The translations under genes were made by a program, and so were the position numbers. Source: Paenibacillaceae bacterium (GTDB taxonomy: Bacteria; Bacillota; Clostridia; Lachnospirales; Lachnospiraceae). Taken from it: DNA of 37,516 bases. Numbering within the stretch: the stretch's first letter is position 1; each line of letters opens with the position of its first letter. The notes beneath the pieces were generated by a model. The model did not search any database and had not been told where the DNA came from. It saw only the letters and a program-made list of their open reading frames with translations. Positions 1 through 37,516 of the stretch are shown piece by piece. Location: NCBI GenBank assembly GCA_015057715.1, contig SVDS01000036.1, positions 1 through 37,516 on the forward strand, in the 5' to 3' direction.

Positions 1-893
1 ATTTCTTCAAAAAGCTCCGGAGCCTCTTCTTTTACAAATTCGTAAAGCTGGGGCTGGCTGGACATAAATTTGTATTCTGGATACCGCTCCATCAGATTTA
101 GCACTGTGCGGAAACTTCTGACTGCTTTTTGTCTTGTCTGTTTTAACGGCCATTTCCAGGCAACATCGATATGAGTATGCCCGATGCTGTGAACAGTCAC
201 CGGATTTACCGGTCTGTCTTTATAATAGGCATTCATAAGGAATTCATCTGCTTCTTTTACAGATGTAAAGAATTGTCTGGAATGGGGTCTGGTAAAGTCA
301 ATCCGGTTTACAGCCTCTGACAGAACCTTAAATCCCTCAATCTGCTCCAGGTCATCATCTTCCAGAAGATCTGCTGCTTCAAATGGAACTGCAAGATCAT
401 AATAAAGCTTTGCTACCTCTTCTTCGTAGGCTCCTATTTCCAGATGAAAGAAATTAGTGCGTCCAGAACTGTTGGAATAGGCATAAAATGCCAGCTCATG
501 TGTTTCGCCCTCTTTTGCATGGTCTGTCACAATAAAATCCTGATGATTCATATCCATGGTTCCGGAATGCTTTCCGTCAAAAAATACCATAATCTGAGGA
601 TTGTCTGTATTCCAGATATCGGTCGCTCCCGTGTTTAAGACTGCTCTTACCTGTGCTCCTTTTAAGTCAGACGGTACCGTAATACGGGTCTTAAACCAGT
701 AATGCCGATCCGATCCTCCCCAGGTCTCATCCCTGCCAAAAGACTCCCAATTTAAAATGCTGCTGTCAAACTCTTCTTTCCACTCATAACTTCCGGGACT
801 GATAAACATTTCTTCTGCCGGTTTTAAATTGGAATAGCATAGCGGTTTCAGTGCTTCCAGCGCCGCCAATAATCTGTTTCTCATCGGATTCAT
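1..893 (-). CDS. Alpha-mannosidase, GH38, N-terminal part (cut by window edge)
   Basis: The frame is open from an ATG at 893 to the left edge, so about 297 N-terminal residues are visible and the C-terminus is missing. GH38 enzymes remove alpha-linked mannose from glycans using a bound zinc ion. The first ~225 residues resemble the beta-rich N-terminal domain of bacterial GH38 enzymes. The segment HSIGHTHIDVAWKWP then gives the signature metal ligands, with H241 and D243 of the H-I-D motif. The start is supported by AAGGTGG eight bases upstream; an in-frame ATG at 884 is less well placed. No signal peptide is visible, so it probably acts in the cytoplasm on imported oligosaccharide. It follows the permease genes on the same strand, but a terminator-like hairpin at 923-962 separates them, so expression may be attenuated or independent. 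Confidence 0.88.
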   Translation of the reverse strand, partial: MNPMRNRLLAALEALKPLCYSNLKPAEEMFISPGSYEWKEEFDSSILNWESFGRDETWGGSDRHYWFKTRITVPSDLKGAQVRAVLNTGATDIWNTDNPQIMVFFDGKHSGTMDMNHQDFIVTDHAKEGETHELAFYAYSNSSGRTNFFHLEIGAYEEEVAKLYYDLAVPFEAADLLEDDDLEQIEGFKVLSEAVNRIDFTRPHSRQFFTSVKEADEFLMNAYYKDRPVNPVTVHSIGHTHIDVAWKWPLKQTRQKAVRSFRTVLNLMERYPEYKFMSSQPQLYEFVKEEAPELFEE

Positions 894-922
894 TCGTCGT
901 TCCACCTTTTGTCTTAAATTTT

Positions 923-962
923 AAAAAAGGCAGGAAACACCGCATATGCGGGTCTCCCACCT
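923..962 (-). terminator. Hairpin with U-tract between permease and mannosidase genes
   Basis: On the minus strand a long stem with one bulge and several wobble pairs, centred on the palindrome CCGCATATGCGG, is followed by a run of six T. It lies between the permease stop (974) and the mannosidase ribosome-binding site. It may be a full terminator or a partial one that lowers mannosidase expression relative to the transporter. Confidence 0.65.
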
Positions 963-973
963 AAAAAGCCTTA

Positions 974-1828
974 TTAGCCCTTTATTCCTGTAGATGCGAT
1001 TCCTTCAACCAGATATTTCTGCATAGTCAAGAAAATAACGAAGATCGGAATCAAAGATAAAGTTGCCATTGCAAACATTGCACCCCAGTCGGAACCAGCT
1101 GTCGGATCTGAGAACATCTTTAATGCATAGCTGACTGGATATTTTAATGGATCGCTTAAATAAAGCAAAGCTGCAAGGAAGTCATCCCATCTCCACATGA
1201 AGGAGAAAATAGCACTTGTAACCAGAGATGGCTTCACGAGGGGAAGAATGATTCGGATAAATATGGAATAGATCGTACAACCGTCCATTCTGGCAGCCTC
1301 GTCCAAATCAATGGGAATACCCCTGATAAACTGAACATTTAAGAAGATAAAAAAGCCCTGTCCAAAAAACTGCGGTACAATAATGGGGAGATAACTTCCA
1401 ACCCAACCCATTTTATTAAAGATAATGTACTGCGGAATCATAATTACCTGGAAAGGCAGCATCATTGCAAGAAGCATACATGCAAACCAGAAGCCTTTAA
1501 ACTTAAAGTCAATTCTTGCAAATCCGTATCCTACGACAGCAGAGGAAATAACAGCTCCTACTGTGGATAAACCTGCAATTATAAAGGAATTTTTAAAAAA
1601 TGTTCCAAAACCATAACCAGCAAAGCCTTTCCAGCCCACCTTATAGTTTTCAAAAGAAAAGTGTTCGGGCATAAGGCTGGCAGCAGTCCGGAAAATCTCA
1701 TTGGTATTTTTAAAGGAACTCATCACCATCCATACAAGCGGATATATCATAACACATGCAAACAAAAAGGTAAATACATGATAAATCGCTGTGGTGATAA
1801 ATTTTCTTTCCTGATATCCTGTTTTCAT
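974..1828 (-). CDS. Carbohydrate ABC transporter permease, MalG-type
   Basis: This 284-residue inner-membrane protein belongs to the binding-protein-dependent sugar permease family (MalG/AraQ side). It has an N-terminal transmembrane segment at about residues 13-35 and several further hydrophobic helices. The cytoplasmic EAA loop, which contacts the ATPase, reads DEAARMDGCTIYSIFIRI followed by LPLVKP. It starts six bases after the stop of the MalF-type permease, and the two should form the heterodimeric channel for the binding protein encoded at 2790-4145. No ATPase gene lies nearby, as is common in Firmicutes where one shared MsmX-type ATPase serves many sugar importers. The substrate cannot be read from the sequence. 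The GH38, GH105 and GH4 neighbours suggest plant-derived oligosaccharides. Confidence 0.9.
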   Translation of the reverse strand: MKTGYQERKFITTAIYHVFTFLFACVMIYPLVWMVMSSFKNTNEIFRTAASLMPEHFSFENYKVGWKGFAGYGFGTFFKNSFIIAGLSTVGAVISSAVVGYGFARIDFKFKGFWFACMLLAMMLPFQVIMIPQYIIFNKMGWVGSYLPIIVPQFFGQGFFIFLNVQFIRGIPIDLDEAARMDGCTIYSIFIRIILPLVKPSLVTSAIFSFMWRWDDFLAALLYLSDPLKYPVSYALKMFSDPTAGSDWGAMFAMATLSLIPIFVIFLTMQKYLVEGIASTGIKG

Positions 1829-1834
1829 ATTTCA

Positions 1835-2764
1835 TCACCCTTCCGCTTCGTAATGTACCCACTTCTTCTGTGTTTTGAACAGTACCAGTGTCAGCATGCC
1901 TACAACGAATACCATGAACCAGGCCATTGCACAGCCATATCCAAGCTTATTATAAGTAAAGGAATTCTGATACATGTATACGGTATAAAACAATGTAGTA
2001 TCTCTTGGCTTTCCCTGGGTAATAATATAGCTTTGTGTAAATGCCATAAACCCATTGATCAGCTGGTTAATGAGATTGAAGAAAATGGTGGGAGTCAGCA
2101 TTGGAATTGTGATTTTGAAAAATCTCTGTATTCCATTAGCGCCATCAACGGTAGCTGCTTCATAAAGGCTGACTGGAATCTGCTTTAAACCGGATAAAAA
2201 GATGAGCATGGAAGAACCAAACTGCCAGATTGCTAAAATAATCAGAGTCCAGATCGCTGTATCTGCTCTTCCCAGCCATGCCAGGTCAGAGGGAAGTCCG
2301 ACTATTCCCAGCAATGCGTTTACAACACCATCGCTTGCAAACATTCTCTTCCAGAGAATTGCAACAGCCACACTGGATCCGATAATAGAAGGCAGATAAT
2401 ATACCGCCCTGTAAAATCCGGATAGTTTGGTGCTTTTTACTAAAAGCATGGCAACTGCTAACGCCATGATAAGCCGGAGAGGAACCGAAAACAGAACATA
2501 GTACATGGTAACACCAAATACTTTCCAGAACTTTGGATCCGCCGTAAACATCGTTTTATAATTTTCCAGTCCTATAAAAACCGGTGATTTTAATATATTG
2601 TATCTGGTGAATGAAAACCCTAAAGATAAAATCATTGGAATTGCCATAAAGGCAAGAAACCCTATAATGAAGGGCAGGATAAATACATATCCTGCAACCT
2701 TCGGTGTGTTTAAGATCTGGCCCACTGATTTTTTTCTTTTCGGGATCATTTGATTGTTCTTCAT
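1835..2764 (-). CDS. Carbohydrate ABC transporter permease, MalF-type
   Basis: This 309-residue membrane protein is the MalF/UgpA-side partner of the downstream permease. A basic N-terminus (KKRKKS) precedes the first transmembrane helix at about residues 24-50. The EAA loop is visible as LYEAATVDGANGIQRFFKI followed by TIPMLTP. The gene lies between the solute-binding protein gene upstream and the MalG-type gene downstream with short gaps, which indicates one operon read from the promoter near 4200. Length and topology are normal for the family and I see no defect. Confidence 0.9.
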   Translation of the reverse strand: MKNNQMIPKRKKSVGQILNTPKVAGYVFILPFIIGFLAFMAIPMILSLGFSFTRYNILKSPVFIGLENYKTMFTADPKFWKVFGVTMYYVLFSVPLRLIMALAVAMLLVKSTKLSGFYRAVYYLPSIIGSSVAVAILWKRMFASDGVVNALLGIVGLPSDLAWLGRADTAIWTLIILAIWQFGSSMLIFLSGLKQIPVSLYEAATVDGANGIQRFFKITIPMLTPTIFFNLINQLINGFMAFTQSYIITQGKPRDTTLFYTVYMYQNSFTYNKLGYGCAMAWFMVFVVGMLTLVLFKTQKKWVHYEAEG

Positions 2765-2789
2765 CTTATCCCCTCCAGAATTTTACCTG

Positions 2790-4145
2790 TTATTTTGCCG
2801 CTTCTTCAAGTATTTTCTTTGCTTCAGGCACAAACTGGCCAACTGCGTCGTCTGCTGTTGCATCTCCGTAACGGACTGCTTCAGAAACTGTTTTTCCTAA
2901 TGCTTCTACTTCACCTTTACCAGATGGGTCTGGAGCATCAATTGGTGTTGCAATCTCAGTAACTTTTGCAACATAATCAAATACGGTCTGAGCGGTTGCA
3001 TCTGCCTTTGGTTTGATTGCATCAGCAACTTCTGTATTGATCGGGATTCCTCTTTCAGCAAGAAGGATCTCATTACACTCTGCACTGTTTGTGAACCAGT
3101 CAATGAATTTTGCAGCTTCTTCCTTATTCTTGGAAGATTCAGCGATGGAGAAGAACATACTTGGTTTTAAGTACAGAGGCTGTGCTTTTGCATCTGTAAT
3201 GGTTGGGAACATGGTAATACCAAGTTCTCTGCCTGCTGTTTTAGAGATACTGATGAACTGGTTGGATAAGCTTAAATCATTCCAGGTTGTTCCATCAATA
3301 ATTGGCTTTGTCTCTACAACATCAGGATTTTTCTCTGCTAATAAATCTGCGGAAATACTTGCATCAGATTTAGCAAATTTTTCAATGGTGTTAAAATAGA
3401 TCTTCATGGAATCTTCTTTACCAGTGGATAATTCATCAAATAAATGAGAACCATTCGCTCTTGCCATGATCTGCATCATGTTGATTCCGCCGTCATAAAG
3501 AGTTTTAGCACCTGTTTTCTCGCTGATTGTCTTGCCAAGGTCATAAAGCTGATCCATTGTCAGCTGATCAGGAATGGTAACTCCTGCCTTTTCAACGACT
3601 GCTTTGTCGTAAACCATCATAGGAGCGTTGCTTCCAAGGCTGAGAGCATAAGTCTTTCCGTCAACCTCTCCACTCTTGATGATGCTTTCCGGAATTTTGG
3701 AAGTATCAATGACACCGCTGCTCATGAATTCAGATAAGTCAGCAAGCTGTCCGCTCTTCTGATACTGGTTTAAGTAGGAGTAATCCATCTGAATGATATC
3801 AGGAAGATTTCCGCCTGCTGCCATTGCAGAAAGCTTGTCCCAGTAACCGGACCAGTCAGTAAACTCAACTTTGATGTCTACATTTGGGTTTTTACTCATG
3901 TAAAGGTCAACTGCTTTTTTTGTTACATCGTTTCTTGTCTGATTTCCCCACCAGCAAAGGCTTAAAGATACTTTGTCGCCCGATGCTGCTGGTTTGGTAT
4001 CAGTGGATGCTGCTGTGGTAGCTGCTGCTGTGGTAGCTGCATCTGCCTTTGTTGTTTCTGTTGGCTCTGTTTTAGAGCCGCAGGCAGCTAATGATGATGC
4101 TGCAAGAATTGCTGCAAGTGTTGTTGCTAAGATTCTTTTCTTCAT
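2790..4145 (-). CDS. Extracellular sugar-binding lipoprotein of ABC importer
   Basis: This 451-residue family 1 solute-binding protein captures an oligosaccharide outside the membrane and delivers it to the two downstream permeases. I chose the ATG at 4145 because GGGAGG lies just upstream and because it gives a clean lipoprotein signal: MKKR, a hydrophobic stretch, then the lipobox LAAC with the lipidated Cys22. An upstream in-frame ATG would add 13 implausible residues. A Thr/Ala-rich linker (residues ~28-65) follows the lipid anchor, then the mature domain with SLCWWGN near its start. It is the first gene of the minus-strand transport operon and is divergent from the two-component genes at 4333-7621, whose regulator probably controls it. 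Confidence 0.9.
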   Translation of the reverse strand: MKKRILATTLAAILAASSLAACGSKTEPTETTKADAATTAAATTAASTDTKPAASGDKVSLSLCWWGNQTRNDVTKKAVDLYMSKNPNVDIKVEFTDWSGYWDKLSAMAAGGNLPDIIQMDYSYLNQYQKSGQLADLSEFMSSGVIDTSKIPESIIKSGEVDGKTYALSLGSNAPMMVYDKAVVEKAGVTIPDQLTMDQLYDLGKTISEKTGAKTLYDGGINMMQIMARANGSHLFDELSTGKEDSMKIYFNTIEKFAKSDASISADLLAEKNPDVVETKPIIDGTTWNDLSLSNQFISISKTAGRELGITMFPTITDAKAQPLYLKPSMFFSIAESSKNKEEAAKFIDWFTNSAECNEILLAERGIPINTEVADAIKPKADATAQTVFDYVAKVTEIATPIDAPDPSGKGEVEALGKTVSEAVRYGDATADDAVGQFVPEAKKILEEAAK

Positions 4146-4184
4146 TTTGCAAAACCTCCCATTTGATTTCATTAAGATAACCAC

Positions 4185-4213
4185 ATTTTATGTCAAATAT
4201 GCACAAACGTAAA
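4185..4213 (-). promoter_or_regulatory. Candidate sigma-A promoter for binding-protein operon
   Basis: Read on the minus strand, TTTACG (-35, 4213-4208) and TAAAAT (-10, 4190-4185) are separated by 17 bases, about 40 bases upstream of the binding-protein start. The imperfect -35 would suit activation by an AraC-type regulator. This is a pattern match only. Confidence 0.45.
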
Positions 4214-4298
4214 GTTAAAATACGGCTTTTTATGGTTGAAAAAACAGCTTTGTGTAATTTGAGATGGTTTACCAATTTCTTTTTTTGATCTTTTACTA

Positions 4299-4304
4299 TA
4301 TAAT
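4299..4304 (+). promoter_or_regulatory. Candidate -10 box for the kinase-regulator operon
   Basis: A perfect TATAAT lies 29 bases before the kinase start codon. No convincing -35 box stands 16-18 bases upstream, so the site is tentative. Confidence 0.35.
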
Positions 4305-4332
4305 ACGATTATCTGAGAAAGGAAATCTGATT

Positions 4333-6093
4333 ATGAAACGATGTACAGTCTGGTTTAACAACCTGTCTTTATACAAAAAAATACTGACCGTTTTTCTCCT
4401 TGCTCTTTTTGCCCTGTGCCTCACTATTTTAATCAGCATACGAATTCTGGCCAACCGCTACAACGAAGTACTTTATCAGGCAAATGCTGACTCTTTAAGC
4501 CATGTAACCACCTATCTGGAATCGGAAATGCAGATGGTTGAGAGTGTTACGGATAATATCATCGGAGATGCTGTTCTGCAGGAGAATCTTTCGTTTCTGA
4601 TTGACAATCCATATAGTGACCGCCGTTCTCTTGCAAAAAGAGACATTTATCAACAGCTCTACTCCTATATCTATCAAAGCAGATATGTGAAATCAATTAA
4701 CATCGTGTTAGATGACGGATCTAATATCTGTATGGGGCGCTCGGATGATATCGATAAATTCAACCGGAAGGAACTTGACCGTTCCATTGACCAGTTAAAA
4801 GGAAAAGCGGTATGGTCTTCTGCCATTGAACCCGGTGATGATACGGTGTGTGCAAGGCAGATCTTAAAGCTTAAATATTTAAGCCTGAGAAAACTGGCAG
4901 GGCTCTATGTTACCGTTGATATGGAACACATGATTGAGGATGGTTTAAAAAGCTCCGGAAGTATGGCGGATAATTCCAGGTTTGTCTTAATGACTGGAGA
5001 AAAACGGATCTATCCGGCAGACGCCTACCACCAGGAATACTGTCTGAAACTCATTGCGGACAGGCAGGGCAGGGAAAATGCCTATACCATTGCATCTCTG
5101 GATAACAAAAAGGAGTTTATTATAAATGGATATATTCCCAATGTTGGCTGGGACTATCTCTATTTCAGAGATTACAATCCTTTATTCCGCAACGTCCGCC
5201 TCATTACCATGCAGATTCTTTTATTTACTTTTTTCATAATTATGGTTACGGCAGTCCTGGTTAATTTACTGTTCCGCTATATTTTCCGCCACCTGGATTA
5301 TTTAATTGAGAAAATCCAGCGTTTTGGTAATGGTGAAGCACCTGTTTACCACATCAAGTCCTATGATTATGAGAACAGGCAGGATGAAATCGGCCAGCTT
5401 CACCGGAGTTTTGATGAGATGACCCACAGTGTAAAGGTATTAAGAGACGAAAATTATGATAAACAGCTTCTTTTAAGGGATTCTACCATAAAGATGCTGC
5501 AACAGCAGATTAATCCTCATTTTTTATACAATACACTGGATACCATCAACTGGATGGCTCAAAAATACGGAGCTGACGATATCTCCATGATGGTTCGCTC
5601 TCTGGGTAACTTATTCCGCGCTTCCATTGCAGGCCAAAAGGACATCATTCCCCTATCAGAAGAGCTGGAGGTGTTAAATGACTACATCCGGATTCAGGAA
5701 ATGCGCTTTAAAGACAGACTGAATTTTGAACTGGAGGTTCCAGAGAATATCTCCCACATCTTCGTTCCCAAGCTGTGTATTCAGCCTTTGGTGGAGAATG
5801 CGTTAAAGCATGCCATGGAAGCCACTGACGAAATGTGCTGTATCCGGGTTACCATAAGAGAAATGGAGCTGGATTACCAGATTAAGGTATCCAATACTGG
5901 TTCCATTTTTGATCCTGACTTACTTTCCAAAATTGAAAATAAGGAAATTAAACCCCAGGGTTCGGGTGTTGGGCTGGTAAATATTAATTCCAGATTAAAA
6001 TTACTTTATGGCAACAATTACGGGCTGGATTTTTACAATAAAAACGGAATGGCTGTGGTTATGCTGTCCATTCCCAAAGAACAGGAGGTTTGA
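4333..6093 (+). CDS. Sensor histidine kinase, YesM/LytS-type
   Basis: This 586-residue membrane kinase phosphorylates the response regulator encoded directly downstream. An ATG at 4333 preceded by GAAAGGAAA is preferred over one 23 codons upstream that has no ribosome-binding site. Domains in order: a transmembrane helix (~residues 17-38), an extracytoplasmic sensor region, a second helix (~276-304), a HAMP-like linker, the His_kinase motif QQQINPHFLYNTLD with phospho-acceptor His396, and an HATPase domain with N-box VENALKHAM and the glycine motif GSGVGLVNI. This architecture is typical of kinases controlling carbohydrate ABC importers in Firmicutes. The ligand is unknown but is probably the sugar taken up by the divergent transporter. 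Confidence 0.92.
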   Translation: MKRCTVWFNNLSLYKKILTVFLLALFALCLTILISIRILANRYNEVLYQANADSLSHVTTYLESEMQMVESVTDNIIGDAVLQENLSFLIDNPYSDRRSLAKRDIYQQLYSYIYQSRYVKSINIVLDDGSNICMGRSDDIDKFNRKELDRSIDQLKGKAVWSSAIEPGDDTVCARQILKLKYLSLRKLAGLYVTVDMEHMIEDGLKSSGSMADNSRFVLMTGEKRIYPADAYHQEYCLKLIADRQGRENAYTIASLDNKKEFIINGYIPNVGWDYLYFRDYNPLFRNVRLITMQILLFTFFIIMVTAVLVNLLFRYIFRHLDYLIEKIQRFGNGEAPVYHIKSYDYENRQDEIGQLHRSFDEMTHSVKVLRDENYDKQLLLRDSTIKMLQQQINPHFLYNTLDTINWMAQKYGADDISMMVRSLGNLFRASIAGQKDIIPLSEELEVLNDYIRIQEMRFKDRLNFELEVPENISHIFVPKLCIQPLVENALKHAMEATDEMCCIRVTIREMELDYQIKVSNTGSIFDPDLLSKIENKEIKPQGSGVGLVNINSRLKLLYGNNYGLDFYNKNGMAVVMLSIPKEQEV

Positions 6094-6094
6094 C

Positions 6095-7621
6095 ATGCTG
6101 AGGTTAATGATTGTAGATGATGAACAGATTATCAGAGAAGCCCTTTCTCAAATGATTGATTATGAATCTTTAGGATATGAGTTGATCGCAACGGCCAAAA
6201 ATGGAATGGAAGCCTATGACATTATATGTGATGAATATCCAGATGTAGTGATCACTGATATTCGAATGCCCATATTAAACGGGCTGGATCTCATAGAGCG
6301 TTCCATTAAAACAGACTCTAAGATCTCATTTATTCTGCTTTCCGGTTATAATGACTTTGAATATGCCAAGCAGGCAATGAAATACGGAGTCCGGTTTTAT
6401 TTATTAAAACCAACCGATAAAAATGAGCTGATCGATTCTCTTGTCTCCATTCGAAAGGAACGCCTTCAGGAAGAAGCACGCCGTAAAACCCAGCAGGTGG
6501 ATCTTTTAAAGACTTTGCACATTCCGCTGGAACAGAGTTTCATCATGGAACTACTGGAGCATCAGGACACTTTTTCAAGTGTATTCCGTAAATATCAGGA
6601 ACTGCTATCCCTGCCCGAAAGCTGCCTCTATGCATGCATCTGCTCCTTTGTAGAAGAACCTTATTTGAAAAATTTCGCCACTGATATTGTTAAAATCCTG
6701 AGTCTGGAAGGGCTTCGTCTGGATTTTTCCATACTATATGTAAAAAATACTGCTGTTTTAATTTTTCCTGCTACCACTCTTGCAACACAGGAACGGATTA
6801 AGAACTCCATTTTAAAGCTGCATTATCCCAATCAGTCCGTAACTTTTGAAACAGAATTTATCCATATGGAAACATCTGAAAAGTTATTTTACTTTGTAAT
6901 TCAGAAGATTTCCCGTTTTGAGCGAATTCTACTGCTCAGTGAAAAGGGAGAAAGCTATGAAATCAGAAACCACATTACTGCTCCATGGATGATCAGCCAT
7001 TTGGAAGATTCCATTACCTCCGCGCCGGATATCATTCAGGCAAACGAGCTTTTAAATTCCGTTTTTATTGACTCCATGCCCCCGGCAACTGCAAGAAGCC
7101 TTGCCCTTGGCCTTTTTCTTCAGGCTGATTTAAACCAGGAAAAGCCGCCCATTGATGCTGCCTGCGACTTTTTCCGCCGTCTCTATTCCTGCGATAACGT
7201 AACGGAAATCCGGAATCTTCTTTCCGTGGTTCTGGTACAGAAAGAGCATGAAACAGGGGGACATAAGGCCAGTTCAAATATTGCGTTGTTAAAAACCTAT
7301 ATCAGGGAACACTTAGATTCAGAGAACCTGTCTTTAAAATGGCTGGCTGAGAATTACCTGTTTGTCAGTGTGGGATATTTAAGCAAACAGTTTGTAAAAG
7401 AAGAAGGAATGCGTTTTTCCGACTATTTAAACAAAGAGCGCATGGAGGAAGCCATACGGCTGATGACCTACTATCACAATGACAACATCAAACAAATCGC
7501 AAGGCAGGTGGGATTTGGAAGCAATCCCCAGTATTTCAGCCAGGTATTCAAGCGTTACACAGGTCTTCCGCCCACAGATTATATCGAAAAGCTAAAAAAC
7601 ATAAAACATAAAGGAGAATAA
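6095..7621 (+). CDS. Response regulator, YesN-type, with AraC DNA-binding domain
   Basis: This is a 508-residue transcription factor. The N-terminal receiver domain (residues 1-120) has the acidic pair DDE at 8-10, phospho-acceptor Asp55 in VVITDIRMP, and the conserved Lys in LLKPTDK. A long middle region of unclear function follows. The C-terminal ~100 residues form an AraC-type double helix-turn-helix ending in the family signature (VGFGSNPQYFSQVFKRYTG). The start at 6095 follows AGGAGGTTTG one base after the kinase stop, so the pair is co-translated. It probably activates the divergent transport operon and the adjoining GH105 gene, which starts five bases after its stop. Confidence 0.92.
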   Translation: MLRLMIVDDEQIIREALSQMIDYESLGYELIATAKNGMEAYDIICDEYPDVVITDIRMPILNGLDLIERSIKTDSKISFILLSGYNDFEYAKQAMKYGVRFYLLKPTDKNELIDSLVSIRKERLQEEARRKTQQVDLLKTLHIPLEQSFIMELLEHQDTFSSVFRKYQELLSLPESCLYACICSFVEEPYLKNFATDIVKILSLEGLRLDFSILYVKNTAVLIFPATTLATQERIKNSILKLHYPNQSVTFETEFIHMETSEKLFYFVIQKISRFERILLLSEKGESYEIRNHITAPWMISHLEDSITSAPDIIQANELLNSVFIDSMPPATARSLALGLFLQADLNQEKPPIDAACDFFRRLYSCDNVTEIRNLLSVVLVQKEHETGGHKASSNIALLKTYIREHLDSENLSLKWLAENYLFVSVGYLSKQFVKEEGMRFSDYLNKERMEEAIRLMTYYHNDNIKQIARQVGFGSNPQYFSQVFKRYTGLPPTDYIEKLKNIKHKGE

Positions 7622-7626
7622 CAACA

Positions 7627-8745
7627 ATGACAAACGAGAGGCTGCTGGAAAAAATCCATCTGGTTGTGGAGAAACTTATGAATCTGGGAGGCTGTGACTA
7701 TGACAAAGACAAATCAGTCAGCTCCACAGACACCAAAAAGGGAATTATACAGAGGGATTTCGGCATTGAAGAGTGGGACTGGCCTCAGGGCGTTGGTCTC
7801 TATGGCTTGTACAAACTCCAGGATTTCTATGGAGATGACCGGTATCTTTCCTTTTTTGAAAATTGGTACAGCGGACATATGAAAAACGGTCTGCCCTCCA
7901 GAAACATCAATACAACGGCTCCCTTCCTCCCCCTATCCTGCCTTCATACCAGTCTTAAGGACTCAGAGAGCTTCTATCAGCTCTGTACAGAGCAGGCGGA
8001 CTGGCTGATTAACGGGCTTCCAAAAACCACTGACAATGGATTTCAGCACGTGACAAGTGCAATTGGTGACAGGAACGGAGTAAACTTAAATGAAGGACAG
8101 ATATGGATTGATACTTTATTTATGTCTGTGCTTTTCTTAAACCGAATGGGACAGCAGGCAGAAAATCCGGTTTGGAAAAACGAAGCCCTTCATCAGTTTC
8201 TGGTACACATCAAATATTTATTTGATAAACAGACAGGACTTTTCCATCACGGATTCAGTTTTGAGCGTATGGATAATTTTGGCGGCATTTTCTGGTGCCG
8301 CGGAAACTCCTGGTTCACCTATGGAATCATGGAATTTTTAGATGCCTGCGGATCTGATTTAAACGAAGGCGTAAGAACTTATCTGGTTGATACCTTCCGT
8401 TCTCAGGCAGCTGCTCTCTTAAAGCTCCAGGCTCCCTCCGGATTATGGAGAACCGTACTGACCGACGAAACCAGCTATGAAGAGGTATCGGGTTCCGCTG
8501 CCATTGCTGCCGGTATTTTAAGAGGTGTTAAGGCAGGAATTTTAGATGATACCTACAAAGCAGCGGCAGACCGTGCAATTTCTGCTATATGCGATAACAT
8601 TTCTGATGATGGAACTGTCCTTAATGTTTCAGCAGGTACAGGAATCGGTATGGATGGCGAACATTATAAAAATGTTTTGATCATGCCTATGGCCTATGGT
8701 CAGGCACTTGCTCTTACAGCACTGTGTGAGGCACTTGAAAAATAG
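7627..8745 (+). CDS. GH105/GH88-type unsaturated glycuronyl hydrolase
   Basis: This 372-residue protein resembles the YteR/YesR family, which removes the unsaturated uronic acid left at the non-reducing end of pectin fragments by lyases. Family marks visible are WDWPQGVGLYGLYKLQ near residue 50, GQIWIDTLFMS with the likely catalytic Asp162, and GIFWCRGNSWFTYGIMEFL in the alpha/alpha-barrel. The length matches the family. There is no signal peptide, so it is cytoplasmic and acts on imported oligosaccharides. It is the last gene of the kinase-regulator operon, followed by a strong terminator. Rhamnogalacturonan disaccharide is the commonest substrate in the family. Other unsaturated glycuronides are possible. 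Confidence 0.87.
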   Translation: MTNERLLEKIHLVVEKLMNLGGCDYDKDKSVSSTDTKKGIIQRDFGIEEWDWPQGVGLYGLYKLQDFYGDDRYLSFFENWYSGHMKNGLPSRNINTTAPFLPLSCLHTSLKDSESFYQLCTEQADWLINGLPKTTDNGFQHVTSAIGDRNGVNLNEGQIWIDTLFMSVLFLNRMGQQAENPVWKNEALHQFLVHIKYLFDKQTGLFHHGFSFERMDNFGGIFWCRGNSWFTYGIMEFLDACGSDLNEGVRTYLVDTFRSQAAALLKLQAPSGLWRTVLTDETSYEEVSGSAAIAAGILRGVKAGILDDTYKAAADRAISAICDNISDDGTVLNVSAGTGIGMDGEHYKNVLIMPMAYGQALALTALCEALEK

Positions 8746-8760
8746 AACATCCCCGCTAAA

Positions 8761-8807
8761 AAAAGAGGCGAAAAGAACGTTACTGCTCCGTTCTTTTCGC
8801 CTCTTTT
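8761..8807. terminator. Bidirectional intrinsic terminator, 19-bp perfect stem
   Basis: A perfect 19-bp inverted repeat (8761-8779 with 8789-8807) encloses a nine-base loop and has A-rich and T-rich ends on both strands. It separates the GH105 gene from the convergent AraC regulator and overlaps the last codons of the latter. Confidence 0.9.
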
Positions 8808-9643
8808 CTGTACTTCAAAGGTGTTGCATCCGTATGCTTTTTAAATACACGTTCAAAATAAGTAACACTTTCAAAGCCCAGAACTTCTGATATCTCTGTT
8901 ACAGAGTATTCACTGTTCAAAAGTAGCTCCCTGGCTTTCCGCACCCTTGCTAAATTTCTGTATTCATTGACTGAAAACCCTGTCACTTCCCGAAAAATCC
9001 GGCTCAAATAGGATTTACTGATAAAAAACCGTTCTGCCAGTTCCTCCAGACTCTCTGGTGTCTCACAATGGAGAGTGAGATACTCAGCCACCTCATGGAC
9101 TTTACCATGTTTTGAGGTCTGAACCGTAATGGGCATATCCTTTAACAGGTTTTTTTTACGACTTCTGTAAACCATAAGAAGAATTCTGGAAATCATAAGG
9201 CGAACCATGACTTCATATCGTTCTCTCCTGCCTTTTATTTCATCTCTGATGGACAGAAGCAGGGATTTCATCTCCTCCCATTCCTTTTCAGAAAGTCTTG
9301 CAACCCCATAATAATCGCTAAACAGCTTTTCCAGGGAAGTAACCCCTGCATGATTTAACCATGACTCCAGATACCGGCCGTTTAGCTGGAGCAAAATACG
9401 GTCATGACTACCGCTTCCAGCCTGGCTTGTTTTATGCACCTGCTGCCGGTTGACCAATACCACATCTCCGGTCTTTACGTAATAGGTTTCTTTTTCAATA
9501 AAATAATAACGTTCCCCGCTTAAGAGAAAATACAGCTCATAAGTATCATGAAAATGCTTCATTGTCATGGAAAATCCGTCATCTCTAGCCACCTCATCGA
9601 TAACTACGCCTTCCATGCTCTCTTCAAATATGATTCGTTCCAT
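8780..9643 (-). CDS. AraC-family regulator with N-terminal cupin sensor
   Basis: This is a 287-residue cytoplasmic regulator. The N-terminal half carries a cupin-type effector domain (HFHDTYELYFLLSG near residues 30-45, then GDVVLVNRQQVHKT). The C-terminal ~100 residues carry two helix-turn-helix units (LEELAERFFISKSYLSRIF, then VTEISEVLGFESVTYFERVFKKHT). I place the start at the ATG at 9643, which has AGGAG just upstream; a TTG eight codons earlier is open but lacks one. The gene is divergent from the GH4 gene at 9792, with palindromes between them, so that gene is its likely target. Its stop lies inside the downstream terminator stem. Confidence 0.9.
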   Translation of the reverse strand: MERIIFEESMEGVVIDEVARDDGFSMTMKHFHDTYELYFLLSGERYYFIEKETYYVKTGDVVLVNRQQVHKTSQAGSGSHDRILLQLNGRYLESWLNHAGVTSLEKLFSDYYGVARLSEKEWEEMKSLLLSIRDEIKGRRERYEVMVRLMISRILLMVYRSRKKNLLKDMPITVQTSKHGKVHEVAEYLTLHCETPESLEELAERFFISKSYLSRIFREVTGFSVNEYRNLARVRKARELLLNSEYSVTEISEVLGFESVTYFERVFKKHTDATPLKYRKEAKRTEQ

Positions 9644-9673
9644 TTTCTTCTCCTGATCAGTAGCCAAAAGTAT

Positions 9674-9740
9674 GATTATTGCAAAACAAGCATCAATTTT
9701 ATTAGTATTATAATACTATAATGCATTATAATATGCAATA
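9674..9740. promoter_or_regulatory. Palindrome-rich divergent promoter/operator region
   Basis: Between the AraC regulator and the GH4 gene is a perfect 14-base palindrome AGTATTATAATACT at 9704-9717, followed by a near-palindrome GCATTATAATATGC at 9723-9736. Both contain TATAAT, so operator and -10 elements may coincide. An outer inverted pair TATTGC (9677-9682) and GCAATA (9735-9740) frames them. Confidence 0.45.
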
Positions 9741-9791
9741 GAGAGTGATACGAACCTATTCAATATTTCTTAGTTTCAGGAGGAAACCTTT

Positions 9792-11189
9792 ATGAAATAC
9801 GAAAACAACAAAGTAAGTGATATTAAAATTGCTTACATCGGCGGCGGTTCCAGAGGCTGGGCATGGACTTTTATGACCGACCTTTCCATGGATGATTCCA
9901 TGAGCGGAACAATCCGGCTTTATGACATCGATCCTGCTGCTTCAAAAAACAATGAAATTATTGGCAGCCAGTTAAGCGCCCGCAAGGATACCATCGGAAA
10001 ATGGGATTATGTCCAGTCTGATTCTTTAAAAGATGCACTGACAGGCTGTGATTTTGCTGTCATCTCCATTCTCCCGGGAACCTTCGACGAGATGGATTCT
10101 GATGTTCATCTTCCAGAAAGACTTGGCATCTACCAGTCAGTGGGGGATACCGCCGGCCCTGGCGGAATGATCCGTGCACTGCGCACCATCCCAATGTTTG
10201 TAACCATAGCAGAGGCAATCAGAGAGTACTCTCCTGAAGCCTGGATTATTAACTATACTAACCCCATGTCTCTGTGCGTAAAGACCCTTTATCATGTATT
10301 TCCACAGATTAAAGCCTTTGGCTGCTGTCACGAAGTATTTGGTACCCAGAAGGTGTTAAAAGGCATCTGTGAGGAAACCCTGGGACTGGAATCCATTGAC
10401 CGCAGGGACATTCATGTCAATGTTCTTGGTATTAACCATTTTACCTGGTTTGATGAGGCTTCTTATAAAGGAATCGACTTATTTCCTGTTTACCGGGATT
10501 ATATCAATGCTCATTATGAAGAGGGCTATCAGGAGCCGGATAAAAACTGGGCAAACAGCACCTTTGAATGTGCACACCGGGTGAAGTTTGACCTGTTCCG
10601 CCGCTATGGTCTGATTGCAGCTGCAGGTGACCGTCATCTTGCAGAATTTATGCCCGGAACCGATTATCTGAAAGACCCGGAAACAGTTAAATCCTGGAAA
10701 TTTGGTCTCACCACCGTTGACTGGAGAAAGAATGACTTAAAAGAACGTCTGGAGAAGAGCCGTCGTCTGGCTGATGGAGAACAGGAGATCGAGTTAAAAC
10801 CGTCAGGAGAAGAAGGAATTCTTTTAATTAAATCTTTATGCGGTCTTGACCGTACTATCAGCAATGTAAATATACCAAACTCTTTCTTACAGATTGCAAA
10901 TCTGCCAGAAGATGCGGTTGTAGAAACGAATGCAGTATTTGGCCGTGACAGCATTAAACCCGTGATCGCAGGTTCCATTCCTGAGGAAGTGCTGGAACTG
11001 ATAAAACCCCACGTTGCAAATCACGAGCGTATTTTAAAAGCAGCCCTTACTTGCGACCGCACACTGGTTTATGAAGCTTTCTTAAGCGATCCTCTGGTAA
11101 AAGGCAGAGCAAGCGACGAAGAAGTGAAAAAGCTGGCAGATGATATGATCACCAACACTCTGACATATTTACCTGAAGGCTGGAAATAA
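9792..11189 (+). CDS. lplD: GH4-family glycosidase, likely alpha-galacturonidase (LplD-like)
   Basis: This 465-residue cytoplasmic enzyme belongs to GH4, a family using NAD and a divalent metal in a redox-elimination mechanism. The Rossmann motif IAYIGGGSRGWAW lies near the N-terminus. A second signature is WIINYTNPMSLCVK, and the metal-binding Cys-His is CCHE (Cys179-His180). The CCHEVFGTQ context resembles B. subtilis LplD, characterised as an alpha-galacturonidase, more than MelA or maltose-phosphate hydrolases. That fits the GH105 gene nearby in a pectin-fragment pathway. The start is fixed by AGGAGG. Other GH4 specificities, such as alpha-glucosidase or alpha-galactosidase, are not excluded. 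The divergent AraC gene probably regulates it. Confidence 0.8.
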   Translation: MKYENNKVSDIKIAYIGGGSRGWAWTFMTDLSMDDSMSGTIRLYDIDPAASKNNEIIGSQLSARKDTIGKWDYVQSDSLKDALTGCDFAVISILPGTFDEMDSDVHLPERLGIYQSVGDTAGPGGMIRALRTIPMFVTIAEAIREYSPEAWIINYTNPMSLCVKTLYHVFPQIKAFGCCHEVFGTQKVLKGICEETLGLESIDRRDIHVNVLGINHFTWFDEASYKGIDLFPVYRDYINAHYEEGYQEPDKNWANSTFECAHRVKFDLFRRYGLIAAAGDRHLAEFMPGTDYLKDPETVKSWKFGLTTVDWRKNDLKERLEKSRRLADGEQEIELKPSGEEGILLIKSLCGLDRTISNVNIPNSFLQIANLPEDAVVETNAVFGRDSIKPVIAGSIPEEVLELIKPHVANHERILKAALTCDRTLVYEAFLSDPLVKGRASDEEVKKLADDMITNTLTYLPEGWK

Positions 11190-11199
11190 TCAAATAAGA

Positions 11200-11250
11200 G
11201 AAAACCCTGACAGAGCTGGTCAAAAATCAATCCTCTCTGTCAGGGTTTTC
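11200..11250. terminator. Bidirectional intrinsic terminator
   Basis: The perfect 16-bp stem GAAAACCCTGACAGAG (11200-11215) pairs with 11235-11250. The stem ends are A/T-rich, so it can serve both the GH4 gene (plus) and the minus-strand operon ending at 11258. Confidence 0.88.
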
Positions 11251-11257
11251 TTTTCAT

Positions 11258-11752
11258 TTATTCTTTTTCCAGGAAATTCAGAGTAAAATGAGCTTCTCCC
11301 TGCTCATCAAGTTCCATAATCATATAAGAGGGTCTTCTGCCTTCCTGGCGTGGATAGGACATACTTCCGGGGTTCAAAATTATGATCCCGTTATGTACCT
11401 CATAAAACGGTCTGTGGGTATGCCCGAACATGGCGATCTGAATATTACGTTCCATGGCTTCCGCTTCCAGCCGCTCCACTCCAAGAGATACGTTATAATA
11501 ATGTCCATGAGTCAGAAGTATCCGGTAACTGCCCAGTTTGATTTCTTCCTCCCGTTCCAGATCAGAGAAAAAATCATTGTTTCCAAGAACCATATGCAGT
11601 TCACACCCCTCATCCAGCCAGCTCTCAATCTTCTTTTCACTTCCTTCGGAATCTCCCAGATGTATGAGCATGTCAAAGGGTTTATTTTCTTGGATCACCC
11701 GTAAAAGATTCTCATCCCTGCGGTGAGTATCACTGACAATCAGTACTTTCAT
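11258..11752 (-). CDS. MJ0936/YfcE-type metallophosphodiesterase
   Basis: This 164-residue calcineurin-like phosphoesterase is of the short YfcE/MJ0936 group, which hydrolyses phosphodiesters with two bound metals. All metal motifs are present in order: SDTHRR near residue 8, HLGDSEG near 31, LGNNDFF near 57, LTHGHYY near 80 and FGHTHRP near 108. The physiological substrate is not known. Its start overlaps the rdgB stop by 23 bases and has GAGAGGAG upstream, so the two are translationally coupled. It is the last gene of a five-gene operon whose first gene encodes a related enzyme. Confidence 0.88.
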   Translation of the reverse strand: MKVLIVSDTHRRDENLLRVIQENKPFDMLIHLGDSEGSEKKIESWLDEGCELHMVLGNNDFFSDLEREEEIKLGSYRILLTHGHYYNVSLGVERLEAEAMERNIQIAMFGHTHRPFYEVHNGIIILNPGSMSYPRQEGRRPSYMIMELDEQGEAHFTLNFLEKE

Positions 11753-12362
11753 GACGCTCCTCTCCCAACTGCTCTTTCAGCTTATCTTTCATGGCTTCCA
11801 GCGCCTTTCCCCTGTGACTGATCCTGTTTTTCTGATCCATGGTAAGCTCTGCTGCAGTCATATGAAATTCCGGTATATAAAGAATGGGATCATAACCAAA
11901 TCCTTCCCCGCCAGCCGGCTTGTCTGCAACCAAACCTTCCATAGCTGCCTCCGTATGAAGAACCCTGCCGTCAGGAAGAACTGCAGCAATGTTACATACA
12001 AAGCGTGCACTTCTATCCTCTCCCTCAAAAAGAGCCGCACGGTTTAATATAGTCTGATTTTTAATCTCGTAGGAAGTCTCCTCCCCCATGTAACGGGCAG
12101 AATAAATTCCAGGCTCTCCGCCCAGGCAGTCTACTACCAGTCCTGAATCATCTGCAAGAACGATTCCTCCAGACTTTTTCCACACTGCCATGGCTTTTAT
12201 TTCAGCGTTTTCCCCAAATGTGGTTCCATTTTCCTCAATATCAAGGTAAATGCCAGCCTCTTTCATGGAACAGACTTCCATTCCAAGATCCTTTAATATT
12301 TCACGGATTTCCCTCATTTTTCCTTCATTCCCAGTTGCAAAAATTATTCTGTTCTCCCTCAT
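11730..12362 (-). CDS. rdgB: XTP/dITP diphosphatase, RdgB/HAM1 family
   Basis: This 210-residue house-cleaning enzyme hydrolyses dITP, dXTP and XTP to monophosphates so that deaminated purines are not built into DNA or RNA. Recognisable signatures are IIFATGNEGKMREI at the N-terminus, ENGTTFGENAEIKA near residue 50, VLADDSGLVVDCLGGEPGIYSARY near 70-95, and the C-terminal FGYDPILYIPE with SHRGKALEAM. Length and motifs are complete. The ATG has AAGGAG seven bases upstream. It lies 24 bases after the C1 peptidase gene and overlaps the phosphodiesterase gene downstream, a frequent pairing in Clostridia. Confidence 0.95.
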   Translation of the reverse strand: MRENRIIFATGNEGKMREIREILKDLGMEVCSMKEAGIYLDIEENGTTFGENAEIKAMAVWKKSGGIVLADDSGLVVDCLGGEPGIYSARYMGEETSYEIKNQTILNRAALFEGEDRSARFVCNIAAVLPDGRVLHTEAAMEGLVADKPAGGEGFGYDPILYIPEFHMTAAELTMDQKNRISHRGKALEAMKDKLKEQLGEERHESTDCQ

Positions 12363-12386
12363 CTGTTCTCTCCTTCAAACCTTTTT

Positions 12387-13706
12387 CTATTGGGCAGCTG
12401 TATACGCCTTCAGACACAAATTGCAGTTCTGCTTTTCTTCAACCCGCTCCCACACTTTGCCGTCAGCACTGATATAACCCTCCCCGTCAGATAAATCTAC
12501 AAAGGTTCTTCCGTCTCCCGCATCATATTCAATAGCTGCAGGGTGAACTGTATCGGGAGTGGTAATTTTTACAATCACTGCAAACCGCTCTCCCTTTTTT
12601 AATTTCAGTTCCTTTTTTGTCTTTTTATCAAATGATACGGTATAATAACCGGCATTTTCAAACGCCCCGTCTGTCAGGAAAATCTTCCGGTCGAACTCAT
12701 TTCCTTCTGTAATATCAGATTCTTTCCCCGTCTGACGTACTGCGTAAATCTCATAAGAAGTACCAGGAGCTGTTGCATAAAACCCTACCGCCTTTAAATA
12801 CTGGGATTCTTCTGCTTCATAGACATTGGAAAACCATGCGGTATCATTCCCATAGCCCAGCTGGCCAACCCAGCCCCGTAAATCTGACTGATAGATCCTG
12901 TCATACCTGTCCGGATCTTCTACTTCAGAGTAAACAATGTTATTCATACCGATATTGGAATCATAATAGGATACATAAAAAAAGCCCTGGTCACCGAATC
13001 CATCTCCCCAGCTGTTCATGCAGATAAATGCACCATCACCATTGACGGGGACATTAAAATTCTCTCTGGAAAATTCATCATCCCAACCAATAATTACGGA
13101 ATCGTGATTGGGCGGCTCCGAGCCTATGTAGCAATAAGCGGACGCTGACTCATTATAACTGGCTGACTTACTCCTGTCCCCATTCATGGCGGTATAAAGG
13201 GAGCTTTGGACTCCTCCGTAACGAAGAACTGCCCGCTTTATTTTCTCGTAATCTTTCCCCGGTATCATCTGGATTTCCTGAACATGTTTCACTGCTTTAA
13301 GGCCTTTGGGAGACGTTCCATCGCCATAAGGATCCTCAGACTCCAGTACCGGTCCCTGCCAGGAAAGGAGGTATGCCATGGACATGGTATATTCTCCTCC
13401 TTCTTCCTGAGGAATACAAAATCCATTATTTAAGGACATATGATCCTCGGAGAAATCAAGTGATTCTTCTGGCAACAGTCTGGCCTCCAATGCCTGTAAC
13501 GATGCAAACGCCCAACAGGTGCCAAGGGATCCCTGATTTTTCACTGCCGGAGCACGGCCGCTTTTCCTTCCGTCATACACAGCCGGAAGCTGCCCTGTAT
13601 CTGGATTATCTGTCTGTAATGGTACAAAATAGTCCGCCGCCAGGACGGCTGCTGCGGATAACACAGCAAGAAAAAGAGCAAACCGGATTTTATTTTTCAA
13701 ACTCAT
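12387..13706 (-). CDS. Papain-like C1 peptidase with C-terminal lectin-like domain
   Basis: This protein of about 439 residues is anchored or exported. An N-terminal hydrophobic segment (~residues 7-25) precedes the catalytic domain. The triad is readable: QGSLGTCWAFASLQALE with Cys64, a histidine in PPNHDSVIIGWDDEF, and the Asn in CMNSWGDGFGDQGFFYVSYYD. The last ~150 residues form a beta-rich region matching the lectin-like domain often fused to bacterial C1 peptidases. AGGAG directly abuts the ATG at 13706, so translation may start at an in-frame TTG at 13700 with normal spacing. The first 17 bases overlap the RNA methyltransferase gene. An extracytoplasmic protease in a housekeeping operon is unexpected, and its substrate is unknown. 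Confidence 0.88.
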   Translation of the reverse strand: MSLKNKIRFALFLAVLSAAAVLAADYFVPLQTDNPDTGQLPAVYDGRKSGRAPAVKNQGSLGTCWAFASLQALEARLLPEESLDFSEDHMSLNNGFCIPQEEGGEYTMSMAYLLSWQGPVLESEDPYGDGTSPKGLKAVKHVQEIQMIPGKDYEKIKRAVLRYGGVQSSLYTAMNGDRSKSASYNESASAYCYIGSEPPNHDSVIIGWDDEFSRENFNVPVNGDGAFICMNSWGDGFGDQGFFYVSYYDSNIGMNNIVYSEVEDPDRYDRIYQSDLRGWVGQLGYGNDTAWFSNVYEAEESQYLKAVGFYATAPGTSYEIYAVRQTGKESDITEGNEFDRKIFLTDGAFENAGYYTVSFDKKTKKELKLKKGERFAVIVKITTPDTVHPAAIEYDAGDGRTFVDLSDGEGYISADGKVWERVEEKQNCNLCLKAYTAAQ

Positions 13707-14859
13707 CTCCTGCTTTTCTTTTCGGTGGCCTTGGCCCCATAAACTGATAGAAATAGGTCTTCATCATTCCATTATAAATCTTACGGTTCTTATCTGCTTT
13801 TCTTCCGATATATCGTTCCGCATCCTCGAATGCTGTGATCATGTACAACGACCATGCATCAAGAGCAGCATATCGCTCTCCGATCTGGCGGTAAAGCTTT
13901 GGAAGATTTTCCTTCTCCTCAAGACGCTCTCCATACGGTGGATTGGTAATAATAAAACCATATTTTTTCGGATGGCTTAACGCCTCCACGGAACGCTGCT
14001 GAAAATGGATGAGGTGATCCACACCTGCGGATTCAGCATTGGTTCTGGCTGCTTTTACAATTTCAGGATCAATATCATATCCCTGTATATCAACCTTTAC
14101 GTCATTGTCTACCAGATCATTGGCCTCATCCATGGTATCATACCAGCATTTTCTTGGTATAATGTTCTTCCAGTCTTCTGATAGGAAGGACCGGTTCATA
14201 CCCGGAGCTATATTAGCTGCCATCATGGCTGCTTCTATTACGAATGTACCACTTCCGCAAAACGGATCCACCAGAATCCTGTCTTTATTCCAAGGTGTCA
14301 GCATGATCAGTGCTGCAGCCAGGGTCTCAGTAATTGGAGCCTTGCTGGTAAGGGTACGGTAACCTCTTTTATGGAGGGAATCTCCCGTCGTATCGATTCC
14401 TACGGTAACCTGATCTTTATACAGAAAAACACGAAGAGGATAGCTTGCACCATTCTCTTCAAACCATTCTACTTTATATGCACCCTTCATTCGCTCCACC
14501 ATGGCTTTTTTCATAATGGACTGAATATCAGATGGACTGAACAGCTTACTCTTAATGGAAGAAGCTTTTGCCACCCAGAATTTTCCATCAGCAGGAATAT
14601 ACTCTTCCCAAGGTATTTTTTTAGTCGCCTGAAATAGTTCCTCAAAGGATTCCGCATGAAAGCTTCCTACCTTTAAAAGCACTCGTTCTGCAGTTCTTAA
14701 AAATACATTTGCACGGCAGATGGCTTCGTCATCACCAAGAAAAGTCACTCTTCCGTCTTCCACTAAAGTAATATCATATCCAAGATCTGTTATTTCTTTT
14801 TTTAATACCGCTTCCATACCAAAATGGCAGGGAGCAATGAGTTCGTATGTTTTTTTCAC
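13690..14859 (-). CDS. THUMP-domain class I RNA methyltransferase (RlmL/YpsC-type)
   Basis: This 389-residue enzyme has an N-terminal ferredoxin-like/THUMP RNA-binding region (~residues 1-160). A Rossmann-fold methyltransferase domain follows, with the SAM motif LVDPFCGSGTFVIEAA and the catalytic motif IITNPPYGERL (Asn306). NPPY and the ~385-residue length match the YpsC/RlmL group, which methylates guanine N2 in 23S rRNA. The exact target position in this organism is inferred. The start is GTG at 14859 with AGGAG upstream, two bases after the YfcE stop, and the ribosome-binding site overlaps the last YfcE codons. This indicates translational coupling. Confidence 0.92.
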   Translation of the reverse strand: MKKTYELIAPCHFGMEAVLKKEITDLGYDITLVEDGRVTFLGDDEAICRANVFLRTAERVLLKVGSFHAESFEELFQATKKIPWEEYIPADGKFWVAKASSIKSKLFSPSDIQSIMKKAMVERMKGAYKVEWFEENGASYPLRVFLYKDQVTVGIDTTGDSLHKRGYRTLTSKAPITETLAAALIMLTPWNKDRILVDPFCGSGTFVIEAAMMAANIAPGMNRSFLSEDWKNIIPRKCWYDTMDEANDLVDNDVKVDIQGYDIDPEIVKAARTNAESAGVDHLIHFQQRSVEALSHPKKYGFIITNPPYGERLEEKENLPKLYRQIGERYAALDAWSLYMITAFEDAERYIGRKADKNRKIYNGMMKTYFYQFMGPRPPKRKAGDEFEK

Positions 14860-14860
14860 A

Positions 14861-15409
14861 TTATTCTCCTAAGTTCATTTCTTTTACAATGTTACCATCG
14901 AAATCCATAATCCGGAATATCCGGTCTTCCAGCAGCGCATAGGTAGGAGGATTTCCTCCTTTGGGAATAGAAACAGAACCTGGATTGAGTATGGTAATGT
15001 CTCCAAAGGTTTCAGCAGTCAGGATATGGGTATGACCGTGAAGCAGAATATCGCCCTTTTGCATTGGCAGAAGATGTTCTTTGTTATAGATATGTCCATG
15101 AGTAGCATAAATAGTCAGGCCATTAATTGCAAACAACGCATAATCAGAAAGGACCGGGAATTCCAGTACCATCTGATCTACTTCCGCATCACAGTTTCCC
15201 CGGACATTATAAATCTGATCTTTATAACTGTTAAGCATGGAGATGACCTCTTTGGGTGCATATTCTTTGGGAAGATCATTTCTTGGTCCATGGTAAAGAA
15301 TATCCCCAAGGAGGATCAATCTCTCAGCTCCTGATTTTTTATATACATCTAACAGCTCCCTGCAATAATAAGCAGAGCCGTGAATGTCGGAAGCAATCAT
15401 ATATTTCAT
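14861..15409 (-). CDS. yfcE: Phosphodiesterase YfcE
   Basis: This 182-residue metallophosphoesterase matches E. coli YfcE (184 residues). Motifs are MIASDIHGSAYYC at the N-terminus, LILLGDILYHGPRND near residue 35, VRGNCDAEVDQ near 70, ATHGHIYN near 105 and LHGHTHILTAE near 125. These provide the two-metal site. YfcE hydrolyses artificial phosphodiesters in vitro and its cellular role is not settled. It leads the five-gene minus-strand operon, with AAAGGAG placed before ATG 15409. Confidence 0.93.
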   Translation of the reverse strand: MKYMIASDIHGSAYYCRELLDVYKKSGAERLILLGDILYHGPRNDLPKEYAPKEVISMLNSYKDQIYNVRGNCDAEVDQMVLEFPVLSDYALFAINGLTIYATHGHIYNKEHLLPMQKGDILLHGHTHILTAETFGDITILNPGSVSIPKGGNPPTYALLEDRIFRIMDFDGNIVKEMNLGE

Positions 15410-15478
15410 ACGTATTTTCTCCTTTACTGTTTATCAGGTATATTTTAAGACCTGGAAGGTATATCTGTCAATGAATAC

Positions 15479-15787
15479 CTATCCTCGTACCATATATTTT
15501 CCCCTGTAATAGGAGATTCCATTAGCCAGATTAATAACATGATAGCCCATTGACTCCAAATGTCTGCAAACATTCATGCTTTGTCCGCCCCTGGCACAAT
15601 AAAAGATAAGCGTTTTATCTCTGGGCAACTGGTTTTTCCAATAATCATACTCCTCATAAGGAAGATTGACGGCGCCCTTTAAATGTCCTTTCTGATAAGA
15701 AAATGAACTCCGAAGATCTATAATCATAATATTTCCATTATATTCTATATATTGATCGACTTCCCATACCGGTATTGTCGTGAACAT
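15479..15787 (-). CDS. Single-domain rhodanese-like protein
   Basis: This 102-residue protein is one rhodanese domain. The family marks are MIIDLRSSFSYQKGHLKGAVNLP (residues 21-43) and the active-site loop YCARGGQS with Cys64, whose persulfide would carry sulfur. There is no signal peptide, so it is cytoplasmic. Sulfurtransferase or thiosulfate activity is the family expectation and the acceptor is unknown. ATG 15787 is preceded by AAGGACAGGTG. It stands alone between the yfcE operon and a repeat-rich gene whose terminator lies just upstream. Confidence 0.87.
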   Translation of the reverse strand: MFTTIPVWEVDQYIEYNGNIMIIDLRSSFSYQKGHLKGAVNLPYEEYDYWKNQLPRDKTLIFYCARGGQSMNVCRHLESMGYHVINLANGISYYRGKYMVRG

Positions 15788-15846
15788 ACTATCACCTGTC
15801 CTTTCTAGTAATAATATATTCCGATTTTTCCAGGATGCGAAAAGAC

Positions 15847-15896
15847 AAAAAAAAACGCGGGAAAGGACCCCGATGTCTCTTTCCCACGCCTTTTTT
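15847..15896 (-). terminator. Intrinsic terminator of the repeat-protein gene
   Basis: On the minus strand GCGTGGGAAAGA pairs with TCCTTTCCCGCG around a short loop, with one G-T wobble, and is followed by nine T. It lies 15 bases after the stop at 15911, which supports the minus strand as the coding strand of the repeat gene. Confidence 0.85.
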
Positions 15897-15910
15897 AATT
15901 TTGTCTGTTA

Positions 15911-16186
15911 TTAAAATTTGTTCTGGCTGTTGTTACGGCTGGAATCGCGGCTGGAGTCACGGCTGGAATCACGGCTGGAATCACGGCTGGAGTCACGGCT
16001 GCAGTCACGGCTGGAATTACGGCTATAATCCTGCATCTTATCCTGCATTTTGTCCTGCATTTTGTCCTGCATTTTGTCCTGCATCTTGTCCTGTGACTTG
16101 TTCTTATTGTTGTTCTGGCTTGATGTGTAATTCTTTGAAGAATTATTCATATCGTTGTAGCTGTCATTATAATTATTCTTAGACAT
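15911..16186 (-). CDS. Low-complexity tetrapeptide-repeat protein of unknown function
   Basis: I do not recognise a family for this 91-residue protein. The sequence is almost entirely Asn, Ser, Asp, Lys, Gln, Met and Arg. An Asn/Ser/Tyr-rich head (residues 1-~30) leads into five KMQD units. About seven SRD-containing units of the type SSRD follow, with single variants CSRD and YSRN, then a short NNSQNKF tail. There are no hydrophobic segments or Trp, and only one Cys, so it is probably disordered and soluble. ATG 16186 stands seven bases after a perfect AGGAGG; an ATG two codons earlier is too close to that site. A terminator follows the stop. The opposite strand is also open across the repeats, but this strand has the ribosome-binding site and terminator. 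A spore- or stress-related role is possible but unsupported. Confidence 0.72.
   Translation of the reverse strand: MSKNNYNDSYNDMNNSSKNYTSSQNNNKNKSQDKMQDKMQDKMQDKMQDKMQDYSRNSSRDCSRDSSRDSSRDSSRDSSRDSSRNNSQNKF
15937..16104. repeat. Two abutting 12-bp minisatellites, 14 units
   Basis: Eight units like GGCTGGAATCAC fill 15937-16032, and six units like GCATTTTGTCCT fill 16033-16104, all on a strict 12-base period. Units differ by one to a few bases. The period equals four codons, so copy-number changes keep the reading frame of the gene containing them. Confidence 0.92.
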
Positions 16187-16387
16187 TTTCATACCTCCTG
16201 TGGGCGTTTTTTGTTACATGGTGTAGTATGGCGAATATACGGCAGAATATACTTGATTTTTTGTATTGGATAATTCTGAATTTTTTAGAATTGTTTTTAA
16301 AATAACTTTGCATTTTTACATAGCCTATATTATAATTTACTTGAGGAATATTATTCCTCATCCTTATTAATTATTTATACTCCCCTC
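16187..16387. other. AT-rich intergenic region upstream of the repeat-protein gene
   Basis: No convincing gene is present. It should hold the promoter of the minus-strand repeat gene: a TATAAT lies at 16334-16329 on the minus strand, without a clear -35 box. The inverted repeat GAGGAAT-ATT-ATTCCTC at 16343-16359 could be an operator. A 60-codon minus-strand frame here (16179-16361) has no ribosome-binding site or recognisable content. Confidence 0.5.
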
Positions 16388-16425
16388 AGAAACAGCCGAA
16401 TAGCTCCCCTATTACGGCTGTTTCT
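16388..16425. other. Strong hairpin holding the left boundary repeat
   Basis: AGAAACAGCCG (16388-16398) pairs with 16415-16425, and inside it AATAG pairs with CTATT around loop CTCCC, giving a 16-bp stem with one bulged A. The apex coincides with the 14-base repeat at the island boundary. It looks like a terminator used as an integration target. Confidence 0.75.
16400..16413 (+). repeat. Left boundary direct repeat, candidate attL core
   Basis: ATAGCTCCCCTATT recurs exactly at 19652-19665, 3252 bases away. Similarity continues imperfectly for about 40 bases to the right of each copy but not to the left. The two copies bracket the NTPase genes and the integrase remnant. Confidence 0.6.
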
Positions 16426-16512
16426 ATTTGACGTGAAACCTATGTATTTGCTTGCTTGTTGCGTCAAGTTTTTCGAATGTTTGTTCTTTTTGATATCCTT
16501 GCCAAAAATAAC

Positions 16513-16531
16513 AGTATCATTTTAGTATCAC
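16513..16531 (+). repeat. Tandem AGTATCA motif, candidate left arm-type integrase site
   Basis: Two AGTATCA copies at an 11-base period (AGTATCATTTTAGTATCAC) lie about 100 bases inside the left boundary repeat. A nearly identical block lies inside the right end at 19572-19590. Paired direct repeats inside both ends are typical of arm sites for lambda-type integrases. The role is inferred. Confidence 0.45.
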
Positions 16532-16533
16532 AA

Positions 16534-16563
16534 AGGCGGGCCCGGAATGTCGGATACCCGCCT
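16534..16563 (-). terminator. Weak hairpin downstream of the KAP NTPase gene
   Basis: AGGCGGG and CCCGCCT form a 7-bp GC-rich stem with a 16-base loop about 35 bases after the NTPase stop. No proper U-tract follows on the minus strand, so it may be a weak terminator. Confidence 0.4.
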
Positions 16564-16597
16564 ACATATTTATAGTCTAATACTTACTTATATTTTA

Positions 16598-17884
16598 TTA
16601 TACAAACATTTCTATTGTTCTTTCTATATGCTGAGAAAATGTTGTATAATCACAATTTACATTTTTTAACCCAAACGTAGATATCAATTCACTGCCTGCA
16701 CCGTGATTAGCACCCGTTTGAATTCTTTTTAACAGCGTTGATATATTTTCTGATACGAAATATTTATATTCCAGAACATACCAGTTTTTTGGTGCATTAT
16801 CATATGCTATAAAGTCTCTATTTATTATTAAGGAATATACATCTGGAAATTTATATTTAAGTGTAATAAAATATAAATATACTTCCATTACTTTTACAAC
16901 TCTTTTCTCTGGCAAAAAATTAAAATGTGCTTCATAATATAAATAAAATACAGTAAAATTATTAAATATCTTATCTATATCTCTCAATGATAAGTTTAAT
17001 TTAGAAAACATATTAACTACCATTTCACTAAACTCACCTTCATTTGTTATATTTTCAAAATATGGAGTGTACAACGGTTTTATATAATCATACAAATCCC
17101 CTGTTGGTATGCGTATATTAAAGTCAAAAAACCTTCTTAAATATCCTGCTGAATCCATTCCAGCACCGTACATAGTAGAAATAGAATATGATAGTTGTTC
17201 TAAATCAATAGCAAATATAAATACTATATCTTTTTGATTAAAATAGTGTTTAATTATCTCTAAAGTCTCAATAGCAAAAGTAGGCCTACACCTATCTAAT
17301 TCATCAATAAATATAATTAATTTCCCATTTGTAGGTACTAATCCTTTTAACGCTTCTCTAAATTTATCTTTTTCATCAATATAAGTTTTATATTTAGAAA
17401 AAAAATCTTCTATCTTTTTAGTTGCAGCTGCTCCATCTATACCCTTGCATAATATATCTGCTGTGCTTTCTCCTATATACTTTTTAACTCCGTCTTTTAA
17501 AAGCGCTACTCCACATGATTTTAAAAAGTTTGTAGTTATTTTCTCTACAGTGTCAACATAATCATAGTTACTTTTATATACAACTAAATCTTGTAATTTA
17601 TATACTAAAGGAATAAATGCACTATCATTATCATCATTTTCCCAGGCATTATAATATGTAATATAATAATTTTTGTCTGCATTTTCTTCTGATAGTAACC
17701 AATTTTTCCACATATTAATTAAATAGCTTTTTCCAGACCCCCATGATGCATCTAATGATATGACCAGGGAATCATTTTCATGTTTTACATTGTCCCACTT
17801 TTCTATAACATTCATTATATTTTCTACAAATTTTTTTCTATCTAAAGTATCATCATTTTCAAATTTCAAACTAGTATAATCCAC
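16598..17884 (-). CDS. KAP-family P-loop NTPase
   Basis: This 428-residue protein has the marks of the KAP family of STAND-like NTPases. Walker A is DASWGSGKSYL (residues 45-55). A conserved aromatic segment YYNAWEND follows near residue 78. Walker B is KLIIFIDELDRCRPT (188-202), followed by IVFIFAIDLEQLSYSI and an arginine-rich segment GYLRRFFDFNIRIP that probably supplies the arginine finger. Unlike many KAP proteins I see no transmembrane pair inserted between Walker A and B, so it is probably soluble. The last ~150 residues are helical and unassigned. The start is GTG at 17884, nine bases after AGGAGA. The gene is visibly more AT-rich than its flanks, pointing to transfer. KAP ATPases occur in several phage-defence operons such as Qat; defence here is inference from family and island context. 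Confidence 0.87.
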   Translation of the reverse strand: MDYTSLKFENDDTLDRKKFVENIMNVIEKWDNVKHENDSLVISLDASWGSGKSYLINMWKNWLLSEENADKNYYITYYNAWENDDNDSAFIPLVYKLQDLVVYKSNYDYVDTVEKITTNFLKSCGVALLKDGVKKYIGESTADILCKGIDGAAATKKIEDFFSKYKTYIDEKDKFREALKGLVPTNGKLIIFIDELDRCRPTFAIETLEIIKHYFNQKDIVFIFAIDLEQLSYSISTMYGAGMDSAGYLRRFFDFNIRIPTGDLYDYIKPLYTPYFENITNEGEFSEMVVNMFSKLNLSLRDIDKIFNNFTVFYLYYEAHFNFLPEKRVVKVMEVYLYFITLKYKFPDVYSLIINRDFIAYDNAPKNWYVLEYKYFVSENISTLLKRIQTGANHGAGSELISTFGLKNVNCDYTTFSQHIERTIEMFV

Positions 17885-17933
17885 TATTCCGCTCTCCTCC
17901 CCTTTTTCTCACATCATACACCAAAATATTCCA

Positions 17934-17961
17934 AAAGAAAACACCCATCTTTCGACAGGTG
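17934..17961 (-). terminator. Terminator between the two island genes
   Basis: On the minus strand CACCTGTC-GAAA-GATGGGTG forms an 8-bp stem, two pairs being wobbles, with a GNRA tetraloop, followed by TTTTCTTTT. It lies just after the 209-residue gene. The NTPase gene is therefore reached either by read-through or from its own promoter in the ~50 bases before its start. Confidence 0.65.
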
Positions 17962-17993
17962 CATTAATTTAAATGCCTAAGTTAAAACGTGTT

Positions 17994-18623
17994 TTATATT
18001 TCTTTGTAAGTTTCAAGAAATGAGCTTATTATAAATTCAACAAAAATAACATGAAATTCCTCCATTGCCAAGCATTCTTCCTTTGTGTCAATCTCTTCTG
18101 TCTTCCTTACTAAAGACTCATAAAATGAATTATGGCATAGCTCTGATAAAATACTATAAATGCCATACAAAGTTAGTTCCTCTGATTCATTCTTCTTCCG
18201 TTCTTCACCTACTTCTGCGGCCATATCATGTACTGACTTACGTCCTTTTCCGGGGAATCTCCTTGAACCAAAAATTTTAAATTTTTTAACTATATCTGTT
18301 TGTTCAGGAACTTCTTTTTCGCTTGCTCCCAAATAACTTTCAATTAACTCCTCATGTTTCATTAGATACTTATATTCAATCACTTGCTCCATCATATCCC
18401 GGATAATAAAATTTGCATATCTAGGTAAAAAGTCACGATCCCCACTCATTCGATTTAGAAAACTAATTCCTCGTTTTAATTCAGACCAAATAAAGATACT
18501 GATAAATTCTTTTGTTCCTAGCTTCGGAACTCCGTTACATCTTAATAGTATTTCAGCTCTCTTGTTATCAGTGATCTTAAAAACTTCATTCAAATATTCA
18601 TTTTCCAATACATATGTTTTCAT
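17994..18623 (-). CDS. DUF5677-like helical protein of unknown function, KAP partner
   Basis: This 209-residue soluble protein is mostly helical and charged. Two segments resemble the DUF5677 pattern: an Arg-Met-Glu helix followed by a Tyr-Leu helix (RDMMEQVIEYKYLMKHEELI, residues ~75-95), and a later YGIYSILSELCHNSFYE helix with an Ile-Leu-Ser-x-x-x-His pattern (~153-170). A basic stretch RRFPGKGRKS sits between them. The assignment is by eye and could be wrong. HEPN-type RNases are also helical with a conserved His, but the Rx4-6H motif is not present. ATG 18623 has AAGGGGGTG upstream. It precedes the KAP gene on the same strand, so it is the likely partner. Its AT content is like the NTPase gene and unlike the flanks. 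Confidence 0.6.
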   Translation of the reverse strand: MKTYVLENEYLNEVFKITDNKRAEILLRCNGVPKLGTKEFISIFIWSELKRGISFLNRMSGDRDFLPRYANFIIRDMMEQVIEYKYLMKHEELIESYLGASEKEVPEQTDIVKKFKIFGSRRFPGKGRKSVHDMAAEVGEERKKNESEELTLYGIYSILSELCHNSFYESLVRKTEEIDTKEECLAMEEFHVIFVEFIISSFLETYKEI

Positions 18624-18755
18624 AAGTACACCCCCTTTGGTAATTTATCATAATTATACACCTTGTTTTCCCAAAACAAAAGACCCCCACCAAAAAACAA
18701 CATTTATTTTAAATAATTGTAAATATAAATATAAATAGAAATAACGCTCTTAGGC
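18624..18755. other. AT-rich intergenic region upstream of the island genes
   Basis: This stretch should contain the promoter of the minus-strand 209-residue gene. It is rich in A/T runs and holds a short inverted repeat TTGTTTTCCCAAAACAA at 18663-18679. I see no gene in it. Confidence 0.4.
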
Positions 18756-19049
18756 TATACTCACTCAACTTTGGGCTTTCTTAAGCTGTTGCGACCGTCG
18801 CAACTCTTCAAGCCACCGTTTATGCTATTCCATCCGCTCCGTCAGTTCTTCCCTTACAATGACCGCCCTTTCCGTGGAACTGGTCCAGGTTCTATTAAAC
18901 CGATTCACACCATTCCCAACAAGGCCCATACTGTAAATACGATCTTCTTCCGGTAAGAACTGCCTTAACCTTTTTGAGTTCTTGGGCTTCCGCAGCTCCC
19001 TCATGGCCTGGGCTTCATCTTGACGGATAACGAGAAGACTTTGATACAT
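18756..19049 (-). pseudogene. Decayed small gene with in-frame TAG, unknown family
   Basis: A 74-codon frame from ATG 19049 ends in a TAG ahead of 18825. The same frame then continues for about 19 further codons (HKRWLEELRRSQQLKKAQS) before another stop. The product is charged and helical, with a plausible protein-like segment SMGLVGNGVNRFNRTW. I do not recognise the family. Continuation past the TAG with the same composition suggests a nonsense mutation in a former ~95-residue protein. It occupies the place where the N-terminal half of the adjoining integrase should be, so a rearrangement has probably joined two remnants. Confidence 0.4.
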
Positions 19050-19584
19050 TCATAAAACACGTTAAAAAGTACAGTGTAAAGTAGCCTTTACAGTTCTATA
19101 TTATACAGGGATACGCTGTGGTGAACTCCTGGCGCTAAATAGAAATGATATTGACCTCGAAGCAGCCACACTGTCTATTACAAAGACATATAACCGCACA
19201 GGACGCAGGGATGTTATTACTTCACCCAAGACTGCTAACAGTGTTCGTACTGTTACCTTACCCCCTTTCTTGGTGGATTGTTTTACAGATTATATTAATC
19301 GTATCTATGGCATGGAATCAGATGACAGGCTTTTCCCTTTTACCCGGCGTACCTTGGAATCTTCTATGAGAAATGCTTGCTTTGCTTCTGGTATAAAAAG
19401 GATACGTATACACGACATCCGTCACAGTCATGTATCACTACTCATTGAGATGGACTTCCCTCCTTTGCTTATTGCTGAAAGAATAGGTGACTCTGTGGAT
19501 ATGGTTAATAACATATACGGTCACTTATACCCAAACAGACATAAGGAAGTTGCAGAGAAATTACAGAATATAGTATCAAATTAG
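19043..19584 (+). pseudogene. Tyrosine integrase remnant, C-terminal catalytic half, frameshifted
   Basis: Two plus-strand frames together read as the catalytic domain of a phage/ICE-type tyrosine recombinase. A short stretch TFIKHVKKYSVK (from 19043) runs into a stop. One base of shift at about 19079-19083 then gives VAFTVLYYTGIRCGELLAL and continues to 19584. Catalytic landmarks are the first Arg (TGIRCGE), a Lys in SPKTANSVRTV, the HxxR box (HDIRHSH) and the nucleophile Tyr in NNIYGHLYP. The usual second His/Trp box reads IGDSVD here. The arm-binding and core-binding N-terminal domains are missing, so the enzyme should be inactive. Its 3' end lies 67 bases from the right boundary repeat, as expected of an integrase beside its attachment site. 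Confidence 0.83.
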
Positions 19585-19590
19585 TATCAC
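19572..19590 (+). repeat. Tandem AGTATCA motif, candidate right arm-type integrase site
   Basis: AGTATCAAATTAGTATCAC overlaps the integrase stop codon and differs from the left copy (16513-16531) at two positions. It has the same 11-base period and the same orientation. Confidence 0.45.
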
Positions 19591-19603
19591 GACACAAAGT
19601 TAG

Positions 19604-19647
19604 AGCCGAGAAATGCTGATAAATTAGTACTTTCCCGGCTTTCTTTA
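19604..19647 (+). terminator. Probable terminator of the integrase gene
   Basis: AGCCGAGAAA (19604-19613) pairs with TTTCCCGGCT (19632-19641), with one A-C mismatch, and is followed by TTCTTT. Confidence 0.5.
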
Positions 19648-19651
19648 AAGA

Positions 19652-19665
19652 TAGCTCCCCTATTC
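19652..19665 (+). repeat. Right boundary direct repeat, candidate attR core
   Basis: This is an exact copy of the 14-base repeat at 16400-16413. To its right, GGCTGTTTCT at 19668-19677 could pair with AGAAACAGCC left of the other copy (16388-16397), which would restore a hairpin in the empty site. Confidence 0.6.
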
Positions 19666-19749
19666 AGGCTGTTTCTCTTTGTCGAGAAATTTGTATGTTT
19701 TAGGCTACAAAGCAGTTGCTATGGCAGCCACCGCCTGGCAAACACAAAA

Positions 19750-19777
19750 GACCTCCGGCAATCCCATGCCGAAGGTC
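19750..19777 (-). terminator. Terminator of the first NlpC/P60 gene
   Basis: On the minus strand GACCTTCGGCA pairs with TGCCGGAGGTC, with one T-G wobble, around a six-base loop and is followed by TTTT. Confidence 0.8.
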
Positions 19778-19815
19778 CTATATCCCTTTCCAAAATCCGG
19801 TAATCCGCTATTCCA

Positions 19816-20547
19816 TTAATCGCCAATCACGTTGACAATCTTTACAGGTGTCCGATAATTCCACGGAGATGTCTTAATACCTGTACTGTAAGTTGAGGAA
19901 TGTACTACTTCTCCATTCCCGATATACATGGCAACATGATTGATGGAGCTTCCGCTTCCATAAAAAATCAGGTCGCCTGGGCGCATCTGATCTGCGCTCA
20001 CAGATCTTCCCTGTGTAGCCTGTCCACCTGATGAACGGCTGATGGAGAGTCCTGCTGCATGCTGCATTACATATCTTGTAAATCCGGAGCAATCCACTCC
20101 TGTATGAGGATCACTGCCACCGTAGGAATAACGACCGCCTACGAACTGCAGTGCATAAGTAACAATGCTTTGTCTGAAATTAACGGTTGACTGAGCCTGA
20201 GCCTTCTCTTCCAGTGCTTTTAAAGTTTCTTCATCGGTTGCAGTTACAGTGGCACTTCCTTCTACCGGCAAATAGCCATATGTATCGTTCACCTTAACTT
20301 TTAAAAATCCATCCCCCATATCTTCCACAACTTCAAAGGCGGATCCTTTGGAAGCGTTCATTAAGGGTTCTGTACCTTCTTCATCTTTACTGATTGTAAC
20401 CTGATCTGTATTTACGGTTACCATGTAATTACCAAAACTTAATCCTGGACCGGATACCTCATCTGCTCTTACATCTGAAGGAACTGCAATAATCATTGTT
20501 CCACAAAAAGCCATAAGTCCTAACGTTTTCCATATTTTGTTTATCAT
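19816..20547 (-). CDS. Secreted SH3-NlpC/P60 cell-wall hydrolase
   Basis: This exported protein of 243 residues probably cleaves peptidoglycan stem peptides (D-glutamyl-diaminopimelate type). I chose ATG 20547 because AGGAG lies upstream and a signal peptide follows (MINKIWKTLGLMAFCGTMII, cleavage near VRADE). A longer frame from 20625 adds 26 residues without a ribosome-binding site. A bacterial SH3-like domain covers ~residues 35-105. The NlpC/P60 domain then shows GVDCSGFTRYV with the catalytic Cys, INHVAMYIGNG with the His, and VVHSST as the third polar residue. A paralogue with the same layout is encoded just upstream on the same strand. Confidence 0.92.
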   Translation of the reverse strand: MINKIWKTLGLMAFCGTMIIAVPSDVRADEVSGPGLSFGNYMVTVNTDQVTISKDEEGTEPLMNASKGSAFEVVEDMGDGFLKVKVNDTYGYLPVEGSATVTATDEETLKALEEKAQAQSTVNFRQSIVTYALQFVGGRYSYGGSDPHTGVDCSGFTRYVMQHAAGLSISRSSGGQATQGRSVSADQMRPGDLIFYGSGSSINHVAMYIGNGEVVHSSTYSTGIKTSPWNYRTPVKIVNVIGD

Positions 20548-20679
20548 CGGGAAATCTGCTCCTATTTTTACTTTTTGAGTTTCAAATGTTACGTAATTAT
20601 TAATTTCATTACGGTTATTATACATTTATTTTATCTTTTCGTCAAGTATTATTTAAAACTGCACGAAATTAAAATTATA

Positions 20680-21372
20680 TTAGTTTAAAACACTGACAAA
20701 TTTCACAGGTTTGCGATACATGACGTTTGTTACGATAATTCCTGTTTTTTCGGTGGATGCATGAACTACTTTACCATCTCCCATATACAAAGCGACATGA
20801 TTTATGGATCCGTTTTTTCCATAAAATACCAGATCACCAGGACGGGCCTGATCATAACTTATGATTTTTCCTTCCCCTGACTGTGACCTTGCACTGTGAT
20901 CCAGCTCAACATCTGCGGTCTTTTTAAGGACATATCTGGTAAAACCGGAACAGTCCACTCCTGTGCTGGGATTTACACCACCATATACGTAACGTCCTCC
21001 AACGAATTGAAGAGCATAGTCCACAACTTCTTTCCGCTCCAGCGCAGACTCGTCCACTTTTTCCTGAGTTTTTTCGATCAGTGTTGCAGAATCACTCCGT
21101 ATGTAACCGTCGCCTTCCGGAACTTTCACCTTCAGCCAGCCATCCTTGGCAGGCTCAATCACCTCACATGTCTGGCCTTCCAAAGCAGAAGTCACAACTG
21201 AACCTCCATCCTCCGCAGTGGTTCTGACTGATACAGGCTTGTCCAATCTGGCATAAAGAGTTGTACTGGTTTCTACTGTGATTTCATCCGCTTTCGCCTC
21301 TGTCTGATCGCTTAAACTTAAGGTAGCTAAAAGTCCTAAAAGTCCCATGACCTTCCACATTCTGATTTTCAT
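20680..21372 (-). CDS. Secreted SH3-NlpC/P60 cell-wall hydrolase (paralogue)
   Basis: This 230-residue protein has a signal peptide (residues 1-~27, ending near AKADE), an SH3-like domain with KDGWLKVKVPEGDGYI, and an NlpC/P60 domain. Catalytic landmarks are GVDCSGFTRYVLKK (Cys), INHVALYMGDG (His) and VVHAST. AGGAGAT is placed before ATG 21372. The layout and block motifs closely match the product of 19816-20547, so the pair arose by tandem duplication. The 130-base gap between the two genes is AT-rich and may hold a promoter for the second copy. Confidence 0.92.
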   Translation of the reverse strand: MKIRMWKVMGLLGLLATLSLSDQTEAKADEITVETSTTLYARLDKPVSVRTTAEDGGSVVTSALEGQTCEVIEPAKDGWLKVKVPEGDGYIRSDSATLIEKTQEKVDESALERKEVVDYALQFVGGRYVYGGVNPSTGVDCSGFTRYVLKKTADVELDHSARSQSGEGKIISYDQARPGDLVFYGKNGSINHVALYMGDGKVVHASTEKTGIIVTNVMYRKPVKFVSVLN

Positions 21373-21482
21373 AACGAATCTCCTGTCTGCGTATTATAGC
21401 TGTCACCGCAAATATTTGACTTAAATATTACATAATTGTTACATTTTGAATTATATCCTCTATTACGGTTTTTGTCAAGCAA

Positions 21483-21520
21483 AAACGGCATTTATGACCA
21501 CTCACAGTCATAAATGCCGT
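21483..21520 (-). terminator. Intrinsic terminator of the DUF1700 gene
   Basis: AACGGCATTTATGAC (21483-21497) pairs perfectly with 21506-21520 around an eight-base loop. On the minus strand it is followed by TTTTTG. Confidence 0.85.
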
Positions 21521-21567
21521 TATACTTTTGTAATATATTCCATTTATATTATTACATATTAGTGACA

Positions 21568-22041
21568 TTATCGTTTCAATCCTCTTACAAACCAGTAGAT
21601 CAGGCCAATTAAAAGCAGTGGTCCCATCAAAGGTGCCAGAAGGCTGAAAATACCAGTAACGATGGTTCCCACAAGGAGGAAAAAAAAGACAATGGCGACT
21701 ACTCCAAGAAGCTTCCAATACCATTTACTTAAGTCATAATAATGCATCCCACGTCTCTCCTGCCTGGGTTCCTCATATACATTCTGATCCTGTCCGGTAA
21801 AAGAGCTGTAAAAACCGCCGGTGCTGCTGCTTTCTTTTGCATTCTCACTGGCCTCTATAATCGTCTTGGCAATCAGTCTCGGGTCTCCAATTGCTTCGGT
21901 GACAGCTTCTTCCGAAGAGCCCTTTAAAACTTCTCCACGGATATATTCTTCGTAATATCTGATATTTTCTTCCACCACGCTTCCGGGAACCTCTCCTGTA
22001 AGGGTATCCCTTAAACGCTGTAAAAATTCCTGTCTGCTCAT
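21568..22041 (-). CDS. DUF1700 (HAAS) domain membrane protein
   Basis: This 157-residue protein opens with the helical DUF1700/HAAS domain: MSRQEFLQRLRDTL, then RYYEEYI and a conserved AIGDPRLIAKTII. A linker and two C-terminal hydrophobic segments (~residues 110-130 and 134-152) end in a basic tail GLKR. ATG 22041 follows AAGGAGG with good spacing. A TTG five codons earlier overlaps that site and is rejected. Such proteins are often encoded next to PadR regulators and act as membrane partners, but no PadR gene lies here. Function is not established. Confidence 0.85.
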   Translation of the reverse strand: MSRQEFLQRLRDTLTGEVPGSVVEENIRYYEEYIRGEVLKGSSEEAVTEAIGDPRLIAKTIIEASENAKESSSTGGFYSSFTGQDQNVYEEPRQERRGMHYYDLSKWYWKLLGVVAIVFFFLLVGTIVTGIFSLLAPLMGPLLLIGLIYWFVRGLKR

Positions 22042-22151
22042 CTGAGCCTCCTTCAATAAAGTAAGTAACTTCCGACTATTTTACCATTTGACAGGGGTTC
22101 CGTAAAGAAATCTTATCTGAAAAAAATCTTAATTTTTCATAATGTGCCAGA

Positions 22152-24089
22152 CTACTCGACACGTTCTTTTATGATTCCCTCCCTGTAAGCTGCCACAAGC
22201 TCCTTTAGATCCTCAATTCTTCCTGTCAGTTCCACCCCTTTATCCGTATCTGCAACCATTACCCGGCGTTTCATATTCTCAACAACCGAGACCTTTGGCG
22301 TGCTTTCCTTCTCCGGATCAAAAGGCTTGTGCTCTGCCAGTGCCAGGTGGTTGGAATTATAAATCAGTGTATATCCTGCAATTCCAGTCTTTGACTGATA
22401 CGCCTTTGACAGCCCTCCGTCTATGAGAAACAGTCTGCCTCCCGCTTTCACCGGAGATTCCCCTTCTTTAATTTTAACCGGTACGTGACCATTTATAATA
22501 TGGGCACTTTCTCCGGAAAGGCCGAATTCACTTAATATTTTCTCGCAGTATTCTTCCTTTATGCTTAAACGATAATATGGATTCATGGGTTCCATATGGG
22601 TCTGATGATCTTCGATAAAATAATGTTCAAAGGTGGTCATCTTACCTTTTCCATATACCGGGGACTTGGCTCCGCACCATAAATACCACATGAAATCTCT
22701 GGCATCTCTGCTTTCCTGGGTATGTTCCGGAAGAAAATAAGCATTCTGAATCTTATTATCAACGTAATCCATAAGAGCTTTTCCGGAATAGGATGAACCT
22801 TCCATACAGATTTCTTCAAATGTACCATCTTCCCGCATGGGAATGCACCCATGATAGAGGAGATTGGAATTATAGCATTTGTACATGCTTCCATGAGAAT
22901 AGAGGAAACGCACATGACGGTGAAGCAGCTCATTATGGAGAAATGAAAGCTGCAGCGTACGCAAAAGTTCCTCTTCCTCTTCGTTTAGTGTCAGCGGACT
23001 TGCCGGATCAATGGTGGGAAACGATGTATCAAGTAGAGGATATTCCTTTCCCTCTACTGTTACCGTTCCCTTATTGTAATCAATGGCTTTCAGTAAAACT
23101 CTGTCATTCATTTCATATTCCGGGTGACGCTTTATGATCTGCCCTTCCACTTTAAACTGAATTATGGCAATTGCCTTATGCATCTTGGCTGCCAGTCCCG
23201 GGTCCACAGCATCGTAAATATTTTCATCAAGAATCTGGGGTGAAAAACGCTCACAGGGATCGTTGCGGTATACTCTGGCGGCAAACATGGAAAGCGGTCT
23301 TAAATTTATCCCATAACCATCCTCCAGAACATCGAAGCTGTTGTAGCTGATGGCAATTCTTAAAACGTTGCAGATACATGCAAGATTGCCTGTTGCTGCG
23401 CCCATCCATGAAATATCATGGTTTCCCCACTGAATGTCCACATCGTGAAACTGCAAAAGCTCATTCATAATCATATCTGCTCTCGGTCCGCGGTCAAAAA
23501 TATCACCTATGATATGAAGACAGTCAATGGTTAAATTCTGAATCAGCTCACAAAGAGCTATGATAAATTTATCTCCAATCCGAATATCAATAATGGATCT
23601 GATGATTTCGCTGTAGTATACCCGTTTGTTGTCATCGTTATAATCAACATGAAGAAGTTCGTCTATGATGTATGCAAATTCCGGTGGCATCTTTTTTCTG
23701 ACTTTTGATCTGGTGTATTTTGATGATACAACCTTGCAGATCTGCACCAGACGGTAAATTGTCACTCTCAGCCAGTCATCATCTGCCTGCCCGCTAAGCT
23801 CCAGCTGATTCATAATGCGGTCGGGATAGTAAATCAGGTTTGCTAATTCCACTTCCTCTTTTTCGGGTAAGATATGACTGAAGGTTTCAGAAATCTTTTC
23901 CCGAATCACACCGGAAGCACTCCTTAACAAATGGATAAAGGCCTCATGTTCCCCGTGTAAATCACTGAAAAAATACTCAGTTCCCTTGGGAAGTCCCTGA
24001 ATTGCAGTCAGATTAATAATCTCACTGGAAGCCGCCCGAATGGTAGGATATTCCCTTGCCATAAGCTTTAAATAAGCCAAATCTTTCAT
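22152..24089 (-). CDS. fbp: Fructose-1,6-bisphosphatase, class III
   Basis: This 645-residue cytoplasmic enzyme dephosphorylates fructose 1,6-bisphosphate in gluconeogenesis. It belongs to the Firmicute class III type, a large metallophosphoesterase. Visible metal-binding motifs are FFSDLHGEHEAF near residue 43, IIGDIFDRGPRADMI near 195 and IQWGNHDISWMG near 220, with further conserved histidines such as NGHVPVKIKEG near 540. Length is close to the B. subtilis enzyme (~670). ATG 24089 has GGGAG upstream. It stands alone with no operon partner. The class is known to need manganese and to respond to phosphoenolpyruvate or AMP; neither can be read here. Confidence 0.96.
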   Translation of the reverse strand: MKDLAYLKLMAREYPTIRAASSEIINLTAIQGLPKGTEYFFSDLHGEHEAFIHLLRSASGVIREKISETFSHILPEKEEVELANLIYYPDRIMNQLELSGQADDDWLRVTIYRLVQICKVVSSKYTRSKVRKKMPPEFAYIIDELLHVDYNDDNKRVYYSEIIRSIIDIRIGDKFIIALCELIQNLTIDCLHIIGDIFDRGPRADMIMNELLQFHDVDIQWGNHDISWMGAATGNLACICNVLRIAISYNSFDVLEDGYGINLRPLSMFAARVYRNDPCERFSPQILDENIYDAVDPGLAAKMHKAIAIIQFKVEGQIIKRHPEYEMNDRVLLKAIDYNKGTVTVEGKEYPLLDTSFPTIDPASPLTLNEEEEELLRTLQLSFLHNELLHRHVRFLYSHGSMYKCYNSNLLYHGCIPMREDGTFEEICMEGSSYSGKALMDYVDNKIQNAYFLPEHTQESRDARDFMWYLWCGAKSPVYGKGKMTTFEHYFIEDHQTHMEPMNPYYRLSIKEEYCEKILSEFGLSGESAHIINGHVPVKIKEGESPVKAGGRLFLIDGGLSKAYQSKTGIAGYTLIYNSNHLALAEHKPFDPEKESTPKVSVVENMKRRVMVADTDKGVELTGRIEDLKELVAAYREGIIKERVE

Positions 24090-24244
24090 AAATACGTTCT
24101 CCCTTTTTTTGACACAGTTGCATTGCTTTGAATTTTATAGTATCATAAAAAACGTCAATTTTAAACCCCTTTCGCCTGACGGCCGTCCATGACCAGCCAG
24201 GCTATGAACGTAAAACCGGGAACACCCAAGAAAAAGGAGTACAT

Positions 24245-25051
24245 ATGGAACAATTATATGTTTTCGGAACCGGCAATGCCGCTGCCACCAAATGTTATAA
24301 TACCTGCTTTGCCATAAAAAATGACGAGGAATACTTTATGATAGATGCAGGAGGCGGCAACGGAATTCTCTCTATATTAGATGACATGAATGTGGATCTG
24401 TCTCACCTCCACCATATATTTGCAACTCATGAACACACCGATCATATCCTTGGTATTATCTGGATGGTGCGGTTTATTGGAGCCAGAATCAAATCGGGGA
24501 GCTACGATGGAGATTTAAACATTTACAGCCATAAAAATCTGGTTTCCGTAATCGATACGCTCTGCCGGCTCACTTTACAGAAAAAATTTTATGATCTCAT
24601 TGGAACCAGAATTCATTTAATCCCGGTGGAAGACGGAGAAACCAGATCCATACTTGGATATGACATCACTTTTTTTGATATTCATTCCACAAAAGCAGAG
24701 CAGTATGGATTTACCACAACTCTGCGTAACGGAAAACGTCTTTCTTTTTGCGGAGATGAGCCCTATAATCCCAAATGCCATGAATTTGTTGAAGGAACCA
24801 GCTGGCTGCTCCATGAAACTTTCTGCCTTTATACGGACCGGGAAGTATTTAAGCCTTACGAAAAGCATCACAGTACAGTCACCGATGCCTGTAAACTTGC
24901 AGAGGAATTAAAGGCAGAACATATGATTTTATGGCATACAGAGGATAAGAACTTAAAAAACAGAAAAGAGCTCTATACCAGTGAGGGAAGTCCTTTCTTT
25001 TCCGGTGAACTTCTGATTCCGGAAGATAAAGAAATTATTAAACTTTCCTGA
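24245..25051 (+). CDS. Metallo-beta-lactamase-fold hydrolase (RNase Z-like)
   Basis: This is a 268-residue protein. The zinc-binding signature THEHTDH (residues 61-67) gives His62, His64, Asp66 and His67. Further ligands are probably in RLSFCGDEPYN and in the final histidine of MILWHTED. The N-terminal GTGNAAATKCYNTCFAI resembles RNase Z/ElaC-type openings, but essential tRNA-processing features such as the flexible arm are not obvious. It is best called an MBL-fold hydrolase of unknown substrate. AAAGGAGTACAT precedes the ATG. It is followed by the 97-residue gene on the same strand, with a 69-base gap. Confidence 0.87.
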   Translation: MEQLYVFGTGNAAATKCYNTCFAIKNDEEYFMIDAGGGNGILSILDDMNVDLSHLHHIFATHEHTDHILGIIWMVRFIGARIKSGSYDGDLNIYSHKNLVSVIDTLCRLTLQKKFYDLIGTRIHLIPVEDGETRSILGYDITFFDIHSTKAEQYGFTTTLRNGKRLSFCGDEPYNPKCHEFVEGTSWLLHETFCLYTDREVFKPYEKHHSTVTDACKLAEELKAEHMILWHTEDKNLKNRKELYTSEGSPFFSGELLIPEDKEIIKLS

Positions 25052-25120
25052 TAAAAAAATCACGCTCGTCCCCGGCACTGCATATCATATAACAATAGAA
25101 AAAGCAAAGGAGTTTCTCAT

Positions 25121-25414
25121 ATGTTGTGCCCGGGCGGCTTTACCCCTTACCGTGACGTCGACTGCAGAGACCTGGCTATTTTCTATGAGGCCACCAGGGA
25201 ATTACGCGGCACTACCTACAAGCCATATCTGGTGGCAACACAGGAAGCCAGGGGAGTCAACTTCCGATTTATCTGTAACTCCACGATTATGACCAGACCT
25301 CCTCAGAATGCAATCACCATGGTTTGCATTTTTAAACCCTTTTGCAAAGAACATGATAAGGCCAGGGCGGTTGTGACGAGTATCTGTAAAATGGGATGCT
25401 ACAATTGTTATTAA
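25121..25414 (+). CDS. Small Cys-rich protein, possibly cystatin-like
   Basis: This 97-residue protein has AAAGGAG ahead of its ATG and a terminator after its stop, so it is probably a genuine gene. It lacks a signal peptide. The order of elements resembles stefin/cystatin-like proteins: an N-terminal GGFTPYRDV with a glycine, a helix (DLAIFYEATRELRG), a strand with a degenerate QxVxG-like loop (VATQEARGVNFRFICN), and a later strand AITMVCIFKPF. Six cysteines, four of them in the last ~30 residues (CKEH, CKMGCYNC), are unusual for that fold. Similar small proteins occur in Lachnospiraceae as I recall them, without known function. The cystatin idea is an inference from pattern alone. Confidence 0.6.
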   Translation: MLCPGGFTPYRDVDCRDLAIFYEATRELRGTTYKPYLVATQEARGVNFRFICNSTIMTRPPQNAITMVCIFKPFCKEHDKARAVVTSICKMGCYNCY

Positions 25415-25419
25415 ATATA

Positions 25420-25453
25420 AATCGGAACGGTTTTCGCACCGTCCCGATTTTTT
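25420..25453 (+). terminator. Terminator of the small Cys-rich gene
   Basis: AATCGGAACGGT (25420-25431) pairs with ACCGTCCCGATT (25438-25449), with one A-C mismatch on the plus strand that becomes G-T on the minus strand. T-rich sequence follows, and it may serve the convergent alcohol dehydrogenase gene as well. Confidence 0.85.
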
Positions 25454-25469
25454 AATAGTATTAATATTT

Positions 25470-26657
25470 TTAAAATGCCATACGGTAAATCTCTATCATA
25501 TCTTCTCTCCCCAACTCACGGATTCCTGTCAGGGTTTTTTCTCCATATGAAGAGCATTTATCTGCCATAAGGAGGAAATCCTCCTCAGTAATGCCGGAAT
25601 TTAATTCCCGCAGAGAAACCGGCATATCAAGACTTTTAAAATACGCTTCTAACCGATCTATTCCCTTTTGTGCTGTATTAACCGGATTTTCAAAATCCAT
25701 CTCCTGGTTGAATACCCTTACAGCCAGCTGGGCAAATCTCATTGGTGCATCCTTACATACGTATCTGGCCCAGGAACAAAACAGAGCAGATAAACCGGCG
25801 CCGTGGGCGATTTTGGGATATAACCCGGACAGTTCGTGCTCCAGCTGATGCACCTGCATAAGATAATCTCTTCCAAGACCAGTCAGTCCGTCATGAGATA
25901 GGCTTCCAGCCCACATGAGGGTGGCACGCGCCTCATAGTCAACCGGATTTTTATCCGCCTTCTCTCCCGCCTCCATTACAGAAGTTAGTAGTCCTTCGGC
26001 GATCCGGTCTGTAAGAGGAGTATCTTTCGTAGCTCCTCCCAGATATCGTTCCAGTGTATGCATCATAATATCCACCGTTCCGCAGCCAGTCTGAAACTTA
26101 TTCACAGTAAAGGTCAGCTCAGGATTTAGCACTGCGAACAATGGACGGTGTGTGGGGCTGTTAAATCCTCTTTTGAGGCCTTCCTCTTCTTTGGTAATGA
26201 CGCAGGACAGGCTGGTTTCGCTTCCGGAAGCAGACAGTGTCAGAATATTTCCATGGGGAAGTGCCTTGCCAGGAACAGCTTTTTTCATAAAATAATCCCA
26301 TGGATCAATATCCGGATTCAAGACTCCGTCAGCCATGCATTTTGCAGAGTCTATTACACTGCCTCCTCCCACAGCAAGAATAAACTCGACGTTTTCCTTT
26401 CTGCACAGATTGATTCCTTCCATAGCCAGTGAAAGACCGGGATTGGGCCTCACTCCTCCAAGCAGTACGTATTCAATTCCATGACTCTTTAAGGAATCTT
26501 CAACCTGATCTAAAAGACCGCTTTCCTTTACACTTCCTCCGCCAAAATGAACCAGAATCTTTTTAAAACCATATCCAGCAATCAATTCTCCAATATTTTT
26601 ATGGGTGTCACGGCCAAAAATCACCCTTGTTGGTACACAATATTCAAAATTATTCAT
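25470..26657 (-). CDS. Iron-containing alcohol dehydrogenase (butanol dehydrogenase type)
   Basis: This 395-residue cytoplasmic enzyme belongs to the group III, iron-dependent family, near the BdhA/YugJ branch that reduces aldehydes with NAD(P)H. Motifs: FEYCVPTRVIFGRDT at the N-terminus, the dinucleotide-binding AVGGGSVIDSAK near residue 95, and the metal ligands in GCGTVDIMMHTLERYLG (Asp, His), HQLEHELSG and IAHGAGLSALF. Length and motifs are complete. AGAGAGG precedes ATG 26657. It is monocistronic and convergent with the small Cys-rich gene. A role in fermentative NADH disposal is likely; substrate preference cannot be told. Confidence 0.92.
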   Translation of the reverse strand: MNNFEYCVPTRVIFGRDTHKNIGELIAGYGFKKILVHFGGGSVKESGLLDQVEDSLKSHGIEYVLLGGVRPNPGLSLAMEGINLCRKENVEFILAVGGGSVIDSAKCMADGVLNPDIDPWDYFMKKAVPGKALPHGNILTLSASGSETSLSCVITKEEEGLKRGFNSPTHRPLFAVLNPELTFTVNKFQTGCGTVDIMMHTLERYLGGATKDTPLTDRIAEGLLTSVMEAGEKADKNPVDYEARATLMWAGSLSHDGLTGLGRDYLMQVHQLEHELSGLYPKIAHGAGLSALFCSWARYVCKDAPMRFAQLAVRVFNQEMDFENPVNTAQKGIDRLEAYFKSLDMPVSLRELNSGITEEDFLLMADKCSSYGEKTLTGIRELGREDMIEIYRMAF

Positions 26658-26855
26658 TTAGAAACCTCTCTTTCTCCATCAAATCCATTCTTAGCTGAAA
26701 TTATAGCACGAACCCTTCTTTTTTCCAAGACTGACTCTCTTTCCACCTTTTCCGTCATAAATTCTGTCCTTTTTGCATATCTTATATGGGAAAGCCAAAG
26801 AAAGCTGCTTTCCCTTTTCACATGCATCTAACATGGAACGACAAGGAGAATTCTT

Positions 26856-28025
26856 ATGAACCCATTCAAAAAGAGTTTTACATCTTTCCCAGTGGCAAGG
26901 CATCATCTGATTATATACATAGAAGTGGTCATTCTTATGTTTCTTTTAGTCTCCCTTTTTTTTATTTCTCCCGGCGGCAGATTCTCATTTCCAGTTGTAA
27001 ACCAGGAAGGGAAGGCCAGCTCTTCGGAAGCAAAAAAATACGTTAAATGGGTGGATTTTAATGTTACTGCAAGAGCCATGCAGGAAGCCTTTCGTTATGA
27101 TGTCAATACCTGCCAGTCCCAGGTTCATTTAAACTGGGTGGATTTGCTTGCCTATCTGGGTGCCAGATACGGAGGAGACTTCTCCAGATATTCCAGCAAA
27201 GATTTAGATTCACTTGCCGAACAGCTTCTATCCGGAAAAACCATGGAAGAACTGACAGGCAAAATGAAATACTACACGTATTACCGTGAAGCCTATGGAG
27301 CCGTGTTAGACGGTCTGGTTGGGCAATATGAGATTCAGATCCCTTCCGCCAATGCACCGCTTTACGCTACGCCGGACTTATTGCCGGACGGTTCGGTCAA
27401 TCCGGATAAAGTCTGGGTGACAAAATACGGTTTGAAAGGATTTTCTCCCATTGCCAAAGGATTTCCCTACAACGATTTTGACGACTTTGGGACTGCAAGA
27501 TCCTACGGATTTAAACGCCAGCACCTGGGTCATGATATGATGGGCCAGGTTGGTACCCCTGTTATTGCTGTGGAAAGCGGTTATGTGGAAGCAATCGGCT
27601 GGAATCAATATGGTGGCTGGAGATTGGGTATTCGAAGTTTTGATGGAAAACGCTACTATTATTACGCTCATTTAAGAAAAAATTATCCCTATCATAAATC
27701 ATTAAAACAGGGCAGTATCGTAAACGCCGGAGATGTCATCGGATATCTGGGACGGACGGGATACAGCCGGACAGAAAACACCAATAACATTAACCAGCCC
27801 CACCTTCATTTCGGGCTTCAGCTGATCTTTGATGAGTCCCAGAAAGATGGAAACAATGAGATCTGGGTGGATTGCTATGAACTGACCAAATTTTTGTCTA
27901 TGAACCGGTCTGAGACAGTAAAAAATCAGGAAACCAAGGAATACAGCCGGGTTTATAATATGAAAGATCCTGGCATTCCGGAGAATTTTGTGGCACCGCC
28001 GCCACCTCTTGAAGAGGAGCAATAA
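26856..28025 (+). CDS. Membrane-anchored M23 (LytM-type) peptidase
   Basis: This 389-residue protein has a single N-terminal transmembrane segment (~residues 21-42, IIYIEVVILMFLLVSLFFIS). The rest should lie outside the membrane, so it acts on the cell wall. A helical region (~residues 60-160) precedes the M23 domain, whose zinc and active-site motifs are readable: QHLGHDMMG (HxxxD), YYYYAHLRK and PHLHFGLQL (HxH). A Pro-rich tail ends the protein. M23 enzymes cleave peptidoglycan cross-bridges or stems. AAGGAG precedes the ATG. A sporulation or division role is possible, but nothing in the context decides it. Confidence 0.9.
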   Translation: MNPFKKSFTSFPVARHHLIIYIEVVILMFLLVSLFFISPGGRFSFPVVNQEGKASSSEAKKYVKWVDFNVTARAMQEAFRYDVNTCQSQVHLNWVDLLAYLGARYGGDFSRYSSKDLDSLAEQLLSGKTMEELTGKMKYYTYYREAYGAVLDGLVGQYEIQIPSANAPLYATPDLLPDGSVNPDKVWVTKYGLKGFSPIAKGFPYNDFDDFGTARSYGFKRQHLGHDMMGQVGTPVIAVESGYVEAIGWNQYGGWRLGIRSFDGKRYYYYAHLRKNYPYHKSLKQGSIVNAGDVIGYLGRTGYSRTENTNNINQPHLHFGLQLIFDESQKDGNNEIWVDCYELTKFLSMNRSETVKNQETKEYSRVYNMKDPGIPENFVAPPPPLEEEQ

Positions 28026-28030
28026 AAATG

Positions 28031-28085
28031 AAAGCAGCTTATTTACGGAACCTTAAAATCAATTCCGTAAGCAGGCTGCTTTTTA
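28031..28085 (+). terminator. Terminator of the M23 peptidase gene
   Basis: AAAGCAGC pairs with GCTGCTTT, and nested inside TTTACGGAA pairs with TTCCGTAA. A T-run follows. Confidence 0.75.
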
Positions 28086-28116
28086 AGGCACATACATTTA
28101 TTTCGATGTTAAAAAA

Positions 28117-28125
28117 TGGTATAAT
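28117..28125 (+). promoter_or_regulatory. Extended -10 promoter for GH39 gene
   Basis: TGGTATAAT is a perfect extended -10 element (TGnTATAAT) about 30 bases before the GH39 start. The -35 region is poor, as is allowed for this promoter class. Confidence 0.55.
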
Positions 28126-28155
28126 TAAGGACAAATTACGGGGAAGGGGATTCAT

Positions 28156-29688
28156 ATGGTAAAGCAAGTCAGCTATAAAATTCAAAATGGAACAGAGTAC
28201 AGTTTTAAGAATCATGCAGATTTTTGTGTAGGAACCGGCAGAATGGGATTAACTTTGCAGCAGCAGTATCAGGAACAGTTAAAACTGGTGCAGGAACAGA
28301 TTGGTTTTCGCCATATCAGAGGTCACGGAATTTTTTGTGATGATATGGCAATTTATCAGGAGTATACGGATGAGTCAGGTGACATCAGGGCAGAATATAA
28401 CTTTACCTATTTGGATATGGTCATGGATGCCTATCAGAATCTTGGGATTAAGCCTTTTTTAGAGCTTGGATTTATGCCTCGGAAAATGGCTTCCGGCGAT
28501 CAGACCGTGTTCTACTGGAAAGGGAATGTTACACCTCCAAAAAGCTACGAGGCGTGGTCAGATCTGGTACAGGCAGTTCTTTTGCACCTTTTTGACCGCT
28601 ACGGGAAAGAAGAAGTGGTGACCTGGCCGGTTGAGGTATGGAACGAGCCAAATCTTCCCGGATTCTGGAAAGGGGCTGACAAAGAGGAATATTTTACTTT
28701 ATTTCAGAAGACCTATTATGCTGTGAAAAAGACTGACAGCCGGTTTCTGGTTGGAGGTCCGGCAATCTGCGGAGTTGACGACGTTCTCTGGCTGAAACAA
28801 TTCCTGGAATTTTGCAGAGCACAGGAGTTAAAACCGGATTTTATCACACGCCACCATTACATGTGGGATAAACCGGAACAATGCGGTCATTACAGCTACG
28901 GATCCTTAAGAGATCCCCAAACCGCCATGGAGGAGCTTAAGGTTTCCCGTGAAATTATAGACAGCTTTGAAGGGTTTCAGGGGCTTCCCATGCATATAAC
29001 GGAATTTAACACTTCCTACAGCCCTGACAGCCCGATTCACGACACCACAGTGAATGCAGCTTATGTAGCATGGCTTTTATCAAAGCTGGGTGATCTGTGT
29101 GAATCCTACTCTTACTGGACCTTTGGCGATATTTTCGAAGAAAAGGGGGTTCCATTTACTCCATTCCACGGCGGATTTGGATTAGTAGCAAACGGAACAA
29201 TTCCAAAACCCACATTCTGGTCCTTTGCATTCTTTAAAAAGCTTCAGGGCAAATGCGTTCATCGTTCTGACGAACTGATTGTTATGAAAAAAGAGGATGG
29301 AAGTTACTGCGCAGCCGCCTGGAATCTATGCCTTGGGCACTTGGAATGCCTGCGTCTTTCCATCACATTACCGGTGAATGAAGACGGAGAATATTGTCTG
29401 CTTACAAAAACAATTGATGAAGCTCATGGAAATCCCAGAAAAATCTGGCATGATATGGGAGAACCTTCCTGGCTCTCAAAAGAAGAAACAGAGATACTAA
29501 AAGATAGTGCACACCCCTTGATTCATACAGAATCAGTAAGTGCTTCCGCTTCCGCTATTTCCTTTTCTATTTCACTGCAGCCGTGGGCAGTTATGTGGTT
29601 TCAGCTAAAGAAAATTAAAAGAAACGGGGACCGGGGTTATGATTACTGCCGCGGAGAAACCCCCGCGGCAGGTGCCAAAAGCCAATAA
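28156..29688 (+). CDS. GH39 beta-xylosidase-type glycosidase
   Basis: This 510-residue cytoplasmic enzyme of clan GH-A retains the beta linkage. The acid/base Glu164 is in PVEVWNEPNLPGFW and the nucleophile Glu283 is in MHITEFNTSY. The N-terminal barrel opens with FRHIRGHGIFCDD and EYNFTYLDMVMDAY, both typical of GH39, and a beta-sandwich closes the protein. GH39 bacterial members mainly release xylose from xylo-oligosaccharides; other specificities exist. GGGGAAGGGG precedes the ATG. The stop lies three bases from that of the convergent permease gene. The last ~25 residues look like an extension and contain the DNA hairpin at 29646-29671. Confidence 0.9.
   Translation: MVKQVSYKIQNGTEYSFKNHADFCVGTGRMGLTLQQQYQEQLKLVQEQIGFRHIRGHGIFCDDMAIYQEYTDESGDIRAEYNFTYLDMVMDAYQNLGIKPFLELGFMPRKMASGDQTVFYWKGNVTPPKSYEAWSDLVQAVLLHLFDRYGKEEVVTWPVEVWNEPNLPGFWKGADKEEYFTLFQKTYYAVKKTDSRFLVGGPAICGVDDVLWLKQFLEFCRAQELKPDFITRHHYMWDKPEQCGHYSYGSLRDPQTAMEELKVSREIIDSFEGFQGLPMHITEFNTSYSPDSPIHDTTVNAAYVAWLLSKLGDLCESYSYWTFGDIFEEKGVPFTPFHGGFGLVANGTIPKPTFWSFAFFKKLQGKCVHRSDELIVMKKEDGSYCAAAWNLCLGHLECLRLSITLPVNEDGEYCLLTKTIDEAHGNPRKIWHDMGEPSWLSKEETEILKDSAHPLIHTESVSASASAISFSISLQPWAVMWFQLKKIKRNGDRGYDYCRGETPAAGAKSQ
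29646..29671. other. GC-rich hairpin inside the 3' end of the GH39 gene
   Basis: CTGCCGCGG (29646-29654) pairs with CCGCGGCAG (29663-29671) around an eight-base loop, inside the last codons and next to the convergent permease stop. No U-tract follows on either strand. It may slow colliding polymerases or protect 3' ends. Confidence 0.55.
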
Positions 29689-29691
29689 TTA

Positions 29692-30597
29692 TTATCCTTT
29701 AACGCCACCGATTGTAAGACCTGTGACAAAATACCGTTGTAAGAACGGATAAAGACAGACAATGGGCAGCATGGTAAGTATGGTGGCAGCAGAGCGGACC
29801 GAAGTGGGCGTTACTGCTGCCACCGCATTCTTCATGGATTCTACAGAATTACTCTGATTACTTACAGATGACAATAACTTCATCAATTCATACTGCAGTG
29901 TGGTCAGATTGGCATTCATTCGATTGTAGAGCATGGCATCAAACCAGGAATTCCAATGTCCAACAGCACAGAATAATGCAATTGTTGCATATACCGGTTT
30001 GCATAAAGGTGAGATGATTTTCGTAAATATAACCAGGTCTCCGGCTCCGTCTAACTGCGCCGACTCTTCCAGGCTATCAGGAAGCCCTACCATATATGTC
30101 CGGATCACCATCATATTAAAGGCTCCTACCATTCCAGGAATGATATAGACCAGAAAGCTGTTGGTAAGGCCTAAGCCCTTATATAAAAGAAAAATAGGAA
30201 TCATTCCACCGTTTACGTACATGGTAATTACCCAGAATAAGGAGAGCTGTCTCTTAAAAATAAAGCGTTTCCGGCTTACTATATAAGCAAGAAGGGCATT
30301 GGCCGCCAGTGCGGTAATGGTGCCGATCACCGTCCTTGCAACACTTATATAAGCCCCTACCAGCAGATTCTTTTTATGAAGGACTGTAATATAGTTTTGA
30401 AATGTCCATTTTCTAGGCCATAAATACAACCCTCCCCTCAGCGCATCAGTCCCGTCATTAAAAGCCAGGACAAGTGTGTTCCAAACCGGATAAAGGGTAA
30501 TGATCACAAACAGAACCATGAATATGGTATTAAGGAAAACAAATATTTTATTACCCAGTGAACTTTTCCTTTTATGTAACATTCTATGATTAGTCAT
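29692..30597 (-). CDS. ABC transporter permease, LplC/YtcP-type
   Basis: This 301-residue membrane protein belongs to the permease subgroup that accompanies large LplA-like binding proteins. A basic N-terminus precedes the first transmembrane segment (~residues 18-42). The family-specific WNTLVLAFNDGTDALRGGLYLWP lies in the first external loop. The EAA loop is LEESAQLDGAGDLVIFTKI then SPLCKP, and the C-terminus YFVTGLTIGGVKG is typical. AAGGGGGG precedes ATG 30597. It lies 11 bases after the frameshifted LplB-like gene and would be its partner. Confidence 0.9.
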   Translation of the reverse strand: MTNHRMLHKRKSSLGNKIFVFLNTIFMVLFVIITLYPVWNTLVLAFNDGTDALRGGLYLWPRKWTFQNYITVLHKKNLLVGAYISVARTVIGTITALAANALLAYIVSRKRFIFKRQLSLFWVITMYVNGGMIPIFLLYKGLGLTNSFLVYIIPGMVGAFNMMVIRTYMVGLPDSLEESAQLDGAGDLVIFTKIISPLCKPVYATIALFCAVGHWNSWFDAMLYNRMNANLTTLQYELMKLLSSVSNQSNSVESMKNAVAAVTPTSVRSAATILTMLPIVCLYPFLQRYFVTGLTIGGVKG

Positions 30598-30608
30598 ATC
30601 TGCCCCCC

Positions 30609-31543
30609 TTAAAATAAGCGTTCTTCGCCGGCCCGCCTTGCCATCTCATTTGCAATTAATATAATGGAAATACTTACCACGCTTTTAAATATTCCTGCTG
30701 CAGTACCCAGGGAATAATCTCCCTGACTGATCCCCCATTTTAAGACGTATATATCAATCGTCTGGGATACACTCTGTACCAGTCCGTTTCCTAACAGATA
30801 CTGGACTTCGAAACCTGCATTTAAAACATTTCCTGCATTCATTAAAAGAAGAATTATAATCGTAGGCCTTATTCCAGGCAGGGTGATGTATTTGATTCTG
30901 GCCCACCTTCCTGCTCCGTCTATAGCCGCCGCTTCATAGAGAGATGTGTCTATGGCTGTAATGGAAGCCAGATAGATAATAGCATTCCAGCCAGTTTCCT
31001 TCCAGACATTGGCAAAGGCGACAATCCACCAGAAATATTTAGGATATGCAAAAAATTAAGAGGTTCCTTTAACAGATGAAAGCGAACCAGAAGATCATTG
31101 ACTATCCCCGTCCCAGACAGAGCATCGTGCAAAATGCCGGTAACAATAATCCAGGATAAGAAATGTGGAAGATATGAAATTGTCTGCACAACCTTTTTAC
31201 CACCCTGAGACTTCACTTCGTTTATGAGAATTGCAAATATAATTGCAGCCACCATGGTAGTAACTAAATTAATGACTCCCATAGCCAGCGTATTTCTGAT
31301 GACACGAATAAATCCATCATCAAGAAACAGTTGCCGAAATTTTGCAAGTCCTATAAATTCCGAGTGGAAAAAGCCAGCCTTCGGCTTATAGTTCTCAAAT
31401 GCCATGAGCCAGCCTGCAAGTGGCAGATAACAGAATATAAATCCATAAATCACATAGCCTGCAGACAACAGCAGGAGCACTTTCTGTTTTTTTATTTCTT
31501 TCCAATTGATACGTTCTTTTTTAACCTTTCCAATGGATGTCAT
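30609..31543 (-). pseudogene. LplB/YteP-type ABC permease, frameshifted at a T6 tract
   Basis: The permease reads normally from ATG 31543 (AAAGGAG upstream) through about 160 residues to KEPLNF. At six T (plus-strand A6 at 31050-31055) the frame is lost and a stop follows ~30 codons later. Moving back one base gives FAYPKYFWWIVAFANVWKE and continues without interruption to the family end RAGEERLF at 30609. That part includes the EAA loop SLYEAAAIDGAGRWARIKY. Restored, the protein would have about 311 residues, normal for the family. The break is equivalent to losing one T. The sequence T TTT TTG in the zero frame is a canonical -1 slippery heptamer, so slippage could yield some full-length product. 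Sequencing error in the homopolymer is equally possible. Confidence 0.88.
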
Positions 31544-31562
31544 GGTATCACTCCTTTGCTAA

Positions 31563-31605
31563 AAAACAGGCTGGTGCAGATATCTATGATTGCACCGCCT
31601 GTTTT
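31563..31605 (-). terminator. Intercistronic hairpin between binding protein and permease genes
   Basis: AAAACAGG and an inner GGTGCA pair with TGCACC and CCTGTTTT, with one bulged base and a twelve-base loop. It follows the binding-protein stop on the minus strand and has a T-run. Such hairpins commonly let the binding protein be made in excess over the permeases. Confidence 0.75.
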
Positions 31606-31612
31606 CTACTAT

Positions 31613-33307
31613 TTAATTTGCTGCCGCTTCTTCTGCTACTTTAATTCTCCTGTCTACCTCCGGCTGTACTTCATCAAGAAATGCCTTTGGATTGCAGGTC
31701 TCATAAGCAGTTAAATATTCTTCCCAGCCAGCTTCAAAATCAGGCGCCATGACTACCTTTGGTAAATACTCATGTTTTAATTCTCTCATCTTAATCCATG
31801 CGGTTCCGCCAGGTGTTGCCGTAGTCATGGTTCCAACAAACGTATAAATCGGATACCAGGGTCCAGGAATTTCATTTTCTCCTACCATATCCACATAGGT
31901 TTTACAGCCATATGCCTGAAGGCATTCCTGTACATTTTTCGGAAGACTATCCAGGAACTCCTTGGGCTGCAACTCCGGTTTTGCTGCATTGATTCCATCC
32001 TGGCTCATTCCGGTCCAGACCGGGAAATAGGAATAAGGGCATAAATGAGAGGCTTTGTATGCAGTATTGGTGACTTTCATACGAATCTCTGGTGTCCGGT
32101 AGAATAAGCCATCCTGATCCACCAGGTAATCCACATCCTTTTCTCCCCAGTTCCTGAGAGTGATCGCTTCTTCACTTAACAGATCATCTACGAATTTTAA
32201 AGCTCCTCTGACATCTTTACAGCTTATAGTAATGGACAGACCGGAACCTACATTTAATGTATCTCCCGAGGTATGCCATCTGTTTTTCACTCCCTTGTCA
32301 ATGGTAATTGGAAGGGGTACATAATTACAGCCCTGATCCTCCAGCCCCTGCTGCTTGATTGCATCATTAACGTGCCCATAAAAATCCCACCACTGGTCAA
32401 TCATTCCAAGTACACGGCCTGTTGAGAGTTTTGCAATATATTCATCATAGATCTGAGTAAAGGATTCCGGATCAACGATTCCCTTTTTAAATTCTTCATT
32501 CAGCTTCTGGAAATAGCGTTTTGCCGTAGGTGTAGTATTGTAATCAATTACTTTCTTCGTCTCAGGATCTACAATACAGCTTCCATCATTGGGATATCCG
32601 TCCAGGAACAACGGAGCATTCTCAAGGCAGAAATATCTCCAGTCATCACATAATATTGTATATGGAATGTTCTTTGTTCCATCCTCCATGGTGGGGTTGG
32701 CTTCCTGATAACGCTCGATTAAGTCAAAATATTCGTCCATGGTGGTAATCTTTGGATATCCTGCCCATTTTAGTACTCGGGTCTGAATCCAGAAGGCCTC
32801 ATCGTTGTGAGTGGTCTGCATATCCTTTTCATAGCTGTTGTTGAACTGAGGGATCCAGTAGATATGTCCATCAGACTGACGCAGCTGTTCCCATTCCAGT
32901 TTGGTAAAGAAATTTTTGATATTGGGATAATCATCAATATAATCATCAAGTGCGACCAGTGCTCCTGCATCATAAAGCTGGCTGGTTCCGTCACTGCCGC
33001 ATATAAAGTCGGGATATTCCCCTCCTGCTATTAAGGTTCCCACAGCTTCTTCTGCTGTCTGTCCGGTCAGCCAGGTTTCCTTCACTTTGACTCCTGTAAT
33101 CTCTGCAATGTGCTGTTGGATTTCATTGTCATCATTGATTTCGTCTCCCGGTACCGCAAAAAAAGCGGTAAATTCTTTAATACCCCCGTCTTCTTTGGCT
33201 GTACTGCTGCCGGTAGCTGCTGTCCCCTTAGAGCAGCCAGTCAGAGTTTGCAACACCATGGCACCAATCACAAGCAGAGCTGTAAACTGTTTCTTTCTCA
33301 ACGTCAT
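31613..33307 (-). CDS. Large extracellular solute-binding lipoprotein, LplA-type
   Basis: This 564-residue lipoprotein has signal MTLRKKQFTALLVIGAMVLQ followed by lipobox LTGC (lipidated Cys25) and a short Ser/Thr/Ala linker. The mature part matches the long LplA-like family that accompanies LplB/LplC permeases. Recognisable segments are ITGVKVKETWLTGQ, GEYPDFICGSDGTSQLYDAGALVALDDYIDDY and RDTDE-like charged helices near the C-terminus. AAGGGAGG precedes ATG 33307. It should capture the oligosaccharide later hydrolysed by the GH39 enzyme, likely a xylan fragment. The upstream YesN/YesM pair probably controls it. Confidence 0.9.
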   Translation of the reverse strand: MTLRKKQFTALLVIGAMVLQTLTGCSKGTAATGSSTAKEDGGIKEFTAFFAVPGDEINDDNEIQQHIAEITGVKVKETWLTGQTAEEAVGTLIAGGEYPDFICGSDGTSQLYDAGALVALDDYIDDYPNIKNFFTKLEWEQLRQSDGHIYWIPQFNNSYEKDMQTTHNDEAFWIQTRVLKWAGYPKITTMDEYFDLIERYQEANPTMEDGTKNIPYTILCDDWRYFCLENAPLFLDGYPNDGSCIVDPETKKVIDYNTTPTAKRYFQKLNEEFKKGIVDPESFTQIYDEYIAKLSTGRVLGMIDQWWDFYGHVNDAIKQQGLEDQGCNYVPLPITIDKGVKNRWHTSGDTLNVGSGLSITISCKDVRGALKFVDDLLSEEAITLRNWGEKDVDYLVDQDGLFYRTPEIRMKVTNTAYKASHLCPYSYFPVWTGMSQDGINAAKPELQPKEFLDSLPKNVQECLQAYGCKTYVDMVGENEIPGPWYPIYTFVGTMTTATPGGTAWIKMRELKHEYLPKVVMAPDFEAGWEEYLTAYETCNPKAFLDEVQPEVDRRIKVAEEAAAN

Positions 33308-33346
33308 ATCCTCCCTTTTCTTTTATATTAATAGTTTACTTCAAAG

Positions 33347-33396
33347 CTGTGTTTTCTCAACTGGAGAAAGCTAATAAAAACACAGGGTAAATTATA
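33347..33396 (-). promoter_or_regulatory. Candidate promoter and 5'-leader hairpin of the LplA-type gene
   Basis: A TATAAT lies at 33396-33391 on the minus strand without a clear -35 box. Just downstream CTGTGTTTT pairs with AAAACACAG (33385-33377 with 33355-33347) around a 21-base loop, so the transcript would begin with a hairpin. The hairpin could stabilise the mRNA, or the inverted repeat could bind a regulator. Confidence 0.4.
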
Positions 33397-33418
33397 GAAG
33401 CAGTACCCATAATCTGCC

Positions 33419-35017
33419 CTATTTCACTCTATTTTCCCCTCCCTTTCTAAACTTTGACGGTGTACAGCCCTTAACGGAAATAAAACGGTTCACAAAGTAG
33501 TCCAGATCCCGGTACCCAACCTCCTCCGCAATCTGGTATATTTTAAGATCGGTTCTTAACAGCCTGACTGCCGCCTGCTCAATACGGCAGTTATTTAAAT
33601 AATCCTTAAAGGACATTCCGTATTTTTTCCGGAACAGCTGACCTAAATAAGCGCTGTTTAAATAATATTTATTGCTGTATTCTCTTAATGAAAGATTTTT
33701 TGCGTAATTTTTCCTGATATCCTTCTCCACCTCATGGAGAATATCCTTAGATACATGCTTTCGAAGCTGTTCCAAGTAAGCCGCATACTCACAGGATAAC
33801 CGGATTAAATGCTCTTTTCCGCCTCTGAGCATGTCCCCTTCAAAGACATTTTCACTGATATAGAGCATGATTTCTTCCTGATTTACATACCCGTCCTGCT
33901 CGGAAGCCAGATGGATCAGCTGAAATAACAAATAGTTAATATTTAAATTAACCGTATCCATGGCAAATCTTAAATGATTCATTTCTTTATACAGCCGTTC
34001 TACGCTTTCCTCAATTCTCCCCCGTTCATTCTGCTCCACGGCAAACAGCAAATCATCCAGATATTGTTTACATAATACGATCCCATTGTTATTTACCTGT
34101 ACCTCTTTTTCATAATAATAAATGGGCTGCTTTTTGCGAAAGGCCTGGAAAGAGCGGAGAATTCTGGCCGCCCCATAGGAATTTGAGATTTTTGAAATAT
34201 CATTTACCTTTTTTCCTACCAGCATAACAACCGGCAGGTTCATGGCATCATTTAAGTACTTTCTGAACCGCTCCAGATACGTTTTCTGAGTCTCCCCTGC
34301 ATTTCCTGCCATATAATCACAATATATAAAACCAATATCATAGCTTTTTTCATGACTTGAAACATCAAAAATACAATGATCCCCATCTCCTTTTAAAAAT
34401 GCAAGGCAGGCTCGGTAAAGTTCTCTCTGCTGGTTTCGTTTTTCCTCATCCATCAGCTCTTCCATCTGCTCAATATTGTCAATTTCGATGTCCACGTAAC
34501 TGATTCCTTCCGACCACTTCATCTGTTCTCTGATATAATCCAGATTAATCTGGTCGTATTTCCCAAAAATAAGAGATATCATATTTCTGGCAAGATATGC
34601 CTTCTCCATCTTGATTTTGTTAAGCTGTTGCTTTTTACTGCCCTGTCTCTGATAATTCAGCCGGTGCAGCACCCGAATCAGTTCTTCCTTTACAACCGGC
34701 TTTAAAATATAATCAAAGCAGTCAAATCGAATTGCCTGCTGGGCAAAGGAAAAATCACTGAAACCGCTTAATATAATAAAATCTGCACGGGAAACCTTAT
34801 CTCTTCTCAAAATTTCCAACAGTTCCATTCCTGACATCACAGGCATTTTTATATCTGCAATGATTAAATCCACCTGATTATTTTTCAGGTAATCAAGAGC
34901 TTCCATTCCATTTGCAACCGTTTTAACAACCTCATAGCCTTCTTCCTCCCAGTTAATCAGTACCTTTAATCCCTGAACAATAAATGGTTCATCATCCACT
35001 AATAAGACACGTATCAT
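33419..35017 (-). CDS. Response regulator, YesN-type, with AraC DNA-binding domain
   Basis: This is a 532-residue regulator. The receiver domain (1-120) has DDE at 8-10, phospho-acceptor Asp55 in LIIADIKMPV and Lys in YILKPVVKEE. A long central helical region of unknown function is followed by a C-terminal AraC domain (~residues 430-525), with NKYYLNSAYLGQLFRKKYG as the first helix-turn-helix and IAEEVGYRDLDYFVNRF as the second. GGGGGGT precedes ATG 35017, 18 bases after the kinase stop. It is the presumed activator of the LplA-type operon directly downstream. Its layout parallels the product of 6095-7621, but the sequences differ widely. Confidence 0.92.
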   Translation of the reverse strand: MIRVLLVDDEPFIVQGLKVLINWEEEGYEVVKTVANGMEALDYLKNNQVDLIIADIKMPVMSGMELLEILRRDKVSRADFIILSGFSDFSFAQQAIRFDCFDYILKPVVKEELIRVLHRLNYQRQGSKKQQLNKIKMEKAYLARNMISLIFGKYDQINLDYIREQMKWSEGISYVDIEIDNIEQMEELMDEEKRNQQRELYRACLAFLKGDGDHCIFDVSSHEKSYDIGFIYCDYMAGNAGETQKTYLERFRKYLNDAMNLPVVMLVGKKVNDISKISNSYGAARILRSFQAFRKKQPIYYYEKEVQVNNNGIVLCKQYLDDLLFAVEQNERGRIEESVERLYKEMNHLRFAMDTVNLNINYLLFQLIHLASEQDGYVNQEEIMLYISENVFEGDMLRGGKEHLIRLSCEYAAYLEQLRKHVSKDILHEVEKDIRKNYAKNLSLREYSNKYYLNSAYLGQLFRKKYGMSFKDYLNNCRIEQAAVRLLRTDLKIYQIAEEVGYRDLDYFVNRFISVKGCTPSKFRKGGENRVK

Positions 35018-35035
35018 AGCTACCCCCCATTATTA

Positions 35036-36799
35036 CTATATATTTGATACCGGAATTTTAATTGTTACCATGGTTGAAATTCCGGCTTCACTTTCCAGCT
35101 CAAAGCTTACCGTATTATTCGTTGCCATCTTAAGCCGCAGGCAGGCATTTAATATGCCAACTCCTTTCTTCTCTTTTAGCATATCAATGCTGGCATGGTT
35201 CATCTTGTTTCTCAATTCGTTCAAAAATGACTCTTCCATTCCGTCCCCTGTGTCTTCGATTTCAATATAAAACACCTGATCTTCTAAATATACATGTACA
35301 AAAATCCACCCATCTGCTGTTTTACTCTCAATGCCATGAATGCAGGCATTTTCAGCAAATGTAACAATGGTCAGCTTTGGAATACGATAGTCCATACATT
35401 CTTCCATAATATCAAGCCGGTAAGACAGCCGATCTCCAAAACGGTACTTCTGCAGCTGCAAATATGCCTCTACAAATGAAATTTCTTCCCTTACTGTGAT
35501 AAAATCCGTACCCCAGTCAAAGTTCTGGCGCTCCATTATTGCCAGCCGTTCCACCATGCTGGCGGTTTCTGTTTCATTTTTTAGCAGACTGTGCATACGG
35601 ATGCTCTCCAATGCGTTAAATAGGAAATGGGGATTAATCTGGCTGTGAAGCGCTAAAAGTTCCGCTTTCTGCCGTTCGATATCCATCTCCTGTTCTCTTA
35701 AACGGTTAATATAAACAGTCTGGATTAACTCATTAATAGTAGCCACCATGCGATTATAATTGCGCATTACAATTCCAATTTCATCTTCTCCCCTGATGTT
35801 CTCAATCTTCATAAGCTTTTCATCATCAATGCGCTTAAAGGCCTGACTCAGCTCCTTCAGCCGTTCGGTAAAGGATTGGTTGATCGCTATCATAAATCCC
35901 AATGGCAGCAGGATGTTTATAAAAACCAGCAGGATGAACAGGGGAATATTCTTTAACATCTGCCTCATAATTACTGTCTGGGGCTTTAGAACATAAATTG
36001 TTAACTCAGCCCCGTAGGAAGCAAAGTTCATCTGATAGCCCACTTTTTCCTGCAATTCAAAGGTTTCAAAATCTTTCCATTGTCCATAATTACCCTGATT
36101 GGACAAAATGATTTTATCATTCCAGCATACATAAACCGGAGCCTCATAATTCATTTTTACAAAGCTCCGCGCCATGGTGCTATAGTCTATATCCATTTTT
36201 ACAAGCTTTTCACATCCATCTCTTTTGTAAAAATTCAAATTCCTGATAAAGGATATTTTCCGTTTGGAATCTACAGTGGGAATTCTGCTCTCATCATAAT
36301 ACATATAAAGCACCCCATCCCTGCTTGATCCCTTTAAATACTGGTACCACTCCTGGTCTTTTACTGTGGAAAGCTGTTTAAATTCTCCTCCGCTTACAAT
36401 GGTAGGATTGTCCGCATACATGGTGATGGATGACGCTGTCGTTCCGATGCTGCTTTCAAATAATGAGTCTTTCATAAAAGCCTGATAACTTAAAAAATAG
36501 TCCAACTCCGACTCAAACTGTTTATCCATGAACTGATTCACATATTTATTCATATATATTTTCTTTGTTGTACCAGCCGCTTCTTCAATATCATAAAAAA
36601 AATTGTATTTTACCGCATTTGCGATATTCTCCATGCCTTTTTTCATGGATGCACTTTCTGATGCTATAAATATGGCAACAATCACACTATCCGTTATAAA
36701 GATTGGCAAAAGAACGCTGTATATGTAGAGTATCCTAAGCTTTTTCTTCAATTTAAAATCATCTAATCTGCTGCTGATCCTTTTTAAAACATGCCTCAT
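35036..36799 (-). CDS. Sensor histidine kinase, YesM-type
   Basis: This 587-residue membrane kinase has a first transmembrane helix (~residues 27-48), an extracytoplasmic sensor region of about 230 residues, a second helix (~280-305), a HAMP region (LKELSQAFKRIDDEK) and a His_kinase motif LLALHSQINPHFLFNALE with phospho-acceptor His391. The HATPase domain follows, with FAENACIHGIE as N-box and GVGILNACLRLKM as a later glycine motif. AGGGGGACCAGGG precedes ATG 36799. It is the first gene of the kinase-regulator pair and partners the product of 33419-35017. Confidence 0.92.
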   Translation of the reverse strand: MRHVLKRISSRLDDFKLKKKLRILYIYSVLLPIFITDSVIVAIFIASESASMKKGMENIANAVKYNFFYDIEEAAGTTKKIYMNKYVNQFMDKQFESELDYFLSYQAFMKDSLFESSIGTTASSITMYADNPTIVSGGEFKQLSTVKDQEWYQYLKGSSRDGVLYMYYDESRIPTVDSKRKISFIRNLNFYKRDGCEKLVKMDIDYSTMARSFVKMNYEAPVYVCWNDKIILSNQGNYGQWKDFETFELQEKVGYQMNFASYGAELTIYVLKPQTVIMRQMLKNIPLFILLVFINILLPLGFMIAINQSFTERLKELSQAFKRIDDEKLMKIENIRGEDEIGIVMRNYNRMVATINELIQTVYINRLREQEMDIERQKAELLALHSQINPHFLFNALESIRMHSLLKNETETASMVERLAIMERQNFDWGTDFITVREEISFVEAYLQLQKYRFGDRLSYRLDIMEECMDYRIPKLTIVTFAENACIHGIESKTADGWIFVHVYLEDQVFYIEIEDTGDGMEESFLNELRNKMNHASIDMLKEKKGVGILNACLRLKMATNNTVSFELESEAGISTMVTIKIPVSNI

Positions 36800-36936
36800 C
36801 CCTGGTCCCCCTGTTAACTCTTGTTCAATCCTATTATACCTCTTTCTACTAATTATACGGGATAAACTTTTTCTATCCTCCTGACAAATTATATAAACTA
36901 TCCAGACAAAGTTTCATTATGTGGCTGAAATGCAAA
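36800..36936 (-). promoter_or_regulatory. Leader region of the YesM/YesN operon
   Basis: On the minus strand this short AT-rich stretch has two TATAAT boxes (near 36862-36857 and 36842-36837) upstream of the kinase start, without a matching TTGACA. One of them is probably the operon promoter. Confidence 0.35.
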
Positions 36937-36976
36937 AAAGCGTATCAGACGGTAGAAAATAAGTCTGATACGCTTT
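36937..36976 (-). terminator. Terminator of the agmatine deiminase gene
   Basis: AAAGCGTATCAGAC (36937-36950) pairs perfectly with 36963-36976. On the minus strand it is followed by a T-run. Confidence 0.88.
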
Positions 36977-36991
36977 CAATATTTTATTTCA

Positions 36992-37516
36992 TTATTTTAC
37001 TTTCGGCTGCTGCTGAGTGATACAGTGAATATTTCCGCCTCCAAATGCTACCTCTTCGGTGCGTACTCCTACTACTTTTCGATCTGGGAACATTTCCTGA
37101 ATCTGCTCTAAGGCTAATGCATCGTTTTCATCACCATACTGGGGAACAATTACACCGCCGTTTACGATGAGAAAGTTCATATAGGAAGCAATGGAGATTT
37201 CTCCATCTTCTCTTGGAAGAGTTCCTTCTACCATATCAATGGAGTCTGCACCGTCTAACCGTACTGGCTCTTTTGTAAGGCAGAGCTTGTGAACCTTCAG
37301 CCTGCGTCCCTTTGCATCAACTGCTTCAGAAAGAGTTTTGTAAGCAGCCTGTGCTTCTGCATAGAAAGGATTTTCTTCATCCTCTGTCCAGATGCAGGCA
37401 ACCTCACCTGGTCTTACATACTGGGCAACGTCATCAATGTGGCCGTTGGTTTCATTTGGATCAATTCCATCTTTAATCCAGATCACTTTTTCACAGTTTA
37501 AGTACTGACAGAGCAT
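36992..37516 (-). CDS. aguA: Agmatine deiminase, C-terminal part (cut by window edge)
   Basis: The last 174 residues of a guanidine-modifying hydrolase are visible; the N-terminal half lies beyond the right edge, and the methionine at the edge is probably internal. The enzyme converts agmatine to N-carbamoylputrescine and ammonia. Family marks are IDPNETNGHIDDVAQYVRPGEV, which carries the catalytic His and Asp, and the C-terminal EVAFGGGNIHCITQQQP, which carries the nucleophilic Cys. These distinguish it from peptidylarginine deiminases of oral bacteria only weakly, but the sequence agrees better with AguA. Putrescine carbamoyltransferase and other pathway genes would lie outside the window. 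A terminator follows the stop. Confidence 0.92.
   Translation of the reverse strand: MLCQYLNCEKVIWIKDGIDPNETNGHIDDVAQYVRPGEVACIWTEDEENPFYAEAQAAYKTLSEAVDAKGRRLKVHKLCLTKEPVRLDGADSIDMVEGTLPREDGEISIASYMNFLIVNGGVIVPQYGDENDALALEQIQEMFPDRKVVGVRTEEVAFGGGNIHCITQQQPKVK

Follow-up and report, generated by a model that had tools for sequence, protein, structure and literature searches.

A small island in the window, the name used here for the whole 37,516-nucleotide stretch of DNA that we analysed (contig C10 of a 5.4-Mb genome), is probably what is left of a phage-like element, in which a KAP-family ATPase gene is stand-alone cargo of a defence type and the adjacent gene, for a helical protein of 209 amino acids (aa), is a separate passenger. 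The preliminary description had put the two genes forward as a candidate undescribed defence pair. They do not appear to constitute a new two-gene defence system: among 124 loci from our searches, both genes occur together solely in those of the window's own genome. The island shows a mobile element stripped to its cargo, and it carries the warning that a decayed island may keep two intact genes side by side without their being a system: comparing it with a single relative element is enough to split cargo units that look paired from sequence alone. The KAP protein belongs to a candidate group of ATPases, found on viral contigs and in a satellite-like element of bacteria of Lachnospiraceae type, a group that can be added to the single-gene defence candidates.

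Boundaries and attachment site of the island

The island is real. Exact copies of the 14-bp repeat ATAGCTCCCCTATT stand at 16400-16413 and 19651-19664 (3251 bp from start to start), and both island flanks are present in all 25 genomes of the genus, its own included. In 21 of the 24 other genomes the core is present once at the site (15 exact copies and 6 with one mismatch), so the repeat is more than chance, an explanation that we considered and rejected. In the loci read for the remaining three (G009, G012 and G013) the core was not found within two mismatches. With exact copies at both ends and a single core in most relatives, the mobile island bounded by direct repeats stands as originally described.

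The left core, placed by the repeat search and by the relatives' loci, lies in the loop of a strong terminator-like hairpin (16388..16425; -21.1 kcal/mol, z -5.70, 0 of 200 shuffles as good), which was recognised by folding and by a matching hairpin sequence in six relatives, and the integration site therefore looks like a terminator. The right core was placed by the repeat search and by alignment with relatives. The search for tRNA genes in the window was negative. On one side of the site is a gene for a Ser/Asp-rich protein and on the other an NlpC/P60 gene. When six relatives were aligned with the two window ends, all six matched the window's left flank to the left of the core, and the two bases to the right of the core varied, with G003, G004, G018 and G019 having those of the window's right end and G005 and G017 those of its left end.

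The relative G005 has a clean empty site, and none of the 24 other genus genomes carries a KAP or 209-aa-type gene at this position. Stretches like the island's left end are present at the site in G018 (134 bp) and, as a 43-bp second piece, in G020; repeated use of the site is therefore possible. Left-end matches of 64-71 bp in G017, G003, G004 and G019 may be just the site itself. We had considered an island remnant at the site in G017, and this candidate was weakened by the similar 64-66 bp match in G003, G004 and G019, leaving G018 and G020. In G023 the site holds about 2.2 kb with an ORF that we read as reverse-transcriptase-type.

Island contents and a relative element

Apart from KAP and the 209-aa gene, the island holds remnants of genes typical of mobile elements. 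The C-terminal part of a tyrosine integrase is encoded on the plus strand at 19069..19584 (Phage_integrase 1.2e-6); it corresponds to residues 186-356 of a full 356-aa integrase in the genome G017, to which it is 65% identical, and its earlier description as a dead integrase is correct. The small gene that had been noted as decayed can now be identified as what remains of a phage-type sigma-70 factor, namely its C-terminal part (18774..19049, minus strand), with 93% nucleotide identity over 244 nt to a full sigma gene in G017, 88% amino acid identity and one internal stop; a short open frame at 18825-19049 on the minus strand is part of this C-terminal stretch. The description of the island as an AT-rich insert holds for the KAP gene (26.5% G+C) and the 209-aa gene (31.9%), but not for the integrase part (39.8%) or the sigma part (48.2%), against 41.1% in the window. 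Promoter-like sites in the island number 25 against 17.1 expected (sd 4.2), and terminator-like sites 2 against a shuffle mean of 1.2, which is no excess over shuffles.

Both remnants have their full-length counterparts in one element of G017, on contig C15, which ends in 19-bp repeats about 13.4 kb apart. Its gene order is integrase (356 aa), regulators and repressor, replisome organiser, RiboL-PSP-HEPN and FRG genes (the FRG gene is PADLOC PDC-S15), sigma, KAP, att site and then trmB. The naming of trmB is our own reading. A PHROGs scan of 14 of the 15 listed ORFs of at least 80 aa, which omitted one ORF spanning two stretches, matched the integrase, regulators, replisome organiser and sigma, and found no head, tail or packaging family; the element thus combines an integrase, a regulator and a replication gene and has no recognised virion gene, as expected of a PICI-like phage satellite. 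This satellite-like element is like the island in its integrase type, in its sigma gene and in the position of KAP, 75% identical to the window's protein, at the element's end. It differs in being undeleted, at 13.4 kb, in having its att site beside trmB and in having no match to the 209-aa protein.

From the likeness of the integrase and sigma remnants to this element, we infer that the island is related to integrative elements of the G017 type and has undergone an internal deletion. The DNA identity to G017 is 81% for KAP and 93% for the sigma remnant, which makes the element a mosaic. The simple deleted-element picture does not explain the sequence downstream of KAP, which is at the element's end in G017 and in the window, but in the viral contig L056 stands after an internally placed KAP. 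The variation at the two bases right of the core in empty sites also speaks against it. Sigma genes of this kind (E <=1e-40) are present in 5 of the 25 genus genomes, the window's own remnant included, and no KAP was found near the G001, G009 and G010 genes in the stretches that were read.

The events that we propose would begin with a tyrosine integrase placing a phage-like element into the loop of the terminator hairpin, in the interval between the Ser/Asp-rich gene and the NlpC/P60 gene; the hairpin would stay whole at the left junction because its second arm comes from the end of the element itself. An internal deletion would have taken out the first parts of both the integrase and the sigma gene, together with the repressor and the replication genes, with KAP retained as an independent cargo unit. 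The 209-aa gene would be a passenger in a variable cargo slot, which fits the RiboL-PSP-HEPN and FRG genes carried by G017.

The KAP ATPase and the 209-aa protein

The KAP gene (16598..17884, minus strand) encodes a P-loop NTPase of 428 aa that matches KAP_NTPase (PF07693) at 6.8e-37, scoring 127.7 bits (cut-off 20) over positions 1-292 of 293. Its best PADLOC match is PDC-S20 (2.4e-74), a class that is itself a predicted defence candidate; the KAP family is varied, and other roles are possible for some of its members. To this extent the gene is, as had been described, intact and of a defence-candidate type. The hallmarks of KAP proteins are a P-loop (GSGKS) and an acidic DELD stretch. The window protein has WGSGKS at 48-53 and FIDELDRC at 192-199; in a comparison of four sequences the latter was identical in all, and S50 of the former differed in L057. 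A simple 19-residue hydropathy scale, used in place of a topology predictor, reached a maximum of 1.27 and predicted no membrane segment. The best solved match of the predicted fold (mean pLDDT 71.1, a middling model) is RdrA of the RADAR defence system (E 2.1e-6, TM-scores below 0.4), and searching solved structures by sequence gave nothing useful for either this protein or the 209-aa protein.

PDC-S20 was the best PADLOC match for all five KAPs scanned (window, G017, L055, L056 and L057). The S of this class denotes a single-gene candidate, and the neighbours of the homologues differ, as for a gene that occurs singly. In PMC11514479 PDC stands for 'phage defence candidate'; PDC-S20 was not named in any paper of the literature searched. 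Values of dN/dS for the window KAP (0.175 to G017, 0.155 to L056 and 0.222 to L055) show purifying selection on the KAP family. Intactness had previously been taken to suggest selection on both genes, but it does not demonstrate selection in this strain: the low dN/dS is that of the KAP family, and the searches gave no near homologue for the 209-aa protein. A hairpin 3' of KAP (16535..16562, minus strand) is a possible KAP terminator: its sequence is conserved after KAP in G017 and L056 in a three-way alignment, and its z is -2.27 in the window (6 of 200 shuffles as good) and -3.03 in G017 (1 of 200). It is absent from the terminator scan's list.

Relatives of the KAP protein are spread over varied surroundings. 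Those on viral contigs are 78% (L056), 54% (L055) and 31% (L057 and L058) identical to it; in L056 the order is sigma, a DUF6602 gene, a gene that we read as XRE-type, KAP and then head-tail and tail genes, and in L055 the neighbour of KAP is a GIY-YIG gene. KAP matches are present in four other genus genomes (G004, G014, G016 and G017), each away from the island site, and in 34 of 397 genomes of the family sample, the window's own included. Among plasmids 101 records match and in the phage collection five, all at below 60% identity, one of the five being a Salmonella contig; one of three opened phage records has a ToxN/AbiQ gene one small gene from KAP. Ten KAP-neighbour genes at seven loci comprised two N6-methylases with type I features, an ADP-ribosyltransferase-type gene, a GTPase-type gene, a DUF3846 gene, two with sub-threshold nuclease-type matches and three without a meaningful match.

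The 209-aa gene (17994..18623, minus strand) is a rare orphan. Its product matches DUF5677 (PF18928) at 2.6e-4 over 49 residues, with 21.5 bits, below the gathering cut-off of 27.1; the DUF5677-like label of the preliminary description survives in the sense of a weak relative, but the match behind it is sub-threshold. A literature search for DUF5677 returned just a Salmonella case severity study. Homologue searches gave two true relatives, in the genomes G196 (of the same family as the window's genome) and G019 and with lengths of 204 and 217 aa, neither of which had a Pfam match at E 0.1; a search of genome contigs found two loci that are these same genes. G019 is the sole other genus genome with a match (29% identity, on another contig), and across 391 genomes of the class the only one with a match was the window's own. 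No relatives were found in viral contigs, and none in phages and plasmids by tblastn at 1e-5. A hit at L004 in G379 (E 4.5e-4, and 2.6e-5 in a second search) was dropped as spurious because the match is in another frame within a 544-aa ORF, and the RiboL-PSP-HEPN protein of G017 was rejected as a relative at E 22.

Residues are conserved across the family even though the relatives are only 22-32% identical, and from these residues, the open frame and the relatives' same length we argue that the family is under constraint. The structure model (mean pLDDT 67.0, again middling) suggests a HEPN-like fold and may resemble HEPN proteins, and Foldseek returned no match under E 1. HEPN ribonucleases have a conserved Rx4-6H motif; no stretch of R or K followed by x4-6 and H is common to the three family members. 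We consider the 209-aa gene to be probably a separate passenger, which would probably act by itself as a toxin or defence gene.

Association of the two genes, alternative explanations and known systems

That KAP and the HEPN-like protein form a true two-gene system, in which the ATPase would sense infection and switch on the effector, is suggested by two genes on the same strand, adjacent and both intact while the mobility genes decayed, by the possible resemblance of the 209-aa model to HEPN proteins and by the frequent partnership of defence ATPases with an effector. We regard such a system as very unlikely. By tblastn at E 0.001, 57 of the 124 loci matched KAP, 12 matched the 209-aa protein and 5 matched both (many of these loci are short, and several overlap or repeat one gene); the five (L001, L005, L012, L117 and L118) all come from the window's own genome, and neither true relative of the 209-aa protein adjoins a KAP. 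No 209-aa-like gene was found by blastp in the KAP neighbourhoods of ten family genomes and the viral loci L057 and L058. The DUF5677 profile, run over 37 genomes (the window's own and 36 with a KAP match), gave one match, on contig C64 of G179, whose KAP is on C23; as a test of co-occurrence this is weak, since the profile leaves the window's own gene undetected (0 matches in G000). The two families are thus rarely adjacent elsewhere, no second adjacent case having been found.

The arrangement of the genes and the family's sequences also speak against a pair. The gap of 109 bp between the two genes contains an intrinsic-terminator-like hairpin with a T-rich tail (17941..17962, minus strand; terminator scan, alignment and folding), whose sequence is also upstream of KAP in G017 and is absent in L056. 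Its z is -3.88 in the window (0 of 200 shuffles) and -1.97 in G017 (11 of 200); given the latter value and the two terminator-like sites in the island against 1.2 expected, we regard it as moderate evidence. The lack of a conserved Rx4-6H motif points the same way. More improbable still is the further idea of an undescribed, rare HEPN-like effector family of mobile elements, recruited here beside a PDC-S20 KAP as a new sensor-effector pair.

Separate genes leave room for KAP protecting alone beside a decayed or neutral passenger without function, a possible though clearly less favoured account. The rarity of the 209-aa gene within the class would suit it, but the gene is open, of a length like that of its relatives and conserved at particular residues. 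A role for KAP in the element's own replication, superinfection immunity or partition, instead of in defence of the host, is unlikely. KAP does adjoin sigma in the G017 element, and in L056 it is near sigma and ahead of the structural genes, but related KAPs are also found by type I restriction genes and an ADP-ribosyltransferase-type gene, near ToxN/AbiQ and on plasmids. PifA acts against phages. The KAP family member Tmn is described as doing so in PMC11846954. Under the favoured reading, of separate defence-type cargo and passenger, KAP would most likely, to judge by its family, let a prophage or satellite shut out rival phages; as a soluble AAA/STAND-like ATPase it might assemble or switch on at infection and then stop phage replication or kill the cell.

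Several described systems share the KAP core. PifA is an F-plasmid exclusion protein, and its PADLOC model matches the NTPase core of the window KAP at 7.3e-17, but the match joins KAP residues 35-265 to model positions 36-259 of 720 and the window protein is much shorter. Qat is a four-gene system with a role in defence. Its QatA has the KAP P-loop core in common with the window protein (57.6 bits); we rejected Qat because the curated cut-off is 600 and the island has no further intact gene. Tmn, like the window protein, is a KAP-family NTPase, and is presented in PMC11846954 as a defence system with phage inhibition (PMC13273231 also treats it). PMC11846954 gives Tmn two transmembrane domains, whereas the hydropathy profile of the window KAP predicts none; no Tmn-named model was among the PADLOC hits, and we rejected the identification of the window KAP as Tmn. 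The best match of the window KAP among PADLOC models is PDC-S20, whose own place among defence systems is a prediction.

Flanks and integration region of the island

Just outside the left end of the island lies a 93-aa ORF rich in Ser/Asp and Gln/Met and containing 12-bp tandem repeats (window 15911-16192 and 16017-16117, respectively). The right flank holds two NlpC/P60-type genes in tandem (window 19816-21372), the first called by Pfam and the second by our own reading. In G023, another genome of the genus, the island's integration region is occupied by a reverse-transcriptase/maturase-type ORF of 454 aa (locus L109, G023:C1:3680200-3682700).

Repeats near the island ends and the related G017 element

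Paired AGTATCA-type repeats lie close to both island ends (window 16513-16531 and 19572-19590), and the related integrative element of genome G017 carries similar repeats, TGATACTA, near its two ends. These repeats are possibly integrase arm sites, although a stretch resembling them is also found 3' of the KAP gene within the viral contig L056. At L010:2912-4479, the G017 element also has an FRG-domain gene (PADLOC phage-defence candidate class PDC-S15) placed after a RiboL-PSP-HEPN gene; the two make up a further candidate defence pair.

KAP genes in other loci

In genome G348, type I restriction genes adjoin two adjacent, differing KAP genes (L045:5881-8869). In G016, a gene of ADP-ribosyltransferase type and a small gene whose NOV_C match is borderline immediately precede a KAP gene, the three sharing one strand (L050:5593-7981).
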